IMG/VR virus record: IMGVR_UViG_3300032235_000153
Span: 1-50,302 of that record
DNA from: a virus
Reading direction: 5' to 3' (one strand)
DNA length: 50,302 bases
Positions within the stretch are counted from its first letter, which is position 1, and each line of letters starts with the position of its first letter. Both the position numbers and the translations under genes were made by a program. Below the pieces are notes generated by a model that saw only the letters and a program-made list of their open reading frames with translations, was not told the origin of the DNA and did no database searches. This document shows, one piece after another, positions 1 through 50,302 of the stretch.

Positions 1-3000
1 AAAAAGATCACTGGTCTAGGCGATACAGCATTTATGACTGCAGAAAAGATGAAGAAGGCTGGAGACCTACTAGGGTTTGACCCTAAGACAACTGCCTTTG
101 GTCAAAACCTTCAGCAGGGAACTGCTGCTGCTCGTGGTGCAGATGAAGCATCAATGATTACACAGCTTCGCTCAAGTGAAGAGTTTAAGACAGAGTTTGC
201 AGATCAGATTAATGCAATTAAGAATGCTACTAAGGGTCAGGCTGAGGCAGCCCTTGCTGCTGTCTCTAACCAGCTATTTGCTGCTGGGGCATCTCAAGAG
301 CAAGTTGATGCATACGTAAGAGCTATTGCACAAGAGGCAGAGCAAACAAGCCTATCGTTTGATTTTGCAAACATTGATTTTGCTAAGAGTGGTAAAGATC
401 AGATCGTAAAGGCAGCACAGGATTCTTCAAAGGCATTCCAGGATTCATTCCAGGCTGGATTCAAAAAGGGTGGATTTGTTCAAAAAGAGTTCCTGGGTGT
501 CAAGTCAGTACTTAAAACAGTAGACAGCCTATCACCACAAGCTCAGGCAGCTGCATCTACTTTTGCTGGCACAACTGCGTCCTCCCTGCAGGCATTAAAG
601 GACGGTCTTGCAAATAACCTAATAAGTGCAGAAGATTTTAATGTTGGCCTACAGGGTGTTGTCGGAACGCTGAGTGAGCTAGATGAATCTCAGATGAACC
701 TAGTGTTACCAGATCTATACAAGAAGCTTGGCGTAGAAGATCTGATGAAGGAAATTCCTCTAGTTGGAGATCAGCTGCTACTTCTGCAAGCAGATGCTGC
801 TGGCATTGACATACCTGAGCCAGATATGAATGCCCTTAAGAATGCAGACAAGAGTGCAAAGGCAGCCTCTGTTGCTCTTAGGGTTAGAACAAAGCTTAAG
901 AAGCAAGTTGAAGAGCAAGCAATTGCTCAAGAAAAGGTTAATAAGAAGATAGAGGAAGAAGCTCTAATTAACGAGCAGATTGCTTCCGCCAATGTTGCTC
1001 TTGCAGACAGAGTTGTTCAGCTAGAGAATCAGCAGTATGCCTATGACTATCTGATTAAGCAAGGATACACAGCAGCACAAGCATTTGATCTAGCAGGAGA
1101 CGCTGGTCTTGCTGCAGGTATTAAGGCAGCAACTGGTGCTGGAGTTGCTGCTAGCGAGTGGACAGACATGAAGAACCTGATTGACCAGGTTCTAAAGCTA
1201 GAAAAGACTGCACCAAAGGGTCCAACAAGCGGTGGTGGAGATAAGAGTCCACTGCAGCAGGCAATTGAGTCACTTCAGGAACAAAGAAAAGAAATTCTAG
1301 AATCTAATACTGCATTTAATAAGTTGCGTAAAGCAGGCTTTGATACTGCTGATGCCATGAAGGCTGCAGAAGACCCAATCCTAGCAGCAGCTTTGGCTAC
1401 CACTAAGGTTGGAACAAAGCAGTGGGCTGACCTAATTAAAAGAATTAAGGAAACTCAGAGACTTCTTTCCAAGAAGGAAATGCAGGACCTACTTCGTGGC
1501 GGTAAGGTTGAGATTGCAGAAAAACGTGCACAGGCTACAGTAGCAAATGCACTAACTACTTTGGGATATACAGCAGAGCAAATTGACGAAGTTCTTTCAG
1601 ATCAAGAGTTTACCAATACCCTTGCTGATGACCTTAAGGATGGTAGCATCAATGCAAAGGAAGTTCTGCAGAGACTTGCTCAGATTAAGCAGATGGGAAG
1701 AATTGACGTAGACATTGCATTCTCCACAAAGGAAGGTGCTGCTGATGAGTTCCAGAAGCGTTATGACAAGGTTGTAGGTTATCTAGAAGCTCAGAAGCAG
1801 GTTATTGAGGTAGACTTCCAGGTACAAACAGCTGATGAAAATGCAGTCATTCGTGATGCAGAAAATGAAATAGCAGGAATTCAGTATAAGATAGACGATC
1901 TTGAAGCACAGCTAACTGGTATCGAAGACCAAGAGGGTGTTATCAATGAGGCTTACGATGAGCGTAAGAAGGCCCTTGATGATATTGCTAAGGCTAACGA
2001 TGTTATTGCAAGACAGCAGAAAAACCAGCTAACTTTGGCAGACGCTCTTTCCCAAGGTGATATAGCAGCAGCTGCTAAGGCAGCTCAGGACATGAGAGCT
2101 CAGTCTGCACAAGACTCTATCGCAAATCAGGGAGACCTTCTTGAGCTATCAAAGGAGCAGCAGCTAGCTAACCTGAGGTCTAAAGATGGCAGATCTAGAA
2201 AGCAAATCGAAGACGAAATTAAAAAGCTAAAGAAGGATATCTTTGTAATTGAAGAAGAAAGACTTGAAGTAGCTCGTGAATCAATCAGAGATGCCGAATA
2301 CGACAAGGCAGTTAGGCTAGAGTCTATCAATGCTCAAATTCTAAGATGGGATGTTCTTGCAGCCAAAGTAAATGAGGCAAAGCTAAGACTAACTCCAGGA
2401 GAGATGTCAGCAATGGAATACCAGGCAGGCCTTATTGCTGACCTTCTTGATGACTGGAATAATATTGAAGACAAAACAGCAATTCTGAAAATTATTAAGC
2501 AGACTATTGATGAAGAGCTTGGTACTGGAGGAGCTGGTACAACTACTACGACTACCACAACCTCCACTACATCTGGTGGAAACGGTGGAAATGGTGACAA
2601 TGGTGGAAATAGTGACAGTAGTGATGAAAAAGCTGTAACGGACGCACAAAAGTCAGCAGCTGCTCTAAAGGCTTCTGGAATGAGTATTTCGGGATTCATT
2701 AAGAAGCAAGACTCTGCAATTATTGATAGCACCTTAAAGACTAAGGCTAATCTAGAAAATGCAGGATCTTTAATAGGTCAAACTTCATCTTCAGCTGGAG
2801 AGGCAAACAGGTTTAACAACCTGCTGGCAGCATCCAAAGTAACATCAGACAATCTTGCTAAGGCTGGATCTATTGCAAAGAGTACATCGTCGTCCGCAGG
2901 TGAAGCTAATAGATTTGCAAATCTGTTGCAAAAGGCTATTTCAACTCCAACAGTTGCTTCTGCTCTTGGTTTGGGAACAAAGTCTCCAATTAATAGCGTT

Positions 3001-3360
3001 CCAACTTTACTAGCAAAACCTACAACCGCATCAATACTTCAGGCTAAAGGAATTAAGCTTGCACGTGGTGGAATGGTAAAGTACATGGCAGATGGTGGAC
3101 TGTTTAGCTCACTAGGCACAGACGTAGTACCATCTATGCTTACCCCAGGAGAGTTTGTAGTTAGAAGAAGTGCTGTAAATAACTTTGGTATTGATAAGCT
3201 AAAGGCAATAAATTCTGGCACATACAATGGCGATTCAGTGTATAATTATGAAGTAAACATTAATGTACAGAGCAATGCTAATGCAGATCAGATTGCATCT
3301 TCCGTTATTGGAAAGATTAAGCAGATTGACTCTCAGCGTATCAAGGGGAATAGATTCTAA
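1..3360 (+). CDS. Tape-measure protein, 5' truncated by window edge
   Basis: The reading frame is open to base 1, so the true start lies upstream; the first ATG in the window is at 34. At least 1,119 codons are present. The protein is long and Ala/Lys/Gln/Glu rich with extended predicted coiled coil, as expected for the protein that sets tail length and is packed inside the tail tube. A Thr-rich then Gly/Asn-rich linker lies near residues 835-865. The C-terminus has the ARGG...MADGG and LTPGEFVVRRSAV signatures common at the ends of tape-measure proteins. It abuts the tail gene downstream through a TAATG stop/start overlap. Family assignment is from general features, not a search. Confidence 0.85.
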   Translation, partial: KKITGLGDTAFMTAEKMKKAGDLLGFDPKTTAFGQNLQQGTAAARGADEASMITQLRSSEEFKTEFADQINAIKNATKGQAEAALAAVSNQLFAAGASQEQVDAYVRAIAQEAEQTSLSFDFANIDFAKSGKDQIVKAAQDSSKAFQDSFQAGFKKGGFVQKEFLGVKSVLKTVDSLSPQAQAAASTFAGTTASSLQALKDGLANNLISAEDFNVGLQGVVGTLSELDESQMNLVLPDLYKKLGVEDLMKEIPLVGDQLLLLQADAAGIDIPEPDMNALKNADKSAKAASVALRVRTKLKKQVEEQAIAQEKVNKKIEEEALINEQIASANVALADRVVQLENQQYAYDYLIKQGYTAAQAFDLAGDAGLAAGIKAATGAGVAASEWTDMKNLIDQVLKLEKTAPKGPTSGGGDKSPLQQAIESLQEQRKEILESNTAFNKLRKAGFDTADAMKAAEDPILAAALATTKVGTKQWADLIKRIKETQRLLSKKEMQDLLRGGKVEIAEKRAQATVANALTTLGYTAEQIDEVLSDQEFTNTLADDLKDGSINAKEVLQRLAQIKQMGRIDVDIAFSTKEGAADEFQKRYDKVVGYLEAQKQVIEVDFQVQTADENAVIRDAENEIAGIQYKIDDLEAQLTGIEDQEGVINEAYDERKKALDDIAKANDVIARQQKNQLTLADALSQGDIAAAAKAAQDMRAQSAQDSIANQGDLLELSKEQQLANLRSKDGRSRKQIEDEIKKLKKDIFVIEEERLEVARESIRDAEYDKAVRLESINAQILRWDVLAAKVNEAKLRLTPGEMSAMEYQAGLIADLLDDWNNIEDKTAILKIIKQTIDEELGTGGAGTTTTTTTTSTTSGGNGGNGDNGGNSDSSDEKAVTDAQKSAAALKASGMSISGFIKKQDSAIIDSTLKTKANLENAGSLIGQTSSSAGEANRFNNLLAASKVTSDNLAKAGSIAKSTSSSAGEANRFANLLQKAISTPTVASALGLGTKSPINSVPTLLAKPTTASILQAKGIKLARGGMVKYMADGGLFSSLGTDVVPSMLTPGEFVVRRSAVNNFGIDKLKAINSGTYNGDSVYNYEVNINVQSNANADQIASSVIGKIKQIDSQRIKGNRF

Positions 3361-4001
3361 TGGCTAGTGAATCATACATGGTTGGTCGCAAGAAGTACCA
3401 GCGTCCACAGGCAATGATGTGGTCAGATAACTCTGGTACCTTGGTTGATGGGCTGTACGTTCCAAATGGACTTGAGGTTGGGTCAGATCCTGGTGCTGAA
3501 ACTAACGAGGCATTGTTTGATCAGTTCTTAATCCTTTCTGACGATAATCGTGGACCAATAGACTTTAAGCCAACAAGAATTGAAAATAGAAAGCGTATGG
3601 TAAATGGTAGGATGCGTTCTTACCACATTGCAGATAAGCTAACCATCTCAACATCGTGGGACATGCTGCCTTCTAGGGCATACCATCTAAGACCTAACTT
3701 TAACCAGGAGACTGGAAAGTCTGAGTACTATAATAACAGAACCCTTGAGTATACTACGGATGGTGGAGCTGGAGGCGTTGACATTCTAGACTGGTATGAA
3801 AATCATCAAGGACCTTTCTGGGTGTACCTTGCTTACGACAAGCATTCTGTATTTGGTAATAATGACAGTGCCTATGGGCACCTAGGGCAGTACAACCAGC
3901 TTATTGAGATGTACATTGCTGACTTTTCATATTCTGTGGTCAAGCGTGGTGGGAGCAACTATGACTTCTGGAATATCTCTTTAACGCTGGAAGAGGTGTA
4001 A
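3360..4001 (+). CDS. Minor tail protein (distal-tail-like)
   Basis: A 213-residue protein starting inside the stop codon of the tape-measure gene (TAATG overlap), implying translational coupling. It is rich in aromatic residues and beta-prone segments, for example SWDMLPSRAYHL and GPFWVYLAYDK. Its place directly after the tape-measure gene and before a very large tail protein is where siphophages encode the distal tail protein that connects tube and baseplate. No catalytic motif is visible. The role is inferred from position and size. Confidence 0.65.
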   Translation: MASESYMVGRKKYQRPQAMMWSDNSGTLVDGLYVPNGLEVGSDPGAETNEALFDQFLILSDDNRGPIDFKPTRIENRKRMVNGRMRSYHIADKLTISTSWDMLPSRAYHLRPNFNQETGKSEYYNNRTLEYTTDGGAGGVDILDWYENHQGPFWVYLAYDKHSVFGNNDSAYGHLGQYNQLIEMYIADFSYSVVKRGGSNYDFWNISLTLEEV

Positions 4002-7000
4002 ATGTTTCAAGACAATGATTTAAAAAATCACCTAGAGACTTCTTCCACTATTAGAACTCAGTCTGCAGTAATTGCTGAGTGGAACATGAACCTTGCAGAA
4101 AACATTTCTTTGGTTGGTAACTATAGGTATAGGCCAACTGAGGGACCGTCAACAAAGTATGGTTTGCCAATCGGTTCTTTTGATCAGAATGATTCTGGTA
4201 ACTTCTACACCAATGCTACAGATGCAGACGTAGTAATTGATGGAGGTTTAGATGACGACAACGAAACCCCACTAGCCTTTACAAGCAAAAAAGAAAAAGA
4301 GAAGATGCTCTACTCTCTTGAGGATTGCTTTGGCAAGTTTAGGCCACGATCTGGAATCAACAAGCTACGCTACTTTCCTGGGGCATACAGTCATTTTACA
4401 AACATAAACATGATTCGTAGACCACGCTACTATATGGCACATAAAGATGATGCCTTTAAGTATTGGTCTTCGTATAGAACTGAGGCAGGGGTTGAGAGAG
4501 GTATTGCTAACAAGTTAGTTAATGGACAATACTTTATTGATGATGCCTCTCCGTTTGTAGTTTATAAAAACATTATTCCATCTAACCGCATTGTTGTAAA
4601 GATGCAGACAAACGTTGGTGAGGTTGATCTGGGTCCATTTGGCACAACGTCTGGATCATTCCAGGATCCATTCTTTGGTAATGCCAATAGAACAACTCCA
4701 GTCAGATGGAAGGTCCAGACCCTAAAGGATAATAACTGGATAGATGCAGTTTCTTTTAACCTGGGGTCATCTAGAAGAGATGGCACACCAATCATTGGTT
4801 CTGATGGATATGCTGAACTTTCTTACGGTCTAATTGTTCCAGAAAAGTACCGTGATATTTTTGTCAAGGCAGAAGAATACTTTACTGAAAGCTTTCTTCC
4901 AGAGGAGTCTGTAAACGGATACGCATATCTTATTAGAGATAACGAATCAGACGTAGGAACTTTCCACATCTGGGTAAGCTCTACAGGAAGCTATGAAACA
5001 TTTGTTCCACAATACGGATGGTATCTTGAAGAGTCTTCTGTAGATAGACTTACCAATTTTGTTAATGATTTAACTGCACCAGAAACATACGTAGATCCAA
5101 TATCTGGAAAAACCAAGTATCGTGAGTTTGATGAAATCTCTGGTCTAAGAATTGTGGTAGACACAATGAATAAGGTTGACGCAATTCTTGATCTCATAGA
5201 GCTGTCCCCAAGACTAGCTGTAAATCTTTCTGAAAAGACTGAGTCGTTTAGTCTCACCAAGGCAGCATCTGATGTAGGCAATAGCGGTATGCCAGTGGGT
5301 CAGCTGCTTGCTGGAGTTGGATCGCTAACACTTTTTGACTATGACCTAGCCTTTAGTTCGCTAAACTCAACAAGCATAGTTTCTAAATACTTGTCTAAAA
5401 ATATTCAGTTTAAGTTTTACGAGGTTATCGTAGACGTAGATGGGTATGACTACTACGTGCCAATCAAGACGATGTATTCTGAGGGCATTCCTGAGTTAAG
5501 TAGCAACGATAGATCAGTACAGCTTACGCTTAGAGACATGTTCTTCTACTTTGAGTCTAAGTCTGCACCACAGATTCTAATTCAAAATGCATCAGTTAGC
5601 TATGCAGTATCCTTGCTACTAGACTCAATTGGATTCTCTAACTACGTATTTAAGAGATTGTCTACAGAGTCAGAATCAATTATTCCATACTTCTTTGTTT
5701 CACCAGACAAAACAATTGCAGAAGTTCTCAATGACATAGCTGTATCAACTCAAACTGCAATGTTCTTTGATGAGTACAACAACCTTGTTCTTATGAGCAA
5801 GGAGTATATGCTTCCACAAAATACTGCGGAAAGACCTACAGATATTACTCTGTATGGCTCTAATGACTTTGAGCGTGATGGCCTAATTAACAACAAGTCT
5901 ACAAAGCCAAAGCTAGCAAACATCATTGAGCTAAGCTCTCAGCAAGACCAAGTATTCAATGATGGTAGAGTTTCTTACACTAACAGGTACATTCAGAGAT
6001 CTTACGGATCACTACGCCAGGCATCTATGATTGATAAGGACAAGACTTGGATATACAAGCCAGCATTGCTTTGGGAAGTAGCAGGAACTGAGAATACTAA
6101 GTCTGTTAATGATGTTGTTGGTAACCAGTCTAGCTTTGTGTTGGGAGCAATCCCACTAGAGTCAGAACTACCAGCAACCGTGCCCTTCGTTCAAAACGGT
6201 ATTCTTCAAAATAACATTATGAACTTTGGAGAAGGTGTCTATTGGATTACAAGATACAACGGATACTTTTACGCCAATGGTGAGATTATTAAGTTTGATG
6301 CTGTAGAGTATGAGATTCCAGGAGTGAATCGTAATGTATTCCAGAGAACTGATAATGGACAGATTAGTTCATCCACTGTATCTGGCTCTGCAATTGGCAG
6401 GGTATGGATCACTAGCGTTAGAGAATACCAGAAGTATTTTGCAAAGTTACCATTCAATGGAAAGATGTACCCTACGGGTCGTGTAAGAATTTACTCTGAG
6501 CCAAACTACGTAACTGTAAATGGTATAGAAAGATTGGCTGATGGTCCTGTAGCTAAGCACGGTCGTGGTCAGTTTGGAACTCCAGTTGTTACTCACCAAG
6601 CTGGCCTGTCTTCTTATTGGACATCAAACTCTTCTGTCCGTGGTTGCTCTATGAAGTCTTCGCAGCTCTTTGGTGCTACAGAGGATACAGCTATTCAGGT
6701 TGGGGCAGCTGGACAAAGCAACTCTATTGCTACAAACTCTACTAGGGTTGGAGTCATTAAGAATTTCTTGACCTATTCTCCGTCATCAGAAAATGTGACG
6801 CAGAATACAATTGCACCTGGAACAATCCAGTCCTCTGCTCTTGTCTTTACTGGTCCATCTTTTACAACTACACAAACCCCAATCGACTTTGTTTCCTATA
6901 TTCACAAGCCACTAGACAATAGGTATAAGCATTTTGGAACTAGGGCTAGAATTATTGGCAAGATTGAAAACAGCGAGACTAGCGGTCAGACACCAACTGG

Positions 7001-8366
7001 AGCATCTCAGTACTACATTGGAAATCCAAACAGCCCAGTACAGCCAGTAACTATTAGCGGTGCATCTGGTGGACTGGCAGTGCTTCTAAATCCTGAGACT
7101 AATAATGGATACTACTTTGAGATAGCAGCACTAACTGAGAACAATATTGAGTCTTACGAGAATGCTGATGCCATCCACAATATTCTTTTTTATAAGGTTG
7201 GAAAGTCCTCTGATCCTGCTGAAACAAAAGCTGTTCCGATTAAGTTGTGGGGTGGGCTAGCACAAATTCTTGTAGACGATGGTAAGTTTACTGGCCAGTA
7301 CCGCATGGCTAATGAGCAAAACCCAACGGTATATGACTTAGCAGTTGAGTATCAGGATGTTGGAACATCAAGAAGGTTCTTCCTATATGTCAATAATAAG
7401 CTAATCGCTACAGTTGTGGACGACACTCCTCTCCCAGTATATAACAATATGGCATTGTTTGTTCGTGGGTCTTCTAGGCTGATGTTTGAAAATATTTATG
7501 CTATTACCAACAACTATTCTCAGAATACGGTTTATGCCCTGGACACCCCAGTAAACGCAGCATTCTCTGATGATGAGATTGACATGAATGAGTCTTTCCG
7601 TAAGTATTCCATGAGTGGAATTATTCAGTCTAGCTATCTATCTGGTATCAGTCCTGCTGAGCCACCAAGATATAGCATGTACTTTGAAGAGTTTGGAACT
7701 ATTATGCGTGAAGCTGCATACTTTAATGTAAGGTATGACAAGGCCTTCCCAGCACTATACGCAAAGCTATCTCCAACCTTTAACAAGATTAAGGGGTATA
7801 CAACCTCTGGCTTTATTGCTAGTGCCTACGGTGCTGAGTTTATGGTTTTTAATGCTACAGATACAGCCCTAAGCCTAGATGAGACTAGCGGAAACTATCT
7901 GAGAATTCAGGGAGTTACCTTCACACAAGAGTCAAGGCATGAATACAGCGTGGATGAATATTTTGATAAGAAGAGTGACTACTCCAATCCACAGTTCTCT
8001 GCAGGTCAGCTAGTATCTTATCCAGTCAAGTCTAAGAAGGACTATCAGGATATCAAGATTAGCAGACTTACGCACGGTAAAAAAGAGTTTAATCTTGATG
8101 CACCATACATCCAGTCACACGATGATGCAGAAAATCTGTTGGGCTGGATGATTTCAAAGATTATGAAGCCAAGGAGATCCATTGGCCTGAAGGTGTTCGC
8201 AATGCCAACGCTACAGCTTGGTGATATTGTAGAGCTTGATTACAAGGATAACGAAGGAATAAACCAAGCATCACTTGATGGTGCAAAGTTTGTTGTATAT
8301 CAGATCGAATATTCTAAGTCACAGGATGGACCAGAGATGACTGTATTTTTGAGCGAGGTAGTGTAA
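4002..8366 (+). CDS. Large minor tail protein (tail hub/baseplate-like)
   Basis: A 1,454-residue protein that starts immediately after the previous stop and ends in a TAATG overlap with the next gene. It is composed mainly of beta-rich sequence. The central part (about 910-1150) has segments such as YYFEIAALTENN and RRFFLYVNNKLIATV that resemble laminin-G/concanavalin-like jelly-roll carbohydrate-binding modules. Residues about 420-600 and the last 100 (LQLGDIVELDYKD, FVVYQIEYSKS) resemble tail hub proteins. It most likely forms the tail tip and may contact host surface glycans. Subdomain assignment is tentative. Confidence 0.65.
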   Translation: MFQDNDLKNHLETSSTIRTQSAVIAEWNMNLAENISLVGNYRYRPTEGPSTKYGLPIGSFDQNDSGNFYTNATDADVVIDGGLDDDNETPLAFTSKKEKEKMLYSLEDCFGKFRPRSGINKLRYFPGAYSHFTNINMIRRPRYYMAHKDDAFKYWSSYRTEAGVERGIANKLVNGQYFIDDASPFVVYKNIIPSNRIVVKMQTNVGEVDLGPFGTTSGSFQDPFFGNANRTTPVRWKVQTLKDNNWIDAVSFNLGSSRRDGTPIIGSDGYAELSYGLIVPEKYRDIFVKAEEYFTESFLPEESVNGYAYLIRDNESDVGTFHIWVSSTGSYETFVPQYGWYLEESSVDRLTNFVNDLTAPETYVDPISGKTKYREFDEISGLRIVVDTMNKVDAILDLIELSPRLAVNLSEKTESFSLTKAASDVGNSGMPVGQLLAGVGSLTLFDYDLAFSSLNSTSIVSKYLSKNIQFKFYEVIVDVDGYDYYVPIKTMYSEGIPELSSNDRSVQLTLRDMFFYFESKSAPQILIQNASVSYAVSLLLDSIGFSNYVFKRLSTESESIIPYFFVSPDKTIAEVLNDIAVSTQTAMFFDEYNNLVLMSKEYMLPQNTAERPTDITLYGSNDFERDGLINNKSTKPKLANIIELSSQQDQVFNDGRVSYTNRYIQRSYGSLRQASMIDKDKTWIYKPALLWEVAGTENTKSVNDVVGNQSSFVLGAIPLESELPATVPFVQNGILQNNIMNFGEGVYWITRYNGYFYANGEIIKFDAVEYEIPGVNRNVFQRTDNGQISSSTVSGSAIGRVWITSVREYQKYFAKLPFNGKMYPTGRVRIYSEPNYVTVNGIERLADGPVAKHGRGQFGTPVVTHQAGLSSYWTSNSSVRGCSMKSSQLFGATEDTAIQVGAAGQSNSIATNSTRVGVIKNFLTYSPSSENVTQNTIAPGTIQSSALVFTGPSFTTTQTPIDFVSYIHKPLDNRYKHFGTRARIIGKIENSETSGQTPTGASQYYIGNPNSPVQPVTISGASGGLAVLLNPETNNGYYFEIAALTENNIESYENADAIHNILFYKVGKSSDPAETKAVPIKLWGGLAQILVDDGKFTGQYRMANEQNPTVYDLAVEYQDVGTSRRFFLYVNNKLIATVVDDTPLPVYNNMALFVRGSSRLMFENIYAITNNYSQNTVYALDTPVNAAFSDDEIDMNESFRKYSMSGIIQSSYLSGISPAEPPRYSMYFEEFGTIMREAAYFNVRYDKAFPALYAKLSPTFNKIKGYTTSGFIASAYGAEFMVFNATDTALSLDETSGNYLRIQGVTFTQESRHEYSVDEYFDKKSDYSNPQFSAGQLVSYPVKSKKDYQDIKISRLTHGKKEFNLDAPYIQSHDDAENLLGWMISKIMKPRRSIGLKVFAMPTLQLGDIVELDYKDNEGINQASLDGAKFVVYQIEYSKSQDGPEMTVFLSEVV

Positions 8367-8875
8367 TGGATTCTAGACCAGCATCAGTTACTAGTAATAG
8401 CTATGATTCCGAAACCGATGACTCTGTTAAGGTTGCTACGCCAGACATTCTAATCCTGACAGAGGAGGCAATGTCTCCAGAGGTAATGACTGACCTAATC
8501 TTTGAAGACATTGGTGGTCAAGAGATTATTAGCATCGCCAGAAATGATATTATTAATGGTCAAAACGTTTTGTATCAGCCAATTAAAAATATCACCAGCC
8601 TTTTTTATCAATACAACCCTCAAAATCTTGTGGCTCTGCAAAAAACCGACAAGGATTATTTTAAGAACTTTCCAATATCGCTACAGTCTCATATTCCAGA
8701 ATGTGGTACTGGGTACGATGTTGTAAATAACGTAGAGGTTTCTAACTGTAAGTATGTCTATGTTGATCCAGCAACAAGTAATTTAATTATTAATGTGATT
8801 AATATGTTGCCAGGTCAAGAGGTCGAAGTACAGATAATGACCACAGCAAGCGTTCTAGATGATACAATATATTAG
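8366..8875 (+). CDS. Small tail-module protein, function unknown
   Basis: A 169-residue acidic protein starting within the previous stop (TAATG). It contains no recognisable catalytic motif. The C-terminal half (KYVYVDPATSNLIINVINM) is beta-rich. It is conserved in position between two minor tail genes, so a structural or baseplate role is likely. I do not recognise a family. Confidence 0.55.
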   Translation: MDSRPASVTSNSYDSETDDSVKVATPDILILTEEAMSPEVMTDLIFEDIGGQEIISIARNDIINGQNVLYQPIKNITSLFYQYNPQNLVALQKTDKDYFKNFPISLQSHIPECGTGYDVVNNVEVSNCKYVYVDPATSNLIINVINMLPGQEVEVQIMTTASVLDDTIY

Positions 8876-8881
8876 GATATT

Positions 8882-10066
8882 ATGATTACTAACACTGGAA
8901 AAGGCATTCTTGCCAAGTATTTGATTGGGCAGGCACCAGCCTATGCCTCGTACATTGCCGTTGGCTGTGGACCACAGGCTTTGAATAGCGAAGAGCCTGG
9001 ATTTACTCCAGAGCAGATTGCAGAATACTCTGCCAAGAATGCTCTAGACTTTGAGATGTTCCGTGTTCCAATTATTTCTAGGGGATACGTTAATGATGGT
9101 GGCAATGTTAAGCTAGTACTTACCGCTGAGCTACCAACTGAAGAACGATATGAAATCACAGAGGTTGGTGTATTCTCTGCTGGATCTAACCCATCAGCAG
9201 GTGCGTTTGACAGCAAGAGCGTTTATTCATTTACTCAAACAGAGGGGTGGGAGTATCATACTAATACTGGTGTGAAAGAGGTTCCAACCGTATATTCACC
9301 ACTAGATTCTGATAATGACAACATAATTACTGGAGAATATTTTGTAAATGGTCAGCTAGTTGAAACGCCAGTTTTTCATACAAATGCTGACAACAGAACC
9401 TTTACAAATACAACAAGGGTTGGTCGCAATGAGCGATGCAGATTCCTAAATAATATTGTTATGATTGCTGGAAATGACTCCGTATTGTCTAAGAACTTAG
9501 ACGGTTCCCTCAATATTGATTCTGGAAATCACATTCACATTACCAATGCATCCTTTAACTTTAATAAAAACTCTCCAACAGATGAGCTAAGGCTAGCCTT
9601 TTCAGTTATCAGCAAGGATCCTGTTTTAGATGTTGCTCCAGACAATGTAAAAATTCTAGTAGAGTTTTCCTCTTCTGACACATCTTTATCTGGAGAGTAT
9701 GCAAAGTTTTCTGTAAATCTAGATAATGAAGGATTCTCTGGAGACGGAGATCAGTCTGTTGACTTTGCTAGCAACAGATACTTTGTAGTATCAAAACAGC
9801 TACAGGAGCTTTCTTACACTGCAGGTTTTAACTGGGATATTATAACAACGGTAAGGGTCTATGCTTATGTTGAGGTTGACGGACAGGCATCAAGTGATTT
9901 TTATGTTGCTTTAGATTCAATGAGGCTGGAAAATCTCACCACAAACAATCCACTATATGGCTTGACTGGATATTCTGTATTGAAGAATGATGGTGCCCTG
10001 CCAATTGTTAAGCTTTCAAACACTTCTAACTTTATTGAGTTTAGGATTTCTGTGGGGGTTGAGTAG
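8882..10066 (+). CDS. Minor tail protein
   Basis: A 394-residue protein preceded by an AGGAT ribosome site. The N-terminus (ITNTGKGILAKYLIGQAP, then YEITEVGVFSAG) resembles the N-terminal domain of many phage tail or baseplate proteins that begin with an ...GK.ilak... motif and a later ItEvGlf segment. The remainder is beta-rich, with jelly-roll-like strands near residues 250-330. The stop overlaps the next GTG start (TAGTG). Structural, in the tail fibre or baseplate set. Confidence 0.6.
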   Translation: MITNTGKGILAKYLIGQAPAYASYIAVGCGPQALNSEEPGFTPEQIAEYSAKNALDFEMFRVPIISRGYVNDGGNVKLVLTAELPTEERYEITEVGVFSAGSNPSAGAFDSKSVYSFTQTEGWEYHTNTGVKEVPTVYSPLDSDNDNIITGEYFVNGQLVETPVFHTNADNRTFTNTTRVGRNERCRFLNNIVMIAGNDSVLSKNLDGSLNIDSGNHIHITNASFNFNKNSPTDELRLAFSVISKDPVLDVAPDNVKILVEFSSSDTSLSGEYAKFSVNLDNEGFSGDGDQSVDFASNRYFVVSKQLQELSYTAGFNWDIITTVRVYAYVEVDGQASSDFYVALDSMRLENLTTNNPLYGLTGYSVLKNDGALPIVKLSNTSNFIEFRISVGVE

Positions 10067-10488
10067 TGGCTACACCAGGAATTAAAAACGTAGTTGTATC
10101 TAGCCAAGATCTTCCTGCAGTAAATACTAACAATGAATATATTGTTAGATATAGAATAGTATCAGATGACAAAAACAGATACTCTCAGTGGTCACCAATG
10201 TTTTTAGTTCAGGGCAATGACGTAACTGAGGTAGATGCAGATGCGTCTGTTTCTGGACGAGTAATCTCTATAGTGTGGAGCGACCCTGAGCCAAGAGCTG
10301 GGTATGATGTCTTTGTTAAGTTTGACTCTGGTGACTACTTTTATCACGGTAGATCTAGCACAACTAACTACTCACTGATTAGTCAGGGAACAACTTCGTT
10401 TAAGTTTTTAATCCAGGTAGAAAGCATGGACAAGCAAATTAACGAATCTATTAAAATCTATGAATCAGAAGTGATTCCTCTGGTATAA
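10066..10488 (+). CDS. Fibronectin type III/Ig-like tail protein
   Basis: A 140-residue protein with a GTG start overlapping the previous stop. The sequence has the alternating strand pattern of an FN3-like fold: NNEYIVRYRIVSDDKNRYSQWSP, then GYDVFVKFDSG, then FKFLIQVES. Such domains decorate phage tails and capsids and often bind carbohydrate weakly. It is located within the minor tail cluster. The fold is inferred from strand pattern only. Confidence 0.6.
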   Translation: MATPGIKNVVVSSQDLPAVNTNNEYIVRYRIVSDDKNRYSQWSPMFLVQGNDVTEVDADASVSGRVISIVWSDPEPRAGYDVFVKFDSGDYFYHGRSSTTNYSLISQGTTSFKFLIQVESMDKQINESIKIYESEVIPLV

Positions 10489-10489
10489 T
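10481..10489 (+). promoter_or_regulatory. Extended -10 promoter element (TGGTATAAT)
   Basis: TGG followed by TATAAT overlaps the stop codon of the upstream gene, 17 bases before the ATG at 10506. A ribosome site (TTAGGAG) sits between, so this would be a normal leadered transcript start. It may be chance, since it overlaps coding sequence. Confidence 0.4.
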
Positions 10490-10505
10490 GTCTTAGGAGA
10501 AAAAT

Positions 10506-10958
10506 ATGGCAAACATTCCAGTACCAGAGCGTGGTCAACCTTTAGACCTAACGTATATCTATCAGCTAGCTAATGCTGTAAATCAGCTATCTCTACAGTC
10601 TGCTTATTCAGCAAACAAGTTTGTCTCTATTGAGACTCCTGCAGCTAATGTTGGCAGGCAAGACGTTAAGATCACAGACAGCAGAATTATTGGTGGGTAC
10701 CAACAGCTTGCACCCAATAGCAATGTAACCGCAGGATCGTCTGTTGACTTCTCGTATAATTTCCCAGGTGCTGACTTTAAGTATCCTCCAATTGTAACTG
10801 CAACTCCAGTAAATATTTCAGGAACAGAGGCAGGTAGCGATGTGTCAATCATTATTAAGCTTATTACAACTGCTCGTGTAGAGGGTGTTGTTAAGTTTGG
10901 AACAAGTGGTACTACATCTGTAGGCATTAACCTAATTGCTGTAGGTGTACCAAACTAG
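10506..10958 (+). CDS. Structural protein, unknown (tail/appendage)
   Basis: A 150-residue protein with a strong TTAGGAGAAAA ribosome site. It has an N-terminal helix-prone region (ALDLTYIYQLANAVNQL-like) followed by a beta-rich C-terminal domain (KYPPIVTATPVNI, VGINLIAVGV). This layout, a short trimerising helix then a beta domain with a PPIVTATP-type strand, is common in small phage fibre or receptor-binding proteins. It is the last gene of the tail module. Confidence 0.55.
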   Translation: MANIPVPERGQPLDLTYIYQLANAVNQLSLQSAYSANKFVSIETPAANVGRQDVKITDSRIIGGYQQLAPNSNVTAGSSVDFSYNFPGADFKYPPIVTATPVNISGTEAGSDVSIIIKLITTARVEGVVKFGTSGTTSVGINLIAVGVPN

Positions 10959-10966
10959 GAAATATT

Positions 10967-11497
10967 ATGGCTCTAGTAGACATGAAATCCTATAACGATG
11001 CACCAGTAATTCCTGGCAGCAAGAAAGTTTGGTTTTTGAACGGTGACCTTGTAAGAGTACATCACCTGAACAAGTCTAACGGAATTATGTCTGTCTATAA
11101 TATTACAAAGGATCAGCTTGAGAGCTGCCTAATTTCTGACTTTAAGAGAAATCGTGAAAGAGCCTACACTGTAGGAGAGACGGCACAGCTAGTAAACAGG
11201 CACAAGAAGTACTTGCCAAACTTAATGAAGCGTGGTATAATTCCACATCCAACAGGATCTCAGAAGGGTGGGGCAACTGCATGGCAAGTAAGAAGTTACT
11301 ATTCAGAGTCGCAAGTTCGTGACATTCGTGATATACTAGCTTCCTACCATATGGGAAGACCCCGTAAGGACAAGCTAATTACAAATGATATAACACCTTC
11401 GCCACAAGAGTTGACACGGCGTATGGGTGATGGTATACTGACTTATACAAGGACCGAAGACGGTCGATTCATTCCAGTGTGGTCTGAATCAATTTAA
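10967..11497 (+). CDS. MerR-like helix-turn-helix DNA-binding protein
   Basis: A 176-residue protein. Residues about 66-95 (YTVGETAQLVNRHKKYL followed by RGIIPHPTG) match the MerR/excisionase winged-helix pattern, in which a recognition helix precedes a wing and proline-rich turn. A second helical segment (YYSESQVRDIRDIL) follows, as in MerR proteins. The N-terminal 60 residues may bind DNA or protein through a small beta domain. It sits at the junction between tail and replication genes, so it may regulate the switch between them. Related proteins occur in actinophages, to my knowledge without defined function. Confidence 0.65.
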   Translation: MALVDMKSYNDAPVIPGSKKVWFLNGDLVRVHHLNKSNGIMSVYNITKDQLESCLISDFKRNRERAYTVGETAQLVNRHKKYLPNLMKRGIIPHPTGSQKGGATAWQVRSYYSESQVRDIRDILASYHMGRPRKDKLITNDITPSPQELTRRMGDGILTYTRTEDGRFIPVWSESI

Positions 11498-11513
11498 CAG
11501 AAAGAAAACGGGT

Positions 11514-11723
11514 ATGAATAACGAAGACACTAAGGTACGTGTAGCACTAGGCTATACTCTTAATCTAGGCAACTTCCAGTCACTGCGTATTGATCTTGAG
11601 GTATCAGACAATAAGCGTGATGGAGAAAACACTAATGACGCATTTGAGCGTGTGTACAAGTTTGTTGAGGACAAGCTTGCTGAGAAGGTCAAGGAAGCAT
11701 CTGCTGAGGTAGAGGCAAAGTAA
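11514..11723 (+). CDS. Small conserved phage protein, unknown
   Basis: A 69-residue acidic protein, with a beta-like N-terminal half (VRVALGYTLNLGNFQSLRIDLEV) and a helical C-terminal half. It is directly upstream of, and abutting, the next replication gene (TAAATG). It has no motif I recognise. Position suggests a replication or recombination accessory. Confidence 0.55.
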   Translation: MNNEDTKVRVALGYTLNLGNFQSLRIDLEVSDNKRDGENTNDAFERVYKFVEDKLAEKVKEASAEVEAK

Positions 11724-12032
11724 ATGGCTGACCGCAAAGACCAAATGGCTTTGCTAAGTAAGTTTGAAAAGCATTACAAGTTCAAGTACGATGTAAAGCC
11801 AAATTTAAATCGCTGGGCAGAAGCCTGGGCAGCTGATGCAATCATAGACTCATTTGGTTTGCACAAGTGTTATGAGATGTTAGAATACTATTTTGATGTT
11901 CACCCGTCTCCTACATGGAAGAATTTTGCAAACCAGATTGACAACTTGATTGAGTCAAAGAGTCGTCTAGAAGACGATAGTGTTGAAAGACTAGAGCGAA
12001 GAAAGAAAGCAAGAGAGTGGCTAAGTGACTAA
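11724..12032 (+). CDS. Candidate helicase-loader-like protein
   Basis: A 102-residue, largely helical, charged protein that overlaps the start of the DnaB helicase gene by 8 bases. Segments such as RWAEAWAADAIIDSFG and LEYYFDVHPSPTWKNFANQ resemble the small helical proteins encoded just before phage helicases. The helicase-loader role is an inference from gene order only; no ATPase motif is present. Confidence 0.5.
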   Translation: MADRKDQMALLSKFEKHYKFKYDVKPNLNRWAEAWAADAIIDSFGLHKCYEMLEYYFDVHPSPTWKNFANQIDNLIESKSRLEDDSVERLERRKKAREWLSD

Positions 12033-13245
12033 CGTAGAAGATAGAATTATATCTGCGGTATTGGAAGACAAGCAGCTTCACGTTTTGCTACAGGCAAACG
12101 TTGAGTCGCTGCTAAGAACCCATGGAGACATTTGGCAGTTCATTCGCAAGTATGCAGAGCTTAATGGATCTGTTCCACCAACATCTTTAGTTGTCGAAAA
12201 GTTTAGGGACTTCTCTCCCGTTTCTGGCATTGGTGCTACCAAGCATCATCTAGAAGAACTTCAGGCATCATATCTAGAAGATAGCCTAAAGGAAATTCTA
12301 GTTTCTGCAGCAACTGATGTGCAGAATGGAAAAGGCGTTCAGGTTCTTGAGTCACTAATTACAAAGACATCTGAGCTAAAGAAGAACACCTCTGTAATTA
12401 GAGACATTGATGTCACAGATCTGGAGTCTGCAGTTGCTTATTATGAGCACGTTCAGAAGCAGCAAGAGCTAGGAACTATTGGTATCAAGACTGGTCTTCC
12501 AGGATTTGATAACTACCTTCCTGCTGGCATTATGCCAGGACAGCTAGGAGTTATGCTTGCTTATCCAGGTATCGGAAAGTCTTGGCTGTCGCTATACTTT
12601 GCGGTACAGGCATGGAAGCAGGGCAAGTCTCCAATGGTTATCAGCCTTGAGATGAGCGAGACAGAGGTTCGTAACCGTGTCTTTGCAATCATGGGTGAAG
12701 GTCTTTGGTCACACAGAAAGCTTTCTAATGGTCAGATGGATATTGAGGACCTAAAGCGTTGGCACGAAAAGACTCTTAAGGGCAAGCCAGAGTTCCACAT
12801 TATTTCTAATGATACTGGTGGAGACATTACTCCATCCGTACTGCGTGGAAAGATTGATCAGTATAAGCCTGACTTCGTTGTAGTTGACTACTTGCAGCTC
12901 ATGTCTCCAAACCAAAAAGCAGATAACGAGACGGTACGTATGAAGAACCTTTCTCGTGAGCTAAAGCTTATGGCAATTGGAGAAGAAGTTCCTATTATTG
13001 CTATCTCTTCAGCAACGCCAGATGACGTTACAAAGCTAGATACTGTTCCTACCTTGGGTCAGACTGCTTGGTCTCGCCAAATTGCCTACGATGCTGACTG
13101 GGTGCTCGCTCTGGGTCGTGCTACAAACTCTGACATCATTGAGTGTGTATTTAGAAAAAACCGTAATGGATTTATGGGAGACTTCCTGGTGCAGGTTGAC
13201 TTCGATAAGGGTTGGTATCACTACAAGGATTATGAAGATAAGTAG
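12025..13245 (+). CDS. dnaB: Replicative DNA helicase, DnaB family
   Basis: A 406-residue protein with a GTG start. It unwinds DNA ahead of the fork. The RecA-like core shows Walker A at about residues 179-187 (AYPGIGKSW), the following strand/helix SPMVISLEMSETEVRNR typical of DnaB, Walker B FVVVDYLQLM near 290, and C-terminal sensor segments (LDTVPTLGQTAWSRQIAYDADWV). The N-terminal domain (about 1-125) is shorter than in bacterial DnaB. It is adjacent to primase, ssDNA-binding protein and polymerase genes, forming a phage replisome block. Confidence 0.92.
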   Translation: MTNVEDRIISAVLEDKQLHVLLQANVESLLRTHGDIWQFIRKYAELNGSVPPTSLVVEKFRDFSPVSGIGATKHHLEELQASYLEDSLKEILVSAATDVQNGKGVQVLESLITKTSELKKNTSVIRDIDVTDLESAVAYYEHVQKQQELGTIGIKTGLPGFDNYLPAGIMPGQLGVMLAYPGIGKSWLSLYFAVQAWKQGKSPMVISLEMSETEVRNRVFAIMGEGLWSHRKLSNGQMDIEDLKRWHEKTLKGKPEFHIISNDTGGDITPSVLRGKIDQYKPDFVVVDYLQLMSPNQKADNETVRMKNLSRELKLMAIGEEVPIIAISSATPDDVTKLDTVPTLGQTAWSRQIAYDADWVLALGRATNSDIIECVFRKNRNGFMGDFLVQVDFDKGWYHYKDYEDK

Positions 13246-13246
13246 T

Positions 13247-13252
13247 TATAAT
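13247..13252 (+). promoter_or_regulatory. -10 element five bases before a start codon
   Basis: TATAAT followed by GTTAT and then the ATG at 13258. This is one of many cases in the window where the -10 is placed to give an mRNA that starts at or next to the start codon. No clear -35 is seen. Confidence 0.45.
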
Positions 13253-13257
13253 GTTAT

Positions 13258-13584
13258 ATGTTAAATTTGCATCACAAGTCGATCAAGAGATTTAGTCTGG
13301 ATGGTAACATTCATGACGACTCTGCCATCATTAGGTTAAAAGCAGAGTACATTAGGCTTCTAATGACAGAAATGAGACTGACTGGGTATGCACCAAGATT
13401 TGACATTAACCCAGACTTTACGCTAAAATATAATGAACAGTGCCAATATTTTGAATTTGAATTAAGTATTTATGGAGTATACGTAGGAAAGAAAAAGAGC
13501 GAATGGATATCAGGAGTAGACGAAACAAAACCAATCTTTATACCGCAGAACAAATCAAAAGAGTTCTCGAAGGAGCAGGTTTAA
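13258..13584 (+). CDS. Small protein of unknown function, upstream of primase
   Basis: A 108-residue protein. No ribosome site is visible; instead TATAAT lies five bases upstream, suggesting leaderless translation. It overlaps the start of the primase gene by 82 bases in another frame. The sequence (IIRLKAEYIRLLMTEMRLTGYAPRFDINPDF, shown here only in part as RLLMTEMRLTGYAPRFD) includes a helix and a beta-rich end. An alternative start at 13251 gives a different 14-codon frame ending in TAG, so the N-terminus is uncertain. Confidence 0.5.
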   Translation: MLNLHHKSIKRFSLDGNIHDDSAIIRLKAEYIRLLMTEMRLTGYAPRFDINPDFTLKYNEQCQYFEFELSIYGVYVGKKKSEWISGVDETKPIFIPQNKSKEFSKEQV

Positions 13585-14447
13585 GCATTGAGTCTGAGGT
13601 AGACTCTGACTATATACTGTTTTGTCCATTCCACGGTAACCACCGTACTCCAGCAGGAGAGGTTGATAAATCCACTGGTCTTTTCTTTTGCTTCTCGTGC
13701 CACCATGTCTGTGATCTTATCGAACTAATGATGCATACCACTGGTAGAACATACTTTGAGTCTGCCAGATATATCAAGAGCAAAGAGCAGGAGTCGTCTC
13801 TTATTGACTCAGTCGCTAAGCAGCTAGTAGTAAAGCCAGACTACATACAGTACGACAAAGCCATGATTGACAGGCTTAACAATCAGGCTCTAGATTCTAG
13901 CAGAGCAATGTCTTATTATGCTAATAGGCAGATTACTGCAGAATCGGTGAAGAAGTTTAAGCTAGGTTATTCTGAAAAGCAAGATATGGTAACTATCCCA
14001 GTGCACTCACCAGATGGCATTGAGGTTGGTTTTGTTGGCAGATCTATAGAGGGCAAAGACTTTAAGAATACTCCAGGACTGCCAAAGAGCAAAGTTTTAT
14101 TTAATCTGCACAGGGTAAAGTCTTCTAATAGTATCTACATTGTAGAGTCATCATTTGATGCTATCAGACTAGATCAATGCGGATTTCCAGCGGTAGCTAC
14201 ATTGGGTGCAAATGTATCCAGTTACCAAACAGACCTACTCAAAAAATACTTCAATAACATTATCGTTATTGCAGACAATGATGAAGCAGGCGGTAATATG
14301 AAAGACAAGATTGTTGAACGTCTTGGATCTCGTGTTACTGTTATTAAACTAGATAAACAATATAAAGATATTGGCGACATGGACGACACAGCGATAAAAT
14401 CTTTGGACCAATCGTTTGACAAATCCATTGCTGCCATGCTAAACTAA
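13503..14447 (+). CDS. dnaG: DNA primase, DnaG type
   Basis: A 314-residue primase that makes RNA primers. The N-terminal CHC2-type zinc site is visible (CPFH near residue 40 and CFSCHH about 25 residues later). The TOPRIM domain spans about 205-265 with IYIVESSFDAIRL (catalytic Glu) and VIADNDEAGG (metal-binding Asp pair). It is about half the usual bacterial length and lacks the C-terminal helicase-interaction domain. The zinc and TOPRIM domains are linked by about 150 residues carrying the RNA-polymerase-like core. The ATG at 13503 lies inside the preceding gene. Confidence 0.9.
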   Translation: MDIRSRRNKTNLYTAEQIKRVLEGAGLSIESEVDSDYILFCPFHGNHRTPAGEVDKSTGLFFCFSCHHVCDLIELMMHTTGRTYFESARYIKSKEQESSLIDSVAKQLVVKPDYIQYDKAMIDRLNNQALDSSRAMSYYANRQITAESVKKFKLGYSEKQDMVTIPVHSPDGIEVGFVGRSIEGKDFKNTPGLPKSKVLFNLHRVKSSNSIYIVESSFDAIRLDQCGFPAVATLGANVSSYQTDLLKKYFNNIIVIADNDEAGGNMKDKIVERLGSRVTVIKLDKQYKDIGDMDDTAIKSLDQSFDKSIAAMLN

Positions 14448-14484
14448 AAAACCAAAATATAAACAAAGTATAAAGGAGAATATT

Positions 14485-15141
14485 ATGGGAGTTGTAAAAG
14501 GGCTAAAGAATATCAATGCACTACTTGATAAGCCAAAGTATGATGAAACCAAGGCCAAGGTTCGTTGGCTAAAGCTAGCTGACGGCCAGTCAGTAAAGAT
14601 CCGCTTCATTGAGGAGCTGGATGAGGATAGCCCAAGCTATGCCGAAGAGCGTGGACTTGCTCTAGTTGTTAAGGAGCACACTAACCCAAAGGACTACCGT
14701 CGTAAGGCTGTAGACACCATGGACACTGAGGGCCGTGACTGGGCAGAAGAGATGCACCGTAAGGACCCTAAGGCTGGTTGGCGAGCACGTATGCGTTTCT
14801 ACTGCAACGTTCTAGTAGACGATGGTCTAGAGGACCCATATGTAGCAATTTGGTCAATGGGTGTTAGCAAGCAGTCTGCTTTCAACACCATTCGTGAGTA
14901 CGCTATCGACACTGGTAGCATCTCAAACCTTACCTGGAAGGTAAAGCGTAACGGTCAGGGTACCGAAACTAGCTATACCCTAATTCCATCTACACCAGAC
15001 AAGGAGCCATTCGACTGGAAGGACATCCGTCCATTCCCACTAGAGTCTGCTCTTAGCAAGGTACCGTATGCTGAGCAAGAGGCATACTACCTAGGATTTG
15101 ACACTCCGTCAAGCTCTTCGTCTGCAAGCATGGATTGGTAA
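14485..15141 (+). CDS. Single-stranded DNA-binding protein (phage type)
   Basis: A 218-residue protein with the strongest ribosome site of the replication block (AAAGGAG), consistent with the high copy number a coating protein needs. It contains a beta-rich core (VRWLKLADGQSVKIRFIEEL, then MRFYCNVLVDDG) and an aromatic WSMGVSKQSAFNTIREY segment, resembling actinophage ssDNA-binding proteins with an OB-like fold. It ends in a flexible Ser-rich tail followed by SMDW, comparable to the protein-interaction tips of SSBs. It lies between primase and polymerase genes. Confidence 0.7.
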   Translation: MGVVKGLKNINALLDKPKYDETKAKVRWLKLADGQSVKIRFIEELDEDSPSYAEERGLALVVKEHTNPKDYRRKAVDTMDTEGRDWAEEMHRKDPKAGWRARMRFYCNVLVDDGLEDPYVAIWSMGVSKQSAFNTIREYAIDTGSISNLTWKVKRNGQGTETSYTLIPSTPDKEPFDWKDIRPFPLESALSKVPYAEQEAYYLGFDTPSSSSSASMDW

Positions 15142-15149
15142 AATACTAA

Positions 15150-18100
15150 ATGAGCTACATTGGTCTACATGTCCACACCCACTACAGCCTATTTGATGGC
15201 ATCGCTACACCTCTAGAGTATGTGCAGCGAGCTAAAGAACTTGGTATGAATGCACTAGCTATCACTGACCACGGTTCTCTATCTGGTCACCGTGAGTTCT
15301 ACCGTGCTGCTAATGAAGAGGGCATTAGGCCAATTCTTGGCGTAGAAGGATATATTACCGCTGATAGGTTTGACAAGCGAGACAAGGAAGATCGTAAGGG
15401 TCTTCTGGATCTTGTTTATAACCACATCATTATCCTTGCCAAGAACGACATTGGGCTAGAAAATCTAAACAAGCTCAATGAGATTGCGTGGACTGAGGGT
15501 TACTACAAGAAGCCACGTATTGACTATGAGGTGCTAGAGAAGTACTCAGAGGGACTAATCGTCCTTTCTGGGTGCCTCTCTGGTGCCCTAGCCAAAGCTA
15601 TTGAAGCTGAAGAGCTGGCTGAGGCTAAGCGTATTATTGAGTGGCACAAGCGTGTCTTTGGCGATGACTACTACATTGAGGTCATGCCACACAACCCTGC
15701 AGAAGTAAACAATCAGTTGCTTGCACTTGCAGATGAGTTTGGGGTAAAGGCTGTAGTAACTCCAGACTGCCACCACGCACACACTGGTCAGAAGGAAATT
15801 CAGGAGCTAAAGCTTATTCTGAATACCTACAGCAATAAGGTTGCCAAGGATGCAACCTACGACAAGTCACTACAGTATGACAATCTGATGGATAAGCTAG
15901 ATTACCTTTACGGTGCAGATCGTCAGATGTCGTTTAATAAGTTTGAGATTCATCTTCTATCTGATGAAGAGATGCACAATGCCATGGGAAGCCAGGGTAT
16001 CAATCGTGAAGACATCTATGAGCACTCAGTAGAGATTGCAAACAAGGTATCGTCTTATGACATTAAAGACCACCTAGACTTGCTTCCTGCACAGTATCAA
16101 GACCCTGATGGCGAGCTAAAGTCTCTAGCCCTAGAAGGTCTTGTAGAACGAGGACTTGCTGGAAAGCAGGAATACCTTGACCGTCTAGACGAAGAGCTTA
16201 AGGTTATTAGCGATAAGAACTTTGGTCCATACTTCTTGGTTGTGCGAAACATGATTTCGTGGGCAAAGAAGGAAGGCATTATGGTTGGACCAGGACGTGG
16301 TTCTGCTGCAGGTTCTTTGCTTTGCTATGCTCTAGGCATTACAGACATTGACCCTATTCAGCATGGTCTCTTGTTCTTCCGTTTTATCAATCCAGAGCGT
16401 AACGACTTCCCAGATATCGATACAGATATTCAGGACTCACGTCGTGAAGAGGTTAAGGATTATCTAGTTAGGCAGTATCGCCATGTGGCTTCTATCGCTA
16501 CCTTCCTAGAGTTTAAAGATAAGGGCGTAGTGCGTGACATCGCACGTGTCCTAAACATTCCATTGGCAGATGTCAATAAGGTTATGAAGGTGGTGGACAC
16601 TTGGGATGATTACTGTACGTCAAAACAAGCAGCATGGTTTAGGGAAAAGTATCCAGAGATTGAAGTCTATGGTGACCAGCTTCGTGGTCGCATTAGAGGA
16701 ACTGGCATTCACGCTGCTGGTGTTGTTACTTCTAAGTCTCCAATCTTTAAGTATGCTCCGATGGAAACACGCACGTCGCCAGGTAGCGGAGAAAGAATCC
16801 CAGTAGTAGCTGTAGACATGGAAGAGGCAGAGCGTATTGGTCTTATTAAGATTGATGCACTAGGCCTAAAGACATTGTCAGTACTAAGAGACACCCTTGA
16901 CATTATCAAAGATAGGTCTGGCGTAGAGATTAATCTTCTAGAGCTAGACATGGAGGACCCAAAGGTTTATGAGATGCTTTCTTCTGGATATACCAAGGGT
17001 GTGTTCCAGTGTGAAGCTACGCCATACACGAACTTGCTAGTTAAGATGGGTGTCAAGAACTTCGCAGAGCTTGCAGCATCTAACGCCCTAGTTCGACCAG
17101 GTGCTATGAATACCATTGGTAAAGACTACATTCTTCGTAAGCATGGTAAGCAGAACCTAGATTACAAGCACCAGAAGATGAAGGCATTTACGCAAGAGAC
17201 TTATGGTTGCATCTTGTATCAGGAGCAGGTTATGCAGGCCTGTACAGAACTTGGCGGTATGACAATGGCTGAGGCTGACAAGGTTCGTAAGATCATTGGT
17301 AAGAAGAAGGATGCTAAAGAATTTGACCAGTTTAAGGAGAAGTTCGTAAAGGGTGCATCCCAATACCTATCTCCAAACGTCGCAGAAGAGCTCTGGACGG
17401 ACTTTGAGGCACATGCTGGATACTCTTTTAATAAGTCTCACGCCGTGGCCTACAGTACCCTATCATACTGGACTGCATGGTTGAAGAAGTACTATCCAAT
17501 TGAGTTTATCTATTCTATTCTAAAGAATGAAAAGGATAAAGATGCTCGTACTGAGTACCTGATCGAAGCAAAGCGTATGGGTATCTCTATTCGCCTACCA
17601 CACATCAACGAGTCAGACATTGACTTTAAGATTGAGGGCAAGGGTATTCGATTTGGACTATCTGCAATCAAGTACATTTCTGACAATATTGCTCAGAAGT
17701 ATATTGCTCGTAGACCATTTGCATCCTATAAGGATCTAGAGACATTTACATTTGGTAAGGGTAATGGTGTAAACTCTCGTGCTCTACAGGCTATGCGTTT
17801 GGTTGGTGCTGCCACCTTTGACGATAATCCAAGGAATGAGGATGAGGTTCGTGAGAACCTGTATGAGTTCTTGAACCTACCAGAGTTCAACATTGACATT
17901 CCATCACACTATTACGCATTTATTAATGACGTAGAAGAGTTTGAGGAAAAGGGTTCGTTTATTCTGATGGGCATGGTTAAGAACATCAAGCGTGGTAAGG
18001 GATGGTCTCGTGTAGAAATCCTAGACAAGACAGGAAGTATTGGTATCTTTGATGAAGAGCAGACAACTATTGAGCCAGGTCACACGTATCTTCTATTGGC

Positions 18101-18431
18101 TAGTGATAACAGGATTGTTACTGCAATCCCTGCTGACGAGCTAAAGGGGAATACCTCTGCACTGGTTAAGTTCTTGAACTACAAGCAGCTCCCATACAAG
18201 GAAGATGAGATGTATGTGATGGCATTCAAGCCACGTATTACAAAGACTGGCAAGAAGATGGCATCGCTAACTCTTGTAGATGCTGCTAGAGACCTGCACT
18301 CAGTAACGGTCTTCCCTACTGCATTTCCTAAGGCATATATGAAGTTGCAAGAGGGTAATGCTTACAAGTTTGAATTTGGAAAAACAAAAGATGGAACAGT
18401 CATATTGGAGGATATAATTGACAACAATTGA
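15150..18431 (+). CDS. dnaE: DNA polymerase III alpha subunit (DnaE family)
   Basis: A 1,093-residue, essentially full-length C-family replicase. The N-terminal PHP domain begins at residue 1 (GLHVHTHYSLFDG, then ALAITDHGSLSG). The palm shows GPGRGSAAGSLLCYAL near 380 and the catalytic aspartates in PDIDTDIQ near 421-426. The third motif region and a helix-hairpin-helix precede a C-terminal OB-like domain (ILMGMVKNIKRGKGW). No ribosome site is obvious; the ATG lies nine bases after the previous stop. A phage-encoded complete DnaE indicates replication independent of the host replicase. Confidence 0.95.
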   Translation: MSYIGLHVHTHYSLFDGIATPLEYVQRAKELGMNALAITDHGSLSGHREFYRAANEEGIRPILGVEGYITADRFDKRDKEDRKGLLDLVYNHIIILAKNDIGLENLNKLNEIAWTEGYYKKPRIDYEVLEKYSEGLIVLSGCLSGALAKAIEAEELAEAKRIIEWHKRVFGDDYYIEVMPHNPAEVNNQLLALADEFGVKAVVTPDCHHAHTGQKEIQELKLILNTYSNKVAKDATYDKSLQYDNLMDKLDYLYGADRQMSFNKFEIHLLSDEEMHNAMGSQGINREDIYEHSVEIANKVSSYDIKDHLDLLPAQYQDPDGELKSLALEGLVERGLAGKQEYLDRLDEELKVISDKNFGPYFLVVRNMISWAKKEGIMVGPGRGSAAGSLLCYALGITDIDPIQHGLLFFRFINPERNDFPDIDTDIQDSRREEVKDYLVRQYRHVASIATFLEFKDKGVVRDIARVLNIPLADVNKVMKVVDTWDDYCTSKQAAWFREKYPEIEVYGDQLRGRIRGTGIHAAGVVTSKSPIFKYAPMETRTSPGSGERIPVVAVDMEEAERIGLIKIDALGLKTLSVLRDTLDIIKDRSGVEINLLELDMEDPKVYEMLSSGYTKGVFQCEATPYTNLLVKMGVKNFAELAASNALVRPGAMNTIGKDYILRKHGKQNLDYKHQKMKAFTQETYGCILYQEQVMQACTELGGMTMAEADKVRKIIGKKKDAKEFDQFKEKFVKGASQYLSPNVAEELWTDFEAHAGYSFNKSHAVAYSTLSYWTAWLKKYYPIEFIYSILKNEKDKDARTEYLIEAKRMGISIRLPHINESDIDFKIEGKGIRFGLSAIKYISDNIAQKYIARRPFASYKDLETFTFGKGNGVNSRALQAMRLVGAATFDDNPRNEDEVRENLYEFLNLPEFNIDIPSHYYAFINDVEEFEEKGSFILMGMVKNIKRGKGWSRVEILDKTGSIGIFDEEQTTIEPGHTYLLLASDNRIVTAIPADELKGNTSALVKFLNYKQLPYKEDEMYVMAFKPRITKTGKKMASLTLVDAARDLHSVTVFPTAFPKAYMKLQEGNAYKFEFGKTKDGTVILEDIIDNN

Positions 18432-19428
18432 GGAAGCTCTAGCTCAGCTAGATCCTAAGCTAAGAAAGCGTCTAGGCCCTGCTGTGGGTATTAAGACAGA
18501 AATGCAGCCTACACCCAGTCCAGGGCTTAATCGTGCCCTTGGTGGCGGTTTCCCGTATGGCAGACAGGTTTTGCTATGGGGTAGTAAGTCTAGTGCAAAA
18601 TCTTCTTTGTGCTTGCAGATGATTGGTATGGCACAGAAGGAAGGTAAGCTTTGTGCCTGGGTTGATGCAGAGATGTCTTACGATGAAGAGTGGGCAAAGA
18701 AGCTAGGTGTGGATACATCCCAGCTTATTTACTCTGAGGCACGAAGCATTAATGACATGGTTGATGTTGGAGTTGCACTGCTAACTGCTGGGGTAGATAT
18801 TATTGTCATTGACAGTATTAGTTCTCTTCTTCCAGCTGTATACTTTGAGAAAGACTCAGATGAGCTAAAGTCATTAGATCAGACCAAGCAGATTGGTGCA
18901 GAGTCGAAGGACCTAAAGCATGCATGGCTAATGCTTAACTATGCAAACAACCGTGAAAAGCCTGCTCTTATTGTTGCAATCTCTCAGGCACGTAACAACA
19001 TTCAGCAGACATATACTCAGGCTGCACCAACAGGTGGGCTGACTACACAGTTTATGTCTTCCACTATTGTTAAGTTGTTCTCGTCCAGCTCTGACTCTCA
19101 GGCCATTAAGGCTAAGATTCAGGTCGGAGATAAGCTAATTGAACAGAAGGTTGGTCGCAAGGTTCGCTGGGAAGTATTAAACTCAAAAACTTCCGCACCA
19201 GGAGATAGTGCTGAGTATGACTTCTATTATCGTGGTGAGTTTATTGGTATTGATGGAATTGGAGATCTTGTTGATACTGCTGAAACTCTAGGCTTTGTTA
19301 ATAGAACTGGTGCATGGTACTTGCTACCTGATGGCTCTAAGGTTCAGGGTAGAGATGCATTTGTCAACAAGGTAAAGGAAGACAAAGAGCTGCATGACTC
19401 ACTATATGAAAAGGTGCACAGTGTCTAA
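18418..19428 (+). CDS. recA: RecA/UvsX-like recombinase
   Basis: A 336-residue protein with a TTG start preceded by TTGGAGG, overlapping the end of the polymerase gene. Walker A is GSKSSAKS at about 55-62. The segment LCAWVDAEMSYDEEWAKKLGVD matches the RecA DAE...D..Y..LGVD region, and VDIIVIDSISSLLP is Walker B. A later ISQARNNIQQ...PTGG segment matches the DNA-binding L2 area. It catalyses homologous pairing and strand exchange in recombination-dependent replication and repair. The canonical Walker A (GPESSGKT) is altered, as in many phage recombinases. Confidence 0.92.
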   Translation: MTTIEEALAQLDPKLRKRLGPAVGIKTEMQPTPSPGLNRALGGGFPYGRQVLLWGSKSSAKSSLCLQMIGMAQKEGKLCAWVDAEMSYDEEWAKKLGVDTSQLIYSEARSINDMVDVGVALLTAGVDIIVIDSISSLLPAVYFEKDSDELKSLDQTKQIGAESKDLKHAWLMLNYANNREKPALIVAISQARNNIQQTYTQAAPTGGLTTQFMSSTIVKLFSSSSDSQAIKAKIQVGDKLIEQKVGRKVRWEVLNSKTSAPGDSAEYDFYYRGEFIGIDGIGDLVDTAETLGFVNRTGAWYLLPDGSKVQGRDAFVNKVKEDKELHDSLYEKVHSV

Positions 19429-19606
19429 GTATACGGTTTACACTGGTAAATTTCCTTGCCACACATGCAAAGAGGTAGTGAGCAGTCTTCGTATGTATTC
19501 AGAAACAAAAGAAGTGACATGGATGTGTTCTCAGAGGCATATCTCTAATGTGTTGCTAATTTCTAAAAAGACTAAGAAAGACTATGAGCGAGAGATCAGA
19601 GAGTAA
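19421..19606 (+). CDS. Small zinc-ribbon protein
   Basis: A 61-residue protein. GTG at 19421 is preferred: AAAAGG precedes it and family-like sequence begins at SKYTVYTGKF. A CHTC knuckle and a later C..RH pair suggest zinc binding. It overlaps the recombinase stop and the next gene start, so it is part of the recombination operon. Function is unknown; similar short zinc proteins occur in actinophage replication clusters. Confidence 0.6.
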   Translation: MSKYTVYTGKFPCHTCKEVVSSLRMYSETKEVTWMCSQRHISNVLLISKKTKKDYEREIRE

Positions 19607-19868
19607 ACGTATTGGTGCTACTCAGCACAAGAACTCTGGTAGAAATACTAAGAAAGGCGATGCTAGCTGGGAAAACTTTGTTATTGACTTTAAAGAATAT
19701 CCTAAGGGTATGACCATCAACAAGGATGTCTGGGCTAAGGCTGTTACGGATGCAATGCGTTCAAATGCAGACCCAGCCATTGTTCTTGTGCTAGGAGAAG
19801 GAAATAAAAAAGTTAGACTAGCAATTATTGAGTTTTCTCTTTTGGAACAGCTAGTGGATGGTGTATAA
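19584..19868 (+). CDS. Small protein, possible PD-(D/E)XK-like nuclease
   Basis: A 94-residue protein overlapping the previous gene by 23 bases. The central FVIDFKEYPKG could represent the D-x-K arm of a minimal PD-(D/E)XK/Hjc-like fold, and the sequence continues as helix, AIVLVLGEG strand and RLAIIEFSLL strand. The location among recombination genes supports a DNA-processing role, but the nuclease assignment is weak because a clear upstream acidic residue is not obvious. Confidence 0.5.
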   Translation: MSERSESKRIGATQHKNSGRNTKKGDASWENFVIDFKEYPKGMTINKDVWAKAVTDAMRSNADPAIVLVLGEGNKKVRLAIIEFSLLEQLVDGV

Positions 19869-19871
19869 TAA

Positions 19872-20186
19872 ATGGTAATGGAAACACAAAACAAAAATAC
19901 AATTGACATGGTTAATGGTCTGGCAGAGATTGCTGACTACATGCAGGATGAAGAGCTGACTCAAGCACTTACCTTTATTGCAAAGGTAATTCTAAAGCCA
20001 GATATTCCTATGCAGGTAGCAACTCTAGAGGTTGTTAGATTGCAAGCGATCGCAGCTAAGATGGCGTTCAAGGCAACATGGCTAACTAACGTAGATAAGG
20101 GAGACAGAGCGAAGAAGAATATTTATTACACCGCTGCTGAGTCAATCAATGACTTAGTTGCAGCTCTTAAATATATTATTCGCTAG
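19872..20186 (+). CDS. Conserved helical protein, unknown
   Basis: A 104-residue, mainly helical protein ending in the first base of the next GTG start. TATAAT lies just before it (19864-19869), but overlaps the upstream stop codon. The ATG at 19878 (third codon) is eight bases from that element, so the start may be there. No motif is recognised. It lies in the recombination operon. Confidence 0.55.
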   Translation: MVMETQNKNTIDMVNGLAEIADYMQDEELTQALTFIAKVILKPDIPMQVATLEVVRLQAIAAKMAFKATWLTNVDKGDRAKKNIYYTAAESINDLVAALKYIIR

Positions 20187-21001
20187 TGGTTATTATGGCT
20201 AAAAACTTTTTGCAGCAAGTAATGCTGAAGAAACTAGAAACAAAGCAAGAATCATTCTTGGACACTCAGGAGCTAATCGACAAGATCCAGCATGGATATA
20301 TCGCTAAGCGTGAAACTAAGTTTACAACCAAGAAGACTTTTGCTCCAAGCACGATTGCATATTCTCATGGAGAATGTCCTCGTTACTGGTACCTGGCTTT
20401 TGAGGGTGCTATGTTTGAAGACAATGCAGATGCCTACGGTGGTGCAAACATGACCAATGGTACAAAGTCTCACGAGCGTATTCAGCAGGCTATGGCAGAT
20501 GCAGGAATCCTTAAGGATGCAGAGTTTAAGGTGGTATCTAATGATCCACCAATCTTCGGATTCGGAGACGTAATCCTTGACTGGGCAGGAGAAGATCTCC
20601 TTGGTGAGATTAAGACCATGCCAAGCGAAGGATTCGAATACCGTAAGGCAAGTGGCAAGGCTAAGCTAGGTCACCTAGTTCAGTTGCTAATTTATATGAA
20701 GATTCTAAACAAGACGAAAGCTGTCTTGATTTATGAAAACAAGAATAACCATGATCTTCTGGTAATCCCAGTTCAGATTAATGATTATTACGTTAGGTGG
20801 GTAAACCAGACGTTTGATTGGATGAGAGCAGTTCGCAAGGCTTGGGAAGATAAACAGCTTCCAGAGAAGAACTATCGATCAAACTCAAAGATTTGCAAGA
20901 CATGTCCTATTCAAAAGACATGTGCAGATGCTGGCAAGGGACTGATTAAGATAAAGTCCCTGGAGCCCATCGATGAAAACCAAGCACTGTCAGTGGTGTG
21001 A
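20186..21001 (+). CDS. Cas4/RecB-like PD-(D/E)XK exonuclease
   Basis: A 271-residue protein (GTG at 20186, or ATG at 20195). It has the four-cysteine Fe-S arrangement of Cas4/AddB-type nucleases: one Cys in GECPRYW near residue 63 and three in CKTCPIQKTC near 236-246. The nuclease core is GFGDVILDW near 125 and GEIKT near 140 (Asp and Glu-x-Lys). It is likely a 5'-to-3' or flap-processing exonuclease working with RecA and RuvC in phage recombination. No CRISPR components accompany it. Confidence 0.8.
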   Translation: MVIMAKNFLQQVMLKKLETKQESFLDTQELIDKIQHGYIAKRETKFTTKKTFAPSTIAYSHGECPRYWYLAFEGAMFEDNADAYGGANMTNGTKSHERIQQAMADAGILKDAEFKVVSNDPPIFGFGDVILDWAGEDLLGEIKTMPSEGFEYRKASGKAKLGHLVQLLIYMKILNKTKAVLIYENKNNHDLLVIPVQINDYYVRWVNQTFDWMRAVRKAWEDKQLPEKNYRSNSKICKTCPIQKTCADAGKGLIKIKSLEPIDENQALSVV

Positions 21002-21269
21002 TAATCAATTTGAAACATCAGTTTCATATCAGATCTATTGTTCTGCTACCTGTAGAGAAGCAGCAACAAAAGAAAAGATAGCGGAGAGGTACGTCCATAC
21101 TCGCAGAACCCGTAGGCTTCATAGCAAGGTTCGTAAATGCAAGTCGTGTGACGTGCCTCTTTCTGCGTATAACGATGACGAGCTTTGTGCAGAGTGTACC
21201 GTAAATCCAATAGATGTAAAGAAGGCACTAAAGGAAATTAAAGGATTTGCCAATGGTAAATCTGAATAA
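20973..21269 (+). CDS. Double zinc-ribbon protein
   Basis: A 98-residue basic protein starting within the end of the nuclease gene. Four Cys pairs are visible: CQWC, C...C in YCSATC, CKSC and CAEC, separated as in two treble-clef or ribbon units, with an Arg-rich linker (RTRRLHSKVRK). It probably binds nucleic acid. It is coupled to the recombination operon. No specific function is known to me. Confidence 0.65.
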   Translation: MKTKHCQWCDNQFETSVSYQIYCSATCREAATKEKIAERYVHTRRTRRLHSKVRKCKSCDVPLSAYNDDELCAECTVNPIDVKKALKEIKGFANGKSE

Positions 21270-21828
21270 GTTTGTTAACATTCCAGAAACATTTGTTTCT
21301 ATCGATGCAAGTACAAACAACATTGCCTATGCGGTGTTCAAAAATAAAGAACTCGTTGCCTATGACAAGATTCACTTTTCTGGCACCAATGTATTTCAAA
21401 AAATTGGTAGTGCCGTTATTGAGGTTCATAATGTTTTTAAATACCTACATGTCCAGGCTTTAGTTATTGAGAGGGCAGTGTTTATTAATAGCCCAAAGAC
21501 AATGTCAGAGTTGTCGATGGTACAGGGGGCAATCCTTGCAGGAGCAGCCTTGGCTGGGGTAAGGATATTTAAAGGAACCAACCCAATAGCCTGGCAAACA
21601 TTTATTGGTAATGGAAAGCTAACTAAGGATGCAAAGCTTCTTATGAGAGCAAACAACCCAGGCAGGTCTGAATCGTGGTACAAGGCTCACGAGAGAGATC
21701 AAAGAAAGCAGAAAACAATTTCTTTTGTTAATATTAATTATGATATTGATATTGATGACAACGATATTGCAGATGCAATTGGCATTGGGCACTACTCGCT
21801 TAAGAATTGGGATAGGCTAGGAGATTAA
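21253..21828 (+). CDS. ruvC: RuvC-like Holliday junction resolvase
   Basis: A 191-residue protein. I choose ATG at 21253, which has AAAGGA at a suitable spacing, over TTG at 21247. The RNase H-fold acidic residues fit RuvC: VSIDAST near residue 17, ALVIERA near 72 and DDNDIADAIGIGHY near 168-175. RuvC-type enzymes cut four-way junctions; phages use them to resolve recombination intermediates before packaging. The gene follows recombinase and nuclease genes. Confidence 0.82.
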   Translation: MVNLNKFVNIPETFVSIDASTNNIAYAVFKNKELVAYDKIHFSGTNVFQKIGSAVIEVHNVFKYLHVQALVIERAVFINSPKTMSELSMVQGAILAGAALAGVRIFKGTNPIAWQTFIGNGKLTKDAKLLMRANNPGRSESWYKAHERDQRKQKTISFVNINYDIDIDDNDIADAIGIGHYSLKNWDRLGD

Positions 21829-21830
21829 AA

Positions 21831-21992
21831 TTGGCACCTTCTAATAAACTATATACTAACGAGATGTGGCTTAAGAAAAGATATCATATGGATAAGAAGA
21901 CTCCAGAGCAAATTGCTAAAGAGTGTGGCACTAGCGTGGAAACTATCTATGTTTATCTAGCTAAGTTTGGTTTAAGAAAGTCAAGACGATGA
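21831..21992 (+). CDS. Small helix-turn-helix protein
   Basis: A 53-residue basic protein with a TTG start preceded by GGAG eight bases upstream. The segment KTPEQIAKECGTSVETIYVY is a clear HTH (resolvase or Sigma-70 region 4-like), followed by LAKFGLRKS. It resembles small HTH proteins associated with terminases and homing endonucleases. The stop overlaps the next ATG (ATGA). Confidence 0.6.
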   Translation: MAPSNKLYTNEMWLKKRYHMDKKTPEQIAKECGTSVETIYVYLAKFGLRKSRR

Positions 21993-22165
21993 GATATATA
22001 AAACACTTTGTAAAAGTTGCTGGGTATCTAATCAAGCGTAGTTTTTGTAAGCATTCTGACCATAGGGTAGCATCATGTCCATTCACAGGATTAACATATA
22101 CAACTTGTAATAGCTGTGGCTATAGGCTCAGCATAGTCAATACAGTAGACAATCAGGCTAGTTAA
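21989..22165 (+). CDS. Small Cys/His protein, putative zinc ribbon
   Basis: A 58-residue protein starting in ATGA overlap with the preceding gene. It has a FCKHSDH element, a middle Cys and a terminal CNSCGYR knuckle, so a single zinc site is likely. Small proteins of this type are common next to actinophage terminase genes; function unknown. Confidence 0.55.
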   Translation: MRYIKHFVKVAGYLIKRSFCKHSDHRVASCPFTGLTYTTCNSCGYRLSIVNTVDNQAS

Positions 22166-22174
22166 TGGTACAAT
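22146..22174 (+). promoter_or_regulatory. Sigma-70-like promoter upstream of the packaging genes
   Basis: TAGACA (one mismatch from TTGACA), a 17-base spacer and TACAAT. It would transcribe the small gene at 22205 and both terminase genes. An ATAGGAG ribosome site follows before the TTG start. Confidence 0.5.
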
Positions 22175-22204
22175 AGAGTACCACTAAGATTTATAGGAGA
22201 AGTT

Positions 22205-22498
22205 TTGGCACGTAAACCAAAGTATGAAAAGCCAGAGATTGCAAAGAAGTTTTCTAGAGAAGACAGCCTAGTTCTTGATGGCTTTGTAATTAATCATGGT
22301 GACTTTTTTAAGGTCCGTGGCGAGCACGGTGGTAAGTTTAAGTTCCACTCCTTTGTTACTAACACAGAGACTGGGGCACAGTGGGTAGATTGCTTTGAAG
22401 TTATTTCTGGTATGACATCTATATTTAGATCGTTTAAGACAGACAGAATCAAGCGAATCCCAAACAGAGGTAGAAGGGCTAAGAGAGTTGTCAATTGA
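22205..22498 (+). CDS. Conserved small basic protein before terminase
   Basis: A 97-residue protein with TTG start and TATAGGAGAAG ribosome site. The middle (VINHGDFFKVRGEHGGKF) looks like a small SH3-like beta barrel, flanked by basic tails (RIKRIPNRGRRAKR). It overlaps the small terminase start by 11 bases. Similar proteins are found in actinophages; a nucleic-acid-binding role is plausible. Confidence 0.6.
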   Translation: MARKPKYEKPEIAKKFSREDSLVLDGFVINHGDFFKVRGEHGGKFKFHSFVTNTETGAQWVDCFEVISGMTSIFRSFKTDRIKRIPNRGRRAKRVVN

Positions 22499-23024
22499 AG
22501 ACATGACCGTAGAGCACCTTGATCAGGTCAATAAGGTTGTAGAAAAGTATTTGGCTGGCCAGGAGCCAACACAAATCTCTAAAGAGCTTGCTATGCCAAG
22601 ACAAAAGGTTGTTTCATACCTTAATGAGTGGCGAGCAATGGCAGCAGATAATGCAGCTATTCGTGCTAGAGCAAAGGAAGCACTAGTTGGTGCTGATGCA
22701 CATTACAATAAGCTTATCCAAAAGGCATACGAAGTTATTGATGATGCAACTACTACAGCTAATCTAACTGCAAAAACCTCAGCCATTAAGCTGGTTCTTG
22801 ACATTGAGGCTAAGCGTATTGATATGCTACAAAAAGCTGGCTTGCTAGAGAATAAAGAGCTTGCTGAAGAGATGCTGGAGATTGAGCATAAGCAGGAAGT
22901 TCTTGTAGGAATATTAAAGGATATCGCCTCTGAGTACCCACAAGTTCGTGATGAAATTATGAGAAGGCTGTCTTCAGTTTCAAAAGAGCAGGAAGTAATT
23001 ACGGTAGTTCATAGAGATGTTTGA
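22488..23024 (+). CDS. Terminase small subunit (putative)
   Basis: A 178-residue helical protein with a TTG start (ATG at 22503 is an alternative). Residues about 20-45 (EPTQISKELAMPRQKVVSYL) form an HTH of the type used to recognise packaging sites, followed by long helices for oligomerisation. It sits immediately upstream of, and overlaps, the large terminase gene. Assignment is from HTH plus gene order. Confidence 0.7.
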   Translation: MSIEDMTVEHLDQVNKVVEKYLAGQEPTQISKELAMPRQKVVSYLNEWRAMAADNAAIRARAKEALVGADAHYNKLIQKAYEVIDDATTTANLTAKTSAIKLVLDIEAKRIDMLQKAGLLENKELAEEMLEIEHKQEVLVGILKDIASEYPQVRDEIMRRLSSVSKEQEVITVVHRDV

Positions 23025-24792
23025 TGATTTTTTAGAAGCACTCAAATCTGATAATTTTGAGGAGAGGCCAGTAGATGCCAAAACCTTTGTTGAAGGTGAA
23101 GCTTATCTAAACCAACCGCCACTATCTCAAGTTCAGTATGACATTGTGGAAGCAATGAGTCAGATATACAGGCTAGAAGATGTTATAGAACTTCTTGGCG
23201 ACACTGAAGGGAGAAGGTATTATAAAAAGTATACTAAGAACGAAGTTATTCTCCAGCTGGGCAAAGGATCTGGTAAAGACTTTACGTCTACAGTTGCTTG
23301 TGCGTACATTGTATATAAACTACTTTGTCTTAAGGATCCAGCACGGTATTTTGGTAAACCTGCTGGCGATGCCATTGATATCATTAACGTTGCGATTAAC
23401 GCCCAACAGGCGAAAAACGTATTCTTTAAAGGCTTTAAGACTAAGATTGAGAGGTCGCCTTGGTTTGCTGGAAAGTATAATCCAAAAGCCGAGTCTATTG
23501 AGTTTGACAAGTCTATCACTGTTTATTCGGGACACTCCGAAAGAGAGTCACACGAGGGTCTTAACCTTATTCTTGCGGTACTTGACGAGATCTCTGGATT
23601 CGCTACAGAAGTTGGAACTGGAAATGATCAGGGTAAAACGGCAGACAATATCTACAAAGCCTTCCGAGCCTCAGTTGATTCACGATTCCCAGATCTAGGA
23701 AAGGTGGCACTGCTATCATTCCCACGTTTCCCAGGAGACTTTATATCTACAAGGTACGAGGCAGTGATTGCTGAAAAGGAAGTAGTGACAAAGACTCACA
23801 GGTTTGTTATGAATCCAGATCTTCCAGAGGATCAAGAGGGTAACTATCTTGATATTGAGTGGGATGAGGATACAATTATTAGCTACAAGTATCCAGGAAT
23901 GTTTGCAGTTAAGCGTCCTACATGGGTAGTAAATCCAACTCGTAAGATTGATGACTTCAAGCTAGCATTCTTTACAGATATGGGAGATGCTATGCAACGT
24001 TTTGCCTGTGTTCCAACGTTCTCTTCTGACAGATTCTTTAAGCAGACAGAGAAAGTGCAGGCAGCAATGACTATTAGGAATCCACTGGATGCAATAAGAA
24101 GGTTTGATGAAAGCTTCAAGCCAGATCCAACCAAGAAGTATTACGTCCACGCTGACCTTGCACAGAAGCACGACAAGTGTGCTGTTGCAATCGCTCACGT
24201 AGATAAGTGGGTAAACATCCAGGTTATTAAAGACTACCAGCAGATTGCTCCAGTAGTTGTTGTTGATGCTGTTGCATGGTGGGAGCCACGATCAGAAGGT
24301 CCAGTAAACCTATCAGAGGTAAAGCAATGGATACAGAACCTTCGTAGGCTTGGCTTTGATATTGGGATGGTATCCTTTGACCGTTGGCAATCATTCGATA
24401 TTCAGAATGAGCTTAAAGCGGTAGGCATGAGAACAGAAACAGTTTCAGTTGCAAAGAAGCACTATGAAGATATGGCTATGCTGGTTTATGAAGAACGACT
24501 AGCCATGCCTATGATTGATCTATTATTCGAAGAGCTTTCAGAGTTGAAGATTATGAATAATAATAAAGTTGACCACCCACGTAAAAAGTCTAAGGACTTG
24601 GCAGACGCTGTGTGTGGGGCAATCTTTGGTGCTATTTCTCATACGCCTAGGGACCTTAACCTTGAGGTTGAGATTCATACGTTTAAGGATAGGCCAAAAG
24701 ATCAGGTTGACAATCAAGACTCTGGTGTGGTAAAATATAAGCCTATGCCAAATGATGTCAAAGAATACTTGGCTAGATTCGATCTAATCTAG
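23017..24792 (+). CDS. terL: Terminase large subunit
   Basis: A 591-residue packaging motor. Walker A is LGKGSGKD at about residues 81-88, and Walker B is ILAVLDEISGF near 185. The C-terminal RNase H-like nuclease has YVHADLAQKHDKCAVA, MVSFDRWQSFD and KSKDLADAVCGAI, supplying the acidic cluster. It drives DNA into the prohead and cuts concatemers. It lies between recombination and nucleotide genes rather than next to portal and capsid genes, which are not in the window. Confidence 0.93.
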   Translation: MFDDFLEALKSDNFEERPVDAKTFVEGEAYLNQPPLSQVQYDIVEAMSQIYRLEDVIELLGDTEGRRYYKKYTKNEVILQLGKGSGKDFTSTVACAYIVYKLLCLKDPARYFGKPAGDAIDIINVAINAQQAKNVFFKGFKTKIERSPWFAGKYNPKAESIEFDKSITVYSGHSERESHEGLNLILAVLDEISGFATEVGTGNDQGKTADNIYKAFRASVDSRFPDLGKVALLSFPRFPGDFISTRYEAVIAEKEVVTKTHRFVMNPDLPEDQEGNYLDIEWDEDTIISYKYPGMFAVKRPTWVVNPTRKIDDFKLAFFTDMGDAMQRFACVPTFSSDRFFKQTEKVQAAMTIRNPLDAIRRFDESFKPDPTKKYYVHADLAQKHDKCAVAIAHVDKWVNIQVIKDYQQIAPVVVVDAVAWWEPRSEGPVNLSEVKQWIQNLRRLGFDIGMVSFDRWQSFDIQNELKAVGMRTETVSVAKKHYEDMAMLVYEERLAMPMIDLLFEELSELKIMNNNKVDHPRKKSKDLADAVCGAIFGAISHTPRDLNLEVEIHTFKDRPKDQVDNQDSGVVKYKPMPNDVKEYLARFDLI

Positions 24793-24813
24793 ACGTAAAC
24801 TAAGGAGAAAACA

Positions 24814-25728
24814 ATGAAGCTTAATAAGCTTGCTATTGGCCTGGTCGCAGCATTGACCCTAGGCCTAACTGGTGTTGCAGCATCTGCAAACACTCAGACA
24901 CTAACCGTTGCCACAGTTTCGGCAACTGGTGGTACAACTTCTGCTACTGCAATTGCATTGCCAGTAGTTGAGGGTAACGTAACAGCATCAAACGCTCTAA
25001 GCATTTCAGTATCTGGTGTGGCTTCGGGAACAACCGTTTCCGCAACTGCAACTAATGCTGCCTTGCTATCTACACTAACTGGTGCGACTGCAGCCTCTGG
25101 CTCAGCAACCCTGACCGTTAATGCAAGCACTAGCGGAAGCGTAGAACTATTCGTAGTAACAAAGACTACTGGTGTTGGATCTGTTGTTGTTACTGTTGGC
25201 AATACTCAGACAACCTACTTTGTTAAGGGTACCGCTGGTGCTCTTGCTAAGGTTGCACTAGCTGCACCAGCTACTGGTCTAGCTGGATCTACTCAGTCTG
25301 TAGTTGTATCTGCTACTGACCAGTACAACAATGCTAAGGGTGGCTCTGTAAACTTGGTAATTAATACCAACGGTGTTATTACTACTACAACTGTTACAAC
25401 TGGTGCTGGCGGTACTGTGAGTCACGTGGTAACTCTACCATCTTCTGGTTCTGTAGCTGTAACCGCATTTGCTGCCAGCTCTTCTGCTGTAGCTACCATC
25501 TCTGTTACTCAGCCACGCAATGTTGAGGCAGAGCTTGGTGCTGCTCTTGCATCACTGGCAACTCTAACAGCAGACCTAGCAACTGCTAATGCATCTCTGG
25601 CTGCTGCAAATGCCACTAATGCTGATCTTGCTAAGCAGCTTCGTAAGCTAAAGTGGCAGTACAACACACTTGTAAAGAAGTACAATGTTGGAAAGCCAAA
25701 GGCTGAGAAGCTTGCTTTTATCAAGTAA
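24814..25728 (+). CDS. Exported Ig-like surface protein with signal peptide
   Basis: A 304-residue protein with a strong AAGGAG site. The N-terminus is a textbook Sec signal peptide (MKLNKLAIGLVAALTLGL), probably cut after ASA near residue 25. The mature part is Thr/Ala/Val/Ser rich, with strand patterns of bacterial Ig-like modules around residues 150-230 (VVVSATDQYNNAKGG is characteristic). Residues 236-275 form an Ala-rich coiled coil and the C-terminus is Lys-rich. It looks like a host cell-surface protein rather than a virion component. It is a monocistronic unit ended by a terminator. Confidence 0.75.
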   Translation: MKLNKLAIGLVAALTLGLTGVAASANTQTLTVATVSATGGTTSATAIALPVVEGNVTASNALSISVSGVASGTTVSATATNAALLSTLTGATAASGSATLTVNASTSGSVELFVVTKTTGVGSVVVTVGNTQTTYFVKGTAGALAKVALAAPATGLAGSTQSVVVSATDQYNNAKGGSVNLVINTNGVITTTTVTTGAGGTVSHVVTLPSSGSVAVTAFAASSSAVATISVTQPRNVEAELGAALASLATLTADLATANASLAAANATNADLAKQLRKLKWQYNTLVKKYNVGKPKAEKLAFIK

Positions 25729-25745
25729 TTAAGATAAAATAGTAG

Positions 25746-25780
25746 AGGGGAAGGGGCCTAAAAATCTCTTCCCCTTTATT
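25746..25780 (+). terminator. Rho-independent terminator
   Basis: Eight-bp stem AGGGGAAG/CTTCCCCT with a 14-base loop, followed by TTTATT. It ends the exported-protein transcript and separates it from nrdI. Confidence 0.75.
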
Positions 25781-25811
25781 GTCACCAGGTTAAAAAGAGG
25801 GGGTAAAATAG

Positions 25812-26196
25812 ATGTCCATAGACATTGTCTATTTCTCAAATTACTCTGGGAATACCAAGAAGTTTGTAGAAAAATTAGGAATGCCAGCTACCAGGATTGA
25901 AATCCAATCAGGTACCATAGAGATGGACAGGCCATTTGTCTTATTCGTTCCAACCTATGGTGGTGGCTCTGATAGGTCTGCTATTCCTAAACAGGTGAGA
26001 GCCTTTTTAAATGTTCCAAAAAACAGGAACCTTCTCCAGGGGGTTGTTGGATTTGGTAACACAAATTTTGGAGAACATTTTTGCAAAGCAGCACACATGA
26101 TCTCTGCTAAAACTGGAGTGCCCATTGTTGCCAGGGTAGAAATATTTGGCACAGAACACGATGTACAAAAAGTAAAAGAGAGGTTAGAAATACTGT

Positions 26197-26204
<8 letters not shown>
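25812..26204 (+). CDS. nrdI: NrdI flavodoxin-like protein
   Basis: A 130-residue protein that activates class Ib ribonucleotide reductase by supplying oxidant to the NrdF metal centre. The FMN-binding P-loop is seen in [12 protein letters not shown] near residues 7-18, and the later loops [10 protein letters not shown] and [11 protein letters not shown] are typical of NrdI. A run of AGAGGGGG serves as ribosome site. It overlaps nrdE by 8 bases. Confidence 0.9.
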
Positions 26205-29255
<3,051 letters not shown>

Positions 29256-29272
29256 AGTCTAGTTATTTGATT

Positions 29273-29304
29273 AGGGGCATGGCTTAGGCTGTGCCCCTTT
29301 TCTA
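29273..29304 (+). terminator. Rho-independent terminator after nrdF
   Basis: Stem AGGGGCA/TGCCCCT of seven pairs with a 12-base loop, followed by TTTTCT. It closes the nrdIEF operon. Confidence 0.8.
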
Positions 29305-29368
29305 TTGATATAAGCCAGTATAATAGTATCAGAATACATTCCAGCTACCCCAATAGGAGTGATGCAAA

Positions 29369-31315
29369 ATTAATAATAAAGTAGGTAGAGCTGCAGCTGC
29401 TCTAATTTTAGCATTCCTACCAGTATTTGGCATATCCGATATAGCAAAAGCTAACTGTGTAAACCCAGGACAAGAGGCTGCAGTTGCTGCTGCTCAGCAG
29501 GCAGCCACATCAAGTCCAGTTGTAACAGAAATTAATGCTTGTGGTGGAGATGATACGTCCTACAGAATTCCGCTATCAGTGAACGTAACCTTTGATGGTC
29601 AGACGTTTAGCAATATCTTTGTGACTACTAATTCAGTTATTACATTTGGAAGACCAGACGGTACCTATTGGGACTATCCTCGTACCCCATCTATTTCACT
29701 TTATTCTATGGACTGGGTAGTCTATCCTTTTGCAAGAGCAGACGAAAGACTAGTCATTAGATCATCTGATGGAGGCTTTCAGGTAGATATATCTGCTAGG
29801 CCTATTTGGCAACAGAACGCACCTCAGCCTACCAATATCGTAATTACTGCTGCGATCCTGTCTGATGGAACAGTTGCTATGGCATACAGTGTAGACGGAC
29901 CAACCTATGATGGCCAAACTAGAACTGGCGTAAGGCTAAATGATGGATCTATAGTTGATTTTGAAACCTATGGTATTGAACAAATAACTGAGTCGCCATC
30001 ACTATCTCCTGTAGCTACAACAATGTCGCCGTTTGTTCCAGAGCCAACACAGTCTCCAACAGTATCACCAGAGCCTACAGAGTCTCCCACGACATCACCA
30101 GAGACTGAGTCGCCAACAACTTCTCCAGAGACAGAATCACAGACAGTGTCACCAGAGATTAGCGAATCTCCCACGGTATCGCCACAGGTACCTGATCCAA
30201 ATAGAATTGTCCTTATAGTAAATGAGGGTGATGTTATGAGCTATGTGGCACCAGAGGGGTACAAGATTGATAGAATTGAGTCAGCTTCGTATGGAGCAGA
30301 TGGTGGATGTCATGCCGTAGATTCTCAGATTATAGTAGAGTCAGCAGTTACAAATGATAGCTTTACAATTAGTGCAGACAATTCTGTATTTGGAGATCCT
30401 TGCGGAGGAACTTATAAAAGGCTTGAGGTTGTTGTAATCATAGAACCACTACCTTTTAGCGAATCTACGGAGAGTCAGACTGTTAGTCCAGAAACCGAAA
30501 GCTCAACATTAAGCCCTGAGTCCGAAACCACTTCTAGTCCAGTGGCTCCTAGTCCAGAACCATCGCCAGAACCTGTGCAGCCACCCATATTGCCCCAGCC
30601 AGTAGAGCCCAGTCCAGAACCCTCCCCAGAACCATCAGTAGAACCTTCACCTGAACCTACTCCTTCTCCTGAGCCCACTCCAGAACCAACGCCAGAGCCA
30701 GAGCCAACCCCAGAACCCACACCAGAACCGACACCAATGCCAGAACCAACCCCAACTCCAGAACCAACAGTGGAGCCAAAGCCAACACCAATCCCAACCC
30801 CAACAGTAGAGCCCACAAAAGAACCTTCACCATCACCTACTCCTAAACCTGAACCTGAGCCAAGTATACCAGAAAAGCCAGTGGTTGTAGAGATCAAAGA
30901 GGAAATCTCTGCTGAAAACATTGAGAGTCTTGTAGAAGAGCTTGCACAGGTTCAACCACAGCTACTGACTGAAGAACAGCAGACATTGATTGTTGCTGCA
31001 GCTATGGAAGTATTTGCTGATGCAGAGCAAGGATCTCCTGAGTATCAGGCAGCTCTTGAAGCACTTCTAGTAGTAGCACAAGCAGATGACATCATGCTAG
31101 ATGAAGAATTAGCAGCAATTCCTCTGATTGGAAATGTTGCAGGGGCAGCAGTAGAAGTACTGAATGCCCTAGGAAATGCTGGAGCAGACATGTCTCCACA
31201 GGTCCGTGAGCAATCAGAAAAAGTTGTTATCGCAGCCGTTATCGTAGGACAAATAGCGATGACTGCTACGGCAGCAGCAACTAGTGCAGCAGCAGCTGCA
31301 GCAAGGAGGCCATAA
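29369..31315 (+). CDS. Exported proline-rich surface protein (apparent ATT start)
   Basis: About 648 residues. The frame is open only back to a TGA at 29360, and the sole plausible initiator giving a signal peptide is ATT at 29369, with GGAG nine bases upstream. GTG at 29579 would delete the signal sequence. The predicted signal (RAAAALILAFLPVFG...AKA) is followed by a beta domain to about residue 210, Ser-Pro-Glu-Thr repeats, a second small beta domain (about 275-365), a long P-E-P-T repeat region (about 390-510) and a helical C-terminus with a hydrophobic stretch. This layout matches wall-spanning surface proteins. It overlaps the next gene (TAATG). Confidence 0.7.
   Translation: MNNKVGRAAAALILAFLPVFGISDIAKANCVNPGQEAAVAAAQQAATSSPVVTEINACGGDDTSYRIPLSVNVTFDGQTFSNIFVTTNSVITFGRPDGTYWDYPRTPSISLYSMDWVVYPFARADERLVIRSSDGGFQVDISARPIWQQNAPQPTNIVITAAILSDGTVAMAYSVDGPTYDGQTRTGVRLNDGSIVDFETYGIEQITESPSLSPVATTMSPFVPEPTQSPTVSPEPTESPTTSPETESPTTSPETESQTVSPEISESPTVSPQVPDPNRIVLIVNEGDVMSYVAPEGYKIDRIESASYGADGGCHAVDSQIIVESAVTNDSFTISADNSVFGDPCGGTYKRLEVVVIIEPLPFSESTESQTVSPETESSTLSPESETTSSPVAPSPEPSPEPVQPPILPQPVEPSPEPSPEPSVEPSPEPTPSPEPTPEPTPEPEPTPEPTPEPTPMPEPTPTPEPTVEPKPTPIPTPTVEPTKEPSPSPTPKPEPEPSIPEKPVVVEIKEEISAENIESLVEELAQVQPQLLTEEQQTLIVAAAMEVFADAEQGSPEYQAALEALLVVAQADDIMLDEELAAIPLIGNVAGAAVEVLNALGNAGADMSPQVREQSEKVVIAAVIVGQIAMTATAAATSAAAAAARRP
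30540..30882 (+). repeat. Tandem Pro-Glu-Pro-Thr coding repeats
   Basis: Degenerate six- and twelve-base repeats (CCAGAACC, ACACCAGAACC and relatives) that encode P-E-P-S/T units in the exported protein. Such units form stiff, extended spacers across cell walls. They are prone to copy-number change. Confidence 0.8.
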
Positions 31316-31500
31316 TGGTTAAATTCATTAAAGCGTTATTTAAGGACATCATCGACCAGGCATGGACCCTGCTAGGTATGTTCGTAGCTTGGGTAGTTCT
31401 AGAAGGCTCAGCCAAAGATGTAGTTGGCATGCTTATTTGGATTACTCTAGGCGTTTGGGTGCTAACGTTCCCACTACGCTATGAAAAAGAAGATGATTAG
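31315..31500 (+). CDS. Two-helix membrane protein, holin candidate
   Basis: A 61-residue protein starting in the preceding stop (TAATG). Two hydrophobic segments (about 17-31, WTLLGMFVAWVVL, and 37-52, VGMLIWITLGVWVLTF) are flanked by a basic N-terminus and an acidic C-terminus (EKEDD). Size and topology fit small class II holins, which make lethal membrane lesions. The adjacent 90-residue protein is a competing holin candidate; the pair could act together. Confidence 0.6.
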   Translation: MVKFIKALFKDIIDQAWTLLGMFVAWVVLEGSAKDVVGMLIWITLGVWVLTFPLRYEKEDD

Positions 31501-31522
31501 TCATCAGAAAGGTAGGTAAAAA

Positions 31523-31795
31523 ATGGAAGATCAGGAACTAGGAGTAACTGGTGGCTGGCACACCATGAAGAATATCTTGCTCAGAATTGTAGCGGTATTC
31601 GCAGCATCAGGACTAACAGTCTTGGGTGCAGGAGCTGTTGTAGGAGTTGACCTATTGTCAGCTGTCTTCATGGCTGGTATACTTGGTGTAGCTACTGTCG
31701 TAGAAAGACTAGCTAGATCATTCCTGGACGACGGTAAGTTGACTATGGATGAGATTAACCAGGCTTTTGCTAAGGTAGATAAAAACTCTAAGTAA
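31523..31795 (+). CDS. Holin-like membrane protein
   Basis: A 90-residue protein with two hydrophobic segments (about 18-36, LLRIVAVFAASGLTVLGAG, and 41-58, VDLLSAVFMAGILGVATV) and a charged C-terminal tail (DDGKLTMDEINQAF) that looks like an EF-hand-like helix. Similar proteins are annotated as holins in actinophages. It follows the 61-residue membrane protein. A role in timing host lysis is inferred. Confidence 0.6.
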   Translation: MEDQELGVTGGWHTMKNILLRIVAVFAASGLTVLGAGAVVGVDLLSAVFMAGILGVATVVERLARSFLDDGKLTMDEINQAFAKVDKNSK

Positions 31796-31801
31796 AAATA
31801 C

Positions 31802-31830
31802 TTGACAACCCCTTTTGTTTTATGTATACT
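31802..31830 (+). promoter_or_regulatory. Near-consensus sigma-70 promoter
   Basis: TTGACA, a 17-base spacer and TATACT: only one mismatch from consensus. Transcription should start near 31837, between the arms of an inverted repeat, and drive the small acidic protein and the exported subtilisin-like protein. Confidence 0.8.
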
Positions 31831-31853
31831 TTATATGTAATGCGAAAGGGGTT
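31807..31853 (+). promoter_or_regulatory. Inverted repeat that can mask a ribosome site
   Basis: AACCCCTTT (31807-31815) pairs perfectly with AAAGGGGTT (31845-31853); two further pairs extend it inward. The right arm contains the ribosome site of the ATG at 31859. In read-through RNA from upstream the hairpin would sequester that site; RNA from the internal promoter begins after the left arm and leaves it free. Confidence 0.6.
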
Positions 31854-31858
31854 TTCTC

Positions 31859-32065
31859 ATGGAAGAAGACTACACAGACAAGAGTGTATTTGAAGAGCAT
31901 GAGTTTCGTGCTTGGGTAACAGTTGGTATTAATCGTGGTTGGATTACTGAGCCATTCTGCTACACTCATGACGGTGACCCCTACATGACAGAAGAAGAAG
32001 AAAAAGAGTGGGAAGATGGCGGAGATCCATGTTCTCATGTAGTTAAACTAATTATAGGAAGATAA
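31859..32065 (+). CDS. Small acidic protein, unknown
   Basis: A 68-residue protein with AAAGGGG as ribosome site. It is rich in Glu and aromatic residues (HEFRAWVTVGINRGWITEPF, then TEEEEKEWEDGGDPC) and has a CSH near the end. The segment resembles short conserved actinophage proteins of unknown function. The strong promoter and masked ribosome site suggest it is made at a defined time. Confidence 0.55.
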   Translation: MEEDYTDKSVFEEHEFRAWVTVGINRGWITEPFCYTHDGDPYMTEEEEKEWEDGGDPCSHVVKLIIGR

Positions 32066-32070
32066 CTTTA

Positions 32071-32880
32071 ATGGGTATGAAAAAGGTAGTTGGTCTATCT
32101 GCAGTAGCACTTGCGGTAGCATCAATGTTTTCGGTAGCACCAGCACAGGCAAACTCTAAGTCACTAGTAGTAGTTGATAGCTATTTTGATTCTCGTGTTG
32201 GCAACGTTCCAATTGTATGTCTTAGCAATGTTGTCTGTACTATTGATAATAGGACAAATAGCTCTTCATTAACTAGTCCAGTCAATCATGGAGTTGCTAT
32301 GGTTGATGCAGTTAGATCTAGGTTCCCACAGGTAAGTGTTATTGCTCTTAGAGCAGCAGATGCTAGAACTGAAATGAATATTGGACATCTGGTGGCAGCT
32401 CTTGAGTGGGCATTGCAAAATAAAAACTCTATTGCTGCATTGTCTCTGTCTCGTAAAATGAATGGTAATGCACATAACTCAACTGGATGTGATGCTGCAC
32501 CTACAAATACAGCACATCTTGGTGGTAAGACTCTGGCAGATCAAAGGGTACGCTCACTAATTGCTCAACTAAAGGCTAACAACATTCCAGTATTTGTTTC
32601 TACTGGTAATGGTGCTGGAAATATTGTTGATTATCCTGCATGTATTACAGACACTAACTCTGTTTCTACTGGCTCACCAAATAGGCAAGGACTGCCAGCA
32701 AGCGTAGATAAGTTTAACGACACTACGGATTACTTTGTTTCAATTGCAAACAACAGGTTTAACATTCCTGGCATTGCTTTCCCAGTGTTGCCTAACACTA
32801 CATCACTTGCAACTGTTCTAGCAGCTGCAAAATATACTGCAGAATCTAACTTGACAAAGTTTATTTCTGTGCTACCATAG
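32071..32880 (+). CDS. Exported subtilisin-like (S8-type) protein
   Basis: A 269-residue protein with a Sec signal peptide (GLSAVALAVASMFSVAPAQA, cut near residue 27). The mature part follows the subtilase plan: Asp36 in VVVDSYFD, His73 in NHGVAMVDAV, oxyanion Asn180 in VFVSTGN, and Ser245 in TTSLATVLAAA, aligned with the family D, HGTH, AAGN and GTSMA motifs. The motifs are divergent, and several flanking glycines are missing, so activity is uncertain. An exported protease or pseudoprotease in a phage suggests action on the host surface or on competing phages. It shares an operon with the acidic protein before it. Confidence 0.65.
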   Translation: MGMKKVVGLSAVALAVASMFSVAPAQANSKSLVVVDSYFDSRVGNVPIVCLSNVVCTIDNRTNSSSLTSPVNHGVAMVDAVRSRFPQVSVIALRAADARTEMNIGHLVAALEWALQNKNSIAALSLSRKMNGNAHNSTGCDAAPTNTAHLGGKTLADQRVRSLIAQLKANNIPVFVSTGNGAGNIVDYPACITDTNSVSTGSPNRQGLPASVDKFNDTTDYFVSIANNRFNIPGIAFPVLPNTTSLATVLAAAKYTAESNLTKFISVLP

Positions 32881-32882
32881 AT

Positions 32883-32888
32883 TATAAT
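32883..32888 (+). promoter_or_regulatory. -10 element before structured RNA and tRNA-Asn
   Basis: TATAAT just after the stop of the subtilisin-like gene; transcription would begin near 32895. TTGACA occurs 26 bases upstream, too far to be its -35. Confidence 0.4.
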
Positions 32889-32889
32889 T

Positions 32890-33000
32890 AAATAGATTGG
32901 CGGAGACAAGATCCCTGTAACACGCAAGTGTCGATCACATCCCTCTGAGGTTTTCTGCAGTAAGGCCTCACGCTTAGTCCCAGTGCGTCAAGGGACACAA
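32890..33000 (+). ncRNA. Candidate structured RNA upstream of tRNA-Asn
   Basis: A 110-base stretch with no ORF but several local helices: ACAC-GCAA-GTGT with a GNRA tetraloop (32920-32931), TGAGG/CCTCA (32946-32950 with 32966-32970), and GTCCC/GGGAC (32977-32981 with 32992-32996). GTGTC (32928-32932) could alternatively pair with GACAC near 32994. It lies between a -10 element and tRNA-Asn and could be a leader or separate RNA. I do not recognise a known family. Confidence 0.35.
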
Positions 33001-33073
33001 TGGGATGTAACTCAGTTGGAAGAGTGACGAACTGTTAATTCGTAGGTCGCAGGATCGAAGCCTGCCATCCCAG
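33001..33073 (+). tRNA. tRNA-Asn (GTT)
   Basis: Cloverleaf is complete: acceptor TGGGATG/CATCCCA, D-arm ACTC/GAGT, anticodon stem ACGAA/TTCGT with loop CTGTTAA, variable AGGTC, T-arm GCAGG/CCTGC. CCA is not encoded. The T-loop is ATCGAAG rather than TTCGAAT. Confidence 0.9.
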
Positions 33074-33090
33074 CTATAGGTTCAAATCTA

Positions 33091-33099
33091 TGATATAAT
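33091..33099 (+). promoter_or_regulatory. Extended -10 promoter (TGATATAAT), leaderless gene
   Basis: TGA plus TATAAT, exactly six bases before the GTG start of the HNH gene at 33106, so the mRNA would begin at the start codon. Confidence 0.55.
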
Positions 33100-33105
33100 T
33101 GAACA

Positions 33106-33504
33106 GTGAAATATAAAGAAGATATATTAAAGCTAAAAGCTGAAGGAAAGTCCTACAGGCAGATACAGGAAATTCTTGGGTGCTCTAAAGGAACTATCGC
33201 TTATCACCTTGGACCTGGTCAAAAAGACAAAACCAAAGATAGAACCAATCGGGTCAGAACAATTCAGTCTAGAAGGCTTTGGGAAATAAAAGAAAATTCT
33301 GGATGTATAGATTGTGGAGAAAAGTATCCACACTACATGCTAGAATTTGATCACCTACCAGAGCATGAAAAACTGGGAAGTCCAATCTATATGGCAAGAA
33401 CATATAATATGCAAAAAGCTTTGGATGAAATAGAAAAATGCGATATAGTCTGTGCTAATTGCCACAAAATTAGGACTTGGCAAAGATACTTAGATACGAT
33501 ATAA
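33106..33504 (+). CDS. HNH endonuclease with N-terminal HTH
   Basis: A 132-residue protein with a GTG start and no ribosome site. Residues about 12-35 (GKSYRQIQEILGCSKGTIAYHL) form an HTH. The catalytic zinc finger has CIDCG, LEFDH and CANCHKIRTW, the HNH arrangement in which His of FDH and HK act with metal. Free-standing HNH proteins with HTHs are mobile homing-type endonucleases in phages. It is inserted between tRNA-Asn and the six-tRNA array. A shorter relative is at 44085-44360 (minus). Confidence 0.8.
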   Translation: MKYKEDILKLKAEGKSYRQIQEILGCSKGTIAYHLGPGQKDKTKDRTNRVRTIQSRRLWEIKENSGCIDCGEKYPHYMLEFDHLPEHEKLGSPIYMARTYNMQKALDEIEKCDIVCANCHKIRTWQRYLDTI

Positions 33505-33505
33505 T
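33500..33505 (+). promoter_or_regulatory. -10 element of the tRNA array
   Basis: TATAAT overlapping the end of the HNH gene. Expected start near 33512 is just three bases before tRNA-Asp. Confidence 0.45.
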
Positions 33506-33514
33506 TAAATAATT

Positions 33515-33588
33515 GGTCCGTTAGCTTAGTTGGTTAAAGCACCCACCTGTCACGTGGGAGACCAGGGGATCAAGGCCCCTACGGATCG
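33515..33588 (+). tRNA. tRNA-Asp (GTC)
   Basis: Acceptor GGTCCGT/ACGGATC with one G-T pair, anticodon stem CCCAC/GTGGG with loop CTGTCAC, T-arm AGGGG/CCCCT with loop ATCAAGG. CCA is encoded (33589-33591). Confidence 0.92.
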
Positions 33589-33592
33589 CCAG

Positions 33593-33664
<72 letters not shown>

Positions 33665-33668
33665 CCAG

Positions 33669-33741
33669 GGGTCTTTAGCTCAGTTGGTAGAGCACCTGCT
33701 TTGCAAGCAGGGGGTCGGGGGTTCGAATCCCCCAAGATCCA
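33669..33741 (+). tRNA. tRNA-Ala (TGC)
   Basis: Acceptor GGGTCTT/AAGATCC, D-arm GCTC/GAGC, anticodon stem CCTGC/GCAGG with loop TTTGCAA, T-arm GGGGG/CCCCC with loop TTCGAAT. CCA is not encoded. The usual Ala identity pair G3-T70 is present (G3 in GGG opposite T in ATCC). Confidence 0.93.
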
Positions 33742-33742
33742 C

Positions 33743-33829
33743 GGAAGCACAATCCGATTGGAGACGGAGTCTGTCTTGAAAACAGTTGAGGTATTAAAGC
33801 CCTTGGGAGTTCGAATCTCTCTGCTTCCG
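33743..33829 (+). tRNA. tRNA-Ser (TGA)
   Basis: Class II tRNA: acceptor GGAAGCA/TGCTTCC, anticodon loop CTTGAAA, a long variable arm (GAGGTATTAAAGCCCTT), T-arm GGGAG/CTCTC with loop TTCGAAT. CCA is encoded (33830-33832). Confidence 0.9.
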
Positions 33830-33833
33830 CCAA

Positions 33834-33906
33834 GGTCCGTTGGAGTAGTGGTTATCTCGTCTGCCTTTCACGCAGAAGATCACGGGTTCGAAACCCGTAC
33901 GGACTG
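33834..33906 (+). tRNA. tRNA-Glu (TTC)
   Basis: Acceptor GGTCCGT/ACGGACT, anticodon stem TCTGC/GCAGA with loop CTTTCAC, T-arm ACGGG/CCCGT with loop TTCGAAA. CCA is encoded (33907-33909). Confidence 0.93.
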
Positions 33907-33910
33907 CCAT

Positions 33911-33988
33911 GGCATGGCTGCTGGGACAGACACGGGACTGTAAATCCTGTACCATATGGTTAGAAGAGTTCGATTCTCTGACATGCCA
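33911..33988 (+). tRNA. tRNA-Tyr (GTA)
   Basis: Acceptor GGCATGG/ACATGCC (last pair mismatched), anticodon loop ACTGTAAAT reading GTA, and an extended variable region containing CCATATGG, as in bacterial tRNA-Tyr. T-arm has AGAG/CTCT around TTCGATT. CCA is encoded (33989-33991). Confidence 0.85.
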
Positions 33989-33991
33989 CCA

Positions 33992-34000
33992 TGATATAAT
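33992..34000 (+). promoter_or_regulatory. Extended -10 promoter (TGATATAAT) of lysis peptidase
   Basis: TGA plus TATAAT directly after the tRNA array, followed by an AAAGGAG ribosome site and ATG at 34021. Unlike its neighbours it gives a short leader. Confidence 0.5.
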
Positions 34001-34020
34001 TGTCTCTGAAAGGAGATATT

Positions 34021-34704
34021 ATGGCCAAATATCAATTTCCAATTGACGGAATCCCAGGAAAAGCCTGGAAAGTCAAGAGCAAGATGGGTTGGAGAATTCA
34101 TCCAGTAAAGAATGAGAAAAAGCACCACAACGGTACTGACATCATTCCTGGTAACGTAAAGGGACCAGTATATATTGAAGCAGCATATCCAGGTAAGGTA
34201 ATGTACGCTGGACCATCAAAGGCTAAGAAGTCTAATGGTGAGCCAGATGGCTTTGGATACTATGTAAAGATTTCATCTCTTATTGATGGTGAGTGGTACA
34301 GCCACCTGTACGCACACCTTGAGAAGGGTTCTTTGCAGGTTAAGACAGGTGACAAGGTTGTAGCTGGTAAAGTTCTTGGTAAGATGGGAACTACTGGCAT
34401 GTCAACTGGTGTTCACTTGCACTGGGAGGTCTGGAAGGGCAAGGACCACGGATGGTCTGATAACGGTAAGGGGTTTGTTGAGCCAATTGAGTTCACCAAG
34501 GCACTTATTCAGGCGGAGAAGGCAAAGGGATTTGCTAAGGAAGCCACTCCAGAAGACGCACCAGTAGCAGACGATGGCATCAAGGAGCCTGTAGCAAAGA
34601 AGCTAGCAGCAAAGGCTGCTCCAAAGGCTGCAGCACCTAAGGCAAAGCCAGCAGCAAAAAAAGCATCAGGCGGAGGATCCGCAATGCCAAAACAAATCCA
34701 GTAA
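34021..34704 (+). CDS. M23 family peptidase, likely endolysin
   Basis: A 227-residue protein. ATG at 34021 is chosen for its AAAGGAG site. The catalytic zinc site is complete: HHNGTD near residue 34-40 and the HLHWE motif near 130, with YSHLYAHLEKG and GKMGTTGMSTG between, as in lysostaphin-type peptidases that cut peptidoglycan cross-bridges or stem peptides. The last 55 residues are an Ala/Lys/Pro-rich tail (KLAAKAAPKAAAPKAK) ending in GGGSAMPKQIQ, likely a wall-binding or nucleic-acid-binding extension. No signal peptide, so it probably relies on a holin. Confidence 0.85.
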   Translation: MAKYQFPIDGIPGKAWKVKSKMGWRIHPVKNEKKHHNGTDIIPGNVKGPVYIEAAYPGKVMYAGPSKAKKSNGEPDGFGYYVKISSLIDGEWYSHLYAHLEKGSLQVKTGDKVVAGKVLGKMGTTGMSTGVHLHWEVWKGKDHGWSDNGKGFVEPIEFTKALIQAEKAKGFAKEATPEDAPVADDGIKEPVAKKLAAKAAPKAAAPKAKPAAKKASGGGSAMPKQIQ

Positions 34705-34715
34705 GAAAGAAATAA

Positions 34716-34898
34716 ATGCCAGCATACGATTATCAGTGTAAGTTTTGTAATGGACATATCTCTGTAACTAGATCTATCAATGATCCAGATCCAGGGTATT
34801 CTTGCAACACTTGCAATTTGCCTATGATTAAGGTATACTCTATAGGAGCGATTACATTTAATGGTAGCGGATTCTATAGAACTGATAAAGGAAATTAA
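34716..34898 (+). CDS. FmdB-like zinc-ribbon protein
   Basis: A 60-residue protein of the FmdB/CxxC_CxxC_SSSS type: PAYDYQCKFCNG, RSINDPD, CNTCNLPM and the terminal GSGFYRTD are all in order. The family binds zinc, and some members regulate amidase genes. It starts the operon of small genes that follows the lysis peptidase, and its stop overlaps the next start. Confidence 0.85.
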   Translation: MPAYDYQCKFCNGHISVTRSINDPDPGYSCNTCNLPMIKVYSIGAITFNGSGFYRTDKGN

Positions 34899-35140
34899 TG
34901 CAGGTATTAACTGATCAATCTGAGTGGACCCTGACTGCTTTGGATAGGTGTGATGCTGGTTGTACAGCACAGGCTTATGTCAAGGCAGTTGGGGTTTCTG
35001 GCGAACTGCTATTTTGTTCTCATCACTATAACAAGATTACTAATAGTGAAACTGGATATGCTAATCTAGAAAAGTTTGCGTATCAGATTATAGATGAGCG
35101 AGACAAGTTAATTGAAAATAGATTAGTTGGTGAAAATTGA
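34898..35140 (+). CDS. DUF7455-like small actinobacterial protein
   Basis: An 80-residue protein. The segment LTALDRCDAGCTAQAYV followed by GELLFCSHHYNKI matches short actinobacterial proteins (DUF7455, recalled from memory) with a Cys pair and a Cys-His-His, suggesting a zinc site. The function is unknown. It was probably acquired from a host. ATG overlaps the previous TAA. Confidence 0.65.
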   Translation: MQVLTDQSEWTLTALDRCDAGCTAQAYVKAVGVSGELLFCSHHYNKITNSETGYANLEKFAYQIIDERDKLIENRLVGEN

Positions 35141-35892
35141 TAATTCAAATTATTGGTCTTCCAGGTTCGGGTAAGACTACTTTGGCAAAGCAGCTATGCA
35201 ACAGAATAAATGCTATTCATATTAACGCTGATGCTGTTAGGGCAGATCTAAGCTCTGATCTTGGATTCTCTACTGATGATAGGATTGAGCAGGCTCGTAG
35301 GTTGGGTGCAATTTCTAGGCTGTTATCTGCACAAGGATATATTGTTGTAGCAGACTTTGTGTGCCCCACAGAAGACACAAGAAAAGCTTTTGGAATGCCA
35401 GACCACTTAATTTGGATGAATACTATTTCCGAGGGAAGATTTGAAGACACCAACTCTATGTGGCAAGACCCACAAAAGTATTCCTATATGTTTGACTGTC
35501 TTTATGACGATATCAAGGTTGATGTTATAATTGATGAACTAGGTTTATTTGATTGGTCTGCTCCAACAACCTTGCAGCTTGGAAGATATCAGCCATGGCA
35601 TGAGGGGCACAGTGCTTTAAAAGACGAGGCACACAAGAGAACAGATCAGGTTTTAGTAGGAGTAAGGAATACTTATGGGACTTCGGAAAAGGATCCGCTT
35701 ACTTATGAAGAAGTTGAACGATACATATATCAAAGTATCGGACACAATGGGAATACCCTGGTAGCAAGGCTACCAAACATAACTAACATTGTTTATGGTA
35801 GGGACGTTGGCTACAAGATTGAGCAAGTACATCTTTCCCAAGAGCTGCAGGCAATATCAGCAACTCAAAAACGCAAGGAACTGGGCATTTGA
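35137..35892 (+). CDS. Fused CysC-like kinase and nucleotidyltransferase
   Basis: A 251-residue protein with TTG start overlapping the previous stop. The N-terminal 135 residues resemble adenylylsulfate kinase: P-loop GLPGSGKTTLA at 7-17, INADAVRADL, RARRLGAISRL-like helix and VVADFVCPT. The C-terminal 105 residues have nucleotidyltransferase motifs: LGRYQPWHEGHSAL (HxGH) near 150 and ISATQKRKEL at the end (the ISxTxxR motif). The pairing recalls PAPS synthetase, but the transferase half is shorter and closer to adenylyl/cytidylyltransferases. The substrate is unknown. DUF2061 follows two genes downstream. Confidence 0.75.
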   Translation: MIIQIIGLPGSGKTTLAKQLCNRINAIHINADAVRADLSSDLGFSTDDRIEQARRLGAISRLLSAQGYIVVADFVCPTEDTRKAFGMPDHLIWMNTISEGRFEDTNSMWQDPQKYSYMFDCLYDDIKVDVIIDELGLFDWSAPTTLQLGRYQPWHEGHSALKDEAHKRTDQVLVGVRNTYGTSEKDPLTYEEVERYIYQSIGHNGNTLVARLPNITNIVYGRDVGYKIEQVHLSQELQAISATQKRKELGI

Positions 35893-36137
35893 GTCACATC
35901 CAAATCAGATACAATACAAAAAATAATGGTGGACCACTAAAGTGGAGAGTCATTGTTGACGGTGAAGAGTTGCTGGCAAGCCACATAGAAGTACATGGTT
36001 TCTTGTATGGAGAATCAAGTGTTGTAGACAATGTTGAAAAAATGAACATTGCTTGCGATGGAGAAATCTATTGGGATGAAACGGTAGCAAAGATTATAAC
36101 TTTAGAAGGGAAGAACCATGTCAGTGGTCATATCTAA
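35889..36137 (+). CDS. Unknown protein in kinase/DUF2061 operon
   Basis: An 82-residue protein with TTG start overlapping the kinase stop. It is beta-rich (IQIRYN, LKWRVIVDGEELLASHIEV, KIITLEGK) with a Gly-Glu-Ser loop and a Cys near residue 57. I recall similar small proteins from marine phages but know no function. It overlaps the DUF2061 gene by 20 bases. Confidence 0.55.
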   Translation: MSHIQIRYNTKNNGGPLKWRVIVDGEELLASHIEVHGFLYGESSVVDNVEKMNIACDGEIYWDETVAKIITLEGKNHVSGHI

Positions 36138-36333
36138 AAAAAGATCATTGGCCAAAGCTTTAACCTGGAGAGTCTTGGCAATTATCGTAACCTTTGCATC
36201 GTTTTATTTTCTAACAGGAAAAATAGATGTCGCAACCACTGGCACTATCATCACAAATAGTGTAAACTTTATATTATATTATTTCCATGAGAGAACATGG
36301 AATAGGATAGGATGGGGAAAAGAATATGTATGA
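36118..36333 (+). CDS. DUF2061 membrane protein
   Basis: A 71-residue protein with two hydrophobic helices. The hallmarks of DUF2061 are present: KRSLAKALTWRVLA, FYFLTG, then LYYFHERTWNRIGWG. DUF2061 proteins are often encoded with, or fused to, adenylylsulfate kinase or other sulfur-assimilation genes in bacteria. Its presence two genes after the CysC-like kinase keeps that association. AAGGGAAG is the ribosome site. Confidence 0.85.
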   Translation: MSVVISKKRSLAKALTWRVLAIIVTFASFYFLTGKIDVATTGTIITNSVNFILYYFHERTWNRIGWGKEYV

Positions 36334-36727
36334 GTATTTCGTAAAGGAAGTTGTAAAGGTCGTTGATGGAGATACTATTGACGTTATTATTGATCTAGGT
36401 TTTGACATTATGTTTGCCTCTAGGGTGAGGCTTGCTGGTATTGATACTCCAGAATCACGCACTGCTGACAAGAAAGAAAAGGCTCTAGGCCTTGAGTCAA
36501 AGAAGTATCTTGAGGCAAGAATTAAGGCAGCAAAGAATGTTATTATTAAGACTGAGAAGCTAGACAGCTCTGAGAAGTATGGTCGTATTCTTGGATGGAT
36601 CTATCTTGATGGTGAGGGTAATTCTGTAAACCACGAGATGATTGAAAAGGGTTACGCCTGGGGATATCTGGGTGACACCAAGGTTAAAGACTTTGACGCA
36701 CTATTGGCTAAGAGAAATGCAAAGTAA
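36326..36727 (+). CDS. Staphylococcal-nuclease-like (thermonuclease) protein
   Basis: A 133-residue protein. VVDGDTIDVIIDLG, VRLAGIDTPESR and KYGRILGWIYLDG with NHEMIEKGYAW match the SNase fold in order; the catalytic Arg-Glu-Arg positions are occupied. There is no signal peptide, so it acts in the cytoplasm, possibly on host DNA or RNA. It overlaps the DUF2061 stop by eight bases. Confidence 0.85.
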   Translation: MYEYFVKEVVKVVDGDTIDVIIDLGFDIMFASRVRLAGIDTPESRTADKKEKALGLESKKYLEARIKAAKNVIIKTEKLDSSEKYGRILGWIYLDGEGNSVNHEMIEKGYAWGYLGDTKVKDFDALLAKRNAK

Positions 36728-37055
36728 TAATCCATCTGAGGACATGCTAGACCAACTAATTCTTGACGGTATCGTTGAGCCTGCTGGCATAGACATGGAC
36801 ACTGGTGACATGCTTTACTCTTTTACTGAAAAGGGAAAGACAGAGATCCCAGCTATACGCCAAGAAGCCGAGAAATATTTTGACTCTGTCATAATGTATT
36901 TTTGGGAGAACGGTTTTATTTCAATGGATGTTGCTGAGAAGAATCCAACTATCAGCATTACTGAAAAAGCTTTAGATGATGCTGAGATTGCAAAACTAAA
37001 CTCTGAAATGAAGCAAGCACTTAATATAATTAAAGATGCTTTAAGAATAGATTAA
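36717..37055 (+). CDS. Unknown, possible winged-helix protein
   Basis: A 112-residue protein. I choose ATG at 36717 over an upstream ATG that lies deep in the nuclease gene. Sequence order (DMLDQLILDGIVEPAGID then LYSFTEKGKTEI) fits a winged-helix hairpin, with a helical C-terminus. It overlaps the nuclease end by 11 bases. Function unknown. Confidence 0.6.
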   Translation: MQSNNPSEDMLDQLILDGIVEPAGIDMDTGDMLYSFTEKGKTEIPAIRQEAEKYFDSVIMYFWENGFISMDVAEKNPTISITEKALDDAEIAKLNSEMKQALNIIKDALRID

Positions 37056-37058
37056 TAG

Positions 37059-37064
37059 TATAAT
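37059..37064 (+). promoter_or_regulatory. -10 element before the 37081 operon
   Basis: TATAAT 16 bases before ATG 37081, with a weak AGGTGA ribosome site between. No convincing -35. Confidence 0.35.
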
Positions 37065-37080
37065 TGATTAGGTGATATAA

Positions 37081-37506
37081 ATGGAGTTTGTACTAGGCAT
37101 ACTGTTTGCTTTTGCAACAGTCTTTTTTGTTCGCAAGGTAGTACTTACAGACTCTGTCGTTGCTAACTTGGCTGTGCAAAAAATAGTTTACAGGCAAAGC
37201 TACGTCTACGAGCTGACCGCACCCTTTTTGCAACACTATCCTAAAAACATTTCAATGCCAAACACACAATCATTTGAGTACGAAGCCAAGAATAAACTAA
37301 GGGTCTTTATCGCTGAGGACAAGGCGTACTGGATCAAGAATAATGCTTTTTATGAGTCTAGCGTTGTTGATGGCATGATTGATGAATCCACTACAAAAGT
37401 AGTTGACACAATGGGTATGAATAAGGTAGAATTAGATAAGATGATTTTTATTGTTCAGCAACTTACGGAGGGTATGACAAATGATGGTGGGAGTACAGGG
37501 AACTAA
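37081..37506 (+). CDS. Membrane-anchored small protein, unknown
   Basis: A 141-residue protein with one N-terminal hydrophobic helix (VLGILFAFATVFFVRKVV) followed by a mixed soluble domain and an acidic, Gln-rich end. It probably sits in the inner membrane facing the cytoplasm. It overlaps the next gene by 26 bases. Confidence 0.55.
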   Translation: MEFVLGILFAFATVFFVRKVVLTDSVVANLAVQKIVYRQSYVYELTAPFLQHYPKNISMPNTQSFEYEAKNKLRVFIAEDKAYWIKNNAFYESSVVDGMIDESTTKVVDTMGMNKVELDKMIFIVQQLTEGMTNDGGSTGN

Positions 37507-37837
37507 GGCATTCAATGACTATGCCGTTTTCCTATCTGGGATGGCACTAGTGCTTAGAAGGCTAAAAGACCAGGATACAGATCTAACTATCTTTTCTGCA
37601 GGACCTAAGCGTGTAAGCGATATGGCTCTAGAGTTTGTAAATGTTTCAAACTTCAAGGCTAGAGGTATTACTGCTAAGGTAGTCAGAGTTCCTGAGAGAT
37701 GGGTCAAAGAAAATCACCACAAGCTAGAAATGTTTTCTTACTTTGCAAATGATAAGGAACCATTTTCTGAACTTGTAAATTTTCTAGACAGCAAAGATGT
37801 AGATGTGCAGGTGCACAGATATCATGCTGCTAGATAA
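37481..37837 (+). CDS. Possible SLOG/Rossmann-like small protein
   Basis: A 118-residue protein with GGAGGG ribosome site. The N-terminal VGVQGTKAFNDYAVFLSGM and later LTIFSAGPKRV resemble the nucleotide-binding turns of YspA/SLOG-type proteins. The sequence alternates strands and helices (RGITAKVVRVPERW). Assignment is weak and based on pattern only. Confidence 0.5.
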   Translation: MMVGVQGTKAFNDYAVFLSGMALVLRRLKDQDTDLTIFSAGPKRVSDMALEFVNVSNFKARGITAKVVRVPERWVKENHHKLEMFSYFANDKEPFSELVNFLDSKDVDVQVHRYHAAR

Positions 37838-37896
37838 AGTCATGCGGAATATGCATGACCAATTCACTAATAAATCCAATGCATATGGGAGTGATC

Positions 37897-38106
37897 ATGT
37901 TAATTAAGTCACTTAAAAAGATGGAAGAGATTGTCAGAAACGATAGGTCTCTTTCCTGGCGTGGGTGGGATGTTGTCCATCGTACGCCAAATCCTACCGC
38001 CTGGTCTAAGCCAGACGGTGCCTTTTACAAGGGTAGGTGGTATACTCAAAAGATATTTGCTGTTTCCACTGAGGGCTGGGAGATTCCAAACAAGTTTGTG
38101 AGGTAG
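37897..38106 (+). CDS. Small protein, unknown
   Basis: About 69 residues from ATG 37897, which has GGGAG upstream; an in-frame ATG at 37855 lacks one. The sequence has a basic helix (IKSLKKMEEIVRNDRS) then aromatic beta segments (WRGWDVVHRT, FYKGRWYTQKIF). Similar short proteins exist in actinophages, function unknown. Confidence 0.55.
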   Translation: MLIKSLKKMEEIVRNDRSLSWRGWDVVHRTPNPTAWSKPDGAFYKGRWYTQKIFAVSTEGWEIPNKFVR

Positions 38107-38110
38107 CTAA

Positions 38111-38398
38111 ATGCAATCTCATAAATGGAAGGAGTCTGCTTCCTGTAAGGACTACGACTGGAATCTATTCTTTGACAAGTACGAAGAAGATATACTGTTG
38201 CGTGGTGCTATTGATGAGCTCTGTTCTGGATGTCCAGTTGCAAGGCAATGCTTTGCTGTTGGAGTATCTCAAAAAGAATGGGGTGTCTGGGGAGGTGTCT
38301 ACCTTGAGGGTGGAAAGATCTCTAGAGAATTCAACAAACATAGAAACAAACAAAGCTGGGGAGAGACCTGGAAGTATTTAACGATGGATAGGAAATAA
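38111..38398 (+). CDS. whiB: WhiB-family Fe-S transcription regulator
   Basis: A 95-residue protein. Four cysteines at residues 12, 38, 41 and 47 are spaced as in WhiB (C...CxxCxxxxxC), followed by the G-V-W-G-G turn at 58-62 and a basic C-terminus (SREFNKHRNKQ). WhiB proteins bind a 4Fe-4S cluster and the primary sigma factor, and are restricted to actinobacteria and their phages. It could redirect host transcription or respond to redox state. Confidence 0.9.
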   Translation: MQSHKWKESASCKDYDWNLFFDKYEEDILLRGAIDELCSGCPVARQCFAVGVSQKEWGVWGGVYLEGGKISREFNKHRNKQSWGETWKYLTMDRK

Positions 38399-38634
38399 TG
38401 TATACAGATGCTATGCGTAGGGCTTTTCATTCTATAACGCCTCCAAAAAACTTTTCCCTGCAACTTATTGACCATGACCACTTTATTACAGTCAAAGCAA
38501 GTGAAAAGCAATTTATGAGATTACTTGACGAAGATAAGCGTAGTGCGATAGAGTATATGGTAAGGGTAAAGAAAGCCCTTGAAGATAATGGTGCAATAGT
38601 TTTGTTGGTTCGTGAAGGAGGAGTAGAACAATGA
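38398..38634 (+). CDS. Small protein, unknown
   Basis: A 78-residue protein with GATAGGAAA ribosome site, overlapping the whiB stop. Its pattern is strand-helix-strand (FSLQLIDHDHFITVKAS, EKQFMRLLDEDKRSAIEYM, AIVLLVREGG), a small alpha/beta fold. It overlaps the next ATG (ATGA). Confidence 0.55.
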   Translation: MYTDAMRRAFHSITPPKNFSLQLIDHDHFITVKASEKQFMRLLDEDKRSAIEYMVRVKKALEDNGAIVLLVREGGVEQ

Positions 38635-39011
38635 TTATATCAATTGAGATTATTATAATTGCAATACTTTTCTTTGCTGCCTTTGTTTCATTTGCAGGAT
38701 TAATACGGTCAAGACTAAAAAACACAAAGCTAACTGCAACAATAGCTCAGCTAATTGTTGACAAACAAACTCTTGGAGACGAGCTTGATAGGCTGTCTTT
38801 TATATCATCTAACAGTGCTGATATTGAAAATGGCTTTATTAAGTTTTTGTCAGAAACCAGGGAAACCGCATACGAATATATTCAGGATGTTCAAGAATCT
38901 ATAGCAGAACTAAAGGATGCAATAGAGTCTGGTAACGAAGAGGATATTGCAGTTGCATATCAAAAACTAATAGACTTCCTACCATCTAGTTCTACGGGTA
39001 TGATAGACTAG
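38631..39011 (+). CDS. Membrane-anchored coiled-coil protein
   Basis: A 126-residue protein with strong GGAGGAG site. The N-terminal hydrophobic helix (IEIIIIAILFFAAFVSFAGL) is followed by a long charged helical region. Similar proteins are frequent in large cyanophages and actinophages. Role unknown; a membrane-attached scaffold or lysis spanin-like role is conceivable but unproven. Confidence 0.55.
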   Translation: MIISIEIIIIAILFFAAFVSFAGLIRSRLKNTKLTATIAQLIVDKQTLGDELDRLSFISSNSADIENGFIKFLSETRETAYEYIQDVQESIAELKDAIESGNEEDIAVAYQKLIDFLPSSSTGMID

Positions 39012-39023
39012 ATGTGAGGAAAT

Positions 39024-39209
39024 ATGTTACCACTAAAAGATCAGAAAGATATTGCGTCTAGCCTTGCTTCTATGAAATGCAAGAGCAGTATTTGCGTTAT
39101 ATCTGGATGTAATGATACGGCATTAGCGGTATATGGAGACTCTGATGATAGAGAGCTCCCCATGTGCAATATACACTACAGTCTGATTAGCTCACAAACA
39201 TTGTGGTAA
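39024..39209 (+). CDS. Small Cys-containing protein, unknown
   Basis: A 61-residue protein with GAGGAAA ribosome site. Four Cys are present (KCKSSICVISGC and MCNIH), possibly a zinc site with the His. No family recognised. Confidence 0.5.
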   Translation: MLPLKDQKDIASSLASMKCKSSICVISGCNDTALAVYGDSDDRELPMCNIHYSLISSQTLW

Positions 39210-39227
39210 ACAAAACAAGGAGAAATA

Positions 39228-39599
39228 ATGAATAAGGCAGTAATTGATTCCTATCTTAGGAATTTGCTAGGTTCGCTACTTGGTGCAATCACCATCGTAT
39301 CGACTAGCTCTGGTATCGCATCACCAGTTGACTATGGTCTTGGTGAGTGGTTGCTAGTAGCTAATGCTCTATGGGCATCTGCAGTACCAACTCTAATTCG
39401 TTGGGTAAACAAGAAGGATCCAGCATTTGGTCTTGTTGCACAGGCAGTAGCAGCTTCTGTTACTACCAAGCTAGAAACTGCAGCTGAGGAGGCTCCTAAG
39501 AAGGCAGCTCCAAAGGCTCCAGCAAAGGCTACAACAAAGAAGCCAACTGCAAAGAAGCCTGGTGGCGGTGGCTCTAAGCCAACAAATCAAGCTCAGTAA
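39228..39599 (+). CDS. Holin-like protein with Ala/Lys/Pro tail
   Basis: A 123-residue protein with AAGGAG site. Two hydrophobic segments (about 13-30, LLGSLLGAITIVSTSSGI, and 39-58, GEWLLVANALWASAVPTLI) precede a Lys/Ala/Pro-rich tail ending in GGGGSKPTNQAQ. The membrane part resembles actinophage holins (NLLG..., EWL..ANALWA). Its tail is strikingly like that of the M23 peptidase at 34021. A strong terminator follows. Confidence 0.65.
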   Translation: MNKAVIDSYLRNLLGSLLGAITIVSTSSGIASPVDYGLGEWLLVANALWASAVPTLIRWVNKKDPAFGLVAQAVAASVTTKLETAAEEAPKKAAPKAPAKATTKKPTAKKPGGGGSKPTNQAQ

Positions 39600-39616
39600 A
39601 AACTAAACAAGAGATT

Positions 39617-39654
39617 GGCGGATTGCATATTGCTTGCAGTCCGCCTTTTCTTTT
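39617..39654 (+). terminator. Strong rho-independent terminator
   Basis: Eleven-pair stem GGCGGATTGCA/TGCAGTCCGCC (one T-G pair) with a seven-base loop and TTTTCTTTT tail. It ends the operon from 34021 or internal promoters. Confidence 0.9.
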
Positions 39655-39662
39655 GCTATAAT
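39654..39662 (+). promoter_or_regulatory. Extended -10 promoter (TGCTATAAT) of hsp20
   Basis: TGC plus TATAAT immediately after the terminator T-run. The transcript has a ~50-base leader before the AAGGAG ribosome site. Confidence 0.55.
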
Positions 39663-39718
39663 ATATATGCCTGCCATTTGGGGGCAATTAACTCGCTTAA
39701 TATAAGGAGATGATACAT

Positions 39719-40156
39719 ATGGTATACACACGTACACCACACGCAGGAAGAGATCTAGACTTCTTTAGCTCTCTCGGCATTGGAAGCCTTGTTCAGGAAT
39801 TTGACAAGGCATTCGCAACCACTGATACAACCAACTACCCACCATATAACATTATCAAGTTTAATGATAATGAGTATAGCCTGCAGTTTGCAGTAGCTGG
39901 ATTCAAGAAGCCAGACATTGATATCGTAGTTGATAACGGTATCCTCAAGATCTCTGGCAAAGCACCAGAACCTCAGTTTGAGGATGGTGCTGGCTATGTT
40001 CACAAAGGAATCGCTACACGAAAGTTTAGCCGTTCATTCAGCCTACCAGAATATTTTGAGGTAGATTGGGCAGGCATGGAAGACGGTGTTCTTTCTATTG
40101 GGCTAACCAAGAAAGTTCCTGAAGAAAAGAAGCCAAAAACAATTACTATTGAATAG
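39719..40156 (+). CDS. hsp20: Small heat-shock protein, Hsp20/IbpA-like
   Basis: A 145-residue chaperone. ATG at 39719 is chosen: AAGGAG is nine bases upstream, whereas ATG 39710 abuts it. The alpha-crystallin domain spans about 35-140 with LQFAVAGFKKPDIDI, GILKISGKAP, RKFSRSFSLPEYFEV and AGMEDGVLSIGLTKKVPE. A C-terminal I-x-I-like TITIE is present, used for oligomer contacts. Hsp20 genes recur in phages of aquatic bacteria. Confidence 0.93.
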   Translation: MVYTRTPHAGRDLDFFSSLGIGSLVQEFDKAFATTDTTNYPPYNIIKFNDNEYSLQFAVAGFKKPDIDIVVDNGILKISGKAPEPQFEDGAGYVHKGIATRKFSRSFSLPEYFEVDWAGMEDGVLSIGLTKKVPEEKKPKTITIE

Positions 40157-40158
40157 TG

Positions 40159-40164
40159 TATAAT
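40159..40164 (+). promoter_or_regulatory. -10 element of candidate ncRNA
   Basis: TATAAT overlapping the end of hsp20. The expected start, six or seven bases downstream, falls at 40170-40171, the foot of the 10-bp stem. Confidence 0.5.
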
Positions 40165-40169
40165 TAAAG

Positions 40170-40264
40170 AGTCCCCACACAGGGCAAGGTTTGTTCATTA
40201 CCTTAGGATGATGTTAGTTACCATTTTATGCTGGGCAACGCCAAGGTGCTGTGTGGGGATTTTA
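40170..40264 (+). ncRNA. Candidate ~95-nt structured RNA closed by a 10-bp stem
   Basis: TCCCCACACA (40172-40181) pairs perfectly with TGTGTGGGGA (40250-40259), followed by TTTTAT. Inside are AAGG/CCTT (40186-40189 with 40201-40204), a GGC-AAC-GCC mini-hairpin (40234-40242) and two copies of GGGCAA. A -10 lies just upstream, so a discrete transcript with its own terminator is predicted. No ORF. No known class recognised. Confidence 0.55.
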
Positions 40265-40273
40265 TAATTTCCG

Positions 40274-40282
40274 TGGTATAAT
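40274..40282 (+). promoter_or_regulatory. Extended -10 promoter (TGGTATAAT), leaderless gene
   Basis: TGG plus TATAAT, exactly six bases before ATG 40289. Confidence 0.55.
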
Positions 40283-40288
40283 AACAGC

Positions 40289-40570
40289 ATGACTACACAC
40301 GCCACTATTAGCCTGTCCAGCGAGACAGCCACACGACTTACTCCTAACGGACTTCACTCTGGAATGGATATCACCATTCAGAATGTGAGCGAAGCAAACT
40401 ATGTTTACATTGGTGGTGAAGGAGTTAGCCTTCAAGATTTTGGATACCGTCTAAATCCTGGTTCAGCCATTTCTTTTGAGCTTCCAGGAAAAGATGCATT
40501 GTATGCAATTGCAGATACCAACGAAACCATGGTGGCAGTGCTAAAGACTAATCTAGAGGTTGGTATCTAA
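40289..40570 (+). CDS. Small structural protein, tail/capsid decoration-like
   Basis: A 93-residue beta-rich protein (GMDITIQNVSEANYVYIGGEG, then NPGSAISFELPGKDALYAIAD, split here by its loop). It resembles small beta-barrel proteins placed before phage fibre genes. There is no ribosome site, and the -10 is six bases upstream. It ends in TAATG overlap with the fibre gene. Confidence 0.6.
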   Translation: MTTHATISLSSETATRLTPNGLHSGMDITIQNVSEANYVYIGGEGVSLQDFGYRLNPGSAISFELPGKDALYAIADTNETMVAVLKTNLEVGI

Positions 40571-42972
40571 TGGCAAGATTTTCTGGTGCATCTGGTAGCG
40601 GTTCTGGTGGTCCAGGACCAAGGGGTCCACAGGGACCAGAGGGTGACTCCGCATATGAAGTAGCAGTAGAGAATGGTTTTGTTGGTACAGAGCAGGAGTG
40701 GCTAGATTCGCTTGGCGGTAACGGCACTGCAGATATTGCTGACTTTATCTTTGCAAGTGGAGAAGGACAAAGCACAATTAGTCTTCCTGGCGACAAGCAA
40801 ATGAGAATTGAATCAGGAGCAGAAAGCGATTTATATCTTGATGCAGGCGATGATCTTTATCTAACCACTATCGAAGACGACATTCATATAAGAGCAGGGG
40901 ATGACATTAGGTTTACCTCCAGCTACGACGGGGATGAGGGAACAGAATACTACTGGAGAATGAATTCAGAAGGAAGGTTTCAGCTTCCTGGCGATGGATA
41001 CATTTCAAACCCTTATCAAGAAACATCTACACCAGGAACCTATACAACTTCATTTAATGACAACTATTTAAATGATCAGTCTGGACTAAATCAGACATAT
41101 TCTGTTGCTTTGCCAGTAGATGGAAACACTCTATGGTTTGCAAATAACGGCAGCATCTTTACATCACCAGTAACAATAACTTTTGCAGATTCAACTACAA
41201 CAACTACCGTGGCAATATATGACGCAACTAGTCAGGGAACTCCTGCAGTTATTTTTCAATGGGATGACGAGCAACGCAGCAAGTCTTATGCAGATACTTT
41301 TCCATTACTTATTGCTGTCGACTACAATCAAATTAATTCTGGCCCATCGGTTATTATTTTAGATCCAGTAGAATGGTACGATAGTGACCAACACATAGTT
41401 ATTGATGCTACTGCTCCAAACCACATTCACATTCGTGCTGGTGGAGAAATAGACCAGTCTACTGCAGATCTATTCCTTGGCGGAGAAGATACTAATGTTA
41501 AAGTGAGCGATTCTTATGGCACTGTAAATATCAATGCTGCAGACATTACAATATCTTCTCAAGCTGCCCCATCAGCTCTAAATATTAATACTTATACTGG
41601 TGCTATTATTAATAGTGCAAGAACCTCTGAGTATGCCCCTGAAGACAAGATTGTAGCAACTCTTGGAGATTTAATCCCTGGTATTCAGGGTGAGCCAGGT
41701 CCAGCTGGTGCTGACGGTGCGGATGGGGCTGACGCTCCCACAAATAGAATCTATGCTGGTGACTTTGAGGCAATCATTGACGAAACTGGAACCACAACAT
41801 TCGATGGAAATATAGTTCCAAGTGCTGCCACCTATAGCCTAGGAACGGCAGCTCTTCCTTGGCAGGATATTTACGTATCTGCTGGATCTATTAACATTGC
41901 AGACGCTGACATGGAAACAGACTCAGTATCTATTAAAAACACCGAAGGCTATTTGGTGCTAAGTCGTGGTGGACTTAAGGTAACAGATAACACTAATGAG
42001 TTTGAAGTATTCCAGTTAAATCCAGACGGCACCTTAACATTAAAGTCAAATGTTACTGAGGGAATAACAACCGCTGCCTTAGAAGTTATTGGTTCGTTAA
42101 ATGGAACTTCCATTGATCCAGGAAATACTGGAGTCTTGCTTCACCTAACTGGACTTAGAGATAGCCCATCTAGAATTTATAACGATTCATACGGTACTGG
42201 CGTCTACTCGGCCTACATCGGTCGTCATGCCCGTGGTACATCAGAAGACCCAGAAGGACTAATTGCAGGAGATGTCATCAGTCGTATTGGTGGCAATGCC
42301 TTCTTGTCTTCTGGTCAATTTGCACCTATTTCAAATGTTCGCATGGACTTCGTTGCCAAAGAGAATCAAACAGCAACTGCAAGAGGAAATGAAATCCAGT
42401 TTTGGACAACTCCAAATGGTGCAACCAGCCCAACTCGTTCATTTACATTAGAAAATACTGGTATTACCTTTCCAGATAACACTAAGCAAACAACAGCCTA
42501 TAAGGGCACTTCTGCGTTTGGTGGATACTATGGCTCATTCTACGACACTACAAATCTACTGCTAACAAGTGCCACAACTGCCTACCCACTTCCCATAGGA
42601 GCAACGGCAGAGGCAAATGGTGTTTCTATTGCTTTGGGTTCTCGGATTACGGTTGCAAACGCTGGTGTCTACAACATTCAGTTCTCGGCACAGCTAGACA
42701 AGACAGATAGTAGCGATGACCTAGTAAACATTTGGTTCTCTAAAAATGGAACAAACATAGCCAACTCAAACACTCAAGTTACGGTGATGGGTAACGGCGG
42801 TAAGTATCTAGCGTCATGGAACTATGTCTTGACACTAGCTGCTAACGACTATATTCAAATTATGCTTCAGTCACCAGACACCCACATGAGAGTTATAGCC
42901 TCTGGCACACAGACAAATCCTGCTCGTCCAGCAGTTCCTTCAAGCATCGTGACCGTAACTCAAGTAGCATAA
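40570..42972 (+). CDS. Collagen-like tail fibre with C1q-like tip
   Basis: An 800-residue protein. After a Gly/Ser N-terminus it has a short collagen Gly-X-Y run (GPGPRGPQGPEGD) near residue 15-28 and another (GEPGPAGADGADGAD) near 375-390. In between and after are repetitive beta segments typical of trimeric fibre shafts (for example LYLDAGDDLYLTT, IHIRAGDDIRF). The last ~140 residues, beginning after FPDNTKQTTAY, resemble a C1q/TNF-like jelly-roll (AGVYNIQFSAQLDK, YVLTLAANDYIQIML). This tip is a good candidate for host receptor binding. Confidence 0.8.
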   Translation: MARFSGASGSGSGGPGPRGPQGPEGDSAYEVAVENGFVGTEQEWLDSLGGNGTADIADFIFASGEGQSTISLPGDKQMRIESGAESDLYLDAGDDLYLTTIEDDIHIRAGDDIRFTSSYDGDEGTEYYWRMNSEGRFQLPGDGYISNPYQETSTPGTYTTSFNDNYLNDQSGLNQTYSVALPVDGNTLWFANNGSIFTSPVTITFADSTTTTTVAIYDATSQGTPAVIFQWDDEQRSKSYADTFPLLIAVDYNQINSGPSVIILDPVEWYDSDQHIVIDATAPNHIHIRAGGEIDQSTADLFLGGEDTNVKVSDSYGTVNINAADITISSQAAPSALNINTYTGAIINSARTSEYAPEDKIVATLGDLIPGIQGEPGPAGADGADGADAPTNRIYAGDFEAIIDETGTTTFDGNIVPSAATYSLGTAALPWQDIYVSAGSINIADADMETDSVSIKNTEGYLVLSRGGLKVTDNTNEFEVFQLNPDGTLTLKSNVTEGITTAALEVIGSLNGTSIDPGNTGVLLHLTGLRDSPSRIYNDSYGTGVYSAYIGRHARGTSEDPEGLIAGDVISRIGGNAFLSSGQFAPISNVRMDFVAKENQTATARGNEIQFWTTPNGATSPTRSFTLENTGITFPDNTKQTTAYKGTSAFGGYYGSFYDTTNLLLTSATTAYPLPIGATAEANGVSIALGSRITVANAGVYNIQFSAQLDKTDSSDDLVNIWFSKNGTNIANSNTQVTVMGNGGKYLASWNYVLTLAANDYIQIMLQSPDTHMRVIASGTQTNPARPAVPSSIVTVTQVA

Positions 42973-43024
42973 GCCTGATCACTTACTACCCATTGTCTTT
43001 GAATAAGGAAAAGTTTCTACAGTC

Positions 43025-43033
43025 TGCTATAAT
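43025..43033 (+). promoter_or_regulatory. Extended -10 promoter (TGCTATAAT), leaderless gene
   Basis: TGC plus TATAAT, exactly six bases before ATG 43040. Confidence 0.55.
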
Positions 43034-43039
43034 ATACTC

Positions 43040-44032
43040 ATGCCATATCACGTTGGAGAAAAGGGATCGTACGGTTGCTCAGGCTACCCTGCCCTAAAAG
43101 ATGACGGTACCGTAATGGGTTGCCACAAGACAGCTGAAGAAGCTGCTAATCAAATTTATGCTATTAACCAGTCTGAAGGTAACATTGACGAAAAAGAAAT
43201 AGTTACTAATGACGGTGGTATGGGTATTAAGAATCCAGATGAGTGGCCAGTAAAGAAGGCAGACCCTTGTTGGGAAGGCTACACTCAGCGTGGCATGAAG
43301 CCAGGGGATGGTGGCAGGATGGTTCCTAACTGTGTTCCAGTATCTAAGGCAGATGCTGAGATCACTGAGGGTGACTTCGTAATCGCACTTACATCTGAGG
43401 GACCAGTTGTTGGTCAGGTAGAGCATGTGATGCGTGAAGGTGGAACATATGGAGAACCAGGCAATCCATATGCAGTTCAGTCTACACCAGAAAATCCAGC
43501 GGTAGCTATTAGAATGCTGGAAGAAGAAGACGGAGTATACTATTACACACCTTATTCTATTGGTGCACTCATGTCTGATGTAAATAGAATTAACATGCCT
43601 AATATTAGTATGGAAGATTATGAAGATGAAAAACTTATGGACAAAGCTGAGGGCTATTCTCCTCCTGCTGGTGCCAGGTCTGCTGCTCGTCGTGCTATTA
43701 AGTTCAAAGAAGACGGCAAAGCCAAAGGTGCAGGAACTGCTGTTGGATGGACTAGAGCTAGACAGTTGGCTAATGGAGAGACACTCTCGCTCAGCACAGT
43801 AAAGCGTATGTATTCTTTCTTCTCTCGTCATGAGAAGGCAAGCAAGGGTGGTAAGGATTGGGGTAACCAGGCCAACCCATCTAACGGATACATCATGTGG
43901 CTTGCATGGGGTGGAGACGCTGGCTTCTCTTGGTCACGTAGAATTGTTGAAAGTGCAAAGAACAAGGCACTATTTGCTGACTTTGGTAAGGACTGGACCA
44001 CTTCTCGTGGTCTACCAGATCTGTTTAGATAA
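43040..44032 (+). CDS. Unknown multidomain phage protein
   Basis: A 330-residue protein. The N-terminal ~45 residues (GCSGYPALKDDGTVMGCHKT then AANQIYAIN) are a short module I recall from actinophage head proteins, including ones fused to maturation proteases. The middle (about 105-175) is a beta domain (GDFVIALTSEGPVVGQVEHV). The C-terminal ~120 residues (PPAGARSAARRAIKFKEDG, then WGGDAGFSWSRRIVE) are basic and helical and recur in phage proteins near capsid or portal genes. No protease catalytic residues are evident. The gene lacks a ribosome site. Confidence 0.55.
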   Translation: MPYHVGEKGSYGCSGYPALKDDGTVMGCHKTAEEAANQIYAINQSEGNIDEKEIVTNDGGMGIKNPDEWPVKKADPCWEGYTQRGMKPGDGGRMVPNCVPVSKADAEITEGDFVIALTSEGPVVGQVEHVMREGGTYGEPGNPYAVQSTPENPAVAIRMLEEEDGVYYYTPYSIGALMSDVNRINMPNISMEDYEDEKLMDKAEGYSPPAGARSAARRAIKFKEDGKAKGAGTAVGWTRARQLANGETLSLSTVKRMYSFFSRHEKASKGGKDWGNQANPSNGYIMWLAWGGDAGFSWSRRIVESAKNKALFADFGKDWTTSRGLPDLFR

Positions 44033-44045
44033 TGGTTTAAATATA

Positions 44046-44070
44046 GGGGGTACATATATATACCCCTAAT
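44046..44070. terminator. Possible bidirectional terminator
   Basis: GGGGTA/TACCCC six-pair stem with an eight-base AT loop, between convergent genes ending at 44032 and 44085. T-rich sequence flanks both sides weakly. Confidence 0.5.
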
Positions 44071-44084
44071 TTGCAATTAAGCTT

Positions 44085-44360
44085 TTAAGCCTCTTGCTCC
44101 CTAGTATAAGTTCTAATTTTATGACAATTAGCACATACAACATCACACTTTTTTACTTCAGCCCAGGCAGCCTCAACACCATAGGTTCGTAATACCCTAT
44201 AGACAACATCTATTTTTTGGAATTCTGGTTTGTGATCAAACTCAAGAACGTAGTGTGGGAAATGATTTCGGCAATCGGCACAGCCATGCTTCTCTTTATA
44301 GAGATGTAACTCTTCTAAAGTCTTATGTAATTCTTTTTTCTGTTTGGCTGATTTGACCAT
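44085..44360 (-). CDS. HNH endonuclease-like protein
   Basis: A 91-residue protein with CADCRNHFPHYVLEFDHKP and CDVVCANCHKIRTY: the same HNH zinc finger as the protein at 33106, with near-identical FPHYVLEFDH and VCANCHKIRT segments, but without the N-terminal HTH. It may be a mobile endonuclease or a remnant of one. It lies at the strand switch. Confidence 0.75.
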   Translation of the reverse strand: MVKSAKQKKELHKTLEELHLYKEKHGCADCRNHFPHYVLEFDHKPEFQKIDVVYRVLRTYGVEAAWAEVKKCDVVCANCHKIRTYTREQEA

Positions 44361-44368
44361 ACATACTA

Positions 44369-44377
44369 ATTATACCA
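44369..44377 (-). promoter_or_regulatory. Extended -10 promoter on minus strand
   Basis: Minus-strand TGGTATAAT eight bases before the ATG at 44360. Confidence 0.5.
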
Positions 44378-44380
44378 GCA

Positions 44381-45034
44381 TTAGTACTTATTGTCTTTGT
44401 AAAAGCCATCTCTAGAAATAAAAATTGGAAGGACATATCTGACTGGTCCAGCCTCTACTTCTGTAACTCCATGAGTCCACTGTTCAGTAGTTGGGAATGC
44501 CAAAAGTGTTCCAGCCTTAGGCTTTATGCTTATACCAAACTTAGAGAAGAACACCTCGCCACCATTATAGTCATCATTAAGGTATGCAACTAATGCATAT
44601 ACTAAAGATGGGTCAGTGTGGTTATCTACATGCTCTGTAAGGGCAACGCCCTCGTATTGTCTTTGAATAATACCAACAGCAGAGTGGCTACCAATTCCAT
44701 CAATGCCGTCAAACAAATTACGAATAGAATCATTAATCTTGCGTGTAACTGAAAGATTGTCGATTTTAAGAATTTTATCATTCCAATTTGTAGTTAGCTC
44801 TAACTTTCCTTCTGCAACTAAGTTATGAATATCACGTCTGCCAAACTTAGCTTCGCAAAAGTCTTCCATATTGTCAAGGTATGCACCTTCCCAATCTTCC
44901 TGGGTAGCATCACTGCCAATCTTTAGAAGCTCTATACGGTCTTCTTCAGACAAAAAGTTTTCAATTATAAAGATCTGATCGGCAATCTCAGTTGCAGCAT
45001 ATCCTTTATTATACAAATATTCTTTAGTAAGCAT
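44381..45034 (-). CDS. 2OG-Fe(II) oxygenase, prolyl-hydroxylase-like (1)
   Basis: About 217 residues from ATG 45034; an upstream in-frame ATG at 45052 would put the -10 inside the coding region. Fe ligands fit the HxD...H facial triad: TEHVDNHTD, then GGEVFFSKFG, then TEQWTHGVTEV, with Arg of GPVRYVLPIF as the 2-oxoglutarate-binding residue. Such enzymes hydroxylate proteins or small molecules; the substrate here is unknown. Confidence 0.8.
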   Translation of the reverse strand: MLTKEYLYNKGYAATEIADQIFIIENFLSEEDRIELLKIGSDATQEDWEGAYLDNMEDFCEAKFGRRDIHNLVAEGKLELTTNWNDKILKIDNLSVTRKINDSIRNLFDGIDGIGSHSAVGIIQRQYEGVALTEHVDNHTDPSLVYALVAYLNDDYNGGEVFFSKFGISIKPKAGTLLAFPTTEQWTHGVTEVEAGPVRYVLPIFISRDGFYKDNKY

Positions 45035-45040
45035 ATCTAT

Positions 45041-45046
45041 ATTATA
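45041..45046 (-). promoter_or_regulatory. -10 element, leaderless gene (minus)
   Basis: Minus-strand TATAAT exactly six bases before ATG 45034. It falls inside the end of the upstream oxygenase gene. Confidence 0.5.
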
Positions 45047-45665
45047 CACCATTGCTATCGTTTTGCTTTTTTCTAATGCTAATGTTTACCACCATAGACA
45101 ACCTATAGTCACTTTCTGCTGGGTGATGCCAGGTATGAAAGTAGTCACTATCAAATACAGCAACTGCACCTTTTGCAGGAGAAAATCTTTTCTTTTCGAC
45201 TAGCTCATCTTGCGTATGAATAGTTCCATCCATCTTTAAATCAAACATTACTGTGTCGCCATCACAGTCATTCAGGTATATGATAAAAACATAATGCTTA
45301 TATTTGCCCCTGAGGTCAACGTGTGGCATTGTGGGTCTTAAATCTTTTGACATGAATGTTAAATTAGTTCTGGTTCTATATATATCTAGTAAGTCAAAGC
45401 CATACTTATCGCAAAACTTGTCTACAGCGTACTTAGCAGCTTTTCTTAAAGGGTCGTGATGATCTGGATCATTAGAGCCAGCAACCATAATTAGTCTGTC
45501 GCTAAACTTATCTCCAGTGATACCAACAATACCATCTTTAGCTGCTTTTATGCTTGGATCCATATAGAATGGAGCAAGCAAAATTTCATCTACAATAGAC
45601 TGAACTTCGTTGTCTTCCAGTAAAGCAGAGTCATAAATATAGTCTGGAAAATTATTTTCTATCAT
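45042..45665 (-). CDS. 2OG-Fe(II) oxygenase-like protein (2)
   Basis: A 207-residue protein with no ribosome site. MPHVDLRGKYKHYVFIIYLND carries the HxD pair (split over the strand), DSDYFHTWHHP the distal His and YRLSMVVNISIR the Arg. It overlaps the region before the next oxygenase, so the two form a tandem pair. Sequence similarity between them is limited to the fold motifs. Confidence 0.75.
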   Translation of the reverse strand: MIENNFPDYIYDSALLEDNEVQSIVDEILLAPFYMDPSIKAAKDGIVGITGDKFSDRLIMVAGSNDPDHHDPLRKAAKYAVDKFCDKYGFDLLDIYRTRTNLTFMSKDLRPTMPHVDLRGKYKHYVFIIYLNDCDGDTVMFDLKMDGTIHTQDELVEKKRFSPAKGAVAVFDSDYFHTWHHPAESDYRLSMVVNISIRKKQNDSNGV

Positions 45666-45671
45666 TTATCA

Positions 45672-45680
45672 ATTATATCA
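45672..45680 (-). promoter_or_regulatory. Extended -10 promoter (TGATATAAT), leaderless gene (minus)
   Basis: Minus-strand TGA plus TATAAT, exactly six bases before ATG 45665. Confidence 0.55.
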
Positions 45681-45692
45681 CTTTCACCTTAG

Positions 45693-45765
45693 TATCCCCA
45701 GTCAGACTCGAACTGACACTGAATTGATTTTAAGTCAACTTCCTCTGCCATTGGGATATGGGGAC
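45693..45765 (-). tRNA. tRNA-Leu (TAA), unusual short variable loop
   Basis: On the minus strand: acceptor GTCCCCA/TGGGGAT, D-stem TCC/GGA, anticodon stem GTTGA/TCAAT with loop CTTAAAA, T-arm GTCAG/CTGAC with loop TTCGAGT. The anticodon TAA reads UUA Leu, but the variable region is only about five bases, unlike class II tRNA-Leu. Confidence 0.8.
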
Positions 45766-45766
45766 G

Positions 45767-45840
45767 TGGGGCGTGTGGGTCTTGATCCCACGATCTTCTC
45801 GTTATGAGCGAGTTGCCTTTACCAGCTTGGCCAACGCCCC
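45767..45840 (-). tRNA. tRNA-Met (CAT)
   Basis: Minus strand: acceptor GGGGCGT/ACGCCCC, D-arm GCC/GGC, anticodon stem ACTCG/CGAGA with loop CTCATAA (outer pair mismatched), T-arm GTGGG/CCCAC. A full first pair argues against an initiator. It could also be a tRNA-Ile with modified C34. CCA is not encoded. Confidence 0.88.
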
Positions 45841-45847
45841 TGGACTG

Positions 45848-46561
45848 CTACTCGTAAAGAGCAGCAATCGTTTGTGGGAATGCATCCTTAGTTAAAGAAA
45901 GAACAGCATCTGCATACTTCTGAATCTCATACTGTGCATCATGTTCTAGTCTCTGGTCTAAGAATGTAAGAACTCCCTGCAGAGATACCGTCCATCGCCA
46001 ACGTACATACATGCCGTAAGCAGGTAGGAATAGCCTTGCAATCTCTGGAGCAATACCATCCTCTAGTGCCTGATGATAGTTATCTAAACCAAGCACAACA
46101 GCCTCGCAGAGCCTGCTAAAGTGCTTCTCACCAATCTTCTCATCTACTGGCTCTCCAGAACCCTGCTTACTATTTGCAGGCTTAGAACGCCACTCATTAG
46201 GCAATGGAATGTAAAACTTCTCTTCCTCAGTAATATACCTACGAGATGACTCATTCCAACCATTCTGATCATCAATGTGGCTTGATGCTACTGCATACTT
46301 CCACCACTGTCGTGCCACAAAAAGTGGGGCATAGACTTCAAAGGTAAGAGCAGCATGTCTAAAAGGACTAGTGTGCTTCTCCCTTAATAGGAAGTTAATT
46401 AGTTTACCATCCTTCTCAGTAAACTCACTAGACTCCTTGTCATAGGAAACTCTTGCAGCATTCACTACTGATAGATCGTCTCCAAGAGTGTCAACTAGTC
46501 TTACGTAGCCTTCGTCTAAAACATTCACAGGCTCTGGAAAAGTTTTAATTATTGTTGTCAT
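45848..46561 (-). CDS. thyX: Flavin-dependent thymidylate synthase ThyX
   Basis: About 237 residues from ATG 46561, with GGGAAT upstream (ATG 46576 is an alternative). It converts dUMP to dTMP using FAD and methylene-THF. The ThyX region is present as ARQWWKYAVASSHID with downstream NESSRRY, a variant of RHRxxSxNExSxRY in which the first His is replaced by Gln. HTSPFRHAALTFEV and PAYGMYVRWRWTVSL also match the family. The tRNA genes follow within a few bases. Confidence 0.93.
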   Translation of the reverse strand: MTTIIKTFPEPVNVLDEGYVRLVDTLGDDLSVVNAARVSYDKESSEFTEKDGKLINFLLREKHTSPFRHAALTFEVYAPLFVARQWWKYAVASSHIDDQNGWNESSRRYITEEEKFYIPLPNEWRSKPANSKQGSGEPVDEKIGEKHFSRLCEAVVLGLDNYHQALEDGIAPEIARLFLPAYGMYVRWRWTVSLQGVLTFLDQRLEHDAQYEIQKYADAVLSLTKDAFPQTIAALYE

Positions 46562-46841
46562 TTGGCCAATTCCCATCTAATACCATAAGTGCAATAGCAC
46601 TGTAATTCATCATATCCAAAAAACTATCTCTTAGACTTTCGTGTTCTGGATTTGCTCCAGAGTCAACAAGGTTATTAATTCTAGCGAGCTTATCATGCAT
46701 TCGTACACGCAAGCCATTAATGGGACCACCTGGACTCATAGAAATATTTTTTGGACCATAGTCATTATGCTTACTTAATAGGATAGACCTGGCTTCATCA
46801 TATGTCCACTGAGCAGCATCTTCAAAACTATATGGCTGCAT
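46545..46841 (-). CDS. DUF1599-like protein
   Basis: A 98-residue helical protein: LSKHNDYGPKNIS, RMHDKLARINNLV and SFLDMMNYSAIALMVL are typical of DUF1599-type domains found in phages, associated with nucleotide metabolism. Its gene overlaps thyX, supporting a role in nucleotide pools. GAGGAAAA is the ribosome site. Confidence 0.7.
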   Translation of the reverse strand: MQPYSFEDAAQWTYDEARSILLSKHNDYGPKNISMSPGGPINGLRVRMHDKLARINNLVDSGANPEHESLRDSFLDMMNYSAIALMVLDGNWPNDNNN

Positions 46842-47134
46842 TAGTTTTCCTCAATCACAGCTACAATGTCACGGTAGGCAAGAATAAGGTAGTCTTCCCC
46901 ATCAAACTGTACCTCTGTACCCTGATACTTAGCAAAGGCGACCTTGTCGCCAACATTGAGATCTGGCTTCATGGTAACTCCATTGTCAAGCTTTAGTCCT
47001 GGACCAACAGCTACGACAATAGCCTCGCTTGGCTTCTCTTCATTAAGTGCAGACAGGATAAAGCCAGATGCGGTTGTCTTGTCTTGCTCCTTGATTGGTT
47101 TTACTACTACCTTGTCATTCAACGGTTTGATCAT
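46841..47134 (-). CDS. groES: GroES co-chaperonin
   Basis: A 97-residue protein matching Cpn10: IKPLNDKVVVKPI at the N-terminus, SGFILS (mobile loop region, shortened), VVAVGPG, GDKVAFAKYQGTEV and YLILAYRDIVAVI. It should cap host GroEL during folding of phage proteins. No GroEL gene is in the window. Confidence 0.92.
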   Translation of the reverse strand: MIKPLNDKVVVKPIKEQDKTTASGFILSALNEEKPSEAIVVAVGPGLKLDNGVTMKPDLNVGDKVAFAKYQGTEVQFDGEDYLILAYRDIVAVIEEN

Positions 47135-47357
47135 TATTGATTATCTTTCTTAACTTAAATAGTGCGATATTTAGATGTCCACCAACAGCTAGCTCTTCTA
47201 GCTCTTTTAGGATTCTCTCTTGGGCCTTTTGTTCCCCATACTTCACTGCAGTAGCGACTGCACCAGTTTCACTTGGCTTCATTGGAGACAGGCCTACAGA
47301 ATATTCAAATTGACCCACTTGGTCTCCTAATACATAGTCGATATCTGGAATGCTCAT
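47115..47357 (-). CDS. Small helical protein, unknown
   Basis: An 80-residue protein, first in the groES-thyX operon. Its N-terminus (PDIDYVLGDQVGQFEYSVG) is followed by a long charged helix. There is no ribosome site; the consensus promoter places the mRNA start at the ATG. Confidence 0.6.
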   Translation of the reverse strand: MSIPDIDYVLGDQVGQFEYSVGLSPMKPSETGAVATAVKYGEQKAQERILKELEELAVGGHLNIALFKLRKIINNDQTVE

Positions 47358-47363
47358 TCTAAA

Positions 47364-47392
47364 AGTATATAGCTTTCAGCGGTTATTGTCAA
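47364..47392 (-). promoter_or_regulatory. Consensus promoter of the groES-thyX operon (minus)
   Basis: Minus-strand TTGACA, exactly 17 bases, TATACT, then six bases and ATG 47357. It is one of the clearest leaderless promoters here. Confidence 0.8.
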
Positions 47393-47610
47393 GCAGCCAA
47401 AGCGTTGATCTTGTCTGGCTGAAATCCTGCCCACGAATCAGAATCTGTAATTACAACTGGGGCAGACTTAAATCCCAGGGATAGAACCATCTCAAGAGCT
47501 GAGTCATCCTGAGTTATATCAACCGTATCGTAATCAACTTCTAGTTTGTCAAGCATTCGCTTGGTCATATCGCACTGCACACAGGCAGGCTTTACATAAA
47601 CGGTTGTCAT
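47389..47610 (-). CDS. nrdH: NrdH-redoxin (glutaredoxin-like)
   Basis: A 73-residue protein. The redox motif CVQC lies at residues 10-13 (VYVKPACVQCDMTKRML), followed by VDYDTVDITQD, KSAPVVITD and WAGFQPDKINAL, characteristic of NrdH, the electron donor to NrdE. It is encoded 18 kb from nrdIEF and on the other strand. A ribosome site AAGGAG is present, with promoter at 47638-47666. Confidence 0.9.
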   Translation of the reverse strand: MTTVYVKPACVQCDMTKRMLDKLEVDYDTVDITQDDSALEMVLSLGFKSAPVVITDSDSWAGFQPDKINALAA

Positions 47611-47637
47611 GTTAACTCCTTGTTAAATAATGAATCT

Positions 47638-47666
47638 ATTATACTTCTGGCTTTATACAAAAGCAA
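47638..47666 (-). promoter_or_regulatory. Promoter of nrdH (minus)
   Basis: Minus-strand TTGCTT, 17 bases, TATAAT, giving a leader of about 20 bases that contains AAGGAG. Confidence 0.55.
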
Positions 47667-47692
47667 AAATAAAATATAACGAAATGATAAAG

Positions 47693-47741
47693 GTAATCCA
47701 GCTGGTCCCAAACTCCCCAGTCCACCAACCAGCTGGATTAC
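47693..47741. repeat. Perfect 14-bp inverted repeat with 21-nt loop
   Basis: GTAATCCAGCTGGT (47693-47706) and ACCAGCTGGATTAC (47728-47741), loop C-rich on the plus strand. No T-run follows on either side, so it is not an obvious terminator. It may be an operator, an RNA hairpin or a replication structure. Confidence 0.75.
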
Positions 47742-47885
47742 TAAGATTATTTTACCATAAAGCGTTTGTCCTGTAAATAGGCAAGACATGTTAAATTATC
47801 AGCGGTATGACTGATGTTCGACAAAAGCTCTTCAAAATTAATTCCATACGCAACATATCCACAGATACACTTATATAAAATTGGC

Positions 47886-47914
47886 AACATAGTATATTAT
47901 ACCTATGTTATAAT
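47886..47914 (+). promoter_or_regulatory. Palindromic operator overlapping a -10
   Basis: AACATAG and CTATGTT flank ten AT-rich bases, and the right arm overlaps TATAAT (47909-47914) upstream of the oxygenase gene. The centre also contains TATAAT on the minus strand. A dimeric regulator site is likely. Confidence 0.5.
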
Positions 47915-47923
47915 ATTTTGATA

Positions 47924-48538
47924 ATGAACACAGACAATCGTATTCAAGAAATATCAAACAAAATTTTTGTAGTTAAAGACTTTATTTCAGATGATCAGGC
48001 ACAGCTTCTGATTAATTTTATTGATACCCATCAGGATATTGCATTCGTTGGACAAGAAGGTAGAAGAATGAGCATTCCAATTGGAGTAGTTCCCTTTCAG
48101 GCAACGGCCTGGAACATAGAAAATATTAGTAAGATAAAGCTAAGCAATTTTCCAGAAGAGGTGCAAGAAACTTTTAGTTTTATTGTAGACAAATCTGTAT
48201 CAATAACGCAAGATCTTTATGATGATAAAGACGACATGCATTGTTCAAATGCTATTTTTGCAAAACAACTTCCTAATGGACGGGTAGATAGCCATATTGA
48301 TGCAGAACCAGGTGGCGACGAGCATTTGCACTATAGCACAGTTTTATATCTTAATACTATTTCAGATGGCGATATTAATTTTCCAAATTTAGGGATATCC
48401 TATCATCCAAATAGCAAAGATCTTTTAATTTTTAAATCTAATCATCAAAACTCTGAGCATGAAGTAACATCTATTAGTGAAACTAGATATAGCGTACCAA
48501 TTTTTCTATCTAAAGATAAAAACTGTTACATAAAATAA
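47924..48538 (+). CDS. 2OG-Fe(II) oxygenase-like protein (3)
   Basis: About 204 residues (ATG 47924; in-frame TTG at 47918). SHIDAEPGGDEHLHYSTVLYL carries the HxD pair, with GDINFPNLGISYHP, then the distal His in SEHEVTS and ETRYSVPIFLS with the Arg. The layout matches oxygenase (1), including the final R-Y-x-x-P-I-F strand. The sequence is more AT-rich than neighbours, which may reflect separate acquisition. It stands alone, divergent from nrdH. Confidence 0.75.
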   Translation: MNTDNRIQEISNKIFVVKDFISDDQAQLLINFIDTHQDIAFVGQEGRRMSIPIGVVPFQATAWNIENISKIKLSNFPEEVQETFSFIVDKSVSITQDLYDDKDDMHCSNAIFAKQLPNGRVDSHIDAEPGGDEHLHYSTVLYLNTISDGDINFPNLGISYHPNSKDLLIFKSNHQNSEHEVTSISETRYSVPIFLSKDKNCYIK

Positions 48539-48559
48539 TAAAATATAAGAGATATATGT

Positions 48560-48565
48560 TATACT
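48560..48565 (+). promoter_or_regulatory. -10 element, leaderless gene
   Basis: TATACT exactly six bases before ATG 48572. Confidence 0.5.
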
Positions 48566-48571
48566 ATTGTA

Positions 48572-48748
48572 ATGATATGTCCACTATGTAACCAGGCAAT
48601 GATGGTTCCAATTATTTATGGCTACCCAACAGAACACTTGGTAGAGCAAGCTCGCCTAGATAAGATTGTTCTTGGTGGAACTATGTTCAAAGAATATACC
48701 CACTTCTGCCACAACTGCCAGACAACTTATCCAGAAGTAGAAGACTAA
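48572..48748 (+). CDS. Small zinc-ribbon protein (paralogue A)
   Basis: A 58-residue protein with CPLC at the N-terminus and CHNC near residue 46-49, a two-knuckle zinc ribbon. The middle IIYGYPTEHLVEQA resembles the protein at 49058 (IVYGYPTQALVELA). No ribosome site. It ends by overlapping the convergent thioredoxin-fold gene by four bases. Confidence 0.65.
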   Translation: MICPLCNQAMMVPIIYGYPTEHLVEQARLDKIVLGGTMFKEYTHFCHNCQTTYPEVED

Positions 48749-49011
48749 AGAATCTTTCTTAGCTCTTCTTTTGATACAATTCCTACTGCCGATCCAACAG
48801 CCTTGCCGTCAGAGAAGCTGATGAAGAATGGTGCAATTGTAGGTGGCTGAGATTTAATCAACATCTTGATGAGATCTGGATCTTCGTCATAGTTCACTCT
48901 AGAATAAGATACACCAGGATTCTCTTTTAAAAATTCTTGAATGACTGGCTCCATAACTACTGAAGCCTGTGAGCTCTTATTACTGAACTCAATAATTTCT
49001 TTTTGTGTCAT
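48745..49011 (-). CDS. Thioredoxin-fold protein lacking the CxxC motif
   Basis: An 88-residue protein from ATG 49011; a longer frame upstream would run through the promoter. EIIEFSNKSSQASVVMEPVI occupies the place of the active-site strand and helix, with no cysteine; VSYSRVNYDEDPDLI and APFFISFSDGKAVGSAVGIVS match the later thioredoxin strands including the cis-Pro region (TIAPF). It is probably a binding rather than redox protein. Confidence 0.65.
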   Translation of the reverse strand: MTQKEIIEFSNKSSQASVVMEPVIQEFLKENPGVSYSRVNYDEDPDLIKMLIKSQPPTIAPFFISFSDGKAVGSAVGIVSKEELRKIL

Positions 49012-49017
49012 ACTTCT

Positions 49018-49023
49018 ATTATA
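49018..49023 (-). promoter_or_regulatory. -10 element, leaderless gene (minus)
   Basis: Minus-strand TATAAT exactly six bases before ATG 49011. Confidence 0.5.
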
Positions 49024-49046
49024 CACAGTCTTATAAAAGAGGTAGT

Positions 49047-49052
49047 TAAAAT
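49047..49052 (+). promoter_or_regulatory. -10-like element before zinc-ribbon gene
   Basis: TAAAAT five bases before GTG 49058; weaker than others. Confidence 0.4.
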
Positions 49053-49057
49053 AGATT

Positions 49058-49252
49058 GTGAATGAAAACTTTTTTTGCAATAAGTGTAAGCAACCAATGT
49101 CACGCATTGTGTATGGCTACCCTACACAGGCACTAGTGGAGCTTGCAGAAGAAAACGGATGGACCTTAGGCGGATGCATGATAAGTCCAATAAAGTTTTA
49201 TTGCAAAAACTGTAAGTCTTCTTGGTCTGAAGACTTAGGTTTTGACTCCTGA
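49058..49252 (+). CDS. Small zinc-ribbon protein (paralogue B)
   Basis: A 64-residue protein with GTG start. CNKC and CKNC knuckles and the shared YGYPT segment make it a paralogue of the protein at 48572. The two flank the thioredoxin-fold gene. Its 3' end overlaps the minus-strand gene at 49198. Confidence 0.65.
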   Translation: MNENFFCNKCKQPMSRIVYGYPTQALVELAEENGWTLGGCMISPIKFYCKNCKSSWSEDLGFDS

Positions 49253-49386
49253 GATCTGATCCATTCTTCAAGAATGCTCATAATCCTGGCACCAGTTATC
49301 TCTACTGCAGTATCGCCATAATCAATAATATAAGTATTCTCTGCGGATAGAAAGTATTTAAACTTTGATGTAGTTGGCTTCTCCAT
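49198..49386 (-). CDS. Small protein, unknown
   Basis: A 62-residue protein. ATG abuts the stop of the preceding basic peptide gene, implying coupling. Sequence begins with KFKYFLSAENTYIIDYG and ends in a charged helix. It overlaps the convergent zinc-ribbon gene by 55 bases. Confidence 0.5.
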   Translation of the reverse strand: MEKPTTSKFKYFLSAENTYIIDYGDTAVEITGARIMSILEEWIRSQESKPKSSDQEDLQFLQ

Positions 49387-49500
49387 TTATGCTGAAACCA
49401 ACCTACGCTTTACTGGGTCAAACATCTTTGGCTTCTTCTTTGAAGCCTTGCCGTTATTACGCTGAGAGTTACGGTCTCCCTTACCCTTCTTAACTGCCAC
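49387..49500 (-). CDS. Small basic peptide gene (37 residues)
   Basis: GTG start with AGGAG five bases upstream. The peptide is very basic (VKKGKGDRNSQRNNGKASKK then MFDPVKRRLVSA), with Lys/Arg about every third residue. It could bind nucleic acid. It lies between two co-directional genes with tight spacing, supporting that it is real. Confidence 0.6.
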   Translation of the reverse strand: MAVKKGKGDRNSQRNNGKASKKKPKMFDPVKRRLVSA

Positions 49501-49502
49501 GA

Positions 49503-49721
49503 TTACTCCTCTTCTCTATAGTCTTCTGCTAGTTTAACCCATTCATTCTTAGTAAAGATAGATGGGGGTTGGGATCTATCCCAAGGTTCTACAACAATCT
49601 CGCTACCATTTTTCCATACAACAAAGTTGTAATCTCCCTCACGAGGCTTACCATCAGCCATACGCTTTTTCCAGAGGGTATGCCACTTGGCATTCTGAAC
49701 ATCAGTGTTAATCTTATTCAT
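49503..49721 (-). CDS. Small protein, unknown
   Basis: A 72-residue basic protein (KWHTLWKKRMADGKPREGD then YNFVVWKNGSEIVVEPWD). It is coupled to the nuclease gene upstream by a four-base overlap. No family recognised. Confidence 0.5.
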   Translation of the reverse strand: MNKINTDVQNAKWHTLWKKRMADGKPREGDYNFVVWKNGSEIVVEPWDRSQPPSIFTKNEWVKLAEDYREEE

Positions 49722-50116
49722 AATTTAATCAAGTACCTAACTGAATCTACGTACCCAGCCTTGATAGCATTCTTTAACATCTTATGAGATGAGCTGCCAT
49801 GCTTTGGTAGTTCTGAAAAGTATATCACGAAATTAACGTCAGGGTATTCTGCTTTAATAAGAGCACCGTTGGCAATAGCCTTCTTGACATTATCTGTACG
49901 TCTGGCACCAGGACGCTTATTGCCCTTTGCCTCGCCACCCTTGGCCTCAATATAGAACTGCCTGCCCACTGTGTCCTTGTATGCAAAGTCAGCCTCAACC
50001 CCTACATCCTTCAACACAACATGTTTATCAATCTTTTTAATGCCAGTACGAGATAGATCTTCCAGGACCATGTCTTCAAATAGGTCACCAGACTTCTTGC
50101 TTTCTGCTTGGAACAT
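49718..50116 (-). CDS. PD-(D/E)XK nuclease-like protein
   Basis: A 132-residue protein. The core is complete: Glu in GDLFEDMVLEDL near residue 14, EADFAYKD near 42, and YIEAKGG near 55-60 (Asp, Glu-x-Lys), followed by strand FVIYFSELPK. It resembles small Hjc/VSR-like endonucleases of unknown specificity. AAAGGAAG is the ribosome site. The promoter is at 50141-50169. Confidence 0.75.
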   Translation of the reverse strand: MFQAESKKSGDLFEDMVLEDLSRTGIKKIDKHVVLKDVGVEADFAYKDTVGRQFYIEAKGGEAKGNKRPGARRTDNVKKAIANGALIKAEYPDVNFVIYFSELPKHGSSSHKMLKNAIKAGYVDSVRYLIKL

Positions 50117-50140
50117 TGCTTCCTTTCAACGAACTACAAT

Positions 50141-50169
50141 ATTATGGCATTAACATTGCTCCCTGTCAA
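50141..50169 (-). promoter_or_regulatory. Promoter of the nuclease operon (minus)
   Basis: Minus-strand TTGACA, 17 bases, CATAAT. It interleaves with the plus-strand promoter at 50150-50178. Confidence 0.7.
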
Positions 50170-50178
50170 GTGTATAAT
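50150..50178 (+). promoter_or_regulatory. Promoter of Cys-rich gene (plus), leaderless
   Basis: TTAACA, 17 bases, TATAAT, then six bases and ATG 50185. Confidence 0.7.
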
Positions 50179-50184
50179 TTTGTT

Positions 50185-50295
50185 ATGGCAAAAGGCGATG
50201 GAAGATTTGGTTGGTGCTTTACAAATGACTGCGGTAGCTGTATAATTGTAACCTCACAAGAGATAAGGTGCAGCTGTACATGTCACAGTTCGTAA
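50185..50295 (+). CDS. Small Cys-rich protein
   Basis: A 36-residue peptide with six cysteines (GWCFTNDCGSC and RCSCTCHS), probably a zinc- or metal-binding knuckle. The sequence up to the stop at 50293-50295 is complete. The leaderless promoter supports expression. I recall similar tiny proteins in actinophages, without function. Confidence 0.6.
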   Translation: MAKGDGRFGWCFTNDCGSCIIVTSQEIRCSCTCHSS

Positions 50296-50302
50296 TAGCT
50301 AA

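Follow-up and report, generated by a model that had tools for sequence, protein, structure and literature searches.

Sequence comparison identifies a previously uncatalogued family of structured RNAs encoded by viruses of freshwater-type actinobacteria, one member of which lies at positions 40159-40264 of the window (the entire 50,302-nt stretch of viral DNA analyzed here). The members of this family are probably small structured phage RNAs that have their own transcription units and act in trans. Read directly from the sequence, the window element consists of a -10 box, a closing stem, a folded interior and a short U-tract. The site (40159-40265) is flanked by a gene for an HSP20 protein (39710-40156; PF00011, 2.5e-18), a frequent 5' neighbor of the RNA according to neighbor clustering, and by a leaderless gene (TATAAT at 40277, ATG at 40289). 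The predicted RNA is about 90 nt long, within a family range of about 75-131 nt.

All features of the element are on the plus strand. The -10 box TATAAT (40159-40164), with TG immediately 5' of it, comes right after the HSP20 stop codon. The initial annotation had noted a perfect 10-bp helix with a predicted transcription start at its foot, and both are borne out: the helix pairs 40172-40181 with 40250-40259, is lengthened to 12 bp by the end pairs G40171-U40260 and G40182-C40249, and has the predicted start as its first base. The strands of this closing stem, P1, are GUCCCCACACAG (40171-40182) and CUGUGUGGGGAU (40249-40260), both delineated by sequence and covariation. Inside P1 lie an internal-loop element, GGRCAA (40182-40187), which the alignment shows to be conserved only in the class of the window; the 5' strand of a second stem, P2 (GGUUUGUUCA, 40188-40197); the first core half-site, CUUAGGAUGA (40202-40211; CUURGGAUGA in the family); a variable spacer (40212-40214), UGU in the window and 1-7 nt in the relatives; the second core half-site, UAGUUACC (40215-40222); and the 3' strand of P2, UGGGCAACGCC (40232-40242). 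P2 is defined by the predicted fold and by covariation of its strands. The fold also includes a possible apical helix, P3, formed by AGGAUG and CAUUUU around both half-sites (40205-40227). The U-tract UUUUAU, recognized earlier as TTTTAT after the helix, occupies 40260-40265 and is the probable end of the transcript, given the U enrichment that follows the family RNAs. The interior is indeed structured, as had been proposed: the minimum free energy of the window RNA is -42.3 kcal/mol compared with -25.2 +/- 3.6 kcal/mol for dinucleotide shuffles (z = -4.8), and none of the 200 shuffles folded as stably.

Relatives were sought by scanning IMG/VR with a 16-mer from the stem and subsequently with patterns derived from the core. 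Reading the matches distinguished true relatives from chance occurrences, which made up about half of the initial 27 viral matches to the 16-mer. After removal of duplicates, the true relatives amounted to 37 distinct sequences, all on IMG/VR phage contigs. The core defined this set, P1 was absent from the core-based patterns, and the -10 box was required by the later patterns and not by the first ones. The shared anatomy is TATAAT-N4..8-[P1]-CUURGGAUGA-N1..7-UAGUUAC(C)-[P1'], with variable stretches on either side of the core and often U residues at the end. P1 is mostly 10-14 bp long (6 bp uninterrupted in L020). Family members carry a TATAAT-like box 4-8 nt 5' of P1, with TACAAT found once and probably TATACT in L156, and its distance from the stem is nearly fixed in every class. 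Each record contains one copy of the RNA; the second, weak match in three records is the same site on the opposite strand. The window belongs to the largest class, which additionally conserves GGRCAAGG and CUGGGC. The two GGGCAA copies singled out in the initial annotation are present (40182-40187 and 40233-40238, the second one within the 3' strand of P2), and the conserved core, CUURGGAUGA...UAGUUACC, sits between them; they are parts of these class elements and not a conserved feature of the family, as the second copy varies and other classes lack both.

The structure closed by P1 is, on comparative evidence, real across the family. A closing stem with a score of at least 11 was found at all 37 distinct matches to the -10 box plus the core, whereas only 8 of the 409 remaining TATAAT sites at these loci had one. 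The P1 strands are built from at least five unrelated sequences (GUCCCCACACAG, GGCUGGUGUGAGG, GGUUCUGUGGC, GUAGUGGGGAGUG, GUACGGUAAGCAAA and others), and each pairs with its own partner at a score of 17-21 (17.3-21), whereas swaps between unrelated classes yield a mean of 6.8 and a maximum of 12. The initial annotation named a lack of covarying pairs in relatives as a refuting outcome; such pairs are present. In the alignment of the window's class, 99.6% of the P1 cells are paired, 3 of its 10 pairs show compensatory changes (UA for CG and similar), and changes on both sides number 6, as opposed to 1.2 in shuffles. None of 5000 permutations of P1 strands matched the energy of the actual pairings, and the actual P2 strands were better than permuted ones in 4986 of 5000 trials (14 of 5000 were not); both tests ignore the relatedness of the sequences. 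A four-arm cloverleaf derived from the first alignment was replaced, for the window's class, by a rod consisting of P1 and P2 because the P2 strands covary. P3 is nearly invariant in this class and absent in some others; its pairing carries no covariation signal because its strands hardly vary.

The bipartite core, CUURGGAUGA plus UAGUUAC(C), is nearly constant across the 37 distinct sequences while P1, P2 and the spacer vary, a constancy that is partly built in, given that the searches demanded most of the core. Relaxed patterns permitted other changes, and the members showed only A or G at one place, one inserted U and different spacer lengths. The presence of two half-sites around a variable tip suggests a hairpin with non-canonical pairs, and the constancy of the core within unrelated stems hints that the RNA binds or redirects a single specific partner in the infected cell. 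An alternative is that the promoter and stem-loop serve as a boundary element in DNA or transcript that insulates late units, the RNA itself being functionless. The RNA is located at unit boundaries, as this reading predicts, but an insulator has no need of an almost invariant 18-nt core within unrelated stems, and we consider it very unlikely.

The core also contains an ATG, and the statement in the initial annotation that the element lacks an open reading frame has to be amended: a 19-codon frame runs from 40208 to 40267 in the window, although it is not conserved in the relatives. The idea that the element is a micro-ORF draws on this frame and on the recurrence of M-x-S-Y in several members. 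However, the relatives have spacers of 1, 2, 3, 5 and 7 nt behind GGATGA, which alter the reading frame or close it, the frame ends after two or three codons in L121 and L155, and the covariation is at the nucleotide level, so that the probability of this reading is close to negligible.

The window is a 50-kb virus record, probably incomplete, with 42% G+C. It encodes a DnaE-type polymerase, primase, helicase, terminase, ribonucleotide reductase, tail genes and tRNA arrays, and its DNA polymerase is closest to those of Streptomyces phages of the Stanwilliamsviridae, with at most 57% identity. WhiB, a marker of actinophages (PMC10202952), was detected above the cut-off in 19 of the 22 carrier records, and the carriers are therefore taken to be actinophages. 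HSP20 is encoded in 11 of the 22, and because only half of the carriers have it, we regard it as a frequent neighbor rather than a necessary partner. The host order would be Nanopelagicales, judging from the G+C content, the leaderless genes and the relatives. The WhiB-like gene of the window itself spans 38111-38398 (PF02467 match at 38126-38299) and supports an actinobacterial host. Among the actinophage contigs, ARAGORN predicts tmRNA genes in those of L039 (2648-2891) and L047 (6021-6326), and the Rfam tmRNA model also has a match in the L039 record (G025).

The Rfam search proposed in the initial annotation, which likewise listed a match to a known class as a refuting outcome, found none. 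With Rfam 15, the element had no match at the gathering threshold; relaxing the cut-off to E <= 10 added only a weak snoRNA match that lies outside the element and carries no meaning. Six loci of other classes yielded tRNAs only. Neither ARAGORN nor covariance models detected a tRNA or tmRNA at the locus, the tRNAs of the window being elsewhere. Nucleotide searches of cultured phages with the window's class and two other classes returned chance fragments only. Three genomes of Stanwilliamsviridae, the cultured phages closest by DNA polymerase, contained no core within 2 mismatches (there was one 3-mismatch match) and no model match. The exact core was not found in GTDB genomes, and the 24 GTDB matches to a looser pattern were dismissed as chance, none fitting the model at E <= 1.

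Several known RNAs bear a general likeness to the new family. It is similar to 6S RNA as an autonomous small RNA with its ends paired around an open or partly open interior, but is about half as long, lacks the long rod with a symmetrical central bubble and has no Rfam match; to our knowledge, the invariant core resembles no feature of 6S RNA. The stable RNAs C and D of phage T4 are encoded beside a tRNA cluster and have no assigned function. They resemble the new family as stable phage RNAs, two members of the latter heading a tRNA array, and differ in the phages that encode them and in length. The bacterial Y RNA (YrlA), which is associated with Rsr/Ro60, is a small RNA with paired ends that is linked to tRNA-like modules. 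Small size and paired ends are shared with the new RNA, and identity with the Y RNA/Ro60 system was rejected, given that there was no Rfam match and that the TROVE protein was detected in none of 16 carrier records, which are incomplete. By eye, the string ACAGGGCAA is what we take to be common to the window RNA and the c-di-GMP-I (GEMM) riboswitch; there was no covariance-model match at E <= 10, and this string is missing in other classes.

A role in the virion or in packaging, similar to that of the phi29 pRNA, could be suggested by the place that the RNA usually has among late genes, close to HSP20 and to genes with the N-terminal domain of head maturation proteases. Against such a role, 15 kb separate the RNA from the gene of the terminase large subunit in the window, the Rfam Phage_pRNA model gave no match in the window either at the gathering threshold or at E <= 10, and we know of no need for a pRNA in large TerL-type actinophages; we consider this role extremely unlikely. 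The protein encoded at 43040-44032 resembles head maturation proteases (phrog_80) over no more than its first ~60 residues; it belongs to the family found most often among the genes 3' of the RNA. Between the RNA and this gene, the window contains a cassette (40289-42972) of a 93-aa gene and an 800-aa collagen-like tail-type gene; in L020 and L055, this cassette is found 5' of the RNA.

The genomic context favors an autonomous RNA in most of the family. The stable, autonomous phage RNA envisaged in the initial annotation is supported by the nearly fixed promoter spacing, the covariation of P1, the U-tracts and the leaderless promoters downstream. UUU occurs within 8 nt past the RNA end in 61% of the members, compared with 11% in the background, and a leaderless promoter is found downstream in 17 of 36, against a background of 8%. 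In the window, the next gene has, as annotated, a promoter of its own, TATAAT at 40277-40282, six bases ahead of its ATG (40289); this leaderless layout, TATAAT-N6-ATG (40277-40288), is also frequent 3' of the RNA in the relatives. The U-tract is weak or absent in some members, a loop of 70 nt makes a poor intrinsic terminator, and a terminator scan called none on the strand of the RNA at the window locus. In L036, L038 and L042, the RNA is directly 3' of a hairpin resembling an intrinsic terminator. A similar hairpin, a strong intrinsic terminator at 39617-39645 (GGCGGATTGC...GCAGTCCGCC TTTTCTTTT), follows gene 39228-39599 in the window; in the three relatives, the hairpin stands right before the promoter of the RNA. 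The position of the RNA varies: it adjoins HSP20 in the window and lies ~0.8 kb beyond the HSP20 gene in L031. Neighbor clustering shows several, unrelated families of downstream genes.

The initial annotation saw no clear link between the RNA and the next gene, which is true of most members but not of a few. In L050, L074/L076 and L138/L121, a ribosome-binding site and a gene come directly after the RNA, and no promoter separates them from it; in L137 (1757-1914) and L155 (1628-1840), the RNA lies 4-7 nt ahead of a tRNA array, the first gene of which is tRNA-Asn(GTT) in both phages. Such a position at the head of a unit is seen in L137, L155, L138 and L074, and not in most of the window's class. 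These loci bear on the possibility that the RNA is a cis-acting leader which, from +1, acts on its own polymerase, by antitermination or anti-pausing as in put, or else controls the next gene in the manner of a riboswitch or attenuator. Apart from the read-through into genes with a ribosome-binding site and into untranslated tRNA arrays, where antitermination would help, a leader is consistent with the nearly fixed distance of the start from the -10 box in every class and with the orientation of the downstream gene, which matches that of the RNA at nearly all loci, as do most neighboring genes. The putRNA, a phage RNA of similar size (~70 nt), binds RNA polymerase, and putL of phage HK022 is located just downstream of PL (PMC9378689). 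HK022 putL and putR are likewise small, highly structured phage RNAs near a phage promoter. However, they form two stem-loops without a closing stem joining the ends and act in cis on the early genes of a lambdoid phage, whereas the new RNA is closed by P1, often has its own U-tract and is mostly encoded in the late part of actinophage genomes; the sequences showed no relation. Furthermore, the window's class has the U-tract after the RNA, the next gene often has a leaderless promoter of its own, the downstream genes show no relationship to one another, and a polymerase reading on would have little to transcribe because the following unit often consists of only 1-3 genes before a strand switch. 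A leader is the less likely reading, though it deserves consideration. Autonomy and the leader-like arrangements can both hold if processing frees the RNA in the tRNA-array and gene cases.

If the RNA acts in trans, its partner could be another RNA or a protein. A base-pairing small RNA, the half-sites of which would anneal to a single conserved RNA of the host or the phage while the spacer covers a bulge in the target, is compatible with the bipartite layout and with the sole common substitution in half-site 1, A to G, which still pairs with U. Target sites complementary to the core would read GGUAACUA...UCAUCCYAAG. No complementarity to the core half-sites was detected in E. coli 16S, 23S or 5S rRNA; complementarity to phage tRNAs was no better than for shuffled half-sites, 91% of which equaled the best match; and the longest complementary runs within the window are, by our estimate, about as chance predicts. 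The pairing of CUUAGGA with the anticodon loop of tRNA-Arg was discarded, being not above shuffles. Within this range of targets, a base-pairing small RNA seems unlikely, and because pairing with rRNA, phage tRNAs and the phage's own transcripts does not exceed chance, a protein partner is the more likely reading.

In the favored model of a trans-acting RNA, events would run as follows. The host RNA polymerase would produce the RNA from the phage's own promoter, the -10 box apparently setting the start at or near the foot of P1. Sequence comparison indicates that the 5' and 3' ends then pair into P1, enclosing the bipartite core, with the surrounding arms free to change between classes. P1 would protect both ends of the RNA and, jointly with the U-tract, terminate the transcript. 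The core, displayed in a hairpin or a loop whose tip varies, would be the surface on which a single conserved partner binds, and the RNA would sequester or redirect this partner during infection. The partner could be a host protein or a host machine, for example the one for transcription or translation, or else an RNA-binding protein of the phage. The earlier proposal of a regulator or sponge of host factors is plausible. More tentatively, this viral RNA class possibly takes over a central actinobacterial machine, such as RNA polymerase, the ribosome or an RNA-binding protein, through its 18-nt bipartite core, which would have been kept constant through several rebuildings of the remaining RNA.

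Few phage-encoded structured RNAs are known, and most of these come from model phages. The RNA described here is present once per genome in many phages of probably streamlined freshwater actinobacteria, which are among the most abundant bacteria in lakes. The alignment renders every structural claim directly testable, and the nearly invariant core offers a single, well-defined bait for the factor that it may bind.
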